64,000 nucleotides of DNA, taken from Flavobacterium sp. N2038. Lineage in GTDB: Bacteria > Bacteroidota > Bacteroidia > Flavobacteriales > Flavobacteriaceae. The position numbers and the translations under genes are program-made. Positions 1 to 64,000 of the stretch are shown here, piece by piece. The stretch lies in contig NZ_CP110001.1 of the NCBI RefSeq assembly GCF_025947185.1, positions 434,001-498,000 of the forward strand, read 5' to 3'. Position 1 is the first letter of the stretch. Each line of letters begins with the position of its first letter. Below the pieces are notes generated by a model that had not been told where the DNA came from, did no database searches, and saw only the letters and a program-made list of their open reading frames with translations.

Positions 1-122
1 ATATCTATTAGATTGTTAGCATCTGCCGGATTTGTTTTGTTCCAGATTGTTTTAGGAACAACACCAAACATAGCGCCTCCATCTAGTTTAAAATTTCCGG
101 ATTCAATTGGGTAAAGTTTCAT
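1..122 (-). CDS. MBL-fold metallohydrolase, N-terminal fragment (cut by window edge)
   Basis: Only the first 40 codons are in the window, read leftwards from the ATG at 122. The peptide begins MKLYPIESGNFKLDGGAMFG and continues with VVPKTIWNKTNPADANNLI. This is the usual opening of the flavobacterial MBL-fold hydrolases, in which a first beta strand is followed by the G-x-MFG-x-VPK-x-W segment. The metal-binding HxHxDH motif would lie beyond the edge, so the enzyme class rests on the N-terminus alone. The substrate cannot be told. Confidence 0.6.
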   Translation of the reverse strand, partial: MKLYPIESGNFKLDGGAMFGVVPKTIWNKTNPADANNLID

Positions 123-203
123 AAGAATATATTTCTAGTAAGAAAACAAAACTAGGAAATACAAAACCTATATGCTAAAAATTCTTTTAAACTTTTACTG
201 TAT

Positions 204-1130
204 CTATTCTAATGTTATAGAGGAACTCCCCATGATTTCTTGTTTGTCGAAGAAATTGACAAAATAGGTTCCTTTTTTAAACTGGTTTTCATCTCCGTTC
301 AGAACACCATAAGCATTGGTTGTTTTTCCCTGATAGTCAACTGCTACTAAAAAACTGTAAACTAAAGCTTTGTCATTTCCAAATTCTATCAATTTGTTCT
401 CTCCTAAAACCGTATTCTTTTGGTCTAATACCTGAACATAGTACACTTTTTTCCCGGTTTTAGCAACCGAATTTCCATTTACAGAAAAACTGATCTTTAA
501 CTTTTGAGTGTTCTTTGCCTTAGCCGTTTCCAATTCCTTTCCTGAATTCTTTTCACGAAGAGCAATGACCTTAAAATTCCCCAGAGAAAGCTTTGAAGCA
601 TCTTTTAGAGTAGATTCCAGTTTTTTTTGCTTAGAAATCAACGTATCATTTTCGGCCTTTTGTTTGTACATAACCACATTCTGGCTTTCTATTTCGGTCA
701 GTAAATTTTTATTTTGAGATTTTAACTTTTTAACTTCCACAACTTTTGCATCCAGCGAAGTTTTTAAATCTGAAAGTTGTTTACGATAAATTTTAATTTG
801 TTCCGCCGAAGGATCTTTAGAGGCTTTAATAATTTCCATCAAATTCTCAATATTCTTTTTTTCAAGTTCTAATTCTTGCGAGAGTGCCGTTTTTTCAAAA
901 ATGGCAACATCATAAGCCAACTTTAAAGTATTTAAAGAATCGAGAATATTCTCCTGATCATGAGATGTTGTAGTAGTGGTAGGCCCTACAATTTCTAAAT
1001 TATCATTTGTAGATTTGTCGATAATAAGATTTGGCTCATTGCTAAAAATAAAATATGTAGCACTAATTCCAAAAACAAAAACTACTGCAAAAAGTGCTTT
1101 AATCCAGTTATCCCTGTAATTTTTCTTCAT
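204..1130 (-). CDS. Membrane-anchored coiled-coil protein of unknown function
   Basis: 308 residues. One transmembrane segment lies at about residues 11-30, after a basic N-terminus, so the rest is probably periplasmic. Residues about 65-175 are rich in K, E, L and Q in heptad-like order, which predicts a long coiled coil. A beta-rich C-terminal domain (about 185-308) follows. Similar flavobacterial proteins are sometimes labelled 'chromosome partitioning protein ParA', but no Walker A or other nucleotide-binding motif is present, so that name is not supported. It is divergent from the Fe-S gene at 1498 and 81 bases upstream of the MBL-fold gene on the same strand. Function unknown. Confidence 0.75.
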   Translation of the reverse strand: MKKNYRDNWIKALFAVVFVFGISATYFIFSNEPNLIIDKSTNDNLEIVGPTTTTTSHDQENILDSLNTLKLAYDVAIFEKTALSQELELEKKNIENLMEIIKASKDPSAEQIKIYRKQLSDLKTSLDAKVVEVKKLKSQNKNLLTEIESQNVVMYKQKAENDTLISKQKKLESTLKDASKLSLGNFKVIALREKNSGKELETAKAKNTQKLKISFSVNGNSVAKTGKKVYYVQVLDQKNTVLGENKLIEFGNDKALVYSFLVAVDYQGKTTNAYGVLNGDENQFKKGTYFVNFFDKQEIMGSSSITLE

Positions 1131-1497
1131 AATTACTCATAATTTTCTGCAAAAGTACCACAAAATCATATTCAGGCACAGGTAAAAATACGGTATTTTA
1201 ACTATTATGTTTGATTTATTGATAAATTAGCAGTTTTTACCTTACATTTTTGTAAGTTTCTTTTTAGTTCTTGCAGAAAAAAGAGATTTATTACAAATTT
1301 CTATCATCAAAATAACTTCTATCTATTTTAACATTTGTTATAATAATGTCAACCGTTATGGAAAAAGGTTTTTAAGTCGTATCTTTGCAAACCATTTCAT
1401 TTGAACATTGATAGACAGCATTTTAAAATGTAATAATTTCATTACGGTTTTTTATAGCTCCTTAAAATGAAATAAAAAAATAAATACCATAAACACA
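1131..1497. promoter_or_regulatory. Spacer with probable promoter of the suf cluster
   Basis: 367 bases without a gene between two divergent genes. On the + strand there is a match to the Bacteroidota -7 element TAnnTTTG (TATCTTTG, 1380-1387). No clean TTG box sits 17-23 bases upstream of it, so only the -7 half is supported. The remaining leader to the ATG at 1498 is about 105 bases, AT-rich, and contains AAAATG/CATT-type repeats that could form weak hairpins. Nothing else was seen here. Confidence 0.4.
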
Positions 1498-1827
1498 ATG
1501 ATAAAAGTTTCTGATACAGCCAAAAAGAAAATCATCGATTTGATGACAGACGATGGTTTTGACGCCGCTCACGATTATGTACGTGTAGGAGTGAAAAGTG
1601 GTGGATGCTCCGGTTTGTCTTATGATTTAAAATTTGACAAAAACAAGGGAGAAGACGATAAAATATTCGTAGACAACGACATACAAATTGCAGTTGAAAA
1701 AAAATCATTTCTATATTTAGCCGGAACAATCTTAGAATTCTCTGGCGGATTAAACGGAAAAGGATTTGTATTCAACAACCCAAATGCTAGCAGAACTTGT
1801 GGCTGCGGAGAATCTTTTTCTCTTTAG
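1498..1827 (+). CDS. A-type Fe-S carrier protein (HesB/IscA/SufA family)
   Basis: 109 residues, the usual family length. The three cysteines that bind iron or a cluster are present: C37 in GGCSG and C101/C103 in the C-terminal CGCG. A-type carriers receive Fe-S clusters from the SufBC2D scaffold and pass them to target enzymes. The gene is the first of the suf cluster and lies 84 bases upstream of sufB. Whether it should be called sufA or iscA cannot be decided from sequence. Expression probably starts at the TATCTTTG element about 110 bases upstream. Confidence 0.95.
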   Translation: MIKVSDTAKKKIIDLMTDDGFDAAHDYVRVGVKSGGCSGLSYDLKFDKNKGEDDKIFVDNDIQIAVEKKSFLYLAGTILEFSGGLNGKGFVFNNPNASRTCGCGESFSL

Positions 1828-1911
1828 TCAAAGTTCAACACTGTAAAGCCATAAAGCCTGAATTGACTTTCAATCTTTAGACTTTCAAATCTTAAGACAA
1901 CATTAAATATA
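1828..1911. repeat. Degenerate intergenic hairpin element, AGTC family
   Basis: The spacer between the A-type carrier gene and sufB contains broken copies of the AGTC/ACTTT motif that is clear at 4617-5137 and 11231-11303. It shares the right-hand end, a run of ACTTT units finishing in TTAAGAC close to the next start codon. The left arm is badly eroded, so kinship is an inference from the shared end and position. Confidence 0.4.
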
Positions 1912-3360
1912 ATGAGCAAATACACAGAAGACGATTTAAAAATCGAACTCGAAACCAAAGAATATGAGTACGGATTTTATACTAATATAGAATCTGAAAC
2001 TTTCCCTATTGGCTTAAACGAAGAAATTGTAAGAGCTATTTCTCTTAAAAAAGAAGAACCTGAATGGATGACCGAATGGCGTATTGAAGCTTTCCGTGCA
2101 TGGAAAGAAATGATTGAGCCAGAATGGGCAAACGTTCGTTATGAAAAACCAGATTTTCAAGCTATCTCTTACTATTCTGCTCCAAAACAAGTAGATCCAA
2201 ATAAGACTTTGGATGATGTAGATCCGGAATTATTAGAGATGTACAAAAAACTTGGAATTTCTGTTGATGAACAAAAAATGATGAACAATGTCGCTATGGA
2301 CATCGTTGTCGATTCTGTTTCTGTAGCAACAACTTTCAAGAAAACATTGGCTGAAAAAGGAATTATTTTCTGTCCAATTTCTGAAGCTATCAAAGAACAC
2401 CCTGAATTAGTTAAAAAATATTTAGGAACTGTTGTACCACAAAAAGACAACTTCTACGCAGCATTAAACTCAGCGGTTTTCTCTGACGGAAGTTTCTGTT
2501 ATATTCCAAAAGGCGTTCGTTGCCCAATGGAACTTTCAACTTATTTTAGAATCAATCAGGCAGGAACCGGACAATTCGAAAGAACGCTTGTTATTGCCGA
2601 TGAAGGAAGCTACGTTTCTTACCTGGAAGGTTGTACAGCTCCAAGTCGTGACGAAAACCAATTACACGCTGCTGTGGTTGAATTAATCGCTCTTGATGAT
2701 GCTGAAATTAAATATTCAACAGTTCAAAACTGGTATCCTGGAAACAAAGAAGGTAAAGGCGGTGTTTTTAATTTTGTAACCAAAAGAGGTTTATGCGAAA
2801 CAAACGCTAAAATCTCATGGACACAAGTAGAAACGGGTTCTGCTGTAACTTGGAAATATCCTTCTTGTGTACTTAAAGGAGACAATTCAGTAGGAGAATT
2901 TTATTCAATTGCTGTTACCAATAATCATCAACAAGCTGATACCGGAACTAAAATGATCCATTTAGGAAAAAATACTAAATCGACTATTATTTCTAAAGGT
3001 ATTTCGGCTGGTAAATCACAAAACAGTTACCGTGGATTAGTGCAAATTAGCCCTAGAGCTGAGAATGCAAGAAACTTTTCGCAATGTGATTCTCTTTTAA
3101 TGGGGAACAATTGTGGAGCTCATACTTTCCCTTATATCGAAAGTAAAAATCCATCGGCAAAAATCGAACACGAAGCAACAACAAGTAAAATTGGAGAAGA
3201 TCAGGTTTTCTATTGCAACCAAAGAGGTATTCCAACAGAAAAAGCGATTGCCTTAATTGTAAACGGTTTCAGTAAAGATGTATTGAATAAACTTCCGATG
3301 GAATTTGCGGTTGAAGCTCAAAAATTATTAGAGATCTCTTTAGAAGGTTCTGTAGGGTAA
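1912..3360 (+). CDS. sufB: Fe-S cluster assembly scaffold SufB
   Basis: 482 residues, normal for SufB. With SufC and SufD it forms the SufBC2D scaffold on which clusters are built from sulfur delivered by SufS/SufE. The C-terminal beta-helix region carries the segment NNCGAHTFP with C401, which corresponds to the essential cysteine of E. coli SufB, followed by the conserved [10 protein letters not shown] and the QRGIP motif. It is followed after 7 bases by a small flavodoxin-fold gene and then by sufC, so it is co-transcribed with them. Confidence 0.97.
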
Positions 3361-3367
3361 TTTGAAG

Positions 3368-3856
3368 ATGGAAAACAAAAAGGTAATCATTTTAGGTTCG
3401 TCCAGAAAAAATGGAAACACAACCAAAATTGTGGATGAAATTTCTAAAGATAACGGAATAGATGTGATTGATCTAAGTGATTATAATATTTCCTATTATG
3501 ATTACGAAAGCAAAAACATAGAAGATGATTTTTTGCCATTAATTAAAGGAATCCTCGAAAAATACGACACTTTAATTTTTGCAACACCGGTTTACTGGTA
3601 TAATATGAGTGGTATTATGAAAGTCTTTTTTGATCGTTTTTCGGATTTAATCCGAATTGAAAAAGAAACCGGAAGAAAACTAAGAGGAAAGAAGATCGGA
3701 GTAATATCAAACTCACATGAAGATGCGATTGAAGACGGTTTTTACTTTCCGTTCAAAAAATCAGCCGATTATTTAGGCATGAAATATTTAGGACACGCGC
3801 ATTTTAATGCTAACATCCTAAACCAAACAACAAAAATAGAATTGACATTTATATAA
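3368..3856 (+). CDS. NAD(P)H-dependent FMN reductase / flavodoxin-like protein
   Basis: About 162 residues. The N-terminus VIILGSSRKNGNT is the phosphate-binding loop of the flavodoxin-like NADPH-dependent FMN reductase family, and the middle TPVYWYNMSGIMKVFFDRF is the typical flavin-contact segment of these proteins. I take the ATG at 3368 rather than the TTG at 3362, since it lies 7 bases after the sufB stop. It sits between sufB and sufC, 11 bases before the latter. A flavin reductase could supply electrons during cluster assembly, but this is inference from position. It is not a standard suf gene. Confidence 0.8.
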   Translation: MENKKVIILGSSRKNGNTTKIVDEISKDNGIDVIDLSDYNISYYDYESKNIEDDFLPLIKGILEKYDTLIFATPVYWYNMSGIMKVFFDRFSDLIRIEKETGRKLRGKKIGVISNSHEDAIEDGFYFPFKKSADYLGMKYLGHAHFNANILNQTTKIELTFI

Positions 3857-3867
3857 AATAAAGAACA

Positions 3868-4614
3868 ATGTTATCAATAAAAAACCTTCACGCCGCGATT
3901 GGTGATAAAGAAATCCTTAAGGGAATTAATATAGAAGTTAAAGCTGGAGAAGTTCACGCGATAATGGGACCAAACGGTTCTGGAAAAAGTACACTTTCTG
4001 CTGTTATCGCAGGAAACGAAAACTATGAAGTTACAGACGGAGAGGTTATTCTTGACGGAGAAGATCTTGCCGATTTAGCTCCGGAAGAAAGAGCACATAA
4101 AGGTGTTTTCCTTTCGTTTCAATATCCTGTAGAAATTCCCGGAGTTAGCGTAACTAACTTTATGAAAACAGCGATCAACGAAACTCGTAAAGCAAACGGA
4201 CAAGAAGAAATGCCGGCAAATGAAATGCTGAAAGTAATTCGTGAAAAATCTGAATTATTAGAAATTGACCGTAAATTTTTATCTCGTTCTTTAAATGAAG
4301 GTTTTTCCGGAGGAGAGAAAAAAAGAAACGAGATTTTTCAAATGGCAATGTTAGAGCCAAAATTAGCCATCCTTGACGAAACCGATTCTGGTCTTGATAT
4401 CGATGCTTTAAGAATTGTTGCAAATGGAGTTAACAAACTAAAAAGCGACAAAAACGCTATTATCGTTATCACACACTACCAACGTTTGTTAGATTATATC
4501 GTTCCTGATTTCGTTCACGTTCTTTACAACGGAAGAATCGTAAAATCTGGCGGAAAAGAATTAGCATACGAATTAGAAGAAAAAGGATACGACTGGATTA
4601 AGGCAGAGAATTAG
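3868..4614 (+). CDS. sufC: Fe-S cluster assembly ATPase SufC
   Basis: 248 residues, an ABC-type ATPase without membrane domains. Walker A is GPNGSGKST at residues 34-42, the signature is LNEGFSGGEKKR, and Walker B is LAILDETDSGLD, the SufC-specific form with DETDSGLD. It powers the SufBC2D scaffold. It lies downstream of sufB and a small flavoprotein gene, and upstream of sufD. A repeat-borne ORF has come between sufC and sufD. Confidence 0.97.
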   Translation: MLSIKNLHAAIGDKEILKGINIEVKAGEVHAIMGPNGSGKSTLSAVIAGNENYEVTDGEVILDGEDLADLAPEERAHKGVFLSFQYPVEIPGVSVTNFMKTAINETRKANGQEEMPANEMLKVIREKSELLEIDRKFLSRSLNEGFSGGEKKRNEIFQMAMLEPKLAILDETDSGLDIDALRIVANGVNKLKSDKNAIIVITHYQRLLDYIVPDFVHVLYNGRIVKSGGKELAYELEEKGYDWIKAEN

Positions 4615-4616
4615 TC

Positions 4617-5137
4617 AGTCATAAAGTCGAAAGTCAAAAGTCATAAAGTCGAAAATACAATATGGGTAAGTTCAAATCTTTTGAGGAAATAAATTCTTGG
4701 CAAAAATCTCGAATCTTCAATAAGAAAATATATTTGATTACTGAAAATCCTAATTTCAAAAAAGACTTTGATTTTGTTAGACAAATAAGACGTGCATCAC
4801 TTTCTATATCATCAAATATTGCCGAAGGTTTTGAAAGAAATACAGACAAAGAGTTTATTTACTTTTTATATGTAGCCAAAGCTTCAGCAGGAGAAGTAAG
4901 ATCTCAATTATATTTAGCTTTTGATTTAGAATATATTATAAAAGAAGAATTTGAAATGCTTTTAGAATCGGTAACAGAAATATCGAAATTATTAAGCGGT
5001 TTCATTAAATATTTGAGCCCAAAGTCATAAAGTCGAAAGTCATAAAGTCAAAAACTTTATGCTTTAATTCTTGACCTTTTGGCAAAAACAGTCGACAATC
5101 CTAAGTCTTTCGACTTTCGACTTTCGACTTTAAGACT
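4617..5137. repeat. Composite hairpin element (AGTC family) carrying one ORF
   Basis: The left end holds agtcataaagtcgaaagtc (4617-4635), with a second partial unit to 4655. An exact 19-base direct copy lies just after the internal ORF at 5023-5041. The right end, gactttcgactttaagact (5119-5137), is the reverse complement of the left arm with one mismatch. The arms therefore bracket the four-helix-bundle gene, and the stop codon of that gene (5028-5030) lies within the second direct copy. The element ends 10 bases before the sufD start codon. Confidence 0.8.
4662..5030 (+). CDS. Four-helix-bundle protein (23S rRNA intervening-sequence protein family)
   Basis: 122 residues. The segment FVRQIRRASLSISSNIAEGFER followed by LYVAKASAGEVRSQLYLA is diagnostic of the S23/IVP four-helix-bundle family, first known from ORFs in intervening sequences of 23S rRNA genes. 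The molecular role is unknown; the fold forms pentamers in solved relatives. Here it is not in an rRNA gene but in the suf operon, bounded by the AGTC-family inverted repeats. Its last residues (SPKS) and stop codon are encoded by the repeat itself. Probably carried along as part of a mobile or once-mobile element. Confidence 0.9.
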   Translation: MGKFKSFEEINSWQKSRIFNKKIYLITENPNFKKDFDFVRQIRRASLSISSNIAEGFERNTDKEFIYFLYVAKASAGEVRSQLYLAFDLEYIIKEEFEMLLESVTEISKLLSGFIKYLSPKS

Positions 5138-5147
5138 AAACAACAAA

Positions 5148-6464
5148 ATGGATTTAAAAGAAAAATTAGTATCGTCTTTTATGGCTTTTGAAGAGCGTGT
5201 TGATGTGCATTCAGATTTGCATGACATCCGCACAACTGCTATAAAAAACTTCGAAAATAAAGGTTTCCCAACCAAAAAAGATGAAGCCTGGAAATATACA
5301 TCGCTAAATGCCATCTTAAAAAATGACTTTACGGTTTTTCCAAAGCAGGAAAATGCAATCGAGTTTAATCAGGTAAAAAAATACTTTTTACATGAAATAG
5401 ACACTTATAAATTAGTTTTTATTGATGGTGTTTTCAGTTCGCATTTGTCTTCTACAACGCACGACGGAATCGATGTTTGTTTAATGTCATCGGCATTGAC
5501 CAAACCAAAATATAAAATGATTATTGATAAATACTTCAATCAAATTGCAAGTAAAGATGAAAGTTTGACTTCATTGAACACTGCTTTTGCAAGCGAAGGA
5601 GCTTTTATCAATATTCCACAAAAGAAAGTAGCCGATAAGCCAATTGAAATCATGTATTTCTCAACTGGAAATGAAGCTGCATTATTGGTTCAGCCTAGAA
5701 ACTTGATTATTGTGGGCGAAAATTCACATGTTCAAATTATCGAGCGTCACCAAAGTTTGAATGAAAATCCTGTTTTAACAAATTCAGTTACAGAGATTTT
5801 TGCTCAAAAACGTGCGATTGTTGACTATTACAAAATTCAAAATGATAATAGCGAAGCAAACTTAGTAGATAACACTTATGTTTCTCAACAACAAGAAAGT
5901 CATGCTTACGTTCATACATTTTCGTTTGGAGGAAATCTAACGCGTAACAACTTAAACTTTTACCATTTTGGCGAAAGGTTGACAAGTACGTTAAACGGAA
6001 TTTCAATCTTAAATGACAAACAACACGTTGACCATTATACTTTAGTAAACCACGCGCAACCAAATTGTGAGAGTTTCCAGGATTACAAAGGAATTTTCTC
6101 TGATCGTTCAACAGGAGTTTTCAACGGAAAAGTTTTGGTAGAAAAAGAAGCTCAAAAAACAAATGCTTTCCAAAAAAGCAATAATATTTTATTGAGTGAC
6201 AAAGCAACGATCAACGCAAAACCACAATTAGAGATTTTTGCAGATGACGTAAAATGTTCTCACGGTTGTACAGTTGGACAATTGGATGAAACAGCAATGT
6301 TCTACATGCAGTCTCGCGGAATTCCTAAAAAAGAAGCTAAAGCCTTATTGATGTACGCATTCTCAAATGCCGTTATCGAAAGCATCAAAATACCAGAATT
6401 AAAACAAAGAATTACTAAAATCATCGCTACAAAATTAGGCGTGAATTTAGGATTTGATTTGTAG
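5148..6464 (+). CDS. sufD: Fe-S cluster assembly protein SufD
   Basis: 438 residues from the ATG at 5148. A longer reading frame opens at 5079, but its first 23 codons translate the ACTTTCGACTTT repeat and are not part of the protein. The C-terminal region has VKCSHGCTVGQLD followed by YMQSRGIP, matching the SufD core domain with its conserved histidine. SufD pairs with SufB in the scaffold complex. The gene is unusual only in the 533-base gap that separates it from sufC, filled by a repeat-bounded ORF. Confidence 0.96.
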   Translation: MDLKEKLVSSFMAFEERVDVHSDLHDIRTTAIKNFENKGFPTKKDEAWKYTSLNAILKNDFTVFPKQENAIEFNQVKKYFLHEIDTYKLVFIDGVFSSHLSSTTHDGIDVCLMSSALTKPKYKMIIDKYFNQIASKDESLTSLNTAFASEGAFINIPQKKVADKPIEIMYFSTGNEAALLVQPRNLIIVGENSHVQIIERHQSLNENPVLTNSVTEIFAQKRAIVDYYKIQNDNSEANLVDNTYVSQQQESHAYVHTFSFGGNLTRNNLNFYHFGERLTSTLNGISILNDKQHVDHYTLVNHAQPNCESFQDYKGIFSDRSTGVFNGKVLVEKEAQKTNAFQKSNNILLSDKATINAKPQLEIFADDVKCSHGCTVGQLDETAMFYMQSRGIPKKEAKALLMYAFSNAVIESIKIPELKQRITKIIATKLGVNLGFDL

Positions 6465-6473
6465 TCGGGTTTT

Positions 6474-6563
6474 ACCGCAAAGACACAAAGGTTACGCAAA
6501 GTTCGCAAAGGTTTATTACAAAACTTTGCGAACTTTGCGCTTTTTACTTAGCGCCTTTGCGGT
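6474..6563. repeat. Long imperfect inverted repeat (CGCAAAG family)
   Basis: Outer arms accgcaaag (6474-6482) and ctttgcggt (6555-6563) and inner arms cgcaaagttcgcaaaggttt (6495-6514) and aaactttgcgaactttgcg (6521-6539) fold into one hairpin with a short loop. It lies between the convergent ends of sufD and the serine hydrolase gene. It has no strong U tract, so it is a dispersed-repeat hairpin more than a classical terminator. Confidence 0.8.
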
Positions 6564-6569
6564 TAAATT

Positions 6570-7919
6570 TTATTTTTTTACTGAAGAAATGACATCTTTC
6601 AAAAACCCATTAAAATCAAATCCTGGTTCTTCTTCCTTTACTCCCATTCTCACAATTACCATATCCAAAGACGGAATAATGGCCACCATTTGTCCTTGAT
6701 ATCCACTGCAGTAAAACATATCACGCGGAACATCCGGGAATTTTCCTCCAGCGTTTAGCCAAAATTGCGCTCCGTATTTTCCTTCTGAAGTATTAGTTGG
6801 CGTTGCCGTATATTTTACCCAGCTTTCGTCCAGAATTTGTTCTCCGTTCCAATTTCCTTTATGCAGATATAATAATCCAAATTTGGACCAGTCGCGTGGC
6901 GTTGCCCATCCGTATGAGGATCCAACAAAAGTTCCGCTCATATCTTGCTCTACAATCATCGAGTTCATTCCGATTTTATCGATTACGGCGCTATACCAAA
7001 AATCAAGGTATTCTTGTTGTGTTTTAAAATGCCTTCTTAAAATCAGAGATAATAAATTGGTTGTTCCAGAAGAATAATTCCAATGCGAGTTTGGTTTAAA
7101 CTGAGCTGGTTTATCCAATTGTACTTTTCCCATATCTTCCGCCTGAAAAAGCATTTTTGTAGCATCACAAATGGTGCTGTAATTTTCTTCCCATTCCAAA
7201 CCGGAATTCATATGTAGTAAATCATTAATTGTAATTATTTTACGCTCATCATTTTTCCACTCTGCAATTGGTGCCGGTTTATAAATATCAATTTTTCCTT
7301 GTTTTGCCAAAACGCCAAAAGCAGAACTTGTAATGCTTTTTGTCATAGACCAGCCTAAAATTTTACTGCTTTTATTAAAACCTGTATCGTATTTTTCGGC
7401 AATTAATCTGTCTTTATACAAAACCACAACAGCTCTTGTTCTTTTTGCTTTTCCACCATTTTTATCGAAAGAATCATCAACAGCTTTCTTTAATTTAGCG
7501 TAATCAACATTCGCGAAAGCGGAATCTTTTGACTCATTATTCCCATACGGAAAAGGAAGATTATTTTCTAATTTCGTTCTTTTTGGAAGCAGATACGGTT
7601 TTGAAACATCAAAATTATCATCAATCAAAGTTGCTCCCAGACCTTCTCGATAAATTGCTTTTCGTTCCTTTAATCCATAAACGGAGGCAACTGCAAACTT
7701 TCCGGCATTGTCAATTGAATTTTTAGCCAAATCAATCATATCAATATCATTGTCGGTTTTCTGAATTAAATCCAACGGTCGATTATCTAAAAAATGTCCA
7801 GAGGCAACACTTTTAGCTGAAAAACCAGAAATTAAATCCAGTTTCGGATAAGTCGTAAATCCGAAATACAAAAAGGCAAGAACCAAAACAAGCAACAGTA
7901 CTTTGAGAAATTTTTTCAT
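6570..7919 (-). CDS. Serine hydrolase, class C beta-lactamase family
   Basis: 449 residues with a hydrophobic N-terminal segment (about 4-20), either an uncleaved membrane anchor or a signal peptide, so it acts at the membrane or in the periplasm. The catalytic SxxK motif is SMTK (S191, K194). The second motif is YSS in HWNYSSGTTN, in place of Y-x-N. FYCSGYQGQ near the C-terminus fills the position of the KTG/HxG motif. Such proteins are usually esterases or D-amino-acid peptidases rather than true beta-lactamases. Monocistronic, convergent with sufD. Confidence 0.88.
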   Translation of the reverse strand: MKKFLKVLLLVLVLAFLYFGFTTYPKLDLISGFSAKSVASGHFLDNRPLDLIQKTDNDIDMIDLAKNSIDNAGKFAVASVYGLKERKAIYREGLGATLIDDNFDVSKPYLLPKRTKLENNLPFPYGNNESKDSAFANVDYAKLKKAVDDSFDKNGGKAKRTRAVVVLYKDRLIAEKYDTGFNKSSKILGWSMTKSITSSAFGVLAKQGKIDIYKPAPIAEWKNDERKIITINDLLHMNSGLEWEENYSTICDATKMLFQAEDMGKVQLDKPAQFKPNSHWNYSSGTTNLLSLILRRHFKTQQEYLDFWYSAVIDKIGMNSMIVEQDMSGTFVGSSYGWATPRDWSKFGLLYLHKGNWNGEQILDESWVKYTATPTNTSEGKYGAQFWLNAGGKFPDVPRDMFYCSGYQGQMVAIIPSLDMVIVRMGVKEEEPGFDFNGFLKDVISSVKK

Positions 7920-7988
7920 GATATGTCAGATATTTTTAATGCAATATAAATAATTTATCTTCACGATTTTAGAAGCCAAATTATAAAT

Positions 7989-8090
7989 ATGATTCAGATA
8001 ATTCAAAAAACTCAATTGAATCTTACAGAATCAGCATTTACACTTGTAAACAATGGTATCATAAAAGGAAATTATAGAATTGCCTTATAA
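7989..8090 (+). CDS. Possible 33-residue small ORF upstream of sufS
   Basis: An ATG at 7989 opens 33 codons before TAA at 8088-8090, starting MIQIIQKTQLNLTES and ending with GNYRIAL. It lies in the 220-base spacer ahead of sufS and precedes the probable sufS promoter. No family is recognised. It may be chance, since ORFs of this size are common in AT-rich DNA. Confidence 0.2.
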   Translation: MIQIIQKTQLNLTESAFTLVNNGIIKGNYRIAL

Positions 8091-8106
8091 TACAATTTTG
8101 TTTTAG

Positions 8107-8114
8107 TACTTTTG
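8107..8114 (+). promoter_or_regulatory. Probable -7 element of the sufS promoter
   Basis: TACTTTTG matches the Bacteroidota -7 consensus TAnnTTTG and lies 25 bases upstream of the sufS ATG. A TTG at 8080-8082 would give a spacer of 24, slightly longer than usual, so the upstream box is uncertain. Confidence 0.45.
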
Positions 8115-8139
8115 TAAATAGATTTTTTCTAAATAAGAC

Positions 8140-9354
8140 ATGCTAGATATTCAAAAAATAAGAGCTGATTTTCCGATACTTTCACAAACTGTAAACGGAA
8201 AGCCATTAGTATATTTCGACAACGGTGCTACTTCTCAAAAACCACAAATCGTGATTGATGCAGAAGTTAAATATTATCAGGAAATCAATGCCAATATTCA
8301 TCGTGGCGTTCACACTTTAAGCCAGTTGGCCACTGATGCTTATGAGATTTCTCGTGGAAAAATAAAGGAACACATCAATGCAAAACATGCTCACGAAGTC
8401 CTTTTTACTTCTGGAACTACGCATGGAATCAACTTAGTTACAAATGGCTTTGCTTCTATCTTAAAACCTGGAGACGAAGTAATTGTTTCTTCATTAGAAC
8501 ATCATAGTAACATTGTGCCTTGGCAAATGTTATGTGAAAAGACCGGAGCAACCTTAAAAGTGATTCCGATGAATGAAGATGGCGAATTGATTTTATCTCA
8601 TTTTGATGCTCTTCTTTCAGAAAAAACAAAAGTCGTTACGGTTAATCATATTTCAAATGCACTCGGAATCATCAATCCGATTAAATATATTATTGATAAA
8701 GCACATGCTGTTGGTGCTGCAGTTTTGATTGACGGCGCTCAGGCGGTTCCGCATTTAAAACCGAATGTTCAGGAATTAGATTGTGATTTTTATGCTTTTT
8801 CAGGACATAAAATGTGCGGTCCAACGGGAACTGGAATCCTTTACGGAAAAGAAGCGTGGTTAAACAAACTTCCTCCTTACCAAGGCGGTGGCGAAATGAT
8901 CAAAGAAGTTACTTTCGAAAAAACTACTTACGCTGATCTTCCGCACAAATTTGAAGCAGGAACTCCAAATATCGCAGGCGGAATTGTACTAGGAACTGCC
9001 GTTGATTATTTAAACAACATTGGTTTCGAGAATATTCAGGCATACGAACACGAGCTTTTAGAATATGCTACAAAACGTTTGTCTGAAATTAAAGGTTTAA
9101 GAATCTACGGAACCGGAAAAGAAAAAGCTTCGGTAATTTCTTTTAATATTGATGGAATTCATCCTTACGATATTGGTTCTATTATTGACAAATTAGGAAT
9201 TGCTGTTAGAACCGGACATCATTGTGCACAACCAATTATGAATTTCTTCTGTATTCCGGGAACAATTCGTGCTTCTTTTTCTTTCTATAATACTAAAGAA
9301 GAAATTGATTTAATGGTAGATGCCGTTAAAAAAGCACAAACAATGCTAAGCTAA
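8140..9354 (+). CDS. sufS: Cysteine desulfurase SufS
   Basis: 404 residues, a class V aminotransferase-fold enzyme. It takes sulfur from cysteine using PLP, giving alanine and a persulfide. The PLP lysine is K224 in FSGHKMCGPTG, and the persulfide-forming cysteine is C362 in RTGHHCAQP, the short-loop form typical of group II (SufS) desulfurases that need SufE. It starts a second suf transcription unit with a lipoprotein gene and sufE. Confidence 0.97.
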   Translation: MLDIQKIRADFPILSQTVNGKPLVYFDNGATSQKPQIVIDAEVKYYQEINANIHRGVHTLSQLATDAYEISRGKIKEHINAKHAHEVLFTSGTTHGINLVTNGFASILKPGDEVIVSSLEHHSNIVPWQMLCEKTGATLKVIPMNEDGELILSHFDALLSEKTKVVTVNHISNALGIINPIKYIIDKAHAVGAAVLIDGAQAVPHLKPNVQELDCDFYAFSGHKMCGPTGTGILYGKEAWLNKLPPYQGGGEMIKEVTFEKTTYADLPHKFEAGTPNIAGGIVLGTAVDYLNNIGFENIQAYEHELLEYATKRLSEIKGLRIYGTGKEKASVISFNIDGIHPYDIGSIIDKLGIAVRTGHHCAQPIMNFFCIPGTIRASFSFYNTKEEIDLMVDAVKKAQTMLS

Positions 9355-9365
9355 AACATTTTTTT

Positions 9366-9791
9366 ATGAGACTATTATCCTTACTTTTTTTGTCGATTTT
9401 TATTGTAACGGGCTGTTCAAGCCAAAAATCAACAGATATGACAAATACGAAAATTGAATATTCTGCACTTTCAAGAGGGTATTATAAAAAAATTGTAGTT
9501 CAGAATCAAACTGTTTCTGTTGTGAACGAAAGAGATCAGCAGCCAGTTGAAAGTAAGATTGATAATGCGAAATGGAAACAAATTGTAACTGAGTTTTCAA
9601 AAATTAATTTAGAAGAAATTCCAAATTTGAAAGCACCAACCGAAAAACGTTTTTATGATGGTGCAGCTATTGGAAATTTAAAAATAACTCAAAATCAAAA
9701 AACCTACGAAACTAAAGGTTTTGACAACGGTATTCCTCCAAAGGAAATTGAAAAACTAGTCAATTTACTGGTTGATTTTGTTAAAGAATAA
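9366..9791 (+). CDS. Small lipoprotein between sufS and sufE
   Basis: 141 residues. A signal sequence ends in VTGC with the lipid-modified cysteine at C17. The mature part has no motif I can name; residues 70-130 look like a small alpha/beta domain. It lies 11 bases after sufS and overlaps nothing; sufE starts 2 bases after its stop, so the three are one operon. A secreted lipoprotein has no evident part in Fe-S assembly, so its place here may only reflect shared transcription. Confidence 0.8.
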   Translation: MRLLSLLFLSIFIVTGCSSQKSTDMTNTKIEYSALSRGYYKKIVVQNQTVSVVNERDQQPVESKIDNAKWKQIVTEFSKINLEEIPNLKAPTEKRFYDGAAIGNLKITQNQKTYETKGFDNGIPPKEIEKLVNLLVDFVKE

Positions 9792-9793
9792 TT

Positions 9794-10219
9794 ATGACAA
9801 TAAAAGAGATACAAAACGAAATAATCGACGAATTTTCGATGTTTGATGACTGGATGCAGCGCTATGAGTACATCATCGAATTAGGAAAAAGTCTTCCTCT
9901 AATCAAAGAAGAATATAAAACTGACGAGAATTTAATCAAAGGATGTCAATCAAAAGTTTGGTTGCAAGGTGAACAAGTCGATGATAAGATTGTCTTCACT
10001 GCAGACAGTGATGCCATTTTGACTAAAGGGATAATTGCCATTTTAATTCGTGCATTCTCGAATCAAAAAGCATCAGACATCATAAATGCTGACACTGAAT
10101 TTATAGACGAAATTGGATTAAAAGAACATTTATCAGCAACACGTGCCAACGGTTTGGTTTCGATGATCAAAAACATCAAAATGTACGCATTGGCTTTTGA
10201 CGCAAAAAACAAAAATTAA
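9794..10219 (+). CDS. sufE: Cysteine desulfuration protein SufE
   Basis: 141 residues, family-typical length. The sulfur-accepting cysteine is C51 in LIKGCQSKVWL. SufE takes the persulfide from SufS and hands it to SufB. The gene starts 2 bases after the preceding lipoprotein gene, in the sufS operon. Downstream the operon is interrupted by two hairpin elements and a GxxExxY ORF before the DUF59 gene. Confidence 0.96.
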   Translation: MTIKEIQNEIIDEFSMFDDWMQRYEYIIELGKSLPLIKEEYKTDENLIKGCQSKVWLQGEQVDDKIVFTADSDAILTKGIIAILIRAFSNQKASDIINADTEFIDEIGLKEHLSATRANGLVSMIKNIKMYALAFDAKNKN

Positions 10220-10229
10220 AAAATTTTAA

Positions 10230-10341
10230 ACCATATAAGTAATATAAGAAAATTTAAGTTTTGGTGCTTAAAATTATTGTATTGATAAACATAAGTTACA
10301 TTATTAAGAGTATTTAAATGAACTTATATTACTTATATGGT
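10230..10341. repeat. Hairpin element, ATATAAG family (left copy)
   Basis: The left arm accatataagtaatataag (10230-10248) and right arm cttatattacttatatggt (10323-10341) are exact reverse complements. The 74 bases between them are AT-rich and hold no ORF. The same family recurs at 10829-10885 and 31375-31484. Confidence 0.85.
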
Positions 10342-10404
10342 GGAAAACAATAAATGTAAGTTTTATCTTTCTTTTTTATTTCTTATTATTGCTAAAAAAG
10401 GCAG

Positions 10405-10815
10405 ATGATAACAAAGAAATATTTGACTGATTTAATTTATCAAGTTAACGGAGCAGCAATTGAAGTTCATAAAAATATTGGAGCCGGACTTTTAGAAAGT
10501 ATCTATCATCAATGTATGATTAAAGAATTATCCTTAAGAGGAATTAATTTTCAATCAGAACTCAAAATACCTGTTGAATATAAAGGTCTGGAATTAGAGT
10601 CAGATTTAAGATGTGATTTATTTATTGAAAATTGCTTAGTTCTTGAACTAAAATCAGCTGATAAAATTATACCTATTCATATTGCGAAACTAATGTCTTA
10701 TATGAAGCTTTTAAAGTCCCCAATAGGATTAATGATAAATTTTAATGTCACAAATATTTATCACGAAGGCCAAAAAACATACGTCAACGAATTGTATCGC
10801 TGGCTAGAAGATTAA
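10405..10815 (+). CDS. GxxExxY protein (PD-(D/E)XK nuclease-like fold)
   Basis: 136 residues. The name-giving motif is GAGLLESIY at about residues 27-35, and the later D-L-x(n)-LELKSADK has the layout of a PD-(D/E)XK nuclease active site (E..D..ExK). The family is common in Bacteroidota and its role is unknown. It sits between sufE and the DUF59 gene, flanked on both sides by ATATAAG-family repeats whose outermost arms are complementary over 18 of 19 bases. It is therefore probably element-borne cargo and not a suf component. Confidence 0.9.
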   Translation: MITKKYLTDLIYQVNGAAIEVHKNIGAGLLESIYHQCMIKELSLRGINFQSELKIPVEYKGLELESDLRCDLFIENCLVLELKSADKIIPIHIAKLMSYMKLLKSPIGLMINFNVTNIYHEGQKTYVNELYRWLED

Positions 10816-10828
10816 AATATAAAAAGAA

Positions 10829-10885
10829 ACCATAAATATTTATATAAGCATCCAATTTTAAATGAACTTATATAACTTATATGGT
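10829..10885. repeat. Hairpin element, ATATAAG family (right copy)
   Basis: Short copy with a degenerate left arm (10829-10848) and a right arm cttatataacttatatggt (10867-10885). The right arm is complementary to the far left arm at 10230-10248 with one mismatch, so the GxxExxY gene can be viewed as lying inside one 656-base inverted repeat. It ends 18 bases before the true start of the DUF59 gene. Confidence 0.75.
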
Positions 10886-10903
10886 GAAAAAACAAAAATA
10901 ACA

Positions 10904-11227
10904 ATGGAACAAGAAATAGACACAAACGAATTAGGAGAATCAATCGTAAAAGTTTTAAAAGGAATTTACGATCCTGAGATTCCTGTTGATATTTATGAAT
11001 TAGGATTAATTTACGATGTAATGGTTAATACTGATTACGAAGTAAAAATCTTAATGACACTTACTTCACCAAACTGTCCGGTTGCAGAAAGTTTACCAAG
11101 AGAAGTTGAGGAAAAAGTAAAAACAATCGAAAACATCAAAGATGTTGATGTTGAAATTACTTTTGATCCGCCTTGGAGTAAAGATTTAATGAGCGAAGAA
11201 GCAAAATTAGAATTAGGAATGCTTTAA
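10904..11227 (+). CDS. SUF-associated DUF59 (MIP18-like) Fe-S assembly protein
   Basis: 107 residues from the ATG at 10904. The DUF59 core is seen in YDPEIPVDIYELGLIYDV and in LTSPNCPVAESLP, with the cysteine of the TSPNCP motif. FDPPWSKDLMSEEAKLELGM is the usual C-terminus. DUF59 proteins such as SufT and MIP18 help deliver or mature Fe-S clusters. An in-frame ATG at 10862 would add MNLYNLYGEKTKIT, but those codons are the ATATAAG-family repeat, so I reject that start. Confidence 0.92.
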   Translation: MEQEIDTNELGESIVKVLKGIYDPEIPVDIYELGLIYDVMVNTDYEVKILMTLTSPNCPVAESLPREVEEKVKTIENIKDVDVEITFDPPWSKDLMSEEAKLELGML

Positions 11228-11230
11228 AAA

Positions 11231-11303
11231 TAGTCATAAAGTCCAAAGTCATAAAGTCCAAAATTTAAAAGCTTTATGACTTTCGACATTTGACTTTAAG
11301 ACT
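11231..11303. repeat. Empty hairpin element, AGTC family
   Basis: Direct units agtcataaagtccaaagtc (from 11232), a short spacer, then the inverted end ctttatgactttcgac...gactttaagact. It is the ORF-free counterpart of the element at 4617-5137. It ends about 7 bases before the DUF2480 start codon, a position shared with the other copies. Confidence 0.75.
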
Positions 11304-11309
11304 TAAAGA

Positions 11310-11819
11310 ATGGAAGAAATTATCAATAAAGTTGCCAATAGTGCTTTAGAAGTTTTTGATTTAGAGGATTATTATCCAAAAGGAATGCGAGTTCAGATTG
11401 ATATTTCGCAATGGCTTTTGGAAGGTTTTTTATTGAAAGAAAAAGACTTTAGAGAACATCTTAAAAATCATGACTGGTCACAATACCAAGATCAATACGT
11501 TGCGGTAAATTGCAGTACAGATGCTATTATTCCTGCCTGGGCATTAATTTTAGTTAGTGTGCATTTGGCTCCTTTTGCCAAAAAAGTAGTTAACGGAACC
11601 ATCGAAGACTTAGACGCAAGTCTTTATGAAGAAATCCTAAGTAAAATTGATTATTCTGTTTACAAAAGTAAACCCGTAATTGTAAAAGGCTGTTCCAGAA
11701 AGCCGGTTCCAATGCGCGCGTACATTTTGGCTACAACTTATTTACAACCTTTTGCAAGAAGTATTATGTATGGAGAAGCCTGTTCTGCGGTCCCTTTATA
11801 TAAAGAATCTAAGAAATAA
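11310..11819 (+). CDS. DUF2480 family protein
   Basis: 169 residues. The pattern of N-terminal EVFDLEDYYPKG, central YVAVNCSTDAIIPAWALILV, and C-terminal KPVPMRAYILATTYLQPFARSIMYGEACSAVPLYK is that of DUF2480, a Bacteroidota protein of unknown function commonly found at the end of suf clusters. Conserved cysteines (NCST, KGCS, GEACS) would allow metal or Fe-S binding, but this is inference. Preceded by an empty AGTC-family hairpin. Confidence 0.88.
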   Translation: MEEIINKVANSALEVFDLEDYYPKGMRVQIDISQWLLEGFLLKEKDFREHLKNHDWSQYQDQYVAVNCSTDAIIPAWALILVSVHLAPFAKKVVNGTIEDLDASLYEEILSKIDYSVYKSKPVIVKGCSRKPVPMRAYILATTYLQPFARSIMYGEACSAVPLYKESKK

Positions 11820-11895
11820 CCTGCTTTTACAATCAATTAGCTCTTAATCTTTTATTGTTTTTAGTATATTTGTTTATACATCAAAACTAAAAATT

Positions 11896-12828
11896 ATGAG
11901 AAAGCTAACCCTATTACTTTTCATTTTAGTAAACTTCACATTTGTACAAGCCCAAAATTCAGAAAAAGAGTTAATTAAGAATACTGAAAAAGCAGTAAAA
12001 AAAATTAACGACACTATAGAAGGAGAAGGCTGGAAAACAAAAGGAATTGTCTCTCTTTTATTAAATCAGTCCAGCTTTAATAACTGGATTGCCGGAGGTG
12101 AAGACAGCTTTTCCGGAACATTAGGAATCAATTATGATTTCAATTACAAAAAAGATGACGTGACCTGGGACAACAAACTTCTGGCATCTTACGGATTACT
12201 ACAAACCAAAAATGCAGATTTCGAAAAGAAAACAGATGACCGATTCGAATTTAATTCTATTGTTGGAAAAAAGGCATTTGGACAATGGTATTACTCTTAT
12301 TTCCTAAATTTCAGAACACAATTTACAACAGGCTATCTTTATGGTCAGGATGCAAACGGAAAAGAAATAAGGACTGAAAACACTAAGTTTATGTCTCCTG
12401 GATACCTTACAACTGGTCCTGGTATATATTGGACAAAAGATGACAACTTAAAAATAAACTTTGCTCCATTAACTTCAAAATTTACGTTTGTGGATAGCGC
12501 CTATACATCAGGAATTGGTTATGTTGATGGTGATTACTTTGGAGTGGATGCCAATAAAAGTATGCGTTATGAACTTAGTTTTTATGCTTCTGTATATTAT
12601 AAGTTAGCCATTATGACCAATGTTACGGCCGAAAACACATTAAATCTTTACTCGAATTATCTTGAGGATCCGCAAAATGTCGATATCGACTACTCACTTA
12701 ATATTGTCATGAAAGTAAATAAATACTTATCTGCTAATCTCTCATTTCAGGCGATTTATGATGATAATGCTTTTCAGGGATTTCAAACCAGAGAAGTATT
12801 TGGTTTAGGAGTTAACTTTGGATTTTAA
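11896..12828 (+). CDS. DUF3078 outer-membrane beta-barrel protein
   Basis: 310 residues with a cleavable signal peptide (to about residue 20, FVQAQ). The LLLNQSSFNNWIAGGEDSFSGTLG motif marks the DUF3078 family, and the rest alternates polar and aromatic residues as in a beta-barrel, ending in F. Function unknown. A -7-like TATATTTG lies at 11865-11872, 24 bases before the start. It has its own promoter and a strong terminator, so it is monocistronic. Confidence 0.88.
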   Translation: MRKLTLLLFILVNFTFVQAQNSEKELIKNTEKAVKKINDTIEGEGWKTKGIVSLLLNQSSFNNWIAGGEDSFSGTLGINYDFNYKKDDVTWDNKLLASYGLLQTKNADFEKKTDDRFEFNSIVGKKAFGQWYYSYFLNFRTQFTTGYLYGQDANGKEIRTENTKFMSPGYLTTGPGIYWTKDDNLKINFAPLTSKFTFVDSAYTSGIGYVDGDYFGVDANKSMRYELSFYASVYYKLAIMTNVTAENTLNLYSNYLEDPQNVDIDYSLNIVMKVNKYLSANLSFQAIYDDNAFQGFQTREVFGLGVNFGF

Positions 12829-12839
12829 GCTTTAAAATA

Positions 12840-12887
12840 TTAAAAGAAAATGGCCGCAAAAGATGATTTGCGGCCATTTTCTTTTAA
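12840..12887. terminator. Bidirectional intrinsic terminator
   Basis: A 20-base perfect stem (arms around GGCCGCAAA and TTTGCGGCC) with A-rich and T-rich flanks on both sides, placed between two convergent genes. Confidence 0.9.
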
Positions 12888-12895
12888 TTATCAGA

Positions 12896-13933
12896 TTACT
12901 TATTTATTTCATTGTGTGTAGATCTAACATTTAAAGTATTAAATTTATTTAAAAGCTTTTTCCCAGTCTCAACAAGGCTTTCTCCATCTTCTTTTTTAAA
13001 ACCGTTTTTTATTAACGCTTCACCTTCAACAATCGTTTTCTCTGGCTGATCAAGATATAAATAAATTTTAGCAAGATTATAATGCACAGAATATCTTATC
13101 GTTTTATTCGTTTTACTAGATCCTGAATATTTTTCTTTTAGTGATTCCAGATATTTAATAGAAGGCTCTAATTCACTAGCAACATTATTAATTGGAGCAT
13201 CTGCTTTCATTTCAGAAAGTTTCTTTGCAACCTGATCTATTGTTGTTTTATAAGTCTCACCTTCTTCCTTAGAAACTAATATTAAAAGCTGTTCATTAAG
13301 ATTAATGGCCGTAAAACCAAATTTATCGTTTAACTTATTTTTAACCTGATTAAGCGAACTTTCTACATACTCTCCTAATCTTTTATTATAGTAAGCCGTT
13401 TCGTTCTTTTTATTTTGTGCTTGCAAGTATGGCAAATCATGATTTTCTACGGATTTATAAGGAATCGTTTTAGAAAAATTTAATTCTTCATCAATTGCTG
13501 TTTTCTTTGAATTCTCGAGTTTGAAGTACGTAATTTTGGCATTTCCGTTTCCCGTATAATTTGTTACAATAGTAAACATCTCAAACGCTCTTTCTAAAAT
13601 TCCATCTCTATTTTTTTCCTCAACCGTTTTCTTTTCGATTTCTTCATTTTTTTTCTGAAAATCCAATAAGTTAACTTCTACATTTACCGTTGCGGAATCT
13701 GTCGCTCTTTTCCAGCCATATAATTTAATATAGTCCGCTAGTTGTTTTGTGTTTTTAAAACCTTCAATAGAACCCGCAGTTTTAACTTTAACATTAAATG
13801 TTCTAAGCGCTACCGGAACATAAACTGAAGGAAGATCTTGATAATTTACATAAAACTCAACAGGTGTTAATTCTGTTTTTTGAGAATAAATAGAAGTGCA
13901 AACCAAAAGCAAAAGAAGCGATATTTTTTTCAT
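12896..13933 (-). CDS. Secreted protein of unknown function
   Basis: 345 residues with a signal peptide (MKKISLLLLLVCTSIYS). Residues 25-130 start with a conserved-looking PVEFYVNYQDLPSVYVPVALRTFNVKVK segment. The C-terminal 90 residues (YSVHYNLAKIYLYLDQPEKTIVEGEALI) have the look of one or two tetratricopeptide repeats. No family recognised. Stands alone between hflX and a terminator. Confidence 0.75.
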   Translation of the reverse strand: MKKISLLLLLVCTSIYSQKTELTPVEFYVNYQDLPSVYVPVALRTFNVKVKTAGSIEGFKNTKQLADYIKLYGWKRATDSATVNVEVNLLDFQKKNEEIEKKTVEEKNRDGILERAFEMFTIVTNYTGNGNAKITYFKLENSKKTAIDEELNFSKTIPYKSVENHDLPYLQAQNKKNETAYYNKRLGEYVESSLNQVKNKLNDKFGFTAINLNEQLLILVSKEEGETYKTTIDQVAKKLSEMKADAPINNVASELEPSIKYLESLKEKYSGSSKTNKTIRYSVHYNLAKIYLYLDQPEKTIVEGEALIKNGFKKEDGESLVETGKKLLNKFNTLNVRSTHNEINK

Positions 13934-14030
13934 GAGTTGTATTAAATTTATTATTAATTAGCAATCATAAATATAACACTATTTAAAAAAAACACACAAG
14001 TTTTAAATAATTTAACTTATTTCTTAAACT

Positions 14031-15260
14031 TTACTCTTCTTCTTTCTCTATTGCATCTTTATAATCCGGATACAAAAATTTATTGTAAGGAAATCTGGTT
14101 ATGTGAATCTGGCGAACAGCTTCGTAAACAATTTCTCTAAATTCCTCGAAGTTTTCTTTTTGTGTTGCCGAAATAAATAAAGCCTTATCTTCTCCAACAT
14201 TACTCATCCAGGTTTGTTTCCACTCTTCAAGTGTGTAATGTTTTCTGGTTCTTTCTGTAATTAAATCATCTTCATCAATAGTCAAATGTCTGTAAGCATC
14301 GATTTTATTAAAAACCATAATTACCGGCTTATCATTGCTTTTGATTTCCTGCAAAGTCTGATTTACCGATTCAATATGATCCTCAAAATCCGGATGCGAA
14401 ATATCGACAACATGCAAAAGCAAATCAGCTTCACGAACCTCATCAAGTGTACTTTTAAAAGAATCAACCAATTGTGTTGGCAATTTTCTAATAAAACCAA
14501 CAGTGTCAGAAAGCAAAAATGGCAGGTTTTTAATCACCACTTTACGAACTGTTGTGTCTAATGTTGCAAACAATTTATTTTCAACAAAAACATCACTTTT
14601 ACCGATCGCATTCATCAAAGTCGATTTACCAACGTTAGTATAACCTACTAAAGCAACACGAACCATTGCTCCACGGTTACTACGCTGAATACTCATTTGT
14701 CTATCGATCGTCTTGATTTTTTCTTTCAGTAACGAAATTCGGTCACGCACAATACGTCTATCTGTTTCAATCTCTGTCTCTCCCGGACCACGCATACCGA
14801 TACCCCCTTTTTGACGCTCAAGGTGTGTCCATAAACCAGAAAGTCTTGGCAATAAATAGATACATTGTGCCAATTCTACCTGAGTTCTTGCATAAGAAGT
14901 CTCTGCTCTCTGCGCAAAAATATCAAGGATCAGGTTGGTTCTGTCCAGAATTTTACAATCTATAATTCGCGAGATGTTTTTTTGCTGCGACGGCGATAAT
15001 TCATCATCAAAAATTAAAGTCGATATATTATTTTCTTTTACAAAAAGATTGATTTCATCTATTTTTCCCGTCCCCATGAAAGTCTTCGGGTTTGGGCGTT
15101 CCATTTTTTGCGAAAAACGTTTAATAACCTCACCACCAGCGGTAAAAGTCAAAAACTCTAATTCGTCAAGATATTCGTTAAGTTTTTCCTCACTTTGATT
15201 CTGAGTAACTATACCAACAATGGCTGTTCTTTCAAAATTTATAACTTCTTTTTCTAACAT
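14031..15260 (-). CDS. hflX: GTPase HflX
   Basis: 409 residues. The N-terminal glycine-rich domain includes FMGTGKIDEI, and KGGIGMRGPGETEIETDRR is the HflX hallmark. The GTPase domain carries G1 VGYTNVGKST (205-214), G3 DTVGFIRKLP and G4 NKID. HflX binds ribosomes and splits stalled 70S particles under stress. It acts in the cytoplasm. Transcribed alone. Confidence 0.97.
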   Translation of the reverse strand: MLEKEVINFERTAIVGIVTQNQSEEKLNEYLDELEFLTFTAGGEVIKRFSQKMERPNPKTFMGTGKIDEINLFVKENNISTLIFDDELSPSQQKNISRIIDCKILDRTNLILDIFAQRAETSYARTQVELAQCIYLLPRLSGLWTHLERQKGGIGMRGPGETEIETDRRIVRDRISLLKEKIKTIDRQMSIQRSNRGAMVRVALVGYTNVGKSTLMNAIGKSDVFVENKLFATLDTTVRKVVIKNLPFLLSDTVGFIRKLPTQLVDSFKSTLDEVREADLLLHVVDISHPDFEDHIESVNQTLQEIKSNDKPVIMVFNKIDAYRHLTIDEDDLITERTRKHYTLEEWKQTWMSNVGEDKALFISATQKENFEEFREIVYEAVRQIHITRFPYNKFLYPDYKDAIEKEEE

Positions 15261-15365
15261 AGCTTTGAATAAGGTGCAAATTTAATGATTTGTAAGACAC
15301 TAAGCCTTATAGAATTTTGTTTTTAAGTTCTTATTGGGAATTATTCTGCATCGTTTAAAAAAAAC

Positions 15366-15398
15366 AAACCCTTTAAAAAAATAATTTCTAAAGGGTTT
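15366..15398. terminator. Intrinsic terminator downstream of the 15420 gene
   Basis: Arms aaaccctttaaa and its complement ending tttaaagggttt, loop of about 10 bases, followed on the minus strand by a U-rich stretch. It serves the gene at 15420-16283. Confidence 0.75.
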
Positions 15399-15419
15399 AT
15401 GCGAATTTGTAATTCAGTT

Positions 15420-16283
15420 TTATTCGTAAATAAACGTTTTTTCAGTTTTTACGATTCCATTTTCTTCAATTTGTGAACAGAAAATTGGGAAGTTTAATTT
15501 GTTGTATTTATACTTTCTGCTTACAGCCACAAGCGCTGTAGAAGAAGGGCTAAAATTCATTTCATTATTATACGATATATCCTCAAAAGTAAATTCATCC
15601 TCATGATATGAAATCATTGGTACAATTACTTTATAATTATCGCCAAAAAGGTTCTGAACAATTAATTGATCTACAGATTTTTTATCATCATAAGTAAACG
15701 TTTTAGAGATTTTATCTCCAACTAATCCTTTATGTTTCGAAACATTATCGTTAACGTAAACATATTCGATTTTACCAATAATTTGTTTGTTTTTGTCTCG
15801 TGAAGTACGTCTCACAATTATGCCATTTTCAACAATATATTCAATGTCATCAAGCAAATTCTGATGATTTGTACTCTTTTTTGTAGTCACTTTTATCCTT
15901 GCACCTTCATAACCAAAAGTCACTACTTTTGTAATATAATCAGGTCCTTCCTGATATTTTTTAACAAATTTAGTGATGTTATTATCTGCATTATAAGTGT
16001 AATTTATAACTTCTTTCCATTCACTTCCAACTTTGTCTTTTACGGTCATGTCCAACAATCCGCTTTTATTATAAAAAAAGTGCTGAACAACATCAGAAGT
16101 TGTAATGGTTTGTATCTTCCCGTCTTTAAACACAACGGTTTTGTTTACAATTTCACCATCTTTAGAATTTTGGTAGTTTGTTTTTACAATGTTAATTTGC
16201 TTTAATCGAACAGGAGTATCTTCCTGACTGTGCAGCAAAAATGGGAATACCATCGTGATGATGGCGATAAAGTAGGTCTTCAT
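15420..16283 (-). CDS. Secreted protein with YD/RHS-like short repeats, function unknown
   Basis: 287 residues with a signal peptide (to about residue 19, LLHSQ). The mature part is a series of beta-strand pairs with Y-x-Y/N-x-x-G-like turns (FFYNKSGLLDMTVKD, INYTYNADNNITKFVKKY, YEGARIKVTTK), which resemble YD-type repeats of extracellular proteins. No named domain. The gene has its own terminator and lies upstream of hflX on the same strand. Confidence 0.7.
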   Translation of the reverse strand: MKTYFIAIITMVFPFLLHSQEDTPVRLKQINIVKTNYQNSKDGEIVNKTVVFKDGKIQTITTSDVVQHFFYNKSGLLDMTVKDKVGSEWKEVINYTYNADNNITKFVKKYQEGPDYITKVVTFGYEGARIKVTTKKSTNHQNLLDDIEYIVENGIIVRRTSRDKNKQIIGKIEYVYVNDNVSKHKGLVGDKISKTFTYDDKKSVDQLIVQNLFGDNYKVIVPMISYHEDEFTFEDISYNNEMNFSPSSTALVAVSRKYKYNKLNFPIFCSQIEENGIVKTEKTFIYE

Positions 16284-16422
16284 GTGGTATTTGTATTAAT
16301 TTGGGATGACCAAAATACAAAATTCTGCCAAAATTAACAGTTTAAATCTGAAAATTTACTTCCTTTTTTACTATTTGCATCAAAAAGAGAATCTATTTTA
16401 TATTCTTTACAACAAAACAAGT

Positions 16423-17772
16423 TTATTTTTCTCCAAAAATTTTAACGTCATCAACCATAAATGCCCCATTTAGAGTTTTATCTTTTCCAGAGCCAACATA
16501 TCTAAATGCAATATAAATGTTTCCCTGATAAGCTGATAAATCTATTCCCCCAGAGCTCATAAAAGCTCTTGAAGGCGTGGATAATGAAGGAACCTTAGCA
16601 TCTAATTTTATCCATTTTGCTTTAGTAATACTGGAACCATCAAAATTTGTTGAAACATAAACTTCGAGGGTATTTAAAGGCGAATCTAATTTTAAATCGT
16701 GCTGTGCACTTCTAAAAGACAGTATAGCATTTTTATAATTTGTTAAATTAATTTTTGGAGAAACCAACCATGCAATATTTTCTGCTGCTGTGGTGCTTGT
16801 AGTATTAAACTCTGCATAACCATTTCCGGCATAAACCATACTTTTCCATAATTTAGCAGCTTTCTCAACTATATTACTCCAGCCTGGTAATACAAAGTTT
16901 ACATTGTTTTTAACTGACTGAAAATCTTCAGCAAAAACAGGCGTATTTCTTTTTTCATTCATTACAATATCGCTTTCAGATCGAATCATCAATTGATAAT
17001 CAGAACCAAACTTGGTTAGAATCCCTCTTACTTTACCACTGCCTTCAGGAACAAAATGATCTGCAAATTTTGCATAACCGCTTGTTCTAAAAATAATTTG
17101 GTTACCTGATTTGTCTCTCAAATTCCAATTGGTTGACCCACCTACATTATTTGATTCTTCAAAATAATGACGACCTAGAGCTGCTTCAGTAAACTCAACA
17201 TCGTTTAATTCTATAAGAGTATTTAACTTATCATCAGAAAGTGCTTCTTCGATAGAAAGTGATTCTACTAATTCATTTTCATCAACAATTGTACACGATG
17301 CATGTAATACCTCTTTAATTTCATTTTGCGAAATTCGCCCAATTGTTGGATCTCCGGCATTACTTACATATAAAGTTCCAATCCTTAAACCTCCAAAATA
17401 CAAATCGGTAAATTGGTTTTTAAGTTTTATATAAACTTTATTTCCAATTCTGTAATCAATATAACTATTTGACATATCGATTGGCACACTAAAGCCAATT
17501 GCAGAATTTTTTGAAGATGGTTTTGTCTGAAATGAAATGCTTTTGAAAAAATTCCCCTCTTCATCACTTGAAACAACAAAGGCTTCTATGACATCATCAT
17601 AAAAATATTGTTTTGCTACATTTCCAGAAAGATCATAAATTTTTTCAACTGTTTTGTTTACCACAAAATCTGGTTGTGTACATTCTAACTTAGGGTTTTC
17701 AATTTCATTATTGCAACTGCAAAAAGACAGTAATGATAAGATAAAAAATAAATTTAACAGACTCTTTTTCAT
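16423..17772 (-). CDS. DUF5689 / choice-of-anchor J lipoprotein
   Basis: 449 residues. A lipoprotein signal ends around C18-C20 (SFCSC). Residues about 35-270 match the DUF5689 layout (IEAFVVSSDEEGNFFKSI, SIEEALSD..LNTLIELNDVEF, YQLMIRSESDI). The C-terminal 170 residues, from FAEDFQSV through FMVDDVKIFG, form a choice-of-anchor J beta-sandwich. It is encoded 18 bases after the TonB receptor gene, so it is probably the surface lipoprotein partner of that receptor. Ligand unknown. Confidence 0.85.
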   Translation of the reverse strand: MKKSLLNLFFILSLLSFCSCNNEIENPKLECTQPDFVVNKTVEKIYDLSGNVAKQYFYDDVIEAFVVSSDEEGNFFKSISFQTKPSSKNSAIGFSVPIDMSNSYIDYRIGNKVYIKLKNQFTDLYFGGLRIGTLYVSNAGDPTIGRISQNEIKEVLHASCTIVDENELVESLSIEEALSDDKLNTLIELNDVEFTEAALGRHYFEESNNVGGSTNWNLRDKSGNQIIFRTSGYAKFADHFVPEGSGKVRGILTKFGSDYQLMIRSESDIVMNEKRNTPVFAEDFQSVKNNVNFVLPGWSNIVEKAAKLWKSMVYAGNGYAEFNTTSTTAAENIAWLVSPKINLTNYKNAILSFRSAQHDLKLDSPLNTLEVYVSTNFDGSSITKAKWIKLDAKVPSLSTPSRAFMSSGGIDLSAYQGNIYIAFRYVGSGKDKTLNGAFMVDDVKIFGEK

Positions 17773-17790
17773 GATGGTAATTTTTCAGTT

Positions 17791-20607
17791 TTATAACCCA
17801 ATTGTAAGATTTAAAAAATAAGTTCGTCCGTAACCATAATAATATTTTGGCCCAAGAGAAGGAGTTCCACTGGAAACATCCTGATTTAATGCTCTAAAAT
17901 TTGCATTTCTGGCTTGTTCAAAACCTCCCGTCTTATATGCTAAATCCAAAACATTATTTACGCTGGCAAAGAGACCGACATACTTTTTATGTGCACGCCA
18001 TGATTTTCCTCCATTTATATTTAATAAAGTCACAGGATTAAATTTTTCTTGTTTTAATAATTCATTACCTCTTTCAGAAGTTGCCTCTGGAAATGGAAAG
18101 CCATTTGCTGAATTAATATAGAATTGTTGTGTTCTAGAAATTGGAGAGACATCAATATAACTTTCTGCTAAATAATTAATATTGGTTCCTATCCACCAAA
18201 ATTTTGGGTCGCGATACTCTAATCCTAATGAATAAGCCTGCTGCGGAGTTCCGGCTTGTTTATAATTTTTAAGGTAAGAAGGGCCAAAATCAAAAGTTAC
18301 AGGGGTATTGGTTCTGGCTATATTTGCATCGTTTGTAATTGTAACATTTGGGTTACTATTATAAATATAACTTCCGTATGCAGCTGAAAAAGTAGTTTTT
18401 AAAGTAGATAAAATTTGGTATTCGAAACTTAATTCTGTTCCAGTATTTTTTTTATCCAAATGCGTTAAAGTCTGACTTACAAAAGCATCCACCGCATCGT
18501 AACCCGCTCCCTTGTTAAAAATTCCTTCAGCATAAAAAAAAGAGGTTTGCGATGTGTTTTTAATTAAAGTGTAATAAGTGGTTAAACGCAATTTCAGTTT
18601 TGGAGAGTGATAAACATAATTAAGCTCGGCGCTGGTAATATTTTCACTTTCAATACCATCAATGACCGTATTATTTAAGCGTGAATTAGAAAACGTATTT
18701 CGTAACGAAGGCGCACGTGTGAGATGAGCTCCATTAAAATACAACAATTGTTTCCCTGAGATTTTATATGTAAATCCACCTTTAAAACCAAAGTTTTCAA
18801 AATTGACTTTTGCACTTTTTCCTAAAGAATTTGTTGGATAAAGTCCGTTCTGATACAATCCTTCTCTTTGATAATCTGACACTGAATAAGATTGCGCCAA
18901 ATAGAATTCTGTTTTATTATACGAAAATTTAAACTGTGCAAAAACATCTAAAACATTTGCCAGAAGATTATAATTATAGCCATATGTATCTCCTTCTTTC
19001 ACTTGCCTGTTCGGATTTTGCAAATCAGATTGTGAAAGACTACCTTTATAAAACGGATCAATATCTTCAAAATACGCTCCACCTAGAAGATCCAGTAAAT
19101 ACTGAAAATTATGAGACTTTAGATTCCGAAAAGTAAATCCTCCATCAAAAGAAATATTAGGAGTAATTTGCTTATTTAGATTTGAATTCAGTGCAAAAGT
19201 TCGATCATCAGTTCTGTCTTCGTACAGAACATAATGACTTTTTGCAGGTTCGTAACCATTTTTATCAGGTTTTTGATTTGCAAAATATATTTCGTTCCAA
19301 TTAATCTGAGGATTTGCAAGAAATGCAATTCTATTTTTTTCTGCCTTTTCATAATCCGGTGTAAAGTCACCGGAAAACTCCCCTTTGTCTTTTGCGTAAA
19401 GAGAACTAAAATAACTTGGCATCTTTTTATAATAAACAGGATCCGGACTATCTGCATTTTGATAATCCAAATTACTGTTGCCTACTTTTCCAAATTGATA
19501 CATTGCGCTCGAATTCAGGTTTGTTTTATCATCAATTTTAAAATAATGATTGAGCATAAACAGCGGCTCTTCGACATTCTTCACTCTGGCATTTCGTTTT
19601 TTATCATGCTGATATCCCCAATACGAATTGTACTTTTCACCCATAAAACTGGTCACTTCATTAGTATTTGGAGAATTTTTTCCACGGGAATTTGGTGTAT
19701 AAAATCCGGTAAAATTGAGTGAGTTTCTCTTATTTAGTTGTTTTTCTACACTAATAAAAAAAGAATCGGCATTAAAATTTGTTCCTTCAAAATAACCTTC
19801 GTCTGCCCATCTTTTTCCTGCAGAGACTACATAAGCCCAGCCCTTTGCATTCATTCCGGAAGCATACGTTCCAATCGCACGCAAACTATAGGTTGTATTG
19901 CTTCCGGAAAAGGTCAACTGCGTTCCTTTTCTATATAAAGAAGCTCGTGTAAATATCTGCTGCGTTCCTAAGACACCTCCAAAAGTATAATTTGAAGCTG
20001 CCGTTCCAACTGAAAATTCCTGATTTCGAAGTACATTATTTAATCCACCCCAGTTGTTCCATTGCGGTCTGCCGTCGTAGATTTTATTCATGGTCATTCC
20101 GTTGAGCATCATGGTTCCATTTTCGCTGTCTAAGCCACGAATCCGAAATCGGGCCTGTCCCCAATTAAATGCCGAAGCCTGCATAAAAGCATCTTTTGAA
20201 GATTGTAAAAGCCCGGAAGTCATTTCAGATGAACTATTGTCATCAGACAAATCACTGTCTAATAATGTGATCAATGCCGCTGGGACTTCATCAGAATAAA
20301 TATCTTCCAACTGCAATACTCCCAGATATACAATCTGACCAAAATTAGACTGAATTTTCAGCAATAAATCTTTACAGTCCTGACTGTGAACTAAAAGCAG
20401 CTGTTCACCCTCTATAGGAGAATGCAGTTCAAATTTGCCACTTTTAGAAGTAAGTTTTGTTATAGAAGAATTCTGAATACTTACTACAACATTCTCCAAA
20501 GGATTTTGTGTTTTGGCATCAACAACAACTCCTCTAAAAATTGTTTCCTGTGCAAAAACAAAACTAAAAGGCCCTAAAATAAAAAAGACGATGTATTTTT
20601 TAACCAT
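17791..20607 (-). CDS. TonB-dependent receptor with carboxypeptidase-like regulatory domain
   Basis: 938 residues. Order: signal peptide (1-19), a CarboxypepD_reg-like beta-sandwich (about 22-95, FRGVVVDAKTQNPLENVVVSI), a plug with FRIRGLDSENGTMMLNGM, and a 22-strand barrel to the C-terminus (YFLNLTIGL). It imports a ligand across the outer membrane using TonB energy. The downstream DUF5689 lipoprotein is a likely partner. There is no SusD homologue and no visible enzyme next to it, so the substrate cannot be assigned. Confidence 0.93.
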   Translation of the reverse strand: MVKKYIVFFILGPFSFVFAQETIFRGVVVDAKTQNPLENVVVSIQNSSITKLTSKSGKFELHSPIEGEQLLLVHSQDCKDLLLKIQSNFGQIVYLGVLQLEDIYSDEVPAALITLLDSDLSDDNSSSEMTSGLLQSSKDAFMQASAFNWGQARFRIRGLDSENGTMMLNGMTMNKIYDGRPQWNNWGGLNNVLRNQEFSVGTAASNYTFGGVLGTQQIFTRASLYRKGTQLTFSGSNTTYSLRAIGTYASGMNAKGWAYVVSAGKRWADEGYFEGTNFNADSFFISVEKQLNKRNSLNFTGFYTPNSRGKNSPNTNEVTSFMGEKYNSYWGYQHDKKRNARVKNVEEPLFMLNHYFKIDDKTNLNSSAMYQFGKVGNSNLDYQNADSPDPVYYKKMPSYFSSLYAKDKGEFSGDFTPDYEKAEKNRIAFLANPQINWNEIYFANQKPDKNGYEPAKSHYVLYEDRTDDRTFALNSNLNKQITPNISFDGGFTFRNLKSHNFQYLLDLLGGAYFEDIDPFYKGSLSQSDLQNPNRQVKEGDTYGYNYNLLANVLDVFAQFKFSYNKTEFYLAQSYSVSDYQREGLYQNGLYPTNSLGKSAKVNFENFGFKGGFTYKISGKQLLYFNGAHLTRAPSLRNTFSNSRLNNTVIDGIESENITSAELNYVYHSPKLKLRLTTYYTLIKNTSQTSFFYAEGIFNKGAGYDAVDAFVSQTLTHLDKKNTGTELSFEYQILSTLKTTFSAAYGSYIYNSNPNVTITNDANIARTNTPVTFDFGPSYLKNYKQAGTPQQAYSLGLEYRDPKFWWIGTNINYLAESYIDVSPISRTQQFYINSANGFPFPEATSERGNELLKQEKFNPVTLLNINGGKSWRAHKKYVGLFASVNNVLDLAYKTGGFEQARNANFRALNQDVSSGTPSLGPKYYYGYGRTYFLNLTIGL

Positions 20608-20801
20608 TTAAAATCCAATTTACTTTGAAAATAATTTTAGGATGACAATCCTTTATTCAAAAGATAAAATTGGTTTTTGGAAAAGTAAATTTTAAAACGA
20701 AAGTGTTACTGCTTTAAATTCAAATATATACAAAATATTTAATATTAAATAAATTCTTACAAATTTTATTTAGCATTAATCAAAAATAAAAACAATTATA
20801 A

Positions 20802-22019
20802 TTATGCTTCTACTCTAATTTTAGAAACCATAAAGGCGATCAGAACACCAAAAATTCCTATAAAGGCAAAAGAAAACTGTAGTCCAAAGTTTTGAGCAAT
20901 ATGACCAATTACTGGTGGTCCCATTAAAAATCCTAAAAAACTAACGCTTGAAACTATTGTTAAAGCTTCTCCTGGTGGAACAGTTGGATTTTTTCCGGCC
21001 AAACTATAAACAGTCGGAACAATCGTTGCAACACCCAGACCAACTGCCATAAATGCAATGGTACAAGGAACAATATAAGGAAGAAAAACAGCTGTAAAAA
21101 GCCCGGCAGAAATCATAACACCACTAATTTGCATCACGCGTTCCCTACCAAATTTATTAATAAGACCATCGCCTAAAAATCTTCCGCTGGCCATCATAAT
21201 CATAAATGAGGTATATCCTAAAATTACTAAAGGCCCGGGAGCTTTTACAATATCTTTAAAATAAACACCACTCCAGTCAAACATTACGCCTTCGCTTGCC
21301 ATACTGCAAAAACCAATAACTCCCAACCAGATTAAAGTGGCATCAGGTTTTGCAAACAATTTCTTTTTCTCTGTATTATGTTTGATTTTTTCTTTGGCTT
21401 TAACCAAAAATTTAAAATTAAAGGCAACCATTAACAAGACAACTCCGCCTACAATTAAAAAATGATGTAATGGAGATAAATGCAAAGCCAGCATTCCCAA
21501 CCCTACCAAAGCCCCTGTAAATCCGGCAAAGCTCCACATGCCATGAAAAGAAGACATGATTGTTTTTCTAAAAAGAACTTCGGTATAAACGCCTTGTGTA
21601 TTTACGGCTATATTGGCCAAATTTCCGAATAAACCAAACAAAAATAAACCCACAGATAATTGGAAAGCCGTTGTTGCCAAACCTAAATTGGCCAGACACA
21701 ATACGTACATAATTAAAGAAAAGATCAAAATTCGATGACTTCCAAATTTGGTAACCATTTTTCCTGAAAAAGGCATGATTACCAATTGCCCCATTGGCAG
21801 CGCAAAAAGTATAGATCCCAAATCACCTTCGGTTAAGTGCAAAGCTGTTTTAATATCCGGAATTCGGCTTGCCCAGGTGGCAAAACTTAAACCCATTCCA
21901 AAATAAAACATTCCAACCGCAAAACGAATTCGGTTTAAATAAGAAGCTTTTGCTTCTCTGTAAACTTTCTTAATTTTTCCTTTGGTCTGAAAAAGTTGTA
22001 ATGGATTGAAATTGATCAA
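20802..22019 (-). CDS. MFS transporter
   Basis: 405 residues with about 12 hydrophobic segments and a cytoplasmic basic loop in the middle (KAKEKIKHNTEKKK, after segment 6). The pattern GLSFATWASRIPDIKTAL near the N-terminus and FGRERVMQISG are those of the YbjJ-like branch of the major facilitator superfamily, often annotated as sugar or drug transporters. Substrate unknown. It stands alone; 194 AT-rich bases separate it from the TonB receptor gene. Confidence 0.88.
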   Translation of the reverse strand: MINFNPLQLFQTKGKIKKVYREAKASYLNRIRFAVGMFYFGMGLSFATWASRIPDIKTALHLTEGDLGSILFALPMGQLVIMPFSGKMVTKFGSHRILIFSLIMYVLCLANLGLATTAFQLSVGLFLFGLFGNLANIAVNTQGVYTEVLFRKTIMSSFHGMWSFAGFTGALVGLGMLALHLSPLHHFLIVGGVVLLMVAFNFKFLVKAKEKIKHNTEKKKLFAKPDATLIWLGVIGFCSMASEGVMFDWSGVYFKDIVKAPGPLVILGYTSFMIMMASGRFLGDGLINKFGRERVMQISGVMISAGLFTAVFLPYIVPCTIAFMAVGLGVATIVPTVYSLAGKNPTVPPGEALTIVSSVSFLGFLMGPPVIGHIAQNFGLQFSFAFIGIFGVLIAFMVSKIRVEA

Positions 22020-22234
22020 AATTATCTCGTTTTGGGATTATATCATAAAAGTACAAAAATCCTTTTTTATATATCTATCCTAACTGGTTCTTCCCTTATT
22101 TATATCGTTATTGTTTATAATTTGAGACCCATTTTAAAAAAAAGCTTTATCATAAACTCATCCAAAAATATTTTCATAAACATATAAAAAACAATTTCAT
22201 GATCGACTACACTTCATATTTCCCAATTATCTAA

Positions 22235-22265
22235 TTGTTCAATTCTCGAATTAACCCTATTTTTG
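22235..22265 (+). promoter_or_regulatory. Promoter of pth (TTG-N20-TATTTTTG)
   Basis: TTG at 22235-22237, a 20-base spacer and TATTTTTG at 22258-22265 match the Bacteroidota sigma consensus in full. Initiation would fall at about 22270-22273. This is at the first possible ATG, which favours the later ATG at 22330. Confidence 0.65.
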
Positions 22266-22329
22266 CCTTATGATAAAATGGATAACAAAACTGTTTTCAT
22301 CAACACAAAAAGAAGAGAACATAGACAAT

Positions 22330-22896
22330 ATGAAAAAATATTTAATCGTAGGACTTGGTAATATTGGAGCCGAATACGTAAATACAAGACACAACATTGG
22401 ATTTAAAGTACTTGATTTTTTAGCTAAAAAAGAAGGTCTTTCATTTGAAACGGTAAAGTTGGGTGCTTTGGCTGAATATAAATTTAAAGGCAGAACTTTT
22501 TTCCTTCTGAAACCAAATACTTATATGAATCTCAGCGGAAAAGCTGTTAAATACTGGATGGATAAAGAGAATATTCCATTAGAAAACATTTTGGTAATTA
22601 CCGATGATTTGAATTTATCTTTTGGAACTATCCGAATTAAACCTAAAGGAAGTGATGGAGGTCATAATGGCCTAAAAAACATCAATTTGGTACTGAATAC
22701 ACAAAATTATACCCGTTTTAGATTTGGAATCAGTGATCAGTTTAAAAAAGGGCAACAAGTTGATTATGTTTTAGGTGACTGGGACGAAGATGAAAAGGCA
22801 AAATTGACTGAACGTCTTGAAGTATCAGCAGAAATTATAAAATCCTTTGGAACTGCCGGATTAGAAAACACGATGACAACTTTTAATGGAAAATAA
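22330..22896 (+). CDS. pth: Aminoacyl-tRNA (peptidyl-tRNA) hydrolase
   Basis: 188 residues from the ATG at 22330, close to the usual Pth length. It releases peptides from stray peptidyl-tRNA. The start KYLIVGLGNIGAEYVNTRHNIGF has the family's conserved N and catalytic H, followed by KPNTYMNLSGKAV, DDLNLSFG and GSDGGHNGLKN. An in-frame ATG at 22270 would add 20 residues (MIKWITKLFSSTQKEENIDN), but it coincides with the predicted transcription start. A leaderless longer form cannot be excluded. Confidence 0.93.
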   Translation: MKKYLIVGLGNIGAEYVNTRHNIGFKVLDFLAKKEGLSFETVKLGALAEYKFKGRTFFLLKPNTYMNLSGKAVKYWMDKENIPLENILVITDDLNLSFGTIRIKPKGSDGGHNGLKNINLVLNTQNYTRFRFGISDQFKKGQQVDYVLGDWDEDEKAKLTERLEVSAEIIKSFGTAGLENTMTTFNGK

Positions 22897-23034
22897 AGAT
22901 TTACAAGTATTTAAGTCTTTAAAAACCAAATTATCAATTTATTAAATGGAATAATAACCAAATAGTATTTTCAATTCCAAAGTTAAATGTCTAAATTTGG
23001 ATAAATTATTATAAATCCTAAAAATCATAATATC

Positions 23035-23643
23035 ATGGCTTTTGAATTACCACAATTACCTTATGCATATGATGCATTAGAACCACATATTGATGCTCGT
23101 ACAATGGAAATTCACCATTCTAAACATCATAATGCATACACAACAAATCTTAATGCAGCTATTGCAGGGACAGATTTGGAAGGAAAAACAATCGAAAATA
23201 TCTTAATCAACTTAGATAAATCAAACGCTGCAGTTCGTAACAATGGTGGAGGTTTTTACAACCACAATTTATTCTGGACTGTAATGTCTCCAAACGGAGG
23301 AGGATTACCAACTGGTGATTTATTAGCAGCAATTGAAGCTTCTTTTGGTTCTTTTGAAGAATTTAAAGCAAAATTTGCTAAAGCCGGAGCTACACAATTT
23401 GGTTCAGGATGGGCTTGGTTATGTGTACAAAAAGGTGGAAAATTAGATGTTTGCGGAACTCCTAATCAAGATAATCCATTAATGCCGGAAGTTGGTTGCG
23501 AAGGAACTCCAATTTTAGGTATGGACGTTTGGGAACATGCTTACTACTTAAACTACCAAAACAGAAGACCAGATTACATCGAAGCTTTCTTTAATGTTAT
23601 TAACTGGACAGAAGTTGCAAGAAGATTTGCTTTAGACAAATAA
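23035..23643 (+). CDS. sod: Superoxide dismutase, Fe/Mn type
   Basis: 202 residues, the usual size. It converts superoxide to oxygen and hydrogen peroxide in the cytoplasm. The metal ligands are visible: H in [12 protein letters not shown] in [11 protein letters not shown], and D and H in [20 protein letters not shown]. Whether Fe or Mn is used cannot be decided by eye. A -7 match TAAATTTG lies at 22992-22999, 35 bases before the ATG. Confidence 0.96.
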
Positions 23644-23770
23644 GAGAATAGAGTAAAGATTATAGAATAAAGATTATAGAACAAAGAGAAAAGACGGATA
23701 ACGTAGTGTTACCCGTCTTTTTTTGTGATTTATATTTTTTCTTTGTTCTATAATCTTTATTCTTTGCTCT
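23644..23770. repeat. Inverted repeat, AGATTATAGAA family, copy 1
   Basis: Tandem units of the type aaagattatagaacaaaga on the left and their reverse complement tctttgttctataatcttt on the right. Between them is a small hairpin (gacgg...ccgtc followed by TTTTTTT) that can act as the sod terminator. A diverged second copy lies at 23940-24078. The unit-duplicated arms recall the AGTC family. Confidence 0.7.
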
Positions 23771-23787
23771 AAAGAAAAAAAAGAAAA

Positions 23788-23863
23788 TAAAAAAGGCGAA
23801 ATCTCTTTCGCCTTTTTTGCCCCAAATCTACCATAAACTTAACCTACTAATGTTATGGTTCAG
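23788..23863 (-). ncRNA. Small RNA, tandem copy 1
   Basis: About 72 nt on the minus strand. It starts with a hairpin (ACCATAA ... TTATGGT), followed by GATTTGGGGC and a terminator stem GGCGAAAGAGATTTCGCC with a U tract. It is nearly identical to copies 2 and 3. The upstream sequence has only a weak promoter (TTTG-N16-TACATTTA). See copy 3 for the best promoter. It might belong to the Flavo-1 class, but I could not compare it with the Rfam model. Confidence 0.65.
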
Positions 23864-23939
23864 TAAATGTATGGCAGCTATTTGTAGCAAAAAAACTTTT
23901 TAGATGAATGGTAAATATATCCGATTAAGTTAAACCAGG

Positions 23940-24078
23940 AGAGAGTGAAGAGTCGAGAAAATAGATTATAGAATATAGATTATAGAACATAGAAAAAAGA
24001 TGAAAGACCGAAATACAATGTGTCTATTTTTTATCTGTACTTCTTTTTTGTCTATATTCTTTGTTCTATATTCTCTAA
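23940..24078. repeat. Inverted repeat, AGATTATAGAA family, copy 2
   Basis: Left units tagattatagaatatagat and agattatagaacatag with right units ctttgttctatattctc. It lies between small-RNA copies 1 and 2, as copy 1 of the repeat lies between sod and small-RNA copy 1. The repeat plus small RNA thus look like one duplicated unit of about 300 bp. Confidence 0.6.
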
Positions 24079-24091
24079 AAAAAAAAGAAAA

Positions 24092-24167
24092 TAAAAAAGG
24101 CGAAATCTCTTTCGCCTTTTTTGCCCCAAATCTACCATAAACTTAACCTACTAATGTTATGGTTCGG
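24092..24167 (-). ncRNA. Small RNA, tandem copy 2
   Basis: Identical in the 5' hairpin, the GATTTGGGGC linker and the terminator stem to copy 1. The upstream 70 bases are also close to those of copy 1, showing a recent duplication. No TTG box is present at the expected distance, so this copy may be weakly expressed. Confidence 0.65.
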
Positions 24168-24275
24168 TAAATGTATGGCGACTATATGTAGTAAAAAAAC
24201 TTTTTAGATGAATGGTAAATATTTTCGATAAAGTGATTCTAGCAATCTCTTTTATAAATACTTATCTGAATAAAA

Positions 24276-24350
24276 TAAAAAAGGTGGAATTGCTTCCACC
24301 CTTTTTGCCCCAAATCTACCATAAACTTAACCTACTAATGTTATGGTATT
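24276..24350 (-). ncRNA. Small RNA, tandem copy 3 (best promoter)
   Basis: Shares the full 5' hairpin and linker with copies 1 and 2, but its terminator stem is GGTGGAAGCAATTCCACC. Compared with the other copies, two base pairs changed on both sides (C-G to U-A and A-U to G-C), so pairing is kept. It has its own complete promoter at 24352-24383. This supports a real, transcribed structured RNA. Confidence 0.75.
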
Positions 24351-24351
24351 T

Positions 24352-24383
24352 CAAAAGTATCATTGCTTTTCATTTTCACCAAA
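24352..24383 (-). promoter_or_regulatory. Promoter of small RNA copy 3
   Basis: Reading the minus strand: TTTG (24383-24380), a 20-base spacer, TACTTTTG (24359-24352), an exact match to the Bacteroidota promoter consensus. The RNA hairpin starts about 5 bases further on. Confidence 0.75.
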
Positions 24384-24447
24384 CAAACAGGATGAACGGC
24401 AAAAAAAACCGATGAAATGCACAAATTAACCTTTTATTAGTATTTTA

Positions 24448-26346
24448 TTAATACGCTCTTGCGTCTTTTCCCTCATAAAAATTCATAAAAGCTCTGTTTA
24501 CAACTCGATTTCCTCCCGGAGTTGGATAATCTCCTGTAAAGTACCAGTCTCCTAAATTTTTAGGACATGCAATATGTAAATCTTCTACTTTTTGGAAAAT
24601 AATTTTTACTTCTGCTTTAATCTCAGGAGAGCTTAACATCTCTGCGATTTTATCTGAAATCTCTTCTGGTGTAAATTGATCGTAGATTGCTGTTACATAA
24701 TTCACAACATCTTTATCTTCAAAGTTTTCCTGTGCTTTACATTTAGCATAGACCTCGTCAACTATATGATATAGATTTCTTTCTTTTAATAAAGTTAAAG
24801 CCGCTCTAAAAGCAACAAGTCCTTCTAGTTTTGCCATATCGATTCCATAGCAATCCGGATAACGAATTTGTGGCGCTGATGAAACAATTACAATACGTTT
24901 TGGATTTAAACGATCCATCATTTTAATGATACTCATTTTTAGCGTTGTACCACGAACAATACTGTCGTCAATAATAACTAAATTATCTTCTGGTTTAATG
25001 ACACCATAGGTAACATCGTAAACGTGAGCCACTAAATCATCACGACTACTATCTTCTGTAATAAACGTTCTAAGTTTTGCGTCTTTAATAGCAACTTTCT
25101 CTGTACGTATTTTTACAGCTAATAATTCTTGTAATGTTTCAGTTGTAAGTGTGTTTCTATTGGCTAAAATATAATTGTTCTTTCTCTGATTTAAGAAATC
25201 CTGTGCCGCTTCGACTAAACCATAAAATGAAGTTTCAGCTGTATTTGGAATATAAGAGAAAACTGTATTATCTGTATCGCTGTCAATTGCATTAAGAACG
25301 GCCGGTAAAATTAATTTACCTAAGTTTTTACGTTCCTGATAAATTTCGGCATCGCTTCCTCTTGAGAAATATATTCTTTCAAACGAACATGCTTTTTTAA
25401 CAGTTGGTTCCAGAATTTGATTCATGGTAACTTTTCCGTTTTTCTTGATAATCAAAGCATTTCCCGGATCGATTTCCTGAACACTTTCAAAAGGAACATT
25501 AAATACCGTTTGAATAACCGGACGCTCAGAAGCTACAACCACAACTTCATCATCTTGGTAGAAGTATGCCGGACGAATTCCTGCCGGATCTCTAAAAACA
25601 AAGGCATCACCATGACCTAATAACCCAGCCATTGCGTAACCACCATCTAAGTTTTTAGCCGAACGTGTTAATATTTTTGCAATGTCCAAACGTTCTGCAA
25701 TTACCGGAGAAGCTTCTCTTTTTGAATACCCTTCAGCTTTACAGTCTTGATACAATTGCATTACTTCTTTATCAAGGAAATGACCAATTTTTTCCATTAC
25801 CGTAACAGTATCTGCCATTTCTTTTGGATGCTGTCCAAGCTCAACCAGATTTTCGAAAAGCTCTTTAACGTTTGTCATGTTAAAGTTTCCGGCTAAAATC
25901 AAATTACGGTGCATCCAGTTACTTTGACGTAAAAAAGGGTGAACACTTTCAATGCTGTTTTTTCCGAAAGTTCCATAACGAACGTGTCCTAAAAATAATT
26001 CTCCAACGTATGGAATTTGTGATTTTATTTTATCGACATCGTCACCAATTTCAGGATTCGCTTTTAATTCTTCGCTGATTCTCTCATTGATTTGTTTAAA
26101 AACATCTTGTATTGGCTGCGAATGATTTGAACGAACTCTGCTGATGTAGCGTTGTCCAGGTTCAACATCAAGTTTAATGCTTGCAAAACCAGCACCGTCT
26201 TGTCCACGGTTATGCTGTTTTTCCATCATTAAATACATTTTCTGAATTCCGTAAAATGCAGTTCCGTATTTTTCTTTATAATATTCAAGCGGTTTAAGAA
26301 GTCTAACTAAGGCTATACCACATTCGTGTTTTAAAGCGTCGCTCAT
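24448..26346 (-). CDS. purF: Amidophosphoribosyltransferase (PurF), long form
   Basis: 632 residues, clearly longer than the roughly 500 of E. coli PurF. First step of purine synthesis: PRPP + glutamine to phosphoribosylamine. The nucleophile is C9 in HECGIALVRL; the first eight residues would be removed. Glutamine-domain motifs are EKQHNRGQDGAG and GHVRYGT. The PRPP loop VIIDDSIVRGTT is at about 457-468. The extra length is mostly in the N-terminal domain and the C-terminal 60 residues, as in other Bacteroidota homologues. It follows the PfkB kinase gene but is separated from it by a terminator. Confidence 0.95.
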   Translation of the reverse strand: MSDALKHECGIALVRLLKPLEYYKEKYGTAFYGIQKMYLMMEKQHNRGQDGAGFASIKLDVEPGQRYISRVRSNHSQPIQDVFKQINERISEELKANPEIGDDVDKIKSQIPYVGELFLGHVRYGTFGKNSIESVHPFLRQSNWMHRNLILAGNFNMTNVKELFENLVELGQHPKEMADTVTVMEKIGHFLDKEVMQLYQDCKAEGYSKREASPVIAERLDIAKILTRSAKNLDGGYAMAGLLGHGDAFVFRDPAGIRPAYFYQDDEVVVVASERPVIQTVFNVPFESVQEIDPGNALIIKKNGKVTMNQILEPTVKKACSFERIYFSRGSDAEIYQERKNLGKLILPAVLNAIDSDTDNTVFSYIPNTAETSFYGLVEAAQDFLNQRKNNYILANRNTLTTETLQELLAVKIRTEKVAIKDAKLRTFITEDSSRDDLVAHVYDVTYGVIKPEDNLVIIDDSIVRGTTLKMSIIKMMDRLNPKRIVIVSSAPQIRYPDCYGIDMAKLEGLVAFRAALTLLKERNLYHIVDEVYAKCKAQENFEDKDVVNYVTAIYDQFTPEEISDKIAEMLSSPEIKAEVKIIFQKVEDLHIACPKNLGDWYFTGDYPTPGGNRVVNRAFMNFYEGKDARAY

Positions 26347-26392
26347 TGTTTTTGTTTTTGTGTGTTGTGTAAGTTGTGTGTATTAACGTAAT

Positions 26393-26418
26393 AAAAAAGC
26401 CCCGTGTTATCGAGGCTT
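26393..26418 (-). terminator. Terminator of the PfkB kinase gene
   Basis: On the minus strand AAAGCCTCG and CGGGGCTTT pair around a 6-base loop and are followed by TTTTTAT. It lies in the 79-base spacer between the kinase gene and purF. Confidence 0.75.
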
Positions 26419-26425
26419 TCGGGCA

Positions 26426-27349
26426 TTATATTTCTATGTCAAACTGAGTTAACGACTTAAATTGCTGTAATCGAATCGCTACTTCTGCTTTGCTTAATGT
26501 CTCCATCCTTTCAGTTCCAAATTTCTCTACGCAGAACGAAGCTAAATTTGAACCATAAATAATTGCATTCTTCAAATTGTTAAATGAAATATTTTCACTT
26601 TGTGCAATAAATCCAGAGAAACCACCTGCAAAAGTGTCTCCTGCTCCTGTTGGATCAAAAACATCTTCTAATGGTAAAGCTGGTGCAAAAAATACTTCTC
26701 TATTGTGGAATAAAAGTGCGCCGTGTTCTCCTTTTTTGATCACCACATATTTTGGTCCCATATCCTGGATTTTGGCAGCCGCTTTTACTAATGAATATTC
26801 ACCAGAAAGTTGTCTTGCTTCTTCGTCATTGATTGTAATAACATCTACTCGTTTAATAACGTCTAAAAGTTCTGGAAGAGCGCAGTCCATCCAAAAGTTC
26901 ATAGTGTCTAAAACTACTAACTTTGGTTTTTTCTCTAATTGATCTAAAACACTACTTTGTACTAATGGGTGTAAGTTTCCTAACATCACAACATCAGCGT
27001 CTTTGTAGTTTTGAGGAACTTTTGGCTGAAAATCTGCCAAAACGTTTAATTCAGTAACCAAAGTATCTCTAGAGTTTAGATCGTTGTGGTATAAACCACT
27101 CCAGAAAAAGGTTTTACCACCTTTAACAATTTCGATACCAGAGATATCGATATTTTTTGAAGTCAATAAATCTAAATGTTCTTGAGGAAAATCGTCTCCA
27201 ACTACAGAAACAATAGCCGATTGCAAGTTAAAAAAGGATGCTGATAAACCAATGTACGTTGCAGCACCACCTAATATTTTATCTGTTTTTCCGAAAGGAG
27301 TTTCAATCGCGTCGAAAGCAACCGTTCCAACAATCAATAATTTATTCAT
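26426..27349 (-). CDS. PfkB-family sugar/nucleoside kinase
   Basis: 307 residues. The N-terminal GTVAFDAIETPFGK..ILGGAATY and C-terminal DPTGAGDTFAGGFSGFIA (second PfkB signature with the catalytic D) are clear. The family includes ribokinase, adenosine kinase and inosine-guanosine kinase. Its place directly upstream of purF suggests a nucleoside or ribose substrate, but this is inference. It has its own promoter (27373-27403), overlapped by a palindrome. Confidence 0.9.
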   Translation of the reverse strand: MNKLLIVGTVAFDAIETPFGKTDKILGGAATYIGLSASFFNLQSAIVSVVGDDFPQEHLDLLTSKNIDISGIEIVKGGKTFFWSGLYHNDLNSRDTLVTELNVLADFQPKVPQNYKDADVVMLGNLHPLVQSSVLDQLEKKPKLVVLDTMNFWMDCALPELLDVIKRVDVITINDEEARQLSGEYSLVKAAAKIQDMGPKYVVIKKGEHGALLFHNREVFFAPALPLEDVFDPTGAGDTFAGGFSGFIAQSENISFNNLKNAIIYGSNLASFCVEKFGTERMETLSKAEVAIRLQQFKSLTQFDIEI

Positions 27350-27372
27350 TTTATGAATTTCGAATTAGGGTG

Positions 27373-27403
27373 CAAAGATACTCTATAAGTTGCAATATTG
27401 CAA
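27373..27403 (-). promoter_or_regulatory. Promoter of PfkB kinase with overlapping 14-bp palindrome
   Basis: Minus strand: TTG (27403-27401), 20 bases, TATCTTTG (27380-27373). The perfect palindrome TTGCAATATTGCAA (27390-27403) covers the TTG box and part of the spacer, as expected for a repressor operator. Initiation would be about 20 bases before the ATG at 27349. Confidence 0.65.
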
Positions 27404-27537
27404 TGGTTTAGGTTCTCAAAATTTTCTTAAAAAAAGAATGCCTTTTTCGGGGTCAAAACTATTGTAAATGAGTAAATTATAGTAATTCATTCTGAATGCT
27501 CAAAATAGGATTATCAGAATTAAATTGCAATATTTAT

Positions 27538-27572
27538 TTTGAGAAAAACGCTGAATATTTTTGCTAGTTTTG
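27538..27572 (+). promoter_or_regulatory. Promoter of the lipoprotein gene at 27594
   Basis: TTTG (27538-27541), 23-base spacer, TAGTTTTG (27565-27572). It overlaps the more upstream TTG codon of the reading frame, so the ATG at 27594 must be the start. A partial copy of the kinase palindrome, TTGCAATATTT, lies just upstream at 27525-27535. Confidence 0.55.
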
Positions 27573-27593
27573 TTTCAACACCAAATCTCATTT

Positions 27594-28160
27594 ATGAAGA
27601 AAATTATACCTTTAATAATATTGTTTTGTCTTTTGATTTCCTGCGAAAGAAAAGAACCTAATTTTTCTGAGGAAATGATTGAAAAGTTAGCCCTTAGAGA
27701 TAATGAAAAAGATGAATTATATGCATTTATTCCTTATGGATTTTCAGATGTCTATTTGATGACAAATCATAATGATATTTTCATGACAACTGAAAATTTT
27801 CTATATGCGTCTTACAAGCTGTACTATTCAAAAAGCTATAAATCTTACAAAATATTTTTAGAAACTTTTTTAGATGAAGATTTTGTATTTGATGAAAATT
27901 CTCGACTTATTATCGAAAAGAAATTTAAATTAAATAAGAAAATACAAAAAGAATATACTCAATTAGGCTTCGAAAAATTTCTGAAAAAATATTCGAAACC
28001 ATCTTATAATAAAGGACAATTTGAACTTAAAAAAGCAATTATAGAATCAGAAGAATATTCTACAATTAGCTATTTGCTGTATTTAAACCGATATGATATC
28101 AGTTTTAATGATCCGCAAGTGAGATATTATATAAGAAAAAGAGAAGATTCTTTTAAATAA
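27594..28160 (+). CDS. Lipoprotein of unknown function
   Basis: 188 residues from the ATG at 27594. The signal sequence ends in LLISC with lipidated C17. The mature protein is rich in charged and aromatic residues and probably mostly helical (FLYASYKLYYSKSYKSYKIFLETFLDEDF). No domain recognised. Divergent from the PfkB kinase gene; the two may share control by the TTGCAATATT sites, but this is inference. Confidence 0.75.
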   Translation: MKKIIPLIILFCLLISCERKEPNFSEEMIEKLALRDNEKDELYAFIPYGFSDVYLMTNHNDIFMTTENFLYASYKLYYSKSYKSYKIFLETFLDEDFVFDENSRLIIEKKFKLNKKIQKEYTQLGFEKFLKKYSKPSYNKGQFELKKAIIESEEYSTISYLLYLNRYDISFNDPQVRYYIRKREDSFK

Positions 28161-28251
28161 AAATTACAACTCAAACTTCTTATCAAAAGATTTTTTTTTA
28201 GAAAATTCAAAATATGTTGTCGTGACTGTTAACGATATTTTCTATCATTTT

Positions 28252-29142
28252 TTATTTATGATTCTTTAGTTTGTTTATATTTTTAATCCAATTGATAGCA
28301 TCTTTCATAGGCTCTTCATCGTCTGAAAAAGCTGTATTGTGACCCAAGTTTGGGAACAATTTATATTCATAATGTTTTCCTTTAGATTTTAATTTATCAA
28401 GATATTCGATTGATAATTTCACAGGAACTTGGATGTCTTTACCACCAAAAATCCAGATTCCCGGAATTGATAATTTAGCAAGAATACCTTTGGGATCGGT
28501 GTCAACAAACTCATATTTATCAGGGTCATTGAATACATGTTTTCTTGCCTCCTCTTCGGAGTGTGTATCCCAAAACTTTTTATCTCCATTTGTATAAAAT
28601 TGGAATCTCAATTGTTCTTTAACCGTTATAAGCGCTCCGCTAAATATGGTCATAAATTTGACTTCCTTATTTTTTTCTGCAGCCAATGGAATTATCCATC
28701 CAGCTTGACTACCTCCAATGAGACCTATTGATATTTTATTATTTGATAGAGATTTAGATAAAGTATTTACGGCAGCACTCGCATCTAAAGACAAAAGATT
28801 TAGGTTTGAGAAGTCAACATTGTTAGTTCCCACTTCAGGCCCGGCATATATCCCAGCTGATTCTCCGACTCCACGTTTATCATACGTTAAAACTGCAATT
28901 CCATTATTGGCTAGAATTGTTGCAAAGTCTATCATTCTTTTTTCTTGTCCAGATCCGTGAACAATCACAACGGCCGTCTGTATATTGTTAGGTGTAAAAA
29001 CGGTTCCGGCGAGTGAAATTCCTTCACTAACAAATTTTATTTCCTTAGTAGTAAAGTTGGGTGGAAGTGCTGATGCATAACTAGTGACAAAAAACAGTAC
29101 TATTAAGAGCGAATTCGTGTATATTTTTTTTGCTTTTAGCAT
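28252..29142 (-). CDS. Secreted alpha/beta hydrolase
   Basis: 296 residues with a signal peptide (to about residue 25, SYASA). The oxyanion segment is VHGSGQEKR. The nucleophile elbow is GGSQAG with S145, followed by an aspartate in GGKDIQVP and a histidine in LGHNTAF, so the catalytic triad is complete. It resembles the periplasmic dienelactone hydrolase / acyl-CoA thioester hydrolase-like branch. The substrate is probably an ester. Monocistronic, convergent with the lipoprotein gene. Confidence 0.88.
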   Translation of the reverse strand: MLKAKKIYTNSLLIVLFFVTSYASALPPNFTTKEIKFVSEGISLAGTVFTPNNIQTAVVIVHGSGQEKRMIDFATILANNGIAVLTYDKRGVGESAGIYAGPEVGTNNVDFSNLNLLSLDASAAVNTLSKSLSNNKISIGLIGGSQAGWIIPLAAEKNKEVKFMTIFSGALITVKEQLRFQFYTNGDKKFWDTHSEEEARKHVFNDPDKYEFVDTDPKGILAKLSIPGIWIFGGKDIQVPVKLSIEYLDKLKSKGKHYEYKLFPNLGHNTAFSDDEEPMKDAINWIKNINKLKNHK

Positions 29143-29221
29143 GCTATTAAAAATTACAAGTTTATTTTTTATTTTTAATTCACAATTATCAATGTATTCT
29201 TTTTAATTGATTTTAAATTTT

Positions 29222-29617
29222 TTACAACTGATACTTCTTGTCAAAATAATTCTTCAAAAGACCAATTTGAATTAAAATCATAAAAGGAACTATTAAAATA
29301 GCGTACAATAAAGTTTTTGAAATATGGATTCCGGAAACGATTGCCGAAATCTTATCAGTGTACGATTTTCCTATTTCTATATTATTTTCTACCCCAGCAA
29401 AAAGAGTATTGTAAATTACTAAAAGAACTACTGCCACTCCAATAAACACCCACATTGATGTTGAAATCAATGGTTTGTAAGGTTTAATTTTGGCTTTTTC
29501 AGCAACAAGAATTTGCGACATTAAGTTTGAAGTAAAGTCAACAGATGGCGATTGCAAAGTATTTTCGGCCATCATTTTCTCAATAAGATTTTCTAAATTT
29601 TTATCTTCCTCTTTCAT
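29222..29617 (-). CDS. Two-TM membrane protein, probable anti-sigma partner
   Basis: 131 residues. A cytoplasmic acidic N-terminus (KEEDKNLENLIEKMM) is followed by a first TM at about 54-72, a short outer loop, and a second TM at about 98-118. The start overlaps the end of the ECF sigma gene by 17 bases, the usual arrangement for a sigma/anti-sigma pair. It has no zinc-finger motif of the classical anti-sigma domain, so the role is inferred from context alone. Confidence 0.75.
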   Translation of the reverse strand: MKEEDKNLENLIEKMMAENTLQSPSVDFTSNLMSQILVAEKAKIKPYKPLISTSMWVFIGVAVVLLVIYNTLFAGVENNIEIGKSYTDKISAIVSGIHISKTLLYAILIVPFMILIQIGLLKNYFDKKYQL

Positions 29618-30188
29618 AACACTCTACTATTTCCGGTTCTAACTGCTTTTTTAAAATTACGGCTAATTTTTGTCGGCTTCTAAATAATTTCACCTTGACA
29701 TTATTAGCGTTTATATCCATTATTTTGCCAATTTCTTCTAAATTCTGATCTTCAAAATAAAATAAAGTCAGTAAAAAATTATCTTCTCTCGGCAACAAAT
29801 TTAAACAATTCTGAATGGCCTGCTTTCGTTCTTTATCTTCTAAAGCGCTCAAAGCATTGTCCATTGTTTTGACTAAATGCGATGAAAATTCATCTATCGA
29901 AATATTTAAATCTTCTTTTTTGTTTTTCTTTAAACGGTCTAAACAAGCGTTATAAGCAATTTTATAAATCCAGGTTGAGAATTTAGAATCCCCTTTAAAC
30001 TTACTCAAAGAATTATACACTTTAATAAAAGTATCTTGTGCAGCTTCTTCGGCTTCTTCTTTGTTTTTAACCATTTTGAGCGACAATGTAAAAATCATAT
30101 CCTTATAACGATCCACCAGCACGGCAAACAAATTTGTTTCTCCCTGCAGGATTCTATCGATATAATGCTGATCATTTAAAGTACTCAT
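29601..30188 (-). CDS. ECF-type RNA polymerase sigma factor
   Basis: 195 residues. Region 2 is at about 10-80 (FAVLVDRYKDMIFTLSLKMVKNKEEAEEAAQDTFIKVY..FSTWIYKIAYNACLD) and region 4 at about 125-180 (LLPREDNFLLTLFYFEDQNLEEIGKIMDINANNVKVKLFRSRQKL). It directs RNA polymerase to a small regulon. A bipartite motif immediately upstream is repeated in front of the divergent DUF6249 gene, which points to autoregulation. The next gene is a probable membrane anti-sigma factor. Confidence 0.95.
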   Translation of the reverse strand: MSTLNDQHYIDRILQGETNLFAVLVDRYKDMIFTLSLKMVKNKEEAEEAAQDTFIKVYNSLSKFKGDSKFSTWIYKIAYNACLDRLKKNKKEDLNISIDEFSSHLVKTMDNALSALEDKERKQAIQNCLNLLPREDNFLLTLFYFEDQNLEEIGKIMDINANNVKVKLFRSRQKLAVILKKQLEPEIVECYERGR

Positions 30189-30197
30189 ATTATATAG

Positions 30198-30224
30198 GAC
30201 GACAGTTTGTTATTTTAGGTTACA
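30198..30224 (-). promoter_or_regulatory. Candidate ECF-sigma promoter (autoregulatory)
   Basis: Minus strand: TGTAACCT (30224-30217), 12 bases, TGTCGTC (30204-30198). The GTAAC / CGTC pair is the classic form of ECF promoters. It ends only 9 bases before the sigma ATG, so the mRNA would have almost no leader. Confidence 0.75.
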
Positions 30225-30239
30225 AGAATTTTGAAAAAT

Positions 30240-30415
30240 AAATTCCAAATTTTAATTGGGATGAAATACCAAAAATCAAATTCCAAATTTCAATTGACAC
30301 AATTATATATAGTGAACTTTGTCAAAGTTATGGTGTGTAAAATAATTTAGCAATCAAAATTAATTGATTATCAGCAACTTTTGGGATTTGGAATTTAAAA
30401 ATTGAAAATTTCATC
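30240..30415. repeat. Imperfect inverted repeat, AATTCCAAA family
   Basis: Left units aattccaaattttaattggg and aattccaaatttcaattg with the complementary right unit gggatttggaattta (about 30383-30400). A related hairpin lies between acpP and fabF (32490-32570). It lies between the two divergent ECF promoters. Confidence 0.5.
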
Positions 30416-30422
30416 TAAATGT

Positions 30423-30449
30423 TGTAACCTCAAATAAAAAGGTGTCGTC
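30423..30449 (+). promoter_or_regulatory. Candidate ECF-sigma promoter of the DUF6249 gene
   Basis: TGTAACCT (30423-30430), 12 bases, TGTCGTC (30443-30449). Both boxes and the spacing are identical to the site in front of the sigma gene, in the opposite orientation. It lies 35 bases before the ATG at 30485. Confidence 0.75.
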
Positions 30450-30484
30450 ATATGGAATATCAATCAATTAAAACAATATAAATC

Positions 30485-30835
30485 ATGGGACCAGAAGTAT
30501 TAGTACCATTTAGTTTTTGCGCAACAATCTTCGGGATTGTCTATCTTATTTATTCAACAAGAAACAGAGAACGTCTGGCTCTTATAGAAAAAGGCGTTGA
30601 TGCCAGCATATTTTTAAAAGGAAGAGCCAAAGGCGGTTCTGCCTGGAAAATCTTTGTTGTAAATCTTGCTTTCTTATTAATAGGTAGCGGTGTTGGAATT
30701 TTTATTGCTTTATTAATTACAACTTATACGTCATTAAATGATGGAGCGGTTTATCCTTCAATTATTTTTGTAATGGCTGGTATTGGACTTTTAGTTGGCT
30801 TTAAAACGGCAAAAGATTTAGATAAAGAAGAATAA
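30485..30835 (+). CDS. DUF6249 family membrane protein
   Basis: 116 residues with three hydrophobic segments (about 6-24, 58-80, 92-108). The segment NRERLALIEKGVDASIF between the first two is typical of DUF6249 proteins, which often sit beside ECF sigma genes in Bacteroidota. The likely sigma promoter just upstream makes it a direct target of the neighbouring sigma factor. Molecular role unknown. Confidence 0.85.
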   Translation: MGPEVLVPFSFCATIFGIVYLIYSTRNRERLALIEKGVDASIFLKGRAKGGSAWKIFVVNLAFLLIGSGVGIFIALLITTYTSLNDGAVYPSIIFVMAGIGLLVGFKTAKDLDKEE

Positions 30836-30851
30836 AAATGCATCTTCGTAC

Positions 30852-30885
30852 AAAAAAAAGCATCAAATATTTGATGCTTTTTTTT
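30852..30885. terminator. Bidirectional intrinsic terminator
   Basis: The self-complementary core AGCATCAAATATTTGATGCT is flanked by eight A on one side and nine T on the other. It serves DUF6249 on the + strand and rnhA on the - strand. Confidence 0.9.
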
Positions 30886-31361
30886 TATTCTTTAGATCCT
30901 ATTGTTTCATAATAAACATCTACAGAAAGCTTAGCCTGCTGTGATGCCATTACAGCCAATTGATCGCAGCGTTCGTTTTGAGGATGATTATTATGCCCTT
31001 TTATCCATTTAAAATCAACCTGATGTTTGCGGTAAGAAATTAAAAACCTTTTCCACAAATCGGGATTTTTACGACCGGCAAAATTCTTTTTCTCCCAGCC
31101 TAAAACCCATTTTTTCTCCACAGAGTCTACTACATATTTAGAATCAGAGACTACTAAAACTTTCATATTTGGCTTCTTCAATTTTTCCAAACCAACAATT
31201 ACAGCCAGAAGCTCCATTCTATTATTAGTAGTTAAACGAAAACCTTCATAGAATTCTTTTTTATGTGGCGTGCCAACCAACTCCATTACTACACCATAAC
31301 CTCCATTACCCGGATTTCCTTTTGCAGCGCCATCTGTATATATATGTACTTCGTGATTCAT
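30885..31361 (-). CDS. rnhA: Ribonuclease HI
   Basis: 158 residues from the ATG at 31361. It cuts the RNA strand of RNA-DNA hybrids. Active-site residues are visible: the D of HIYTDGAAKGNPGNGGYG, the E of NRMELLAVIVGL, the D of VVSDSKYVVD and the late D in ERCDQLA. A six-codon longer form is possible, but its first codons come from the ATATAAG repeat upstream. It follows purN, with that repeat in between. Confidence 0.96.
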   Translation of the reverse strand: MNHEVHIYTDGAAKGNPGNGGYGVVMELVGTPHKKEFYEGFRLTTNNRMELLAVIVGLEKLKKPNMKVLVVSDSKYVVDSVEKKWVLGWEKKNFAGRKNPDLWKRFLISYRKHQVDFKWIKGHNNHPQNERCDQLAVMASQQAKLSVDVYYETIGSKE

Positions 31362-31374
31362 TTTTTTATTTTTC

Positions 31375-31484
31375 ACCATATAAGTAATATAAGTTCATTT
31401 AATTCTTACCGCTTATATTTCTTTATCAAAATGGCGATAGTTTTTAAACGACCAACTTATATATGCTTATATGACTTATATGGT
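31375..31484. repeat. Empty hairpin element, ATATAAG family
   Basis: Left arm accatataagtaatataag (31375-31393), identical to that at 10230, and right arm cttatatgacttatatggt (31466-31484), complementary with one mismatch. The 72 bases between them hold no ORF. It fills the whole spacer between purN and rnhA, 13 bases from each gene. Confidence 0.85.
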
Positions 31485-31496
31485 TTATTTTTTTTT

Positions 31497-32060
31497 TTAT
31501 TCTTCCAATAATCTATGAATAATCTCAGGAAAATGTTTTTGTTCTAATTCGTGAATCTTCTCGGCTACAGTTTCCGGAGTATCTTCCTCCGTTAAGGCTA
31601 CGTTTGCCTGAAAAATAATACCGCCTTCATCGTAATTCTCGTTTACATAATGAATCGAAATTCCGGTTTCCTTTTCCTTATTATTTACTATAGCTCTGTG
31701 TATGTGCATACCATACATTCCTTTACCTCCATAATTGGGCAAAAGCGCAGGATGAATATTAATTATTTTATTTGGATATTGCTCAATTATGTTTTCCGGA
31801 AACTTCAATAAGAAACCTGCAAGAACTATCAAATCCGGGTCGATTTCCTGTATTTTTTGTAATACATTTCTTTCTAAAAGTTCATTTTTTGAGAAGATTT
31901 CGACTGGAATTTGATGATTTTTTGCTCTTTCGATAACTTTTGCCGAAGCATTATTTGTAAAAACAGAAACAACCTTTGCAATTTCAATTTTCGAAAAATA
32001 TTTTATAATGTTCTCCGCATTAGTTCCTGATCCTGAGGCAAAAACGATGATTTTTTTCAT
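31497..32060 (-). CDS. purN: Phosphoribosylglycinamide formyltransferase
   Basis: 187 residues. It transfers a formyl group from 10-formyl-tetrahydrofolate to GAR in purine synthesis. The motif INIHPALLPNYGGKGMYGMHIHRAI holds the catalytic N and H. The catalytic D lies in the later HYVNENYDEGGIIFQ. The N-terminus KKIIVFASGSGTNAENII binds the phosphate. Divergent from acpP, upstream of rnhA. Confidence 0.96.
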   Translation of the reverse strand: MKKIIVFASGSGTNAENIIKYFSKIEIAKVVSVFTNNASAKVIERAKNHQIPVEIFSKNELLERNVLQKIQEIDPDLIVLAGFLLKFPENIIEQYPNKIINIHPALLPNYGGKGMYGMHIHRAIVNNKEKETGISIHYVNENYDEGGIIFQANVALTEEDTPETVAEKIHELEQKHFPEIIHRLLEE

Positions 32061-32235
32061 AAAAGAGTTAATTTTAATACTGCAAAAAACGGAATAAAAA
32101 TCGAAAATAAATAGCTTTAAAACGGCTTTCTTGAAATTAATTTTATAAATTAGTGTTACATTTATAAACTAAATCGTGGTTTTAAAATAAAGTTTTTTAT
32201 TTTTGCCAACAAATTAAATTCTAAAATTAAAGATT

Positions 32236-32472
32236 ATGTCAGACATTGCATCAAGAGTAAAAGCGATTATCGTAGACAAATTAGGTGTTGACGAAAACGA
32301 AGTTGTAACAGAAGCAAGCTTCACTAATGATTTAGGAGCTGACTCATTAGACACTGTTGAGCTTATTATGGAATTCGAAAAAGAATTTGATATTCAAATT
32401 CCAGACGATCAAGCAGAAAACATTGCTACTGTAGGTCAAGCTATTTCTTATATCGAGGAAGCTAAAAAATAA
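32236..32472 (+). CDS. acpP: Acyl carrier protein
   Basis: 78 residues, acidic. The phosphopantetheine site is S37 in [12 protein letters not shown]. It carries growing acyl chains in fatty acid synthesis. A -7 match TATTTTTG lies at 32198-32205. fabF follows after 245 bases, a gap filled by hairpins, in the usual acpP-fabF-rnc order. Confidence 0.97.
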
Positions 32473-32477
32473 TAATA

Positions 32478-32683
32478 CCACACCCGAATTTTAAAAATTC
32501 CAAATTTGAATGTTCAAATTCCAAAATTGGGATTTGTTTTTTTGAAAAATTGGATTTTCTAAAAATCGGGTGTTATTATTTTTTTTAAAATTTAAATTTC
32601 GATTGATTTTCAATCAAAAAGATATATTTATTTGTAATACCACCCATGGCTCTTAAGTAATAAAACTGTTAAGAAAGCGTGGG
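32478..32683. repeat. Two hairpins between acpP and fabF
   Basis: The first hairpin pairs acacccgaattttaaaaattcc (about 32484-32505, not all paired) with ggattttctaaaaatcgggtgt (about 32551-32573). The second pairs cccatggctcttaa (about 32644-32657) with ttaagaaagcgtggg (about 32669-32683), with some G-U pairs. The first may end or attenuate the acpP transcript, giving more AcpP than FabF. The second lies 34 bases before the fabF start codon. Confidence 0.5.
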
Positions 32684-32717
32684 TTTTATTTGTTTAAAGA
32701 CACAAAATACATAATTT

Positions 32718-33971
32718 ATGGCATTAAGGCGAGTTGTGGTAACAGGATTAGGTGCACTTACTCCTATCGGGAATAATATCCAGGATTATTGGAATGCACT
32801 TGTGAATGGAGTAAGCGGAGCCGCTCCTATCACATATTATGATACAGAGAAGCATAAAACGAAATTTGCCTGCGAAGTGAAAAACTTCAATATTGAAGAT
32901 TACATGGATCGCAAGGAATCTCGTAGATTAGATAAATTTGCTCAATATGCAGTTGCTGCCAGTGATGAAGCTATCAAAGATGCTGGACTTACAGATGATA
33001 ATGTCGACAAAACAAGAGTTGGTGTTATTTGGGGAGCAGGAATTGGAGGTTTAGAAACTTTCCAGGAAGAAGTAATTTACTATGCTAAAGGTGATGGAAC
33101 TCCAAAGTTCAATCCGTTTTTTATTCCAAAAATGATTGCCGATATTGCTCCTGCGCATATTTCTATGCGTAATGGTTATATGGGTCCAAATTATACTACT
33201 GTTTCTGCATGTGCATCTTCTGCAAATGCATTAATCGATGCCTTCAACTACATCCGTTTAGGAATGTGTGACATTATTGTATCTGGTGGTTCAGAAGCTG
33301 CCATTACTATTGCAGGTATGGGAGGTTTTAACTCTATGCATGCTTTATCAACAAGAAATGAAAGCCCGGAAACAGCTTCAAGACCTTTTGATGCAACCAG
33401 AGATGGTTTTGTTTTAGGAGAAGGAGCAGGAGCTTTAGTTCTTGAAGATTACGAACACGCAAAAGCCAGAGGAGCAAAAATTTACTGTGAAATTGGTGGA
33501 GGCGGAATGTCATCTGATGCTTACCATTTAACTGCACCTCATCCGGAAGGAATTGGTGTTATCGCAGTAATGAAAAATACATTAAGAGACGCAGGAATGA
33601 ATCCTGAAGATGTTGATCATATTAATACTCACGGAACTTCTACTCCATTAGGAGATGTTGCTGAGTTAAAAGCGATTAGCGCTGTTTTTGGTGATCATGC
33701 TAAAAACATCAATATCAATTCTACCAAATCAATGACAGGACACTTACTAGGTGCTGCAGGAGCTATTGAGGCAATTGCTTCAATCTTAGCAATGAAGCAC
33801 GGAATTGTTCCTCCAACGATTAACCATACTGTTGTAGACGAAAAAATTGATCCGTCATTGAACCTTACTTTAAACAAACCTCAACACAGAGAGGTAAATG
33901 TTGCAATGAGTAATACTTTTGGTTTTGGTGGACACAATGCTTGCGTATTGTTTAAAAAAATTGCTGAGTAA
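32718..33971 (+). CDS. fabF: Beta-ketoacyl-ACP synthase II
   Basis: 417 residues. Condensing enzyme of fatty acid elongation. The catalytic triad is C165 in VSACASSANA, H in INTHGTSTPLGD and H in KSMTGHLLGAAG. Followed after 9 bases by rnc, so the two are co-transcribed. Confidence 0.97.
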   Translation: MALRRVVVTGLGALTPIGNNIQDYWNALVNGVSGAAPITYYDTEKHKTKFACEVKNFNIEDYMDRKESRRLDKFAQYAVAASDEAIKDAGLTDDNVDKTRVGVIWGAGIGGLETFQEEVIYYAKGDGTPKFNPFFIPKMIADIAPAHISMRNGYMGPNYTTVSACASSANALIDAFNYIRLGMCDIIVSGGSEAAITIAGMGGFNSMHALSTRNESPETASRPFDATRDGFVLGEGAGALVLEDYEHAKARGAKIYCEIGGGGMSSDAYHLTAPHPEGIGVIAVMKNTLRDAGMNPEDVDHINTHGTSTPLGDVAELKAISAVFGDHAKNININSTKSMTGHLLGAAGAIEAIASILAMKHGIVPPTINHTVVDEKIDPSLNLTLNKPQHREVNVAMSNTFGFGGHNACVLFKKIAE

Positions 33972-33980
33972 TTTCTGTTT

Positions 33981-34721
33981 ATGAATATTATCAAAAAAAT
34001 ATTTTCTAAATCCCGTTCTCTAGAAGACGGGATTTTTTTTGACACTATTCAGAAAATTCTTGGTTTTCAGCCTTCAAACATTGAATTTTACCGAAAAGCT
34101 TTTACTCACAGGTCATCAAACAAGCTGGACGAAGCGGGTCATCCAATAAATTATGAACGTTTAGAATTTTTGGGAGACGCTATGTTAAGTGCCGTTATTG
34201 CCGCACATTTATTTAATAAGGCCCCAAATGGAGATGAGGGTTATTTAACAAAAATGCGCTCTAAAATAGTAAGCCGTGAACACTTAAACGAACTCGGTAA
34301 AGATTTAAATTTAGTGCGATTTGTAGAAAGTAAAGTACCTGTACAGCACTTTGGAGAAAACATACACGGTAATATTTTTGAATCACTGATTGGCGCTATC
34401 TATCTGGACAAAGGGTACTCTTATTGCGAAAGATTTATTCAAAAAAGAGTCATTACACCTTATGTCGATATTGCAAGACTTGAAGGAAAAGTAATTAGTT
34501 ACAAAAGCTTAGTTATCGAATGGTGTCAGAAAGAAAAAAGAGTTTTTCATTATGACATTTTCGAAGATAACGGTATTGACGGACAACGCTTATTTGGTGT
34601 AAAATTAAGCATAGACGATAAAGTAATCGCAAGAGCGCGAGCAACTTCGAAAAAGAAAGCAGAAGAAAAAGCATCCCAACGTGCTTATTTTGCATTTCAA
34701 GAAAAAATTGACAAGAAATAA
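33981..34721 (+). CDS. rnc: Ribonuclease III
   Basis: 246 residues. It cuts double-stranded RNA, including rRNA precursors and hairpins. The signature NYERLEFLGDAML carries the catalytic E and D, and the second acidic pair is in GNIFESLIGAIYLDKG. A double-stranded RNA-binding domain follows at about 170-240 (YKSLVIEWCQ..ARARATSKKKAEEKASQ). It starts 9 bases after fabF. Confidence 0.96.
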   Translation: MNIIKKIFSKSRSLEDGIFFDTIQKILGFQPSNIEFYRKAFTHRSSNKLDEAGHPINYERLEFLGDAMLSAVIAAHLFNKAPNGDEGYLTKMRSKIVSREHLNELGKDLNLVRFVESKVPVQHFGENIHGNIFESLIGAIYLDKGYSYCERFIQKRVITPYVDIARLEGKVISYKSLVIEWCQKEKRVFHYDIFEDNGIDGQRLFGVKLSIDDKVIARARATSKKKAEEKASQRAYFAFQEKIDKK

Positions 34722-34846
34722 CTACAAGAATGCTGTAATTTTCTTAAGGCTATATCGTTTTCGTTTATAAATTAACAAAAACATCCAGCTGATAACTATT
34801 GATGCTCCGTTAGAAATAGTATATTTACAACTTGATTTTTCATGAC

Positions 34847-35335
34847 ATGGCTATTCATAGATTGGATTTAGACGAATTTGACGAAATTGATTATTATTTA
34901 ATGGCAATTCATACTTCATTAGAAGATTATCGATTGGCCTATTTTATCAATAAAAACCTTCCGATTAACTTAAGTAAGAGCAAAAACGAGATCCATGCTC
35001 AAACAAAAGAAGGCGAGGCAAATTTTTCGAGATTTTATTATTATGATTCTGAAAAAGCTGTTTCATGGAATTTGATTCAGAATAAAAATGAGATCATTTC
35101 CGTGAGTACAAATGATTTCCAGAATTTGTTTTCTAATGAAACAAGTGAGGTTTCTACAACAATTCATTTACTTCCTGAATTCAAAAAAGTAGATTTTTTC
35201 CTGAAAATTGAAAACAGCGAAGAGGCTGTCGATTTTTCAGAAATTCAACAACATTTAAATTCAATAGAAAGTGTTGCGGCTGTTTATGCTGTGGACACCA
35301 ATAAAATAAAATCAAAAAACAATCTAATTTTTTAA
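34847..35335 (+). CDS. IPExxxVDY family protein
   Basis: 162 residues from the ATG at 34847; the upstream TTG at 34832 is a less likely start. The family motif is present as LPEFKKVDF at about residue 110. This Bacteroidota-specific family of unknown function regularly lies just before pyruvate kinase, as here (5 bases before the pyk start). Probably cytoplasmic; no signal peptide. Confidence 0.85.
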   Translation: MAIHRLDLDEFDEIDYYLMAIHTSLEDYRLAYFINKNLPINLSKSKNEIHAQTKEGEANFSRFYYYDSEKAVSWNLIQNKNEIISVSTNDFQNLFSNETSEVSTTIHLLPEFKKVDFFLKIENSEEAVDFSEIQQHLNSIESVAAVYAVDTNKIKSKNNLIF

Positions 35336-35340
35336 AAAAA

Positions 35341-36774
35341 ATGTTAACAAACAAGAAAACCAAAATTGTTGCTACACTTGGTCCCGCATGTAGTACGAGA
35401 GAGATTATCAAGGATATGATCGAGGCAGGGGTTAATGTGTTTAGAATCAATTTTTCGCATGCTGATTACGAAGGAGTAAAAGAAAAAATCGATATTATTA
35501 GAGGCTTAAACGAAGAGTTTGGTTATACTACTGCAATTCTTGGTGATTTGCAAGGACCAAAACTTAGAGTTGGTGTAATGGAAGAAGGTACTGTTGTACA
35601 TGATGGAGACGAAATTACTTTTACAACTGCAGAAGATATTATCGGAAATGCAAAAAAAGCATTTATGAAATATCAGAATTTCCCAAATGATGTAAATGTT
35701 GGAGAGCGTATTTTGCTTGACGATGGTAAACTTATTTTTGAAATTGTTTCAACAGATAAAAAAACAGAAGTTGTTGCTAAAGTTATTCAAGGTGGAGAAT
35801 TAAAATCTAAAAAAGGGGTTAATCTTCCAAACACAAAAATATCTTTACCGGCTTTAACCGAAAAAGATATTGCTGATGCTATTTTTGCAATTGAGCAAAA
35901 AGTAGACTGGATTGCACTTTCGTTCGTGAAAACGCCACGCGATTTACAAGATTTACAAGAATTGATTGCGAAACATTCTGATGTTAAAATTCCAATTATT
36001 GCTAAAATTGAAATGCCGGAAGCTCTTGAGAACATGGATAAAATTGTAGCATATTGCGATGGTTTAATGGTGGCTCGTGGAGATCTTGGAGTTGAACTTC
36101 CTGCTCATGAAGTTCCATTGGTTCAAAAAGACCTGATCAGAAGAGCAAAAACTGCCAGAATTCCTGTTATCGTTGCTACTCAAATGATGGAAACAATGAT
36201 TACAAGCTTAACTCCAACAAGAGCAGAAGTTAATGACGTTGCAAACTCAGTAATGGATGGTGCAGATGCTGTAATGTTGTCTGGAGAAACTGCTACAGGT
36301 AATTATCCGGTACAGGTTATCCAGAGAATGACACAAATTTGTGAAGCAGTAGAAAATTCTGAACTTATTCATGTTCCACAAAACACACCTCAAATTAAAA
36401 CAAAACGTTTTGTTACTAAAACAGTTTGTCATCAGGCAGCTTTGTTAGCAAACGAAATTGAAGCTAAAGCTATTTGTACCTTAACAAATAGTGGTTATAC
36501 CGCTTTTCAAATTTCAGCCTGGAGACCATCTTCTGCACATATTTTAGTATTCACTTCAAACAGAAGAATCTTAACACAATTGAATTTGTTATGGGGAGTT
36601 AAATCTTTCTTCTATGATAACGAAGAAAGCACTGATGATACTGTTACTGATGTAAACAGAATTGCAGTTGAAAAAGGTTATGCTACAAAAGGAGATTATT
36701 TGATTAACCTTGCAGCAATGCCAATTAAAGATAAAGGAATGGTTAACACCATGAGAGTTTCTGAAATCGAATAA
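35341..36774 (+). CDS. pyk: Pyruvate kinase
   Basis: 477 residues. It makes pyruvate and ATP from phosphoenolpyruvate and ADP. Motifs: TKIVATLGPACS at the start, GDLQGPKLRVG, the signature IIAKIEMPEALENMDKI, and MVARGDLGVE, with TATGNYPVQ in the allosteric part. It follows the IPExxxVDY gene closely and ends at a strong terminator. Confidence 0.97.
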   Translation: MLTNKKTKIVATLGPACSTREIIKDMIEAGVNVFRINFSHADYEGVKEKIDIIRGLNEEFGYTTAILGDLQGPKLRVGVMEEGTVVHDGDEITFTTAEDIIGNAKKAFMKYQNFPNDVNVGERILLDDGKLIFEIVSTDKKTEVVAKVIQGGELKSKKGVNLPNTKISLPALTEKDIADAIFAIEQKVDWIALSFVKTPRDLQDLQELIAKHSDVKIPIIAKIEMPEALENMDKIVAYCDGLMVARGDLGVELPAHEVPLVQKDLIRRAKTARIPVIVATQMMETMITSLTPTRAEVNDVANSVMDGADAVMLSGETATGNYPVQVIQRMTQICEAVENSELIHVPQNTPQIKTKRFVTKTVCHQAALLANEIEAKAICTLTNSGYTAFQISAWRPSSAHILVFTSNRRILTQLNLLWGVKSFFYDNEESTDDTVTDVNRIAVEKGYATKGDYLINLAAMPIKDKGMVNTMRVSEIE

Positions 36775-36793
36775 TTATTTTCTACATATTTAC

Positions 36794-36825
36794 AAAAAGC
36801 CACTTATTAAAGTGGCTTTTTTTTT
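36794..36825 (+). terminator. Intrinsic terminator of pyk
   Basis: aaaagccactt and aagtggctttt pair around a short loop and are followed by a run of T. Confidence 0.9.
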
Positions 36826-37146
36826 ATTATCTGTCTCGTCCTAAAATAAGTTGACACTAAATCAGCTTATTTTGAAAAACAAAGTGAGCACTCGCAAAAT
36901 CTTATTACCCCTAAACAAAAAGAGGTTATTTCCTATAATAATACCCCAAAATGGTACCGCGGAAAATAGTTTAATACTATTTTTATGTGTTTTTTCTATC
37001 AAAAAGAACATTTTCCTTTGTAACTAATCTGATTTTGAGATAATTATGTTTAGCTTTTTGGTAAAAAAACTAGACAAAACTGCCCGTCTATTTACATGAG
37101 CCAAGCTCCCAAAAATAAGTTGCAAGTATTTGATATTCAAATTTTT

Positions 37147-37178
37147 AAAATGTTTCATTTTATAAAATGAAACATTTT
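37147..37178. promoter_or_regulatory. 32-bp perfect palindrome, candidate operator 1
   Basis: Half-site AAAATGTTTCATTTTA followed by its exact reverse complement. An identical 24-base core recurs exactly 50 bases downstream, about five helical turns, so bound dimers would face the same side of the DNA. It lies about 280 bases upstream of the first sulfatase gene. Confidence 0.65.
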
Positions 37179-37199
37179 GGTGCAAATTTTAAAATTTTG

Positions 37200-37225
37200 T
37201 TGTTTCATTTTATAAAATGAAACAA
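37200..37225. promoter_or_regulatory. 26-bp perfect palindrome, candidate operator 2
   Basis: Half-site TTGTTTCATTTTA with its reverse complement; the central 24 bases are identical to the core of operator 1. The outer bases differ, so it is not just a long duplicated block. Confidence 0.65.
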
Positions 37226-37453
37226 GCTCAGTCCGATAAAACACTATTCTTCGCTTATTTATTAGTTAAATTTGAGAAACTTAAAAAAAAGTTAAAAAAT
37301 TTTCGTTCCAAATTTGAAACAAAATGAATTTGAAACATATCCAAAAAATGCAACCTGTCTGGAGATATGTTTTTTAAAATTTGTGCTTTCCACATTATTT
37401 TTTTGAACCATTAAGCTCACATATAACAAAAATTATTAACGAATCTTATTACC

Positions 37454-39124
37454 ATGAAAAAAAGTAATTTCAGAAATGCAATACTGCTCTTTGCATTGGC
37501 CTGCTTTGCCGCTCCACAGATAGAAGCCCAAAATGCAAAAAAACCGAATATCTTAGTCCTTTGGGGCGATGATATTGGAACTACCAATATTAGCGCCTAT
37601 AGCGATGGACTTATGGGATATACCACACCCAACATTGATCGTTTAGCAAATGAAGGGCTGCGTTTCCTTCATTATTACGGAGAACAAAGCTGTACTGCAG
37701 GACGTGCTGCTTTTTTAACGGGACAGCATGGTCTTAGAACAGGACTTACAAAGGTTGGTTTTCCGGGAGCACCAATGGGAATGAGTCAGTTAGATCCTTC
37801 AGTTGGTGGAATAATGAAGAATTTAGGATATGTAACAGGTCAGTTTGGTAAAAATCACGTTGGAGATCGTAACGAAAGTTTACCAACTGTCAACGGCTTT
37901 GATGAATTTTTTGGTAATCTGTATCACTTAAATGCCGAAGAAGAACCAGAATTGCCAGATTATCCTAAAGATCCGGAGTATTTGAAAAAATTTGGACCAA
38001 GAGGAGTTTTAAAATGTACAGCAACAAATGTTGATGATGCGACAACAGATCCTAGATTTGGAAGAGTAGGAAAGCAAAAAATTGAAGATACCGGAGCACT
38101 TACTAAAAAAAGAATGGAAACCGTTGATGACGAAACATCAGCAGCAGCTATTGATTTTATCAAAAGACAAAACGCTGCGGGCAAACCATTTTTCTGCTGG
38201 TTTAATGCTACTCGTATGCACCTTCGTACACACGTTAGAAAAGAACACAGAGGAAGATATACACATGGAGACAGTGAATATATTGATGGTATGATCGAAC
38301 ATGATGAAACTATCGGAAGCATTTTAAAAGCTTTAGACGAGTTAGGAATTGCAGATAATACTATTGTGGTATATTCTACAGACAATGGCCCTCATATGAA
38401 CACATGGCCTGATGGAGCCATGACACCATTCCGTTCAGAAAAAAATACAAACTGGGAAGGAGCTTTCCGTGTACCTTGTATCGTGCGTTGGCCAGGACAC
38501 ATTAAACCAGGAGTAACTACTGAATTAATGAGCCATAATGACTGGATTCCTACATTCGCTTCAATTGCAGGCGAGCCAGATATCGTAAATAAACTTTTAA
38601 AAGGTTATTCTGCAAACGGGAAAACATATAAGGTTCACTTAGATGGTTTTGATCAAAGTAAATTTTTAGAAGGCAAAACACAAAAAAGCGCCAGAGATAA
38701 ATTCTTCTATACAGATGATGATGGTCTTTTAGTTGGTTTGAGAGAAGGAGATTATAAATATGTTTTTGCTGAACAACGGCTAGAAGGAACATTGGGAGTT
38801 TGGGCAGAACCTTTTACAAAACTTCGTCTGCAAAAAATATTCAATTTGTATCAGGATCCTTTTGAAAGAGCCGATATAACTTCAAATACTTTTTGGGACT
38901 GGCAACTGAATCACGTACAATTAATGTATGGAGCAATTCAGGATGTGGTTGTTTTTGCAGAAACATTTAAAGATTATCCACCAAGATCAATTCCACCAAG
39001 TTTCTCAGCTTATACTATTATGGAAGAAGCTATGAAAGATATCAAGGCAAAACAATATATAGAAAAAAATGTGATGCCTAAATTAAAAGAAGAAGCAGAA
39101 GATACTTCAAAAAAGAAAAAATAA
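37454..39124 (+). CDS. Secreted arylsulfatase-family enzyme 1
   Basis: 556 residues with a signal peptide (to about residue 26, PQIEAQ). Sulfatase core: metal ligands D39/D40 in LWGDDIG, and the formylglycine site C80 in SCTAGRAAFLTG (CxAxR form). It also has a lysine-histidine pair in GKNHVGD (replacing GKWHLG) and STDNGPHMNTWP with the metal-binding D and N. Residues 85-120 and the 460-540 tail differ from common sulfatases. A formylglycine-generating enzyme is not in the window. First gene of the locus. Confidence 0.92.
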   Translation: MKKSNFRNAILLFALACFAAPQIEAQNAKKPNILVLWGDDIGTTNISAYSDGLMGYTTPNIDRLANEGLRFLHYYGEQSCTAGRAAFLTGQHGLRTGLTKVGFPGAPMGMSQLDPSVGGIMKNLGYVTGQFGKNHVGDRNESLPTVNGFDEFFGNLYHLNAEEEPELPDYPKDPEYLKKFGPRGVLKCTATNVDDATTDPRFGRVGKQKIEDTGALTKKRMETVDDETSAAAIDFIKRQNAAGKPFFCWFNATRMHLRTHVRKEHRGRYTHGDSEYIDGMIEHDETIGSILKALDELGIADNTIVVYSTDNGPHMNTWPDGAMTPFRSEKNTNWEGAFRVPCIVRWPGHIKPGVTTELMSHNDWIPTFASIAGEPDIVNKLLKGYSANGKTYKVHLDGFDQSKFLEGKTQKSARDKFFYTDDDGLLVGLREGDYKYVFAEQRLEGTLGVWAEPFTKLRLQKIFNLYQDPFERADITSNTFWDWQLNHVQLMYGAIQDVVVFAETFKDYPPRSIPPSFSAYTIMEEAMKDIKAKQYIEKNVMPKLKEEAEDTSKKKK

Positions 39125-39144
39125 TTTATTGAACATTAAAGAAG

Positions 39145-39166
39145 ACAGGGTTTATTAAAACCCTGT
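39145..39166 (+). terminator. Hairpin after sulfatase 1
   Basis: acagggttt and aaaccctgt around a 4-base loop, followed by TTCTTTTC. A moderate intrinsic terminator; it may lower expression of the later genes. Confidence 0.65.
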
Positions 39167-39191
39167 TTCTTTTCATTTAAAACTATTTGAT

Positions 39192-40208
39192 ATGCAAAAA
39201 AAAATATTACTAATCCCTGCGATGATTTTTTTATTTATTTCATGTAAAAAATCTGAAGAAGGTACAACAGTTAATCCAAAAGATAGTACAGAAAGTACTG
39301 TAACCAGTGGTGATCCTTTACCTAGTTGGAATGACGGAGCTTTAAAAAAAGATATTATTGCATACGTTGAAAAAGTAACTAAAGAAGGAAGCCCTGATTT
39401 TATTCCGATAGAAGATAGAATTGCAACCTTTGACAATGACGGAACACTTTGGGCTGAAAAGCCTTATGTTCAAGAGCTATTTGCTTTTTATCGAGTTAAA
39501 AAAATGGTAGAAGCAAATCCTGCTTTAGCACAAAAACAGCCTTTTAAAGCTGTTGTAGAAAAAGACAAAACTTTTTTTGAAAAAGGAGGAGATAAAGCAC
39601 TTATAGAATTGGTTGCTGCAACTCATACCGGAATGACCGAAGATGAGTTTGAAGCTTCTACAAAAGAGTTTTTTGCTGGTGCCCAATATCCTGGAAAAAA
39701 TGTTCCGATAAAACAAATCAGATACCAACCTCAATTGGAGCTTTTAAATTATTTGCGCGCAAATGGTTTCAAAACTTTTATTGTTACTGGTGGAACGGTT
39801 GAAGTTGTCAGAGCAATATCTCAGGATTATTATGGGATCCCAAAAGATCAGGTTGTTGGAACTTCATTCAAATATAAATTTGACGATGCTAAAAATGCAA
39901 TCTTAAGAGAACCTGCTTTAGATCATTTTAATGATAAAGAAGGAAAACCTGTCGGGATACAATTGCATATTGGCCAAAGACCAGTTTTTGCCTGTGGAAA
40001 CGAAGGCGGAGCCGGAGATCTTGCCATGTTAAGATATTCTCAGGGAAATAAATATCCCTCTTTTCAATTGATTGTAAACCATAACGATTCTATAAGAGAA
40101 TACAATTATCAGGAAAAAGATAATCTGTCGCTAAGCACTGCTGCAAAATACAAATATCATGTAATCAGCATGAAAGATGACTGGAAAAAAATATTCCCTG
40201 ACAAATAA
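39192..40208 (+). CDS. HAD-family phosphatase-like lipoprotein
   Basis: 338 residues. A lipoprotein signal ends at C18 (LFISCKK). Motif I of the HAD fold is FDNDGTLW (D81, D83). Motif II is FIVTGGTVEVVRA. Motif III/IV is ACGNEGGAGDLAML, with an N-E where many members have G-D-S. The layout is that of secreted acid-phosphatase-like HAD hydrolases (phosphoserine phosphatase branch). Placed between two sulfatases, it may remove phosphate from the same substrates, but this is inference. Confidence 0.88.
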   Translation: MQKKILLIPAMIFLFISCKKSEEGTTVNPKDSTESTVTSGDPLPSWNDGALKKDIIAYVEKVTKEGSPDFIPIEDRIATFDNDGTLWAEKPYVQELFAFYRVKKMVEANPALAQKQPFKAVVEKDKTFFEKGGDKALIELVAATHTGMTEDEFEASTKEFFAGAQYPGKNVPIKQIRYQPQLELLNYLRANGFKTFIVTGGTVEVVRAISQDYYGIPKDQVVGTSFKYKFDDAKNAILREPALDHFNDKEGKPVGIQLHIGQRPVFACGNEGGAGDLAMLRYSQGNKYPSFQLIVNHNDSIREYNYQEKDNLSLSTAAKYKYHVISMKDDWKKIFPDK

Positions 40209-40287
40209 TTAGAATTTGAAATAAAAATAGCTTTTCTGCCCTAAAATTTTAGAATTAAAGATTGTATAATTTATTCCTAAATACCAC

Positions 40288-41910
40288 ATGAAAACAAATT
40301 TTAGATCAATCAAATCAGCCAGTCTCCTGAAGACTTTTGGCTTGCTTTTTTGCTTCTTGATAGCCAGTCTTGGTTATGCTCAAAAAAGCCCAAATATTAT
40401 TATTTTATTATCAGATGACACCGGATGGGGAGATTTAGGTCCTTATGGCGGTGGAGAAGGTCGTGGAGCTGCAACCCCCAATATCGACCGCATGGCAAAC
40501 GAAGGAATGCAGTTTTGGTCATTTTATGGCCAGCCGAGCTGTACACCCGGAAGAGCAGCTTTGATAACAGGAAGAATTCCTAATCGTAGCGGTATGACAA
40601 CCGTTGCGTTTCCTGGTGATGGAGGAGGACTGCCTAAAGCCGAATGGACATTAGCCTCTTTATTGAAACGTAAAAACTATAGTACCTTTTTTGCCGGAAA
40701 ATGGCATCTTGGAGAAGAAGACTATTCAATGCCGATTGCTCAGGGCTTCGATGTCATGAAAAATGTAACCTTATATCATTTAAATGCATATACGTATACT
40801 GATCCGGAGTGGAATGCAGACATGCCAGAGGATATTAGAGCAACTTGGGTCAAAGGAACCAAAGGCGCTTTAGAGGGAGAGGCTGGAAAACCATACAGAG
40901 AAGTTAGAAAAATAGACGGAAAAGTAATTCCGTTTCTAGATCAATATACAGAGGAAGAATCTATAAAATGGCTGAAAGAAAATGGTAAAAAAGATAAACC
41001 ATTTTTTATGGAAATCTCTTTTGCAAAAAATCACCAGCCAAATTTACCGCATCCTGATTATGCAGGAAAATCTGCAGGTAAAAATAAATACGCTGATTGT
41101 ATTGTTGAATTAGATTCAAGAATTGGTCGTATTATGGATGAAGTTCGTAACATGGGAATTGCCGAAAACACTTTAATAATCTATACTGTAGATAATGGAA
41201 CCTGGCAGGATGTTTATCCGGATTGTGGTTATACTCCGTTTAGAGGAACAAAAGGAACAGATCGCGAAGGCGGTAGCCGTATTCCAACATTAGCCTGGTG
41301 GCCTGGAAAAATCAAAGCAAACAGCAAAAATAACGACATTTTAGGAACACTTGATTTTATGGCAACATTTGCCGCCTTGTCAGGACAAGAATTACCAACG
41401 GTAGACAGAGATGGTAAACCTACAATTTTTGATAGTTACGATATGTCGCCGGTTTTATTTGGTACAGGAAAATCAAAAAGAACAATGTGGTTTTATTTTA
41501 CAGAAGATGAATTATTGCCGGGAGCAATAAGAATTGGAAAGTTCAAAGCAGTCTTTAATTTACGTGGTGATAACGGACAAGCAACAGGAGGTTTAGCCGT
41601 AGATTCTAATTTAGGTTGGAAAGGAGCTGCGAGTTACGTAGCAACTGTACCACAAATATTTGACTTATGGGCAGATCCGCAAGAGCGCTATGATTTATTC
41701 ATGAACAACTTTACAGAAAAAACCTGGTTCTTGCCAACTGTTCAGAACATTATTGGAGAATTTGCTAAAACCTATGAAAAATATCCACCTCATGTAGTAC
41801 AAAGTAACCTGTATCCTGGGCCAATTACTATTGATAATTATTTAAAACTTAAAGATGCACAAGAGAAATTAAAATCCATATCAACTGCTAAAAGAAGCGG
41901 TGGAGGGTGA
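40288..41910 (+). CDS. Secreted arylsulfatase-family enzyme 2
   Basis: 540 residues with a signal peptide (to about residue 32, LGYAQ). D43/D44 in LSDDTGWGD, the formylglycine site C85 in SCTPGRAALITGR, AGKWHLGEED, and TVDNGTWQDVYPD are all present, so the active site is complete. It is a paralogue of sulfatase 1 and not a near-identical copy. The tail holds VPQIFDLWADPQERYDLF, common in arylsulfatases. Confidence 0.93.
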   Translation: MKTNFRSIKSASLLKTFGLLFCFLIASLGYAQKSPNIIILLSDDTGWGDLGPYGGGEGRGAATPNIDRMANEGMQFWSFYGQPSCTPGRAALITGRIPNRSGMTTVAFPGDGGGLPKAEWTLASLLKRKNYSTFFAGKWHLGEEDYSMPIAQGFDVMKNVTLYHLNAYTYTDPEWNADMPEDIRATWVKGTKGALEGEAGKPYREVRKIDGKVIPFLDQYTEEESIKWLKENGKKDKPFFMEISFAKNHQPNLPHPDYAGKSAGKNKYADCIVELDSRIGRIMDEVRNMGIAENTLIIYTVDNGTWQDVYPDCGYTPFRGTKGTDREGGSRIPTLAWWPGKIKANSKNNDILGTLDFMATFAALSGQELPTVDRDGKPTIFDSYDMSPVLFGTGKSKRTMWFYFTEDELLPGAIRIGKFKAVFNLRGDNGQATGGLAVDSNLGWKGAASYVATVPQIFDLWADPQERYDLFMNNFTEKTWFLPTVQNIIGEFAKTYEKYPPHVVQSNLYPGPITIDNYLKLKDAQEKLKSISTAKRSGGG

Positions 41911-41940
41911 TAATTAGCTGGTTATAAATTTTAAGAGTTA

Positions 41941-41982
41941 AAAAACAAACAGCTTTTACAAGTTTAAAAGTTGTTTGTTTTT
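41941..41982 (+). terminator. Hairpin after sulfatase 2
   Basis: aaaaacaaac-agctttta pairs with taaaag-ttgtttgttttt with one interruption. It ends in T-rich sequence and is a plausible terminator. Confidence 0.55.
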
Positions 41983-42018
41983 GATTTTGGAATAATTAAA
42001 AATCAGAAAAGAAAAATT

Positions 42019-42837
42019 ATGAAACTATCTTCCACTTTGATTAAATCTTTATTTGCGACGTTTTTTTTTCTTTTAAATTTTAGTGCATCTGCCCAAGAAG
42101 AGCCAAAAGCAGGGACTAGCGCACAGGAACTCGCCGATAAAATGGCAAATCCGGTTGCGAGTTTAATTAGTGTTCCGCTGCAAAATAATCTCACTTATGG
42201 GATCGGTGCTTATAATGGATCGAAATATCAGATCAATATACAGCCCGTTGTTCCTTTTAAATTAAGTGAAAATTTAAATTTAATTACACGTTATATTCTT
42301 CCCGTTGTAGATCAGCAGGATGTTACAGGCGAAAACACACATGAATTTGGCTTAAGTGATGCAACAGTAACCGCTTTTTTTGCTCCTAAAACTAAAGGAA
42401 TAATACTAGGCGTTGGTCCTGCTTTTTTAGTACCAACCGCTACTGAAAAATTTTTAGGAACAGAAAAATTCGGAATTGGACCAAGCGTTTTAGTCATGCA
42501 TCAGGGAAAAGGACTTTCTATAGGTTTTTTAGCCAATCAAATTTGGTCTGTAGCAGGAAATGCAGACAGAACAGATTTCAATCAGTTTTACACCCAACTA
42601 TTTCTAACACATAGTTATAAAAGTGGGGCCAGTTTAGGTATTACCTCAGAAATTACACAAAACTGGCAGGGAAATACAACCCTTATAACCGTTAGTCCAA
42701 ATGTTGGAGCCATTACAAAATTAGGTGGTCAGACCATGCAATTTGCTGTTATGCCTTTAATTCCAGTAGTAGGACATTCAAGCATAAGACCAGATTGGGG
42801 ATTAAGAGCCGTGGTTGCATTTATATTTCCCGGATAG
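42019..42837 (+). CDS. Outer-membrane beta-barrel transporter (MetA/'neuromedin U'-like family)
   Basis: 272 residues from the ATG at 42019, with a signal peptide (to about residue 26, SASAQ). The start LADKMANPVASLISVPLQNN, followed by INIQPVVPF, LITRYILPV, ILGVGPAFLVPTATEKFLG and QIWSVAGNADR, is typical of a family annotated as transporters or, by accident, as neuromedin U. They are barrels related to the MetA phenol-pathway proteins. The C-terminus VVAFIFPG ends in an aromatic strand. It probably moves the substrates or products of the secreted enzymes. Confidence 0.85.
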   Translation: MKLSSTLIKSLFATFFFLLNFSASAQEEPKAGTSAQELADKMANPVASLISVPLQNNLTYGIGAYNGSKYQINIQPVVPFKLSENLNLITRYILPVVDQQDVTGENTHEFGLSDATVTAFFAPKTKGIILGVGPAFLVPTATEKFLGTEKFGIGPSVLVMHQGKGLSIGFLANQIWSVAGNADRTDFNQFYTQLFLTHSYKSGASLGITSEITQNWQGNTTLITVSPNVGAITKLGGQTMQFAVMPLIPVVGHSSIRPDWGLRAVVAFIFPG

Positions 42838-42928
42838 TAAATCATTGCTCTTATTAAAAAACATAATTTGTTTTAGACTAAAAAAATTAGAGTAATCGAA
42901 AATTTACCAATTTATAATAAACGATATT

Positions 42929-44401
42929 ATGAAAAACAAAAGCATTATTTTTTTAGCAATTTTTTCTTTGATGTTCAATATTGGATGCGAAAAAAAGACC
43001 TCAGAAAATGTTGCATCAACAACAGTTGCATCGTCCGGAACTGAAATAAAAATGGATGGAGAATTGCCTTCAAAAGAATCCATTCCGGCATTATTTGACG
43101 AAATGGATTTTCAACAGGCAACACAATGCTATTTGTGGGCATTACCAATTGTCGGTTTTGCCGAATGGCAATATCAACATTATAAAACCTTTAAGGCATC
43201 AAGTAACGACCTTGTTCTTTATAATTCATATGCCGATCGTTTAGGAATTTTGACTGCCAATGCAACAACTCCCTATATATTGACATTCATTGATCTGGCA
43301 GCAAATGGACCAACGGTTATCGAAATGCCAGCAGGACGAACTGCAGGTGGTTTGGCAGATTTTTGGCAAAGAGAACAGGCAACCATTGGAGAAATGGGAC
43401 CTGACAAAGGAAAAGGAGGTAAATATATTTTAGTGCCACCAACTATGAAAGATTTTAAAGCCCCTGGTTATTTTATTGTTCCCTGCAATACTGTTAATAT
43501 GTTCTTTGGTTTTAGAACACTTGATCCAGATCCAAAAGTAACCGAAACGTTATTGAAACTGGTAAAAATTTATCCATATGCACAACGAGCAAATCCAACT
43601 CCAACAAAAGTAGTTAGTCCTCCTGCAGGAAAAAAATGGCTCGGAATTCCGCCAACCGGAATTGCTTATTGGGAACGTCTTCATGCTATTTTACAAAATG
43701 AACCTGTAGAAGAACGTGATCGTTTTTTTATGGCATGGCTTAGAAATCTCGGAATAGAAAAAGGAAAACCTTTTGCTCCGGATGAACGTCAGAAGAAAAT
43801 TTTAATTGCGGCTGCTGAAAAAGGACAGCAAATGGCAATGGCAAATTCTTTCGAAAAACGTTTTGCAGATGTAAAACACTGGCCAGATAAACACTGGGAT
43901 TATGTCCTGATTATGAAAAATGCATCGCAACATGCTGCTACTTATGATGAGTTTTTTGAGAGAGCTTCTTATTTCTATGAAGCAGTTACTTATTCCCAAG
44001 CTATGATGTCCAAAACACCAAATGTGGGTCAGGCGTATTTAGGAGCTTATTATGATAATGAAGGAAATTGGTTAGACGGAGCTAAAAATTACACTTTAAA
44101 TGTTCCTGCAAATCCTCCAGCCGTGAATTTCTGGTCTATTACGGTTTACGATTCGGCTACTCGTTGTTTGATTGATAATCCGCAACAAAATGCCGATTTA
44201 TCTTCCCGTAAAGATTTAATAAAAAACACTGATGGTTCAGTTGATTTATATTTCGGGCCAAAAGCTCCTGCCGGAAAAGAGAAAAATTGGGTACAGACTT
44301 TACCAGGAAAACATTGGTTTACTTATATGCGTTTTTATGGTCCTACTGCAGCTTACTTTGATAAAAGCTGGAAAATGGATGACATTAAAGAAGTGAAATA
44401 A
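42929..44401 (+). CDS. DUF1254/DUF1214 lipoprotein
   Basis: 490 residues. The lipoprotein signal ends at C20 (FNIGCEK). The N-terminal DUF1254 domain (about 65-200, ALPIVGFAEWQYQHYK..TANATTPYILTFIDL) and C-terminal DUF1214 domain (about 380-485, FWSITVYDSATRCLIDN..YFGPKAPAGKEKNWV) are both clear. The fold is known from structures, but function is not. Such genes often lie next to secreted hydrolases. The gene ends 9 bases before the DUF2252 gene. Confidence 0.9.
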   Translation: MKNKSIIFLAIFSLMFNIGCEKKTSENVASTTVASSGTEIKMDGELPSKESIPALFDEMDFQQATQCYLWALPIVGFAEWQYQHYKTFKASSNDLVLYNSYADRLGILTANATTPYILTFIDLAANGPTVIEMPAGRTAGGLADFWQREQATIGEMGPDKGKGGKYILVPPTMKDFKAPGYFIVPCNTVNMFFGFRTLDPDPKVTETLLKLVKIYPYAQRANPTPTKVVSPPAGKKWLGIPPTGIAYWERLHAILQNEPVEERDRFFMAWLRNLGIEKGKPFAPDERQKKILIAAAEKGQQMAMANSFEKRFADVKHWPDKHWDYVLIMKNASQHAATYDEFFERASYFYEAVTYSQAMMSKTPNVGQAYLGAYYDNEGNWLDGAKNYTLNVPANPPAVNFWSITVYDSATRCLIDNPQQNADLSSRKDLIKNTDGSVDLYFGPKAPAGKEKNWVQTLPGKHWFTYMRFYGPTAAYFDKSWKMDDIKEVK

Positions 44402-44410
44402 ATAACTCTG

Positions 44411-45811
44411 ATGACCGAAAAAACTACAGATAATCCCGAAAGTTTCTTTGATCGATTAGCATCAAAAGCAGAACGCTATGATAATGGTGCAGCGATCAGG
44501 AAAGAGGTGTCTCGTTCTTCTCATCAGGAATGGACACCGCCCGAAAACCGTGAAGATCCTGTTGATATTTTGATTCAGACAAGCATTGGAAGACTTGAAA
44601 ATTTATTACCCATTCGATATCGAAGAATGATCGAATCGCCATTTGCCTTTTATAGAGGAGCAGCAGCAATTATGGCAGCAGATTTAGCAAATACACCAAA
44701 TACAGGAATACAATTGCAACTTTGTGGTGATTGCCATTTAATGAATTTTGGCGGTTTTGCAACTCCCGAACGCAAATTGGTTTTTGATATTAATGATTTT
44801 GATGAAACATTTCCCGGTCCGTGGGAATGGGATCTAAAAAGACTGGCAACAAGTTTTGCAATTGCGGGAAAATGGCGAAAATTTTCTGCTAAAGACTGTA
44901 AAGAATTTGCATGGCATGTTGCCGACAGTTACAAACGACATATGCTCGATTACAGTAAATTATCGGCACTGCAAATCTGGTATGCCGATATTGATCTGGC
45001 AGAACTTATTGATCTTGGAAAAGATGAAGAACTAAAAGAATTTCAGCAGAAACGAATAAAAAAAGCAGCCGAATCTATTGCGCATGAAAAAGAGTTTGCA
45101 AAAATGACTTATCTAGATGGAGTCCGTGCCAGAATCAAAGATGATCCTCCATTGATTTATCATCCTTCGGGAACTGAAGAAAGTTATACTTTTAGAGAAG
45201 CCAAACAGGTTCATAAACGATATATAGAATCACTTCCGGAAGACAAACAAGTTTTGTTAAGCAGATACACTATGCATGATTTTGCCGTAAAAGTTGTAGG
45301 CGTAGGAAGTGTGGGAACACTCTGTGGAATCAGCTTATTAATGTCGGCTACCGGAGAACCTATTTTTTTGCAGTTCAAGGAAGCCAGAAAGAGCGTCCTA
45401 GAACCAAATGTAAAAATTAAGGGAAAGTATCCTCATCAGGGCGAACGAATTGTAATGGGGCAAAAATTAATGCAGTCAGCGCCAGATATGTTCTTAGGCT
45501 GGACAAATGATGATAAAGGCAAATATTTCTATATCCGTCAGCTTCGGGATACCAAGATAAAACCGGTTATAGAAATAATGAAAGCCGAAAATATGGCAGA
45601 TTATGCCAAAGCCTGCGGCTGGGCACTGGCCAGAGCACATGCAAGATCTGGCGATCCCTCACTATTATCCGGATATATTGGGAATAACAATGAATTTGCT
45701 AATGCAATTTCTAAATTTTCAATTTTATATGCTCATCAAAATGAACTGGATTACAACAAAATGGTTGAAGCTGTAAAAGAAGGAAGATTACCAATTTCGG
45801 CAGAAATATAA
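44411..45811 (+). CDS. DUF2252 family protein
   Basis: 466 residues, no signal peptide, so probably cytoplasmic. The markers FYRGAAAIMAADLANTPNTGI, LCGDCHLMNFGGFATPERKLVFDINDFDET and PGPWEWDLKRLATS are those of DUF2252, which shares features with aminoglycoside phosphotransferase-like kinases (HxDxxxxN-like GDCHLMNFG, then DxND). A kinase activity is likely but unproven. It is translationally close to the DUF1254 gene. Confidence 0.9.
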   Translation: MTEKTTDNPESFFDRLASKAERYDNGAAIRKEVSRSSHQEWTPPENREDPVDILIQTSIGRLENLLPIRYRRMIESPFAFYRGAAAIMAADLANTPNTGIQLQLCGDCHLMNFGGFATPERKLVFDINDFDETFPGPWEWDLKRLATSFAIAGKWRKFSAKDCKEFAWHVADSYKRHMLDYSKLSALQIWYADIDLAELIDLGKDEELKEFQQKRIKKAAESIAHEKEFAKMTYLDGVRARIKDDPPLIYHPSGTEESYTFREAKQVHKRYIESLPEDKQVLLSRYTMHDFAVKVVGVGSVGTLCGISLLMSATGEPIFLQFKEARKSVLEPNVKIKGKYPHQGERIVMGQKLMQSAPDMFLGWTNDDKGKYFYIRQLRDTKIKPVIEIMKAENMADYAKACGWALARAHARSGDPSLLSGYIGNNNEFANAISKFSILYAHQNELDYNKMVEAVKEGRLPISAEI

Positions 45812-46042
45812 TTTTCAGTAATTAAAAAAAGTAAACAATCCTCTTATTTTACGCAAGATTTTTTTTACTTCTTTATGTTAATTAAATAAAATAATATATC
45901 TTTGAGAGAGCATTAATTCACTGTTTAATAGTTCTTTGTAATTACTTTACAATTATTTAACACGATTTATCGTTCATTCAAGATTTACCCAGATTTTAAT
46001 ACATTCGAGTTACAAGTTAATTATTAATTTAAATACCAAAAC

Positions 46043-46627
46043 ATGAATATTAAAAGAACAAATCTTCGCCTATTCCCATTATTAATTTTGGGCTTACTTT
46101 TTGGTTGTGCGCCAACAGTAAAAGTAACAACAGATTATGATCACGCAGCAAACTTCAGCGAATATAGAACCTTTACTGTTTATGACCTAAAAGCTCAGGA
46201 AGGTCAGGTAAATCAACTAAATGCAGATCGTGTTGCAAAATCAATTCGTGCCGAAATGACTGCCAAAGGATTTAAAGAATCAACAGACAATCCTGATTTA
46301 AAAGTAAATGCAGTATCTATATTAAAAAACAAAACACAAGTTACAGCCGATACCAATTTCTACGGTTACGGTGGTATGTACAGACCATACGGATATTGGG
46401 GCGGTGGCGCCATGATGGGTGGCGGCACAACAACGTTTAACAGTTACGATTATGTTGATGGCTCCCTGGTAATAGACATTGTATCTACAAAAACAGGAAA
46501 ATTAGTTTGGCAAGGTATCGGAAATGCTCAAATTGACAGCAAACCAGATAATCCTGAAGAATTTATTGCCGGTGCTATCAAAAAAATTCTCGAAGGATTC
46601 CCTCCTGGATTAGCAGTAAAAAAATAA
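46043..46627 (+). CDS. DUF4136 lipoprotein
   Basis: 194 residues. The lipoprotein signal ends at C22 (LLFGCAP). The DUF4136 layout is plain: VTTDYDHAANFSEYRTFTVYD at the start, a Gly/Tyr-rich loop at about 110-135 (YGYGGMYRPYGYWGGG), then DGSLVIDIVSTKTGKLVWQGIG. A -7 match TATCTTTG at 45897-45904 suggests a separate promoter, 139 bases upstream. Function unknown; the family is common in envelope-stress settings. Confidence 0.88.
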   Translation: MNIKRTNLRLFPLLILGLLFGCAPTVKVTTDYDHAANFSEYRTFTVYDLKAQEGQVNQLNADRVAKSIRAEMTAKGFKESTDNPDLKVNAVSILKNKTQVTADTNFYGYGGMYRPYGYWGGGAMMGGGTTTFNSYDYVDGSLVIDIVSTKTGKLVWQGIGNAQIDSKPDNPEEFIAGAIKKILEGFPPGLAVKK

Positions 46628-46646
46628 CCTACAATATTACTCCATA

Positions 46647-46687
46647 AAAGCCATATACTTATCTGTAAACAGATAAGTATAGGCTTT
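46647..46687 (+). terminator. Long hairpin after the DUF4136 gene
   Basis: aaagcc, cttatctgt and their complements acagataag and ggcttt fold into a strong stem with a 2-4 base loop, but the U tract is short. Confidence 0.6.
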
Positions 46688-46773
46688 ACAAAAAACTGTC
46701 CCGCCATTACTTTCTTTTAAATTTATTTTTAAGAAAGTGCAATACATTAAATTAAATTTTAAGCCTATTACAT

Positions 46774-47988
46774 ATGCTGGATATAGTACTTTCTCTTTTC
46801 TTTTTTATCGCAACAATGGTTGGCTTTGCAACATCATTTATGATATTGTTTTCGCGAAAAAATTACTCAAAAAATTTTTTTCTGGGACTATTCTTGTTTA
46901 GTCTCGCCGTTGTTAGTATTTATAATTTTTACTTATCAGCAAATGTTTTTAAAGTTTTTCCAGATCTCTTTATGATCACAAAATCTTTTATCTTTCTTGT
47001 AGCGCCAAGTGCTTTTTTATATGTCCGAAGCGTTTTATTTCAGAATCGATTGTTTCATAAATACGACTGGTTACATTTCCTGCCATTTCTAATTTATTTT
47101 AGTTTAACGCTCTGTGTCTGGATTGGAAATTTTACAGATTTACAATTATTAGAATTTCTTTCCGGCAAAATACAGAGTCCTTTCTCCATGTTGAGTCTTA
47201 CAATATGGTTACTGTATGCTTTCTGCCAAACGATGATGATTTTAAACTATGACTTAAAAAAATTTAGAGAAAATCACCTTAACAGAATTAAAATACTCAA
47301 CTGGATTCGTCTTTATAACCTCATGATTTTGTTTTTGTTTTCGACACTTTTTGTACATTATTTTTTGATGAACAAAGTAGATAGTATCGATTTCTCCTGT
47401 TACATATTAATTTCATCTGTTCTTTTATTTACAGTAGGCTGGTTATATTTTAAGCCTCAGATTTTTTATGATAATAACGAAAAGGATGAAACAGAGCATG
47501 TGTTTGAAAATTTTGATATTGTCGAGGATCAGTCAATGACTATAAAAATAAATGAAACCAAAAGCGCTTTACCGTTACCCAAAGAGTTAACAGACGAAAA
47601 AAAACAACTTTATCTCTCTAAACTGGAAAGCATTTTTGAATTGGAAGAGCTTTTTCTAAAAAAAGATCTGGTAATTCGTGACATTTCTAATGCTACCGCA
47701 ATACCTGTACATCACATTTCCAGTTTAATCAACTCAGAATTCAATCTTCATTTTCAGGATTATGTTAACCTGAAAAGAATTAAATATTTTAAAGAAAAAA
47801 TAAACGATCCCGAATGGAAAGAACTATCTCTCGAAGGTATGGCCTGGGGATCTGGTTTTAAATCAAGAACTACCTGCTTTAGAGCTTTTATAAAACACAC
47901 AGGAAAATCTCCTTCTGAATACTTTAAAGTAATCAGAATTAATCCTGATGATGAAAACACCTATTATTTAAATCAATCCTCAAATTGA
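46774..47988 (+). CDS. Membrane-bound AraC-family transcriptional regulator
   Basis: 404 residues. Seven hydrophobic segments fill residues 1-230. After a linker, an AraC-type DNA-binding domain with two helix-turn-helix units occupies about 290-390 (IRDISNATAIPVHHISSLINSEF..FQDYVNLKRI and LSLEGMAWGSGFKSRTTCFRAFIKHTGKSPSEY). The 7-TM part probably senses a ligand in or near the inner membrane. It may control the sulfatase locus, though it is not next to the palindromes at 37147-37225. Confidence 0.9.
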   Translation: MLDIVLSLFFFIATMVGFATSFMILFSRKNYSKNFFLGLFLFSLAVVSIYNFYLSANVFKVFPDLFMITKSFIFLVAPSAFLYVRSVLFQNRLFHKYDWLHFLPFLIYFSLTLCVWIGNFTDLQLLEFLSGKIQSPFSMLSLTIWLLYAFCQTMMILNYDLKKFRENHLNRIKILNWIRLYNLMILFLFSTLFVHYFLMNKVDSIDFSCYILISSVLLFTVGWLYFKPQIFYDNNEKDETEHVFENFDIVEDQSMTIKINETKSALPLPKELTDEKKQLYLSKLESIFELEELFLKKDLVIRDISNATAIPVHHISSLINSEFNLHFQDYVNLKRIKYFKEKINDPEWKELSLEGMAWGSGFKSRTTCFRAFIKHTGKSPSEYFKVIRINPDDENTYYLNQSSN

Positions 47989-48053
47989 TAAGCAATTAAT
48001 TTACAGTGTTTCGTAGCGATTATTTCTAAAGCAATAATAAATTTAAAATAAAA

Positions 48054-49022
48054 ATGATGAGCACCAAAATTGATACACAAGCCCGTAAATCCTTTCTATT
48101 ACCAATTTTATTATTAACAACCTTTTTTAGCCAGGCACAACTTAAAGGAGGTCATATTCTTGGTGCCATGGGATTGCAATCCGGAACTCAGACACCTGCA
48201 AACACACTTAGTGTTTATGTTCCAAATTATATTTACAGCGCTTCATCACTGAAGGATTCAAATGGAGACAAAGCAATTGTAAATCCAGATTTAACCATGT
48301 ATTTAGTTGGTGCGGGAGCATCTTATGTTAGTGATTATAAAATTTTAGGAGCTAATTACGGAGCAACAATTTTACTTGCTTTTGCAGCCAATACTATTCA
48401 GGGAAATAATGCCAATGTTGATAATTCGCTGGCATTTACAGATATGTATATAGTTCCTGTACAATTAGGCTGGCATCGCAAAAGGGCTGATTTTGTTTTT
48501 AGTTACCAAATGTACCTTCCAACAGGAAAATTTACAGCAGGCGCATCAGACAACAGCGGTTTAGGAATGTTCATGAATGAATTTTCGGGTGGAACAACTT
48601 TGTATTTTAATGACAAAAAAACCATTCATTTTTCGACTTTGGCATCTTATGAAATGAACGGGAAAAAGAAAGATACTAATATAAAAACCGGAGATATTTT
48701 AAGCATTGAAGGCGGATTGGGGAAAACATTTTATCAGATGAATGCCGAAAAAACAGCTCCCTCAGGAATTTTTAATGCCGGTTTAATTTACTACATGCAA
48801 TACAAAGTAAGTCATGACGAAATTCCAGTTCCGGTTCTTGGAGTTGTTCAGGGGCATAAAGATCGTGTTGGCGGCATCGGAGCCGAAGTAAATTATTTTA
48901 ATATCGGATACAAAACTTCGGCAGGATTTAGATGGATAGCAGAGGTTGATGCGATAAACAGATTTCAGGGAAATACATTTTTTATCACATTAGCACACGT
49001 ATTTAGTTTAAAAAAAGGATAG
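48054..49022 (+). CDS. SphA/MetA-like outer-membrane transporter
   Basis: 322 residues with a signal peptide (to about residue 28, FFSQAQ). Key segments are GGHILGAMGLQSGTQTPANTLSVYVPNYIYSA and YMVPVQLGW-like DMYIVPVQLGWHRKRADFVFSYQMYLPTGKF, which place it in the COG4313 / MetA phenol-degradation barrel family. It ends in VFSLKKG. It lies 61 bases before the next barrel gene. Confidence 0.85.
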   Translation: MMSTKIDTQARKSFLLPILLLTTFFSQAQLKGGHILGAMGLQSGTQTPANTLSVYVPNYIYSASSLKDSNGDKAIVNPDLTMYLVGAGASYVSDYKILGANYGATILLAFAANTIQGNNANVDNSLAFTDMYIVPVQLGWHRKRADFVFSYQMYLPTGKFTAGASDNSGLGMFMNEFSGGTTLYFNDKKTIHFSTLASYEMNGKKKDTNIKTGDILSIEGGLGKTFYQMNAEKTAPSGIFNAGLIYYMQYKVSHDEIPVPVLGVVQGHKDRVGGIGAEVNYFNIGYKTSAGFRWIAEVDAINRFQGNTFFITLAHVFSLKKG

Positions 49023-49083
49023 TTATAAAAGACTTAAACGCCGATTCTTTATTCGTGTAATAAATTTAAATACAATTTTTAGG

Positions 49084-50271
49084 ATGGAAAAAAATATTCG
49101 ACTTACCTCCGATAAGAAAAGAGCAAATTTCCTCCGGAAAATTATTCTGATCAATCTTCTTTTACTTTTATCATCTTCTGTGGTAGGGCAAAAAATGAAA
49201 GTCAGTTTAAAAGATTCATTAGACGGAGCTGTAGATTTGAGTGATTTTCTTATTTATGCCAACGGATTTATAGTCATACCCACCATTATTACAGAACCGG
49301 CCGTAGGAGGATTTGGAGTTGCGGTCGCCCCTATTTTTCTAAAAAAGCATGCACCGGTTATTGAAGAAGATGGAAAAAAACGTTTTATAAACCCCGATAT
49401 TACAGGAGGAGTCGGAATGTATACGGCAAACAAAAGCTGGCTTGCCGGTGGTTTTCGATCTGCAACACTTATAAAACCTAAAATATTGTATCGCGTTTTT
49501 GCAGCTTATGGCGATATGAATTTATCTTTTTATGCCAATAATCTACCCAATCAGGCAGATCAGGAATTTAAACTCAACTTTAAATCTACAATCTTTTACA
49601 CACAGTGGCTCAAACAATTTAAGAATGCAAAATGGAGCGCAGGGCCGCAATATTTACTTTTAGACTCTAAAATAAATCTGCCGGACTTCAATCTGCCACC
49701 ACCATTTGTAGATCCAAAAGACATTAAAAGCACCGTAAGTCAGCTTGGGGCAGCACTTCAGTTTGACGGGCGCGACAATATATTTACCCCCGATAAAGGA
49801 ATAAGGATACAGTCTGATTTTTTCTGGTCAGATAAAGCATTAGGGAGCGATTATAATGCCTGGCGCATTAATTTATCAGCAATTGGCTATCATCCCATAA
49901 CTCAAAAACTAATTGGCGGACTCAGGATAGAAGGAGAGCAGGCGTTGGGGAGTCCGCCTTTTTATCTTAAACCCGGAATTAACTTAAGAGGGATTCCGGC
50001 AGCAAGATACATGGGAAACACCAGTATTGTTACCGAAGGCGAGTTACGTTGGGATTTGTACAGACGATGGAGCTTAATGGGCTATGGCGGTGTAGCAAGT
50101 GCATTTGACGATTGGGACAAAGCCTTTGCAAAACCAGTAGTTTATAGTTACGGAACCGGTTTTAGATATCTCCTGGCACGAAAATTCAAACTCCGAATGG
50201 GTGTTGATGTCGCCCGCGGTCCCGAAGAATGGGCCTATTACATTGTTTTTGGCAGCAACTGGATGAGATAA
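49084..50271 (+). CDS. BamA/TamA-like (Omp85) outer-membrane protein without POTRA domains
   Basis: 395 residues. A signal sequence lies at about residues 15-37 (VVGQK). The C-terminal half is an Omp85 barrel: LQFDGRDNIFTPDKGIRIQSDF, YLKPGINLRGIPAARYMGNT (RGxPxxRY-type lid), and RKFKLRMGVDVARGPEEWAYYIVFGSNW ending in W-M-R. It is too short to hold POTRA repeats, so it is the small surface-antigen type and not an assembly machine. Last gene of the locus, followed by a terminator. Confidence 0.88.
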   Translation: MEKNIRLTSDKKRANFLRKIILINLLLLLSSSVVGQKMKVSLKDSLDGAVDLSDFLIYANGFIVIPTIITEPAVGGFGVAVAPIFLKKHAPVIEEDGKKRFINPDITGGVGMYTANKSWLAGGFRSATLIKPKILYRVFAAYGDMNLSFYANNLPNQADQEFKLNFKSTIFYTQWLKQFKNAKWSAGPQYLLLDSKINLPDFNLPPPFVDPKDIKSTVSQLGAALQFDGRDNIFTPDKGIRIQSDFFWSDKALGSDYNAWRINLSAIGYHPITQKLIGGLRIEGEQALGSPPFYLKPGINLRGIPAARYMGNTSIVTEGELRWDLYRRWSLMGYGGVASAFDDWDKAFAKPVVYSYGTGFRYLLARKFKLRMGVDVARGPEEWAYYIVFGSNWMR

Positions 50272-50289
50272 TGCTCTAAAAAATACTGT

Positions 50290-50326
50290 AAATCCCCGAT
50301 AACACAAGTTGTCGGGGATTTTTTAT
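50290..50326 (+). terminator. Intrinsic terminator ending the sulfatase locus
   Basis: aaatccccgataac and gttgtcggggattt form a strong stem followed by TTTTT. Confidence 0.9.
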
Positions 50327-50546
50327 TTTCAGCGCTTATTAGTTATTTTATTCTCAAGCATTTTCATCTTTCTTCCTTAAAAACAGTTTATTCTGATTTT
50401 ACTTATTTTGTAAGTTTTTAATTCACAATAAAAACATTATATAAAGATTAACGGAAAAATAATAGTTTTTTTACTTAATATTTAATTGTTTTGTAACAAA
50501 AATAAATTTCTGACTACTAATTGGTCAACTATTTAAATTATTGATT

Positions 50547-51743
50547 ATGTATAAAATTACAATGAAATCAGTTTTCGTAGCATCTGCTTTTTTAGTAGGT
50601 GTAAGTAGCTGTTTTGCGCAAGACGTTTTAGTAAATTCATTAAAGCTAAATGCAAGTGATAAAAGTAAAGAAGCTTTTAAATTCACAGAGGTAGTTAACT
50701 TAGGAACAACGTCGATTAAAAATCAGGGTTCATCTGGAACTTGCTGGAGTTATGCATCAAACTCATTTTTAGAGTCAGAAATGATTCGTTTAGGAAAACA
50801 ACCGGTGGAGTTATCTCAGGTTTTTTCTGCAAGAAATGTATATGTTGACAAAGGAGCAAATTATGTACGTATGCATGGCGCTATCTCTTTGGGAGATGGA
50901 GGTTCGCTACACGACGTAATTAATATGTACAAAAAATACGGAAGCGTTCCAAGAGAAGTTTACACAGGATTAAACTACGGAACAGATAAAAACAAATTTG
51001 GCGAAATGGCTGCTCTTATCGAAGGAGTTTTAACAGCTGTGGTTAAAAATCCTAACGGAGAGTTAACACCAAACTGGCAAAAAGCATACGCTGCTGTTAT
51101 TGATTCTTATTTAGGGAAAGTGCCTGAAAATTTCACATACAAAGGAAAAAACTATACTCCACAATCTTTTGCTAAAGAAGTAGTAGGTATTAACCCGGAC
51201 GAATATGTTGAAATGTCTTCTTTTACAACTTCTCCTTACTACCAAAAAACAACTTTAATGGTACCGGACAACTGGTCATTAGATCAGGTTTACAATGTAA
51301 AAGTAAACGACATGACAGATGTTATCGACAATGCATTGAAAAAAGGATATACTGTAGCCTGGGCAACAGACGTAAGTGAGAAAAGCTTTAGCTGGAAAAA
51401 CGGTGTAGCTTATGTACCAACAAAGAAATTTGACGACATGACGGCCGAAGAAAAAGCAGATATGTTTAACGGACCAAAAGCTGAACCGGAAATTACTCCA
51501 GAAATGCGTCAGGCTGCGTTTGACAATTACGCTACTACAGACGACCACGGAATGCACATTATTGGTCTTGCAAAAGATCAAACCGGAAAAGAATATTATA
51601 TCGTAAAAAATTCTTGGGGAGAAACAAACGACTACAAAGGTTTCTTGTTTGTAACCAAAAATTTCGTAAAATATAAAACTACTGCCTTAATGGTAAACAA
51701 AGGTGGAATTCCTGCTGATATCGCTAAGAAATTAGGGGTGTAA
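50547..51743 (+). CDS. Secreted C1-family (papain/PepC-like) cysteine peptidase
   Basis: 398 residues from the ATG at 50547 (a second ATG at 50562 is also possible), with a signal peptide ending about SCFAQ. The active site is complete: C66 in NQGSSGTCWSYAS, H in DDHGMHIIGLA, and N in IVKNSWGE. The insert between C and H and the overall length fit the aminopeptidase C / bleomycin hydrolase branch, but unlike cytoplasmic PepC this one is exported. Monocistronic, with a terminator. Confidence 0.92.
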   Translation: MYKITMKSVFVASAFLVGVSSCFAQDVLVNSLKLNASDKSKEAFKFTEVVNLGTTSIKNQGSSGTCWSYASNSFLESEMIRLGKQPVELSQVFSARNVYVDKGANYVRMHGAISLGDGGSLHDVINMYKKYGSVPREVYTGLNYGTDKNKFGEMAALIEGVLTAVVKNPNGELTPNWQKAYAAVIDSYLGKVPENFTYKGKNYTPQSFAKEVVGINPDEYVEMSSFTTSPYYQKTTLMVPDNWSLDQVYNVKVNDMTDVIDNALKKGYTVAWATDVSEKSFSWKNGVAYVPTKKFDDMTAEEKADMFNGPKAEPEITPEMRQAAFDNYATTDDHGMHIIGLAKDQTGKEYYIVKNSWGETNDYKGFLFVTKNFVKYKTTALMVNKGGIPADIAKKLGV

Positions 51744-51768
51744 TTTAAACCTGTTTTTATAAAATAAA

Positions 51769-51806
51769 GAAAGCGCTGCAATTTTTGAATTGTGGCGCTT
51801 TTTTTA
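51769..51806 (+). terminator. Intrinsic terminator of the C1 peptidase gene
   Basis: aaagcgctgcaatt pairs with aattgtggcgcttt, with one G-U and one mismatch, and is followed by a T run. Confidence 0.85.
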
Positions 51807-52405
51807 GTAAATTTATGAGTCATTTGGATAATAACCTTTGTGTAAATGCAGAATAAGACATAAACAATGACTTTCCTGAAGCCGGTAAAAGATTCAAAAT
51901 GTTATTGATAATATAGCGACAAAATACGAAGCACTAGAGAATTTGTGATGCTTTTTTGTTTCGCAGATGTGATTTTCTTGAGTCAATTCTGTCTAAATCT
52001 ATAAAATAACGTTGTTATAAATTCATTTTGAAAACTGACCGAACATATATGTTAAAGGGCTTGACAAGTCATTAGTATTAAATAAATATATGTATATATT
52101 TGACGTCGAATTAAACTAATGAAACAGATAGATTTCTACTGGCAAATGTAAAAATACCGACAATCAGTTTATATTTGTTCGAATAATGTTTAATTAAGAA
52201 TATAATTTTTATTTCAGTAATCAGGTATTTTTACTTTATTACTGAAATAACTGTAAAATATTTCCTAACGCATGCACGTTTGATTAAATTAATATATATA
52301 TTTATCATATAATTATAACGGTAATAAAACACAGTTAATCGATTTTATTTGAATATTTTATATTTCATATTTAATGTGTACTTTTGCAACCTTTTAAAAT
52401 AAGTA
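51807..52405. other. AT-rich spacer before the TIGR04255 cassette
   Basis: About 600 bases without a convincing ORF. The part from 52010 to 52400 is strikingly rich in A and T, with runs such as ATATATATT. No tRNA, integrase or clear repeat was seen. 51945-51975 may hold a weak hairpin (aagcac / gtgatgctt). It marks the left edge of a likely acquired segment. Confidence 0.4.
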
Positions 52406-53110
52406 ATGTATCCAACAAAAATTACACCTAACCCTTTGGTTAGTTCAACAATTGAAATAAGATTCAAAACGGAAATAGAACATAGCTCTATTTTCAAATT
52501 ATTTTACGGTAAATTATCAGATGCTTTGCCAGAATTTGAAAGCACTACTTTACCACGAGATATAAGGATTAAAAATCCTGAGTTAAAATTGTATCCAGAT
52601 TATGTTTTTTCAAATGATGATTATTCAGTTTCGTTTAATGAAAATTTCATCAGTTTTGAAAATATAACGGAATATAAATTATGGAAAAATTACAGTACTA
52701 GCTTTAAAGATATTTTATCACTTATTTTAGGATCTAAGGTTATTGATACCATTGATAGAATAGGAATTAGATATCAATCAAAATTTAGTGTAGAGAATTT
52801 CGCTACAATATTAAAGGAAGTACCTTCAATGAAAATTGATGAGTTAGAAGAGAATTTTGTATCGTACACAACGAAAATATTGTCTGAAAATTTTGATTTG
52901 TTAGTGCAATTAAAAAAAGATATTACTGAAAACACATTTAATAGTGAAGAAACGAAAGGACATTTAATCGATATCGACGTGTCAATATCGAACAATGTTG
53001 AGCATGCGGATATAGTTAATTGCATTGAATCTGGTCATTCACTATTAAAAAGAACTTTTTTTGGATTACTAAAAGATGATTTCATTAAGACGTTAAATCC
53101 GGAATATTGA
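52406..53110 (+). CDS. TIGR04255 family protein
   Basis: 234 residues. The opening NPLVSSTIEIRF and the end LLKRTFFGLLKDDFIKTLNPEY match the TIGR04255 layout (PLVExIFEIRF at the start, a helix with F-x-L and N-P at the end). In between is DRIGIRYQSKF, as usual. The family's function is unknown; its members often lie in variable genome regions beside one or two hypothetical genes. First of three co-directional genes; the next starts 4 bases after its stop. Confidence 0.8.
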   Translation: MYPTKITPNPLVSSTIEIRFKTEIEHSSIFKLFYGKLSDALPEFESTTLPRDIRIKNPELKLYPDYVFSNDDYSVSFNENFISFENITEYKLWKNYSTSFKDILSLILGSKVIDTIDRIGIRYQSKFSVENFATILKEVPSMKIDELEENFVSYTTKILSENFDLLVQLKKDITENTFNSEETKGHLIDIDVSISNNVEHADIVNCIESGHSLLKRTFFGLLKDDFIKTLNPEY

Positions 53111-53114
53111 TATT

Positions 53115-53705
53115 ATGCCATATTTACAAGACATTCCTGCTGAATATAGAACTCTTTCAAGACGTGATCATTTGAAAAGAATTGATCATCTTATGTCCAC
53201 AGAAGGAATAACTAAGATTCTTAATTATTCTAATTTTAGTGGAGAAAATGAATCTATAGAGCATACAAACTCATTTAAACAAGACAATCATTTTAGTTTT
53301 TTTCATAAGGGAAATATATTTGTTATTTTTGGGAAAAATTCTGAGAAAAAAATATATTTTGAAAATATTAAGAAAATTGATGTTAAAATTCAAGAAGAAA
53401 TTCAATTATCAAGTATTAATAAAGAAATTTTTGCTGATTCACTAAGTAAATTACAAAATGACCTTGCTCACTTAAGTTTTAATGATATTGCTGTAGAATT
53501 CGTAGATAATGAATCTATCCATTTTGCATTAAATTTTGATGGCGAAAAATTATTGATGATTGATAAATTTATCAATCCTGCATTGCATGGGTTGAACGAA
53601 AATCAAATTTTTTATTCCTTTTTTATTAACAGAAACCTTATATCTAGTAATGTCGTGGAAATTTCAGACTTTGTTAAAAAATTTCAATCTTACATTACAC
53701 TGTAA
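53115..53705 (+). CDS. Unrecognised protein, second gene of the TIGR04255 cassette
   Basis: 196 residues, no signal peptide or membrane segment. The N-terminal part (YLQDIPAEYRTLSRRDHLKRIDHLM) is helical and charged; the middle and end alternate strands and helices (FFHKGNIFVIFGKNSEKKIYFENIKKIDV). I do not recognise a family. Its start 4 bases after the TIGR04255 stop suggests a shared mRNA and function. Confidence 0.7.
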   Translation: MPYLQDIPAEYRTLSRRDHLKRIDHLMSTEGITKILNYSNFSGENESIEHTNSFKQDNHFSFFHKGNIFVIFGKNSEKKIYFENIKKIDVKIQEEIQLSSINKEIFADSLSKLQNDLAHLSFNDIAVEFVDNESIHFALNFDGEKLLMIDKFINPALHGLNENQIFYSFFINRNLISSNVVEISDFVKKFQSYITL

Positions 53706-54456
53706 ATTTTTGAAAATAATAGGAAAAATTGATTACCCAGAATCAATTCTTCCAAAAGAGAATTTCTCTAATGAGATAGATTTTGATTTGTTATTAGCAT
53801 CTAATAAGAATATATATTTATTACGCAGATCGGATAAATCTTTAGAACAAACTTTTCAATTATTTGGAGGAAGTTATTTGTTACGACTTGATGCTATTTC
53901 AAATGAGAGATTACCCAAATTATCACTTAATTTACTTGGAGCGTTTTTTAAAAAAGAACATTTAAAATACATTGTAGCTCATAATAAACCAGGAGGTAGT
54001 AAATGGCGAGATAATAAAAGAATTTCATTCAAAAACTTTTTCAAAGACTATAAAGTTGCTGAAGTGGGTTGCGAGATATATTTGCATGCAAATAATATTG
54101 ATGGTAAAACTTTTCCTTTTCCTTTTCCATATAGCAAAGATAATGCTAGAGTAGTTCGTGAATTTGAAAAAGCTGTGGGAGGTGGAGTTTTGGAACCAGT
54201 GAAAGATCCTAACGATCCTGCAAAATTATATTATATGGTTTCTGGTACAATAAAACTAATTCACGACCCCTTGGTTTTAAATTATTGGCATGTAGAAATG
54301 ATTAGTAAGAACTTTAATGAGAAAGAAGTTAAATCTGCTTCACCAGTTTGGACTCAACCGTTTTTTAAGAGTATTATGAGACATGTTATCCGAGTTAATG
54401 CATATCATAATGTTGATGAAACAGGGGTTATAAATCAAAATGTTTTTTTAAATTAA
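53650..54456 (+). CDS. Unrecognised protein, third gene of the TIGR04255 cassette
   Basis: 268 residues from the ATG at 53650, which overlaps the previous gene by 56 bases in another frame. A TTG at 53710, 4 bases after the previous stop, could be the real start and would give 248 residues; the first 20 codons of the long form look like a shadow of the upstream gene. No family recognised. Features: a repeated FPFPFPY segment and KAVGGGVLEPVKDPNDPAKLYYMV, then a conserved-looking WTQPFFKSIMRHVIRVNAYHN. No membrane segment. A strong terminator follows. Confidence 0.65.
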   Translation: MSWKFQTLLKNFNLTLHCKFLKIIGKIDYPESILPKENFSNEIDFDLLLASNKNIYLLRRSDKSLEQTFQLFGGSYLLRLDAISNERLPKLSLNLLGAFFKKEHLKYIVAHNKPGGSKWRDNKRISFKNFFKDYKVAEVGCEIYLHANNIDGKTFPFPFPYSKDNARVVREFEKAVGGGVLEPVKDPNDPAKLYYMVSGTIKLIHDPLVLNYWHVEMISKNFNEKEVKSASPVWTQPFFKSIMRHVIRVNAYHNVDETGVINQNVFLN

Positions 54457-54486
54457 TGAAGCTTTAGATGACTCTAAATAATTATA

Positions 54487-54519
54487 AAAAAACCGCCTTA
54501 TTTCAGGCGGTTTTTTTAT
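54487..54519 (+). terminator. Terminator of the TIGR04255 cassette
   Basis: aaaaaaccgcc and ggcggtttttt pair around an 8-base loop and end in T7. Confidence 0.9.
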
Positions 54520-54723
54520 AATTAAGATCAACATAATTGACGACTTTGTGTTTTCCAATAACTAACTATAATATTTATCTTTTTTGTTTTTATTGAAAAT
54601 TTCATGAATGAGTTTAAGAAAGAACTTGCAATATTTGTTTAAATTTATAGTTTTATGTATTGCTAAATAAATATTTTGCTTACAGTTTAAGGGGTTTTAG
54701 ATTATATATTTTCAAAAAGAATC

Positions 54724-55113
54724 CTACTTCCCTTTCATCAATTTCTCCAAATACTCAACCTTATCTTTCTCTGCCTGAACCAAACGCTCATAAAGTTCTA
54801 CAACTTTATCAAGAGGATTGAAATTACAGTGGTATGCATTTCCATTAATAACACTTCCGTCATTTAATGTATTTCCAATAATATTTAAAACCGCTTCTTC
54901 AGAGAAATTTTTAATTCCTTCAACAGTCACGCCCAATATTTCGGCAATTGCCTGAAGTTTTTCATCATCAATTGTTTCGCTGTTTTCAATAGCAGAAACC
55001 GTTTGCTGGCTCGTGCCTAAAGCCTGCGCCAATGCTTCCTGCTTCATATCACGAAGTTCACGAATACGGCTTATTTTTCGCCCTATATGATTTGGTTTTG
55101 TTAGTGTGCTCAT
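54724..55113 (-). CDS. XRE-family helix-turn-helix regulator
   Basis: 129 residues. The HTH lies at about 10-65 (IGRKISRIRELRDMKQEALAQALGTSQQTVSAIENSETI). The C-terminal half holds a segment GSVINGNAYHCNFNPLDKVVELYERLVQAEKDKVEYLEKLM, ending in a short coiled coil that probably makes a dimer. This two-part form is widespread in Bacteroidota. Targets unknown. It may be a core gene and not part of the preceding cassette, as a terminator and 200 bases lie between. Confidence 0.9.
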   Translation of the reverse strand: MSTLTKPNHIGRKISRIRELRDMKQEALAQALGTSQQTVSAIENSETIDDEKLQAIAEILGVTVEGIKNFSEEAVLNIIGNTLNDGSVINGNAYHCNFNPLDKVVELYERLVQAEKDKVEYLEKLMKGK

Positions 55114-55388
55114 AATTCAAAGATATTTAAAAATTCGTGAAAAATTATTGGTCTCGTAAAATACCATTGCACAATTGTACAATACATTTTCTGTTTTTTG
55201 GGGACAACACAAAAATACAATTTTTCGCACGGTAAATAATCGATAGAAAAACAATTTACAGTTGCCCAAAAAGCAAATTGTACTCTTTGTCGTCTTTATG
55301 CGCAATTCATAGTAAAAACAGAGCTAACAGCAACAAAATCAATACCTTTATACAACATTAAATCACAAACCCACTTAATCAAATTCTA

Positions 55389-56081
55389 ATGAAAACTTAT
55401 GCAACACTTTTACTAGCGATTGTATTTGTTTTTCCTTTCACCTGTTTTTCTCAAAAACCAACAAACGCAACTAAAAGCCCAGAAAATGGAAAAACAAAAC
55501 TAACACCGGACAACAAGAACGACGAAGAACTTGTTATAGCAGCATACTATGTTGAGGAAACGATCAATATGACCTTCGGGAGAAGAATAACCAAATACGA
55601 AGTCTCAAAACTCGATATGGTTAATACATATGATCTTGGTCCTAACAATACCAGAACAGTAACTCCAATTTACAGAAAACCAAAAGCAAAACCAACAGAA
55701 GTTCCTTTAATGGCCAAAATAGGTGTCGATGTGCCCAACGAAACTGTTAAGCCCGTTAAGGTAGAAGTAGCACATGTAAAAGAGGCTCCAAAATACATTG
55801 ACATAGACATATCTCGCACGTACGAGAAAGTTTTAGACAAAGGGTACAAATCTGCCGATATGCTTAAAAAAGTGGCTGATAAATCGTATTTTGATGGTAA
55901 TATGGATGAAGCCGCAAAATACTACGGAGAACTCTTAACTATGTCTCCTAATTTAGAATCTATATATTACTATCGTTATGCCGAATCATTGAAAGCCACT
56001 AATCAAATAGATAAAGCCAATGAAATGATGGTATTGTTCGAAAGTAAAAATCTAACCAGCAAAGTAGCTGCTAAAAAGTAA
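55389..56081 (+). CDS. Secreted TPR-like protein
   Basis: 230 residues with a signal peptide (to about residue 21, FTCFSQ). The mature part has a low-complexity stretch, then a C-terminal 80 residues (ADMLKKVADKSYFDGNMDEAAKYYGELLTMSPNLESIYYYRYAESLKATNQIDKANEMM) that read as two tetratricopeptide repeats. The last part resembles the N-terminus of the large OmpA-like proteins found with gliding/type IX secretion components, but here the OmpA domain is missing. Function unknown. Confidence 0.8.
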   Translation: MKTYATLLLAIVFVFPFTCFSQKPTNATKSPENGKTKLTPDNKNDEELVIAAYYVEETINMTFGRRITKYEVSKLDMVNTYDLGPNNTRTVTPIYRKPKAKPTEVPLMAKIGVDVPNETVKPVKVEVAHVKEAPKYIDIDISRTYEKVLDKGYKSADMLKKVADKSYFDGNMDEAAKYYGELLTMSPNLESIYYYRYAESLKATNQIDKANEMMVLFESKNLTSKVAAKK

Positions 56082-56109
56082 TAAAGAGTTAAACTTTACA
56101 TTTTATGCA

Positions 56110-56144
56110 AAAAAAAGACTATCGTAATGATAGTCTTTTTTTTT
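56110..56144 (+). terminator. Intrinsic terminator of the 55389 gene
   Basis: agactatc and gatagtct around GTAAT, between A6 and T8. It can work in both directions. Confidence 0.9.
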
Positions 56145-56205
56145 AAGCTCCTTCCCTTTCCCGAGAACCAACCCCGAAAGCCTTCGGGGCTCTGATTAAC
56201 AATCA
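56145..56205 (-). repeat. tRNA-Asn-derived fragment at the 3' end of the GIY-YIG gene
   Basis: Minus strand: TGTTAATCAGAG (3' side of the anticodon arm), ccccgaaggctttcgggg (palindrome in place of the T-arm), TTGGTTCTCGGG, and GGAAGGAGC (like the acceptor 3' end). It has the same structure as the units at 56681-57017. Confidence 0.7.
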
Positions 56206-56492
56206 GTATTATATTTTTCCAGAAGTTTATTTGATATTTCTGGATATTGAACCAAATTTTCAATATAAATTTTGCTCTTCATATTTTTGATATGTCTTTC
56301 TATAGAAAGTGCCTGAGTTTTATTTGTACAACTTAAGCTAAAGAACAATACCCAGTCATTTGCATTTGCAGTAAATTTATTTGGAGGTGAATTTCTATGA
56401 AACTCCAATCTCACATCAAAATTAGATGTGTAACCAATATAATATCGATTAAGCTTTTGAGAATGTAAAATATATACAATGTGATTAATCAT
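56196..56492 (-). CDS. GIY-YIG domain nuclease-like protein
   Basis: 98 residues. The GIY-YIG core is HIVYILHSQKLNRYYIGYTSN with V-Y-I-L and Y-I-G motifs, a catalytic R in FDVRLEFH (with H nearby), and a late E-R in LSIERHIKNMK. This is the small UvrC/homing-endonuclease-like class common in Bacteroidota. Its last codons (Thr-Asp-Cys-stop) are encoded by the anticodon-arm sequence of a tRNA-Asn fragment. It stands within a decayed tRNA-Asn array. Confidence 0.88.
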   Translation of the reverse strand: MINHIVYILHSQKLNRYYIGYTSNFDVRLEFHRNSPPNKFTANANDWVLFFSLSCTNKTQALSIERHIKNMKSKIYIENLVQYPEISNKLLEKYNTDC

Positions 56493-56539
56493 TGTGCTTC
56501 AAAAATATCATTTAAAATTTATACGTATTATTTAATTAG

Positions 56540-56635
56540 CTCTCTCTTTCCCGATAGCTATCGGGAGAACCAACCCCGAAAGCTTTCGGGGCTCTGATTA
56601 ACAGTCAGATGCTCTAACCAACTGAGCTAAGGAGG
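56540..56635 (-). pseudogene. Pseudo tRNA-Asn with T-arm replaced by palindromes
   Basis: From 56635 leftwards the acceptor 5' strand, D-arm and anticodon arm (GTT) are identical to the intact tRNAs at 57025 and 57137. After CAGAG the sequence becomes ccccgaaagctttcgggg, TTGGTTC, tcccgatagctatcggga and AAGAGAGAGC. The T-arm is lost and the acceptor cannot pair properly, so it should not give a working tRNA. Confidence 0.8.
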
Positions 56636-56680
56636 AATCACCTTAAAGGTAAATATGTTTGCTAAAAAAAGTTGCTCCCC

Positions 56681-57017
56681 CTTTTTCCCGACAGCCATCG
56701 GGAGAACCAACCCCGAAAGCCTTCGGGACTCTGATTAACAGTTATTACTTCCCCAAAAAAAATACCACTTACTAATTGTAAGTGGTATTTATTAAGCTCC
56801 TTCCCTTTCCCGAGAACCAACCCCGAAAGCTTTCGGGGCTCTGATTAACAGTTATTACCTCAAAAAAAAATACCACTTACTAATTGTAAGTGGTATTTAT
56901 TAAGCTCCTTCCCTTTCCCGAGAACTATCAGGAGAACCAACCCCGAAAGCTTTCGGGGCTCTGATTAACAGTTATTACCTCAAAAAAAAATACCACTTAC
57001 TAATTGTAAGTGGTATT
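56681..57017 (-). repeat. Three tandem tRNA-Asn-derived units with hairpin terminators
   Basis: Three units, at spacings of about 108 and 120 bases. Each has an AATACCACTTA / TAAGTGGTATT terminator hairpin (56761-56789, 56869-56897, 56989-57017). This is followed, on the minus strand, by AACTGTTAATCAGAG from the anticodon arm, a ccccgaaagctttcgggg-type palindrome, and a GGAGC end. None has the 5' half of the tRNA. Confidence 0.75.
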
Positions 57018-57024
57018 TATTAAG

Positions 57025-57098
57025 CTCCCCCTCTTGGGCTCGAACCAAGGACCCTCTGATTAACAGTCAGATGCTCTAACCAACTGAGCTAAGGAGGA
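57025..57098 (-). tRNA. tRNA-Asn (GTT)
   Basis: 74 nt. The acceptor strands TCCTCCT and AGGGGGA pair, the D-arm GCTC..GAGC, the anticodon arm TCTGA-CTGTTAA-TCAGA with GTT, and the T-arm CTTGG-TTCGAGC-CCAAG are all intact. The discriminator is G. CCA is not encoded. Confidence 0.96.
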
Positions 57099-57136
57099 AT
57101 CACCTTAAAGGTAAATATGTTTGCTAAAAAAAGTTG

Positions 57137-57210
57137 CTCCCCCTCTTGGGCTCGAACCAAGGACCCTCTGATTAACAGTCAGATGCTCTAACCAACTGAG
57201 CTAAGGAGGA
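57137..57210 (-). tRNA. tRNA-Asn (GTT)
   Basis: Identical in sequence to the tRNA at 57025-57098, 38 bases upstream of it. The 38-base spacer also recurs beside the pseudo-tRNA at 56636-56680, showing that the array grew by tandem duplication. Confidence 0.96.
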
Positions 57211-57296
57211 AGTTGTTGCTCTTTTTAGCGAGTGCAAATATAAAACTATTTTTAGTTTCTCAAAAACATTTTCACTCTTTTTATTGATTTTTTTTT

Positions 57297-58637
57297 CTAC
57301 TTCATAATTGCCTTATAAATGTCGTTACCGTTTGCAAACAAAAGCAACGCTATAAGTAATACAAACCCAACCATTTGGGCGTTTTCAAGGAATTTATCAC
57401 TTGGTTTTTTACCACTAATGATTTCATACAATAAAAACATCACATGTCCGCCATCAAGTGCCGGAATTGGCAATAAATTCATTACTCCAAGCATAATTGA
57501 TAATAAAGCAGTGATTGACCAAAACACTTCCCAACTCCATGAACTTGGAAAAATATTGTAAATCGCAGCAAAACCACCTACTTGTTTGTATGCTTTAGTC
57601 TCCGGATTAAAAATCATTTTTAGTTGTTTTCCATAACCCACTAATTGATCTTTCCCTTTTTGAAGTCCAACCGGAATTGACTCTGCAAAACTATATTCTT
57701 TTGTACTTATTTTATAGTAACCTAATTTTTCTAATGACTGCATGTCTAAACCACCTGCAAGAACTCCTAAAGTCCCCTCTGCAGAAACTTTCAACTCAAT
57801 TGGAGTCTCTTTTAAATCACGTAAAACAACAGCCGGAATCGATTTTCCTTTATTAGCGGCTAAAATCACTTTCGCTTCATCAAAATATTTAATTTTTTGT
57901 CCGTTAAGAGAAAGAATCAAATCTTTTGGCTTTAAATTCTGATTTGGAGATTCTTCGGCAACTTTTCCAATTGCAAAAGGTCTGCGGATATCAATAAGAA
58001 CACCTTTTTCAGTTTTAGAAAGCTGATCTACAAAATCAGTTGGCATTTTGATGGTTTGCTGCTGTCCGTTTCTTTCAATCAAAACTTCTTTAGCCATAAT
58101 GACATTCATATTCATCTCCTTATCCATATTTTCTACAGATTTACCATCAATAGAAATGATTTTATCACCTGTTCTAAAACCAGCTTTAATCATAACAGGA
58201 TTATCTATTGCAACCCCATCTTTTAAGTCAGCGTTTGCAATATAAGTATCCCCATAAGCAAAAGCCATTCCTATATATATAATAAAAGCCAGGATAAAGT
58301 TTACCGTAACACCACCAAGCATAATAATTAAACGTTGCCAAGCCGGTTTAGAACGAAATTCCCACGGTTGTGGTGGCAAAGCCATTTGTTCTTTGTCCAT
58401 GCTTTCGTCGATCATTCCCGAAATTTTTACATAACCTCCAAGCGGCAACCATCCGATTCCGTATTCAGTTTCGCCAATTTTCTTTTTTAACAGCGAATAT
58501 TTAACATCAAAAAACAAGTAAAATTTTTCGACTCTGGTTTTAAACAATTTTGCAGGGATAAAATGCCCTAATTCATGAAGAATAATAAGTAAAGATAAAC
58601 TCAATAGAAATTGAGAGAGTTTGATAACTATATCCAT
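57297..58637 (-). CDS. rseP: RIP metalloprotease RseP (site-2 protease)
   Basis: 446 residues. The zinc motif is H21-E-L-G-H25 in the first TM. Two PDZ-like domains lie at about 130-320 (AGFRTGDKIISIDGKSV and KPKDLILSLNGQKI). The third zinc ligand is in LLPIPALDGGH, in the third TM near residue 390. It cuts membrane-embedded regulators such as anti-sigma factors inside the membrane. Stands alone. Confidence 0.96.
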   Translation of the reverse strand: MDIVIKLSQFLLSLSLLIILHELGHFIPAKLFKTRVEKFYLFFDVKYSLLKKKIGETEYGIGWLPLGGYVKISGMIDESMDKEQMALPPQPWEFRSKPAWQRLIIMLGGVTVNFILAFIIYIGMAFAYGDTYIANADLKDGVAIDNPVMIKAGFRTGDKIISIDGKSVENMDKEMNMNVIMAKEVLIERNGQQQTIKMPTDFVDQLSKTEKGVLIDIRRPFAIGKVAEESPNQNLKPKDLILSLNGQKIKYFDEAKVILAANKGKSIPAVVLRDLKETPIELKVSAEGTLGVLAGGLDMQSLEKLGYYKISTKEYSFAESIPVGLQKGKDQLVGYGKQLKMIFNPETKAYKQVGGFAAIYNIFPSSWSWEVFWSITALLSIMLGVMNLLPIPALDGGHVMFLLYEIISGKKPSDKFLENAQMVGFVLLIALLLFANGNDIYKAIMK

Positions 58638-58837
58638 TTTGTATTTTTAGTTCGTATTTAACGCACAAAAGTAACGTTTTCTGATTTAATTTAAGACCGC
58701 AAGATAATACTTAAGGTTTTAAATGTTTGTTAATTAATAAAGATTTAGATTTCTCCTTTTATAAGGATGCCGTAACTTTACTTTTTATAAGGTTACCCTG
58801 TTCCATTGGTAGCACAAAACCATTAAAAGTTACAATT

Positions 58838-59908
58838 ATGGCTTCACAATTATTTTCTCCTATAACTTTAAAAAACATTACTTTAAAAAATAGAATTGCT
58901 ATATCTCCAATGTGCCAGTATTCGGCCGAAGACGGATTTGCAAATGACTGGCATCTGGTTCATTTAGGAAGCCGCGCGAGCGGAGGCGCCGGACTTATTA
59001 TTCAGGAAGCGACGGCAGTTTCTCCAGAAGCCAGAATTTCTCCTGCCGATTTAGGAATCTGGAAAGACGAGCACATTGAAAAATTAAAACAAATCAACAC
59101 CTTTATTGTTTCCCAAAATGCAATTCCTGGAATCCAGTTAGCACATGCCGGACGAAAAGCAAGTGTTTCTTCTCCATGGGAAGGAAATAAAAAATTAGAT
59201 TTTGCTCAAGGCGGATGGCAGACAGTTGCACCAAGTGCAATCGCATATCACGAAAACGAACCTTTTCTTCCGGAAGCCCTGGATAAAAACGGAATTCAAA
59301 AAGTAATTTCAGATTTTAAAACTGCAACAAAAAGAGTAGTTGAAGCCGGATATCAGGTTCTGGAAATTCATGCTGCACACGGCTACCTTTTACATCAGTT
59401 TTTATCGCCACTTACAAATATCAGAACAGATGAATATGGAGGAAGTTTTGAAAACAGAATTCGTCTCACAGTAGAAATCGTAGAAGCTGTTCAAACAGAA
59501 TGGCCTTCAAGTTTGCCTTTAATCGTAAGGATTTCGGCGACAGACTGGGCAGAAGGAGGATGGAATTCTGACGAATCTGTTCAGCTTTCAAAAATACTAA
59601 AAGAAAAAGGAGTAGATTTAATCGATGTTTCTTCCGGCGGATTGGTTTCTCATCAAAAGATTTCGCTTGGACCGGGTTATCAGGTCCCTTTTGCAGAAAA
59701 AGTAAAAAAAGAAGCAGACATCTTAACAGGAGCTGTTGGTTTAATTACCAATGCGAAACAAGCTGAAGAAATTCTAAATAAAGGTCAGGCCGATTTGATT
59801 TTGTTTGCAAGAGAATCATTGAGAAACCCAAACTTGCCTTTGGATTTTGCAAAAGAATTAGATCACGATATTCAATGGCCAAAACAATACGAAAGAGCGA
59901 AACTATAA
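58838..59908 (+). CDS. NADH:flavin oxidoreductase, Old Yellow Enzyme (YqjM-like) family
   Basis: 356 residues from the ATG at 58838; the frame is open for 37 codons further upstream but those look non-coding. It uses FMN to reduce activated C=C bonds. Motifs: RIAISPMCQYSAEDGFANDWH (the YqjM-type flavin-contact cysteine), IQEATAVSPEARISP, QLAHAGRKAS, and EIHAAHGYLLHQFLSP with the substrate-binding H-x-x-H pair. Physiological substrate unknown; likely response to quinones or enals. Confidence 0.93.
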   Translation: MASQLFSPITLKNITLKNRIAISPMCQYSAEDGFANDWHLVHLGSRASGGAGLIIQEATAVSPEARISPADLGIWKDEHIEKLKQINTFIVSQNAIPGIQLAHAGRKASVSSPWEGNKKLDFAQGGWQTVAPSAIAYHENEPFLPEALDKNGIQKVISDFKTATKRVVEAGYQVLEIHAAHGYLLHQFLSPLTNIRTDEYGGSFENRIRLTVEIVEAVQTEWPSSLPLIVRISATDWAEGGWNSDESVQLSKILKEKGVDLIDVSSGGLVSHQKISLGPGYQVPFAEKVKKEADILTGAVGLITNAKQAEEILNKGQADLILFARESLRNPNLPLDFAKELDHDIQWPKQYERAKL

Positions 59909-59912
59909 TTTG

Positions 59913-60087
59913 TTTGGCCACAGATTAAAGGGATTTTTTTTAGTTTTTTTGCCACGAATTTATACAAATCACCACGTTCAAAAACTTAAAATAATTCGTG
60001 TAAATTAGTGAAATTGATTCGCCTGTTCCCTTCGGTCGAGTCGTGGCAAAAAGAAATCCTTTTTAATCACATTAATCTGTGGCCAAA
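59913..60087. repeat. Inverted repeat, GGCCACAGATTAA family
   Basis: tttggccacagattaa (59913-59928) and ttaatctgtggccaaa (60072-60087) are exact reverse complements. Inner arms TGCCACGAATT... and ...GTGGCA extend the stem. One side includes the GTG codon that opens the next frame, so that start is not real. Confidence 0.85.
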
Positions 60088-60102
60088 AAAAACCAAAAAA
60101 AC

Positions 60103-61143
60103 ATGCAAAAAATAAAAACAGCACTATTATCATACGGAATGTCGGGAAAAGTTTTTCACGCTCCGTTTTTAGATATTCATCCGGGTTTTGAATTATTAGG
60201 ATCCTGGGAAAGAAGCAAAAAACTCATTCAACAAGATTATCCAGAAGTAAAAAGCTATCATTCCATCGATGATTTATTAGCAGATGATGTTCATTTGGTT
60301 ATCGTAAACACCCCCGTAGGAACACATTATGAATATGCAAAAAAAGTACTTCTGGCCGGGAAACATGCCGTTGTAGAAAAAGCATTTACAACAACCGTGG
60401 CCGAAGCAGAAGAATTAGCCCAAATTGCAAAAGAGAAAGGACTAAAACTAGCTGTTTTTCACAACAGAAGATGGGACAGCGACTTTAAAACAGTTCAAAA
60501 AATTATTAATGACGGTGTTCTGGACGAATTAGTCGAAGCCGAATTTCACTTTGATCGTTACAATCCTTTATTAAGTCCAAAAGCACATAAGGAAACTGCC
60601 AATGATGGCGCGGGAATCCTGAAAGATTTAGGTCCGCATTTAATAGATCAGGCCGTTTGTTTGTTTGGCTCTCCAAAATCAGTTTTTGCTGATATCAGAA
60701 TCACACGAGAAAATTCTTTGGTTGATGACTGGATCGATTTATTATTGATTTATGAAGTTTTCAGAGTAAGATTGAAAGCCGGTTTTTTTGTGAGAGAAGC
60801 CAATCCTGCTTATACCATTCATGGTAAAAAAGGTTCTTTCTTAAAACCTCGCGGCGATGTTCAGGAAGATAATTTAAAAATTGGAGAAAAACCTAATTTA
60901 GAATCCTGGGGAACAGAGTCTGAAGATTTACAGGGTCTTCTGCATACCGAAATTGACGGAAAGCCTGTTCGCGAAAAGATTCCCACACTACAAGGAAATT
61001 ATTTTTCGTTTTTTGATGGTGTTTACAATTCCATTACCAACAATATTACAGAACCGGTTACCGCACAAGACGGTGTTAAAGTAATGCAGATTATTGAAGC
61101 TGCAATTGCAAGTAATACTGAACGAAAAGTTATTAATTTATAA
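60103..61143 (+). CDS. Gfo/Idh/MocA family oxidoreductase
   Basis: 346 residues from the ATG at 60103; a GTG at 60079 lies in the preceding inverted repeat. An N-terminal Rossmann domain (KTALLSYGMSGKVFHAPFL) is followed by EKAFTTTVAEAEEL (EKA in place of the usual EKP). DGAGILKDLGPHLIDQAVCLFG holds the family's catalytic D-x-x-x-H. The YdgJ/YhhX-like branch acts on sugars or inositols. Substrate unknown. Confidence 0.92.
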   Translation: MQKIKTALLSYGMSGKVFHAPFLDIHPGFELLGSWERSKKLIQQDYPEVKSYHSIDDLLADDVHLVIVNTPVGTHYEYAKKVLLAGKHAVVEKAFTTTVAEAEELAQIAKEKGLKLAVFHNRRWDSDFKTVQKIINDGVLDELVEAEFHFDRYNPLLSPKAHKETANDGAGILKDLGPHLIDQAVCLFGSPKSVFADIRITRENSLVDDWIDLLLIYEVFRVRLKAGFFVREANPAYTIHGKKGSFLKPRGDVQEDNLKIGEKPNLESWGTESEDLQGLLHTEIDGKPVREKIPTLQGNYFSFFDGVYNSITNNITEPVTAQDGVKVMQIIEAAIASNTERKVINL

Positions 61144-61506
61144 TTTCCGTATTAACTACTTCTGAAAAAATATACTTCTCGCTAGCCCTGACAGCAGCGG
61201 TATCCTTTTTATCCGCTTTTTAGCGGATGAAAAGATATAGCGAATGGCAGGAATGTCACGTCTTCTGAAAACGGAATTTTCTGCTCCTAAAAAAATTAGA
61301 TAATAAAACCATTGATAATTGTTTACAAAGGGCTTCGACTCCGCTCAGCCTGACACTCCTATTATTTGTCAGGCTGAGCGAAGTCGAAGCCTTTTCATAA
61401 CAAAATGCCTTAGTACCTCAGCACCTTAGTCCCAAAGCTTCGGGATAGAAGTAAAAAAAAAGCCCCAATCGTAAGATTGAGGCTTTTTGTATAGAGTTGA
61501 AAAAAA
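61144..61506. repeat. Spacer with stacked hairpin repeats
   Basis: It has no gene. It contains a hairpin with atccttttt..gcggatgaaaag (about 61199-61250), a strong inverted repeat ggcttcgactccgctcagcc / ggctgagcgaagtcgaagcc (61331-61391), and a short palindrome tcccaaagcttcggga (61430-61445). These are dispersed intergenic repeats. The terminator of rplY follows. Confidence 0.75.
61453..61489 (-). terminator. Intrinsic terminator of rplY
   Basis: Minus strand: AAGCCTCAATC and GATTGGGGCTT around TTAC, followed by T8. Confidence 0.9.
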
Positions 61507-62118
61507 TTATTTTTTCTTTCCTTTTGCAGGAGCTTTTGCAGCTTTTGCAGCTTCTTGAGCAGCTTTCATAGCAGCACGAGAAATTCTTACCTGAGCAACA
61601 ACTGTGTTGTCTGGGTGCATAATTTTGTATTCTGGAGCACCAACTTTAGTAACGTATAATTTGTTACCCATTTCAAGTGGAGTGATGTCTGCCTCAACAA
61701 AATCAGGAAGATTTTTAGGTAAAGCTTTAACTTTTAATTTACGAGTGTTAAGACGTAAAACACCTCCTGCAAGAACACCTTTAGATGTACCAACGATTTT
61801 CACAGGAACTTCCATAGTGATTTCTTTATCATCAAATAATTGGAAGAAATCAATGTGTAAAATTTTGTCAGATACCGGGTGAACCTGAATATCTTGCAAA
61901 ATTGCATTGAATGATTTTCCTTTTCCAAGCTCAATCACAACTGTGTGTGCATTTGGAGTGTAAACCAAGTTTTTGAACGCTGCAGCGTCTGCTGAGAAGT
62001 GTACTGCCTGATTTCCTCCGTATAACACGCAAGGAACCGCTCCAGCATTACGTAAGGCTTTAGTTGACACTTTGCCCACGCTTTCTCTTTCTGATCCTTT
62101 AATTGTAATCGATTTCAT
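61507..62118 (-). CDS. rplY: 50S ribosomal protein L25 / general stress protein Ctc
   Basis: 203 residues. L25 domain at 1-90 ([25 protein letters not shown]) and the C-terminal TL5/Ctc beta domain at about 95-185. It ends in a basic Ala/Lys tail ([18 protein letters not shown]). It binds 5S rRNA in the ribosome. It lies downstream of prs with a repeat-filled 123-base gap, an arrangement common in Bacteroidota. Confidence 0.96.
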
Positions 62119-62156
62119 TGTAAAAAAAATATAGTTATTAAATAAATATTCTTGTT

Positions 62157-62239
62157 TGCTTTAAGCTTTAGGCACTAGGCTTTAGGCTTTTTTTGTAATT
62201 GTGAAATAGCTTATAGCTTAAAGCCTAAAGCATATAGCC
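62157..62239. repeat. Inverted repeat, TTTAGGC family, between prs and rplY
   Basis: gctttaagctttaggcac and ctaggctttaggct on one side, and agcttaaagcctaaagcatatagcc on the other, can pair. It has the same style (short duplicated units, then their inverse) as the AGTC and ATATAAG families. Confidence 0.65.
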
Positions 62240-62241
62240 TT

Positions 62242-63183
62242 TTACATTATAAATTTTCCACTAATGGAATTGTTGTGGTGCACCATGTGCATAACTTCGG
62301 CAAAAAGAGGTGCACAACTCACTACTCTAATTTTGTCTGAATGTCTCTTTAACGGAATAGAATCTGTAACGATTAATTCTGTTAATTTTGAGTTTTCAAT
62401 TTTTTCATACGCATTGCCAGATAATATAGCGTGTGTACAAATTGCTCTTACGCTTAGTGCTCCTTTTTCGATCATTAGGTCTGCAGCTTTTGCCAAAGTT
62501 CCTCCTGTATCGATCATGTCGTCTACTAATATTACGTTACGTCCTTTTACTTCACCAATTAGCTCCATAGTGTCGATAACGTTGGCTGCTTTTCTTTGTT
62601 TGTAACAGATTACTACATCTGATTCTAAAAACTTAGAGTAAGCATATGCTCTTTTTGAACCTCCCATATCCGGAGATGCAATAGTCAGATTTTCTAACTT
62701 TAAACTTTCTACATATGGTAAAAAGATTGTAGATGCAAATAAATGATCTACCGGTTTTTCGAAAAACCCCTGGATTTGATCTGCGTGTAAATCCATTGTC
62801 ATTACTCTTGTTGCTCCGGCAGCATCTAATAAATTAGCTACTAATTTTGCTCCAATCGGTACTCTTGGTTTGTCTTTTCTATCTTGTCTTGCCCAACCAA
62901 AATAAGGCATAACAGCTGTAATATGTCTTGCTGATGCACGTTTTGCCGCATCAATCATTAATAACAATTCCATCAAATTATCTGCAGTTGGAAATGTTGA
63001 GCACACGATAAAAACGCGTAATCCTCTTATTGACTCTTCGTATGATGGCTGAAATTCTCCATCGCTATACGTTGACATCGTTACTTTTCCTAACGGAATT
63101 CCGTATTGTTCTGCAATTTTTTCTGCAAGATAAACACTTTGTGAACAAGCAAAAATTTTAGCTTCTGGTTCTAGGTGCGACAT
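62242..63183 (-). CDS. prs: Ribose-phosphate pyrophosphokinase (PRPP synthetase)
   Basis: 313 residues, family-typical. It makes PRPP from ribose-5-phosphate and ATP; purF in this window uses it. Motifs: MPYFGWARQDRKDKPR (ATP loop), the signature TRVMTMDLHADQIQGFFEKPVDHL, and the PRPP loop VILVDDMIDTGGTL. Confidence 0.97.
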   Translation of the reverse strand: MSHLEPEAKIFACSQSVYLAEKIAEQYGIPLGKVTMSTYSDGEFQPSYEESIRGLRVFIVCSTFPTADNLMELLLMIDAAKRASARHITAVMPYFGWARQDRKDKPRVPIGAKLVANLLDAAGATRVMTMDLHADQIQGFFEKPVDHLFASTIFLPYVESLKLENLTIASPDMGGSKRAYAYSKFLESDVVICYKQRKAANVIDTMELIGEVKGRNVILVDDMIDTGGTLAKAADLMIEKGALSVRAICTHAILSGNAYEKIENSKLTELIVTDSIPLKRHSDKIRVVSCAPLFAEVMHMVHHNNSISGKFIM

Positions 63184-63470
63184 TATAATTGTTGTTTTTG
63201 CTCCGTTGCGCTTAGTACAATTTTTCTTTATCCTTCTAGGTAAAGCTAAATGCGTATAAATGCCTCGGATGTAGTTAGTTGTGTGTGCGTCGTTTTAACG
63301 AGGTGCAAATTTATAAAATTTATTGAACACTGAAAGGAAATATTTAAGTATTTTTATTAGAATTTTTAATTTTATTTTTTACATTTGCACCGTGTTAAAG
63401 GAATGACAGTATTTATGACTTCATTCTATTGCGTTAAAATGATCGTTTAGATTGTTTTTTCGTCTGCTAA

Positions 63471-63550
63471 GCCCGGATGGCGGAATTGGTAGACGCGCTG
63501 GTCTCAAACACCTGTGGGAAACCGTGCCGGTTCGACTCCGGCTCCGGGTA
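63471..63550 (+). tRNA. tRNA-Leu (CAA)
   Basis: 80 nt with a long variable arm (TGTGGGAAACCGTG region) as in type II tRNAs. Acceptor GCCCGGA pairs with TCCGGGT, the anticodon loop CTCAAAC gives CAA, and the T-arm CCGGTTCGACTCCGG is complete. The discriminator is A. CCA is not encoded. Confidence 0.93.
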
Positions 63551-63558
63551 CATTAAAA

Positions 63559-63600
63559 GTCTGTAATAGCGTTGTTAGTCAACGTTTTACAGGCTTTTTT
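63559..63600 (+). terminator. Intrinsic terminator of tRNA-Leu
   Basis: gtctgtaa, cgttg and their complements caacg, ttacaggc fold into a stem with a small bulge, followed by T7. Confidence 0.8.
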
Positions 63601-64000
63601 TATTTCATTTGCCCGCTATTTGCCCGACATTTCGAGAAACACTAAAAAAAACATACATTTGTGATGGTTTACGATGCCAATTATAAACCAACGTTTGAAC
63701 AACGCAAAACGGGAGCTTGAACAACTCCCGTTTTTTTATGTGGCAAGGTTTTGAAACGCGAATATTTAGATAAGAAATTTATCAATAGGTTCTAATTTAT
63801 CCAGCTCTTGACCTAAATAATCTTCGTTATCTATCGACTCTCAAAATTCTTTGTTTCATCGCGTGCGCGTAGTGACTTCAATAAAGTCTTCATTTCCTTA
63901 TGGATCCCGAAAACTCTTCAATACTCTTACATACGCGTAATGACTGGGAAAAAACCTTTATCTAATTATAGATTCCGAAACTCTTCCAGACCTTTGTTTT
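63601..64000. other. Region right of tRNA-Leu: likely mobile-element debris
   Basis: No intact gene. It holds a doubled ATTTGCCCG (63608-63630), a hairpin with CGGGAG / CTCCCG and T7 (63706-63737), and a 25-codon frame on the minus strand (63766-63840) that ends in LDKLEPIDKFLI and looks like the end of a broken gene. Two degenerate units, each about 60 bases, of a tandem repeat lie at 63861-63988. The right edge of the window cuts the region. Confidence 0.4.

Follow-up and report, generated by a model that had tools for sequence, protein, structure and literature searches.

The window analysed here is a 64-kb stretch of DNA, bases 434001-498000 of the 4.67-Mb chromosome of Flavobacterium sp. 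N2038. Between the host gene sufE and a SufT-like gene it carries a small gene of the GxxExxY family enclosed by inverted arms, and a companion element around a four-helix-bundle gene lies in the same operon. The features are as follows.

4617-5137, no strand: AGTC-word arms enclosing the four-helix-bundle gene; the best inverted pair is 26 nt, 4617-4642 with 5112-5137
4662-5030, plus strand: four-helix-bundle gene, PF05635, S23/Avd-like, the companion element of the same operon (profile matches)
9794-10219, plus strand: sufE, the upstream host gene (open reading frame and profile match)
10230-10248, plus strand: left arm ACCATATAAGTAATATAAG, of the ATAAG word class (sequence match)
10230-10341, no strand: complete 112-nt hairpin in the gap from sufE to the GxxExxY gene (predicted RNA fold of -31.1 kcal/mol)
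10323-10341, minus strand: second arm, the exact complement of the left arm (pattern match)
10405-10815, plus strand: GxxExxY gene, 136 aa, PF13366 PDDEXK_3 / TIGR04256 (profile matches)
10845-10891, minus strand: right arm block with its core at 10867-10885, 79% complementary to 10224-10270 over 47 nt
10904-11227, plus strand: SufT-like host gene, DUF59 / PF01883, with 10904 as the likelier start
31375-31484, no strand: empty ATAAG hairpin of 110 nt between two minus-strand reading frames (inverted arms)

The arm ACCATATAAGTNATATAAG has three sites at this locus: 10230-10248, and in inverted orientation 10323-10341 and 10867-10885. The sequence-only reading had claimed the first of these, as accatataagtaatataag, and the last, and the bases of the two do agree at 18 of 19 positions. 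It overlooked the arm at 10323-10341, which complements the left arm at 19 of 19. With this third arm present, 10230-10341 is by itself a complete empty hairpin, and the order at the locus is a complete hairpin, the GxxExxY gene, and then one more inverted arm. The empty version that had been placed at 31375-31484 is there as well, its arms being found by sequence. The whole window holds 5 arm matches with at most 3 mismatches against 0.16 expected, and none of 100 shuffles reached 5. Two smaller observations belong to the right-hand side of the locus. The longest SufT reading frame begins at 10862, within the right arm block, and a start called there automatically would be wrong if the true start is 10904. 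An AGTC-word hairpin, AAAGTCCAAAGTCATAAAG / CTTTATGACTTT and onward, lies at 11228-11310 between the SufT-like gene and a DUF2480 gene; it resembles the arms of the four-helix-bundle element with no gene between them.

The protein itself matches the GxxExxY and PDDEXK_3 profiles at 126.9 bits (cut-off 35) and 124.6 bits (cut-off 22). TIGR04256 and PF13366 are its only matches, with no Y1/HuH tyrosine transposase domain, and the sole other profile lead is a weak match to Cas4 (E 0.013). The presumed active-site positions D71, E81 and K83 are conserved in all 115 genus genes compared, N112 in 114 and E31 in 112. Downstream of D...ExK is a motif that we take to be QxxxY-like; its Q is present in 111 of the 115 and its Y in 108, and the window's protein has K at the Q position. 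Among relatives with solved structures there was one weak match by sequence and one by profile (E 0.074 and 0.046), neither convincing, and PHROGs gave no match. The family is large: of 6114 candidates from one search, 6102 are relatives at E <= 0.001.

Are inverted arms a general property of these genes? Within the genus, TIGR04256 has matches in 50 of 61 genomes and none in the other 11, some of which are incomplete. Our genus sample of 118 loci consists of 8 from the own genome, 30 that were returned, and 80 from the top of a score-sorted list, so weak family members are under-sampled. It holds 119 matching reading frames, and 115 unique genes whose flanks reach 100 nt or more on each side. 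Arms were called by local alignment of the 300-nt flanks in inverted orientation at a score of at least 16. The sequence-only reading had proposed that complementary arms flank these genes more often than other genes, and they do so by a wide margin: 87 of 115 GxxExxY genes pass, against 7 of 289 other genes of at least 100 aa at the same loci. Random pairing of flanks from different GxxExxY genes passes in 86 of 2000 trials; direct-orientation matches are also raised, at 26 of 115. In the own genome 7 of the 8 genes exceed all 100 flank shuffles, with a different arm sequence in each, and the eighth does not. A wider sample, the best 80 of 580 relatives and in named genomes only, gave 73 genes with flanks, and the same enrichment holds there (42 of 73, against 9 of 404 control genes; random pairings 167 of 2000, direct orientation 17 of 73). 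The arms nevertheless fall below threshold at 28 of the 115 genus genes and 31 of the 73 wider genes, and this counts against the explanation that we favour below. Arms with AAG-type words occur at genes labelled Bacteroidota, Cyanobacteriota, Acidobacteriota, Thermodesulfobacteriota, Verrucomicrobiota and Lentisphaerota, with the proviso that several of these records are metagenome bins whose labels may be wrong. The wider scan was seeded with AAG- and GAT-class proteins, so it says little on other word classes elsewhere.

The arms have a common design. They are built of short direct words repeated every 8-10 nt; in 174 arms, repeated 4-mers at offsets 8, 9 and 10 number 213, 289 and 237, against about 30 each in shuffled arms. 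After reading the arms, and before building a tree, we sorted the words into six classes, AAG, GAT, AAT, TTAAG, ATAAG (the window's own) and ATAG; the GAT rule was corrected once, in the script which then built the tree. That tree has 115 proteins, 96 word-labelled and 19 not; it is built on few columns, and 32 of its forks are open. The word labels need 8 changes over the 96 genes (the minimum is 5), against a shuffled mean of 46.2, and none of 200 shuffles was as low. Orthologues at one locus are not independent, so the test was repeated with a single gene taken from each neighbour group (29 rows, 20 draws). The number of changes was then 5-6, while shuffled labels averaged 14-16 and had minima of 10-13. 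The word class of the flanking arms can be predicted from the protein clade.

Reading further loci gave the same picture. We read 19 of 29 new loci, seven of which were already in the first gene set. Among them, the 9 closest relatives carry ATAAG words, 10 with the window itself, and all 10 of the next-tier relatives have ATAG words in their 300-nt flanks, although L229, near a contig end, has the word only once. Six of the 19 loci also contain between one and three copies of ATTAAG. Residue 24, just before the GxxExxY motif, is I, L, V or M in 8 of 9 AAT genes and in 3 of 28 GAT genes; with only 3-4 independent pairs it is no more than a lead for a specificity residue.

The same arm is scattered through the chromosome. 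With at most 2 mismatches there are 68 arm matches genome-wide, against 2 for the reversed control pattern. Laid out with up to 4 mismatches per arm, the own genome has 27 arm pairs and 17 arms without a partner. All 27 pairs are intergenic, overlapping any reading frame of at least 100 aa by no more than 30 nt. A variable base within the arm is the same in both partners in 20 of 27 pairs, against 8.1 expected, and none of 10000 permutations was as high. This agreement means that the stem has been kept, or has been copied as a stem. Local arrangements can be elaborate. In G015, at the site orthologous to window 31375-31484 (L334 near 16600), there is an ATAAG hairpin whose internal unit stands three times in tandem, resembling a BIME array. 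Dense local arrays of ATAG arms lie at G022:C1:2697050-2698407, in steps of about 81 nt around the gene, and at G047:C107:91790-93550.

Copy number also goes with the matching gene type. We compared 61 genomes for three of the six word classes, and the p values, all one-sided, ignore kinship in the species tree. ATAAG-word copies are more numerous in genomes with an ATAAG gene (p 0.0008), 9 of 10 such genomes having copies and 18 of 51 of the others; the corresponding figures are 7 of 7 and 28 of 54 for TTAAG (p 0.0002) and 9 of 14 and 9 of 47 for ATAG (p 0.0001). Subtracting 3 copies per gene-bearing genome leaves p at 0.002, 0.001 and 0.04 respectively. The ATAG figures should be read knowing that gene-bearing genomes were assigned by protein similarity, with arms read in 10 of the 14, and that the ATAG pattern begins ACC and misses arms beginning AAAC, as in G006 and G057. 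The correspondence has its exceptions. Two mismatched pairs, the TTAAG gene with ATAG copies (p 0.011) and the ATAG gene with TTAAG copies (p 0.016), count against it; the remaining four of the six mismatched combinations do not reach 0.05. A genome may have anything between 0 and 90 copies of the ATAAG word, and the 90 belong to G008, which is without an ATAAG-type gene, as is G057 with its 37 copies. G003 has an ATAAG-type gene and no exact copies of the word. The comparison of GAT/AAT copy ratios for the switch at one orthologous locus, made by hand with 6 AAT and 5 GAT genomes, was weak.

The gene itself is found at conserved loci, as judged by neighbouring genes. Most neighbour groups have one word class and some have two or three; all 10 genes with ATAAG words are located between sufE and sufT. 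We examined 30 sufE loci, the own one and 29 from relatives, and both sufE and sufT are visible in 26. The gene is present in 5 of these, the own included. Another 7 have a hairpin or remnant without the gene, of the ATAAG, AAT or TTAAG kind by inspection, 13 have a gap of at most 60 nt with no recognised hairpin, and 1 has other sequence. Bare alleles between sufE and the DUF59 gene, which had been suggested as something to look for, thus exist. G008 has a SufE protein with 99% identity to that of the window, and there an empty AAT hairpin occupies the site instead of the gene. The four relatives that were compared are only 82-83% identical over the aligned parts, so a recent junction is not readable, and that comparison yielded no new insertion, no excision product and no target-site duplication of the kind expected from a classical insertion sequence or MITE.

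The four-helix-bundle genes, present in 60 of 61 genomes, show a parallel arrangement. That the same architecture surrounds them, as was claimed, is borne out: arms flank 12 of 28 such genes, against 2 of 56 other reading frames, with different words. The sufC-sufD slot has a similar turnover with these genes. At that slot (window 4613-5146) G008 and G015 have other four-helix-bundle reading frames with GTTTCA-type arms, and G042 and G049 have a short insert without a gene. To call the arms of the GxxExxY gene an "unrelated" hairpin family was too strong, as they belong to one of several word classes that share one design. The idea that two protein families of this operon ride on hairpin carriers is right in so far as the same architecture is found at both. 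The GxxExxY gene is not simply riding: the word can be told from the clade of its protein, and it keeps to a single locus whereas the empty hairpins are scattered.

We think it probable, judging from the sequences compared here, that GxxExxY proteins recognise their cognate word-built hairpins and spread or maintain them, gene and arms forming one unit. The gene is static and mostly vertically inherited, and its predicted product is a small PD-(D/E)XK nuclease-like protein. The empty hairpin copies, in our best reading, are non-autonomous elements dispersed between genes. The protein, probably in multimeric form, would bind the repeated word on the hairpin stem in single-stranded or cruciform DNA, and would cut at the hairpin or at the target. 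Binding and cutting together could then let the hairpins spread, be amplified or be maintained, in the manner proposed for RAYTs and REPINs, with one hairpin family to each paralogue. This reading draws on what is observed: arms flank the gene, word and protein correspond, copies are dispersed between genes, paired arms covary so as to stay complementary, and the active-site residues are conserved. It is weakened by the possibility that gene and arms are simply inherited together, with no recognition involved.

REPINs and RAYTs are the closest parallel in behaviour. The RAYT papers describe a gene flanked by inverted repeats, coevolution of gene and repeat, and a repeat abundance that follows the gene (PMC2817692; PMC3116915). 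Here too a single gene lies between inverted repeats and is mostly vertically inherited, and its cognate repeats are dispersed as intergenic inverted doublets forming hairpins (the 68 arms and 27 pairs). The word follows the protein at conserved loci, and repeat abundance follows the gene for three word classes, with G008, G057 and G003 as the exceptions. There are also differences. RAYTs are HuH/Y1 tyrosine transposases and the GxxExxY product is a PD-(D/E)XK protein; their repeat is a short palindrome with a GTAG/GTGG foot, and here there are direct words at an 8-10-nt period with longer stems. The stem base has no such foot, the arms of the window's family beginning ACCATATAAG with A/T-rich flanks by inspection. 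Y1 genes with palindromes of their own exist in the same genus. With an unrelated protein and a different repeat design, this is not a RAYT system, though it works like one.

The main rival is an RNA-level element like the intervening sequences of 23S rRNA. The arms would be a double-stranded stem in the operon transcript, RNase III would remove the insert, the host operon would tolerate it, and the protein would be carried along or bind RNA. We regard this as improbable, though some points favour it. The 23S intervening sequences have terminal inverted repeats (a 28-bp stem in Coxiella), an S23p reading frame, heptamer repeats upstream of it and excision by RNase III (PMC4990558). The likeness is a small reading frame in a long hairpin whose complementary ends form a stem, and the companion gene at 4662-5030 is itself of the S23/four-helix-bundle family. 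The paired arms covary, and GxxExxY genes are co-directed with both neighbours in 93 of 108 cases, against 144 of 210 controls, as if read from the host transcript. Yet the element lies between the protein-coding genes sufE and sufT rather than in rRNA, and has a GxxExxY gene in place of S23p, many dispersed empty copies, and a word that follows protein clade. A location in rRNA was not found: scanning 227 loci with six 23S fragments gave a single loose match, L301. Where both neighbours of an empty hairpin could be seen, in 23 cases, they are convergent or divergent in 11, and excision by RNase III needs neither conserved nuclease residues nor a word that follows the protein. A search for known RNA families at 9500-11500 gave four matches up to E 1, all far under gathering scores and none on the element.

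A second alternative is a domesticated host system, in which the nuclease uses dispersed hairpins as chromosomal or mRNA sites, for mRNA 3'-end processing or chromosome organisation, and present mobility is nil. Static genes at orthologous loci and paired arms that stay complementary would both be expected of it. We consider it quite unlikely. Some relatives have the gene at the sufE-sufT site, while others lack it or have different hairpins in its place, and this patchiness, together with the 11 genomes without a family match, some of them incomplete, makes essentiality unlikely; so wide a spread of ATAAG-word copies among genomes does not fit it either.

It is very unlikely, in our judgement, that the GxxExxY gene is a captured passenger on hairpins moved by Y1/RAYT transposases or by replication slippage. 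Of 25 genus genomes, 20 have Y1 transposase matches, with 4 such matches in the own genome, inverted arms are found at 11 of the 27 Y1 genes examined (30 loci), and a TnpA-REP subclass 2.6 of Bacteroidetes with atypical flanking structures has been described (PMC6006769). When the PF01797 loci were compared, however, the Y1 arms proved to be different, REP-like palindromes. In a loose test, two words of one class are found in 3 of 11 Y1 arms against 79 of 87 GxxExxY arms, and capture does not predict a word that follows GxxExxY phylogeny. The Y1 loci L377, L378, L396, L398, L399, L403 and L404 have their own palindromes, for example around GCTCCGTAGGAGC, ATCCCGTAGGGATG and GCGAGCGTCACGCTCGTG. 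We do not take transcription terminators as the main reading, given arms that are long and A/T-rich, enclose a gene, and differ by protein clade.

Two further comparisons concern the proteins. With Cas4/RecB-like PD-(D/E)XK nucleases the GxxExxY protein shares D...ExK, the downstream QxxxY-like motif and the weak Cas4 profile match, but it is small and free-standing, with sufE and sufT as neighbours. In the companion element, the four-helix-bundle protein has a match to Avd of diversity-generating retroelements, a likeness that carries no claim about the GxxExxY protein.

Scattered empty hairpins together with a gene whose word matches suggest a system that has gone unrecognised, that of miniature DNA elements with dedicated enzymes. 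A literature search, whose scope excluded most subscription papers, met no description of an association between GxxExxY genes and hairpins. A survey reports thousands of REP-like palindromes in two Flavobacterium genomes, and its main text mentions neither RAYT, TnpA nor GxxExxY (PMC12306157). The nuclease-and-hairpin unit proposed here is a possible source for intergenic hairpins in Flavobacterium. More broadly, it is a tentative but quite possible conclusion that GxxExxY proteins are trans-acting enzymes spreading hairpins across many phyla with a readable protein-to-word code, and that the four-helix-bundle (S23/Avd-like) proteins run parallel on the same general design. If so, the two kinds of system would explain much of the short word-repeat intergenic DNA in Bacteroidota. 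The correspondence of word and protein would offer a recognition code, like that of REP and RAYT in an unrelated protein, that is directly testable. There are thousands of GxxExxY proteins, named for a motif alone; this large family would gain a specific role, and the DNA next to each gene would tell which substrate to predict for its protein.
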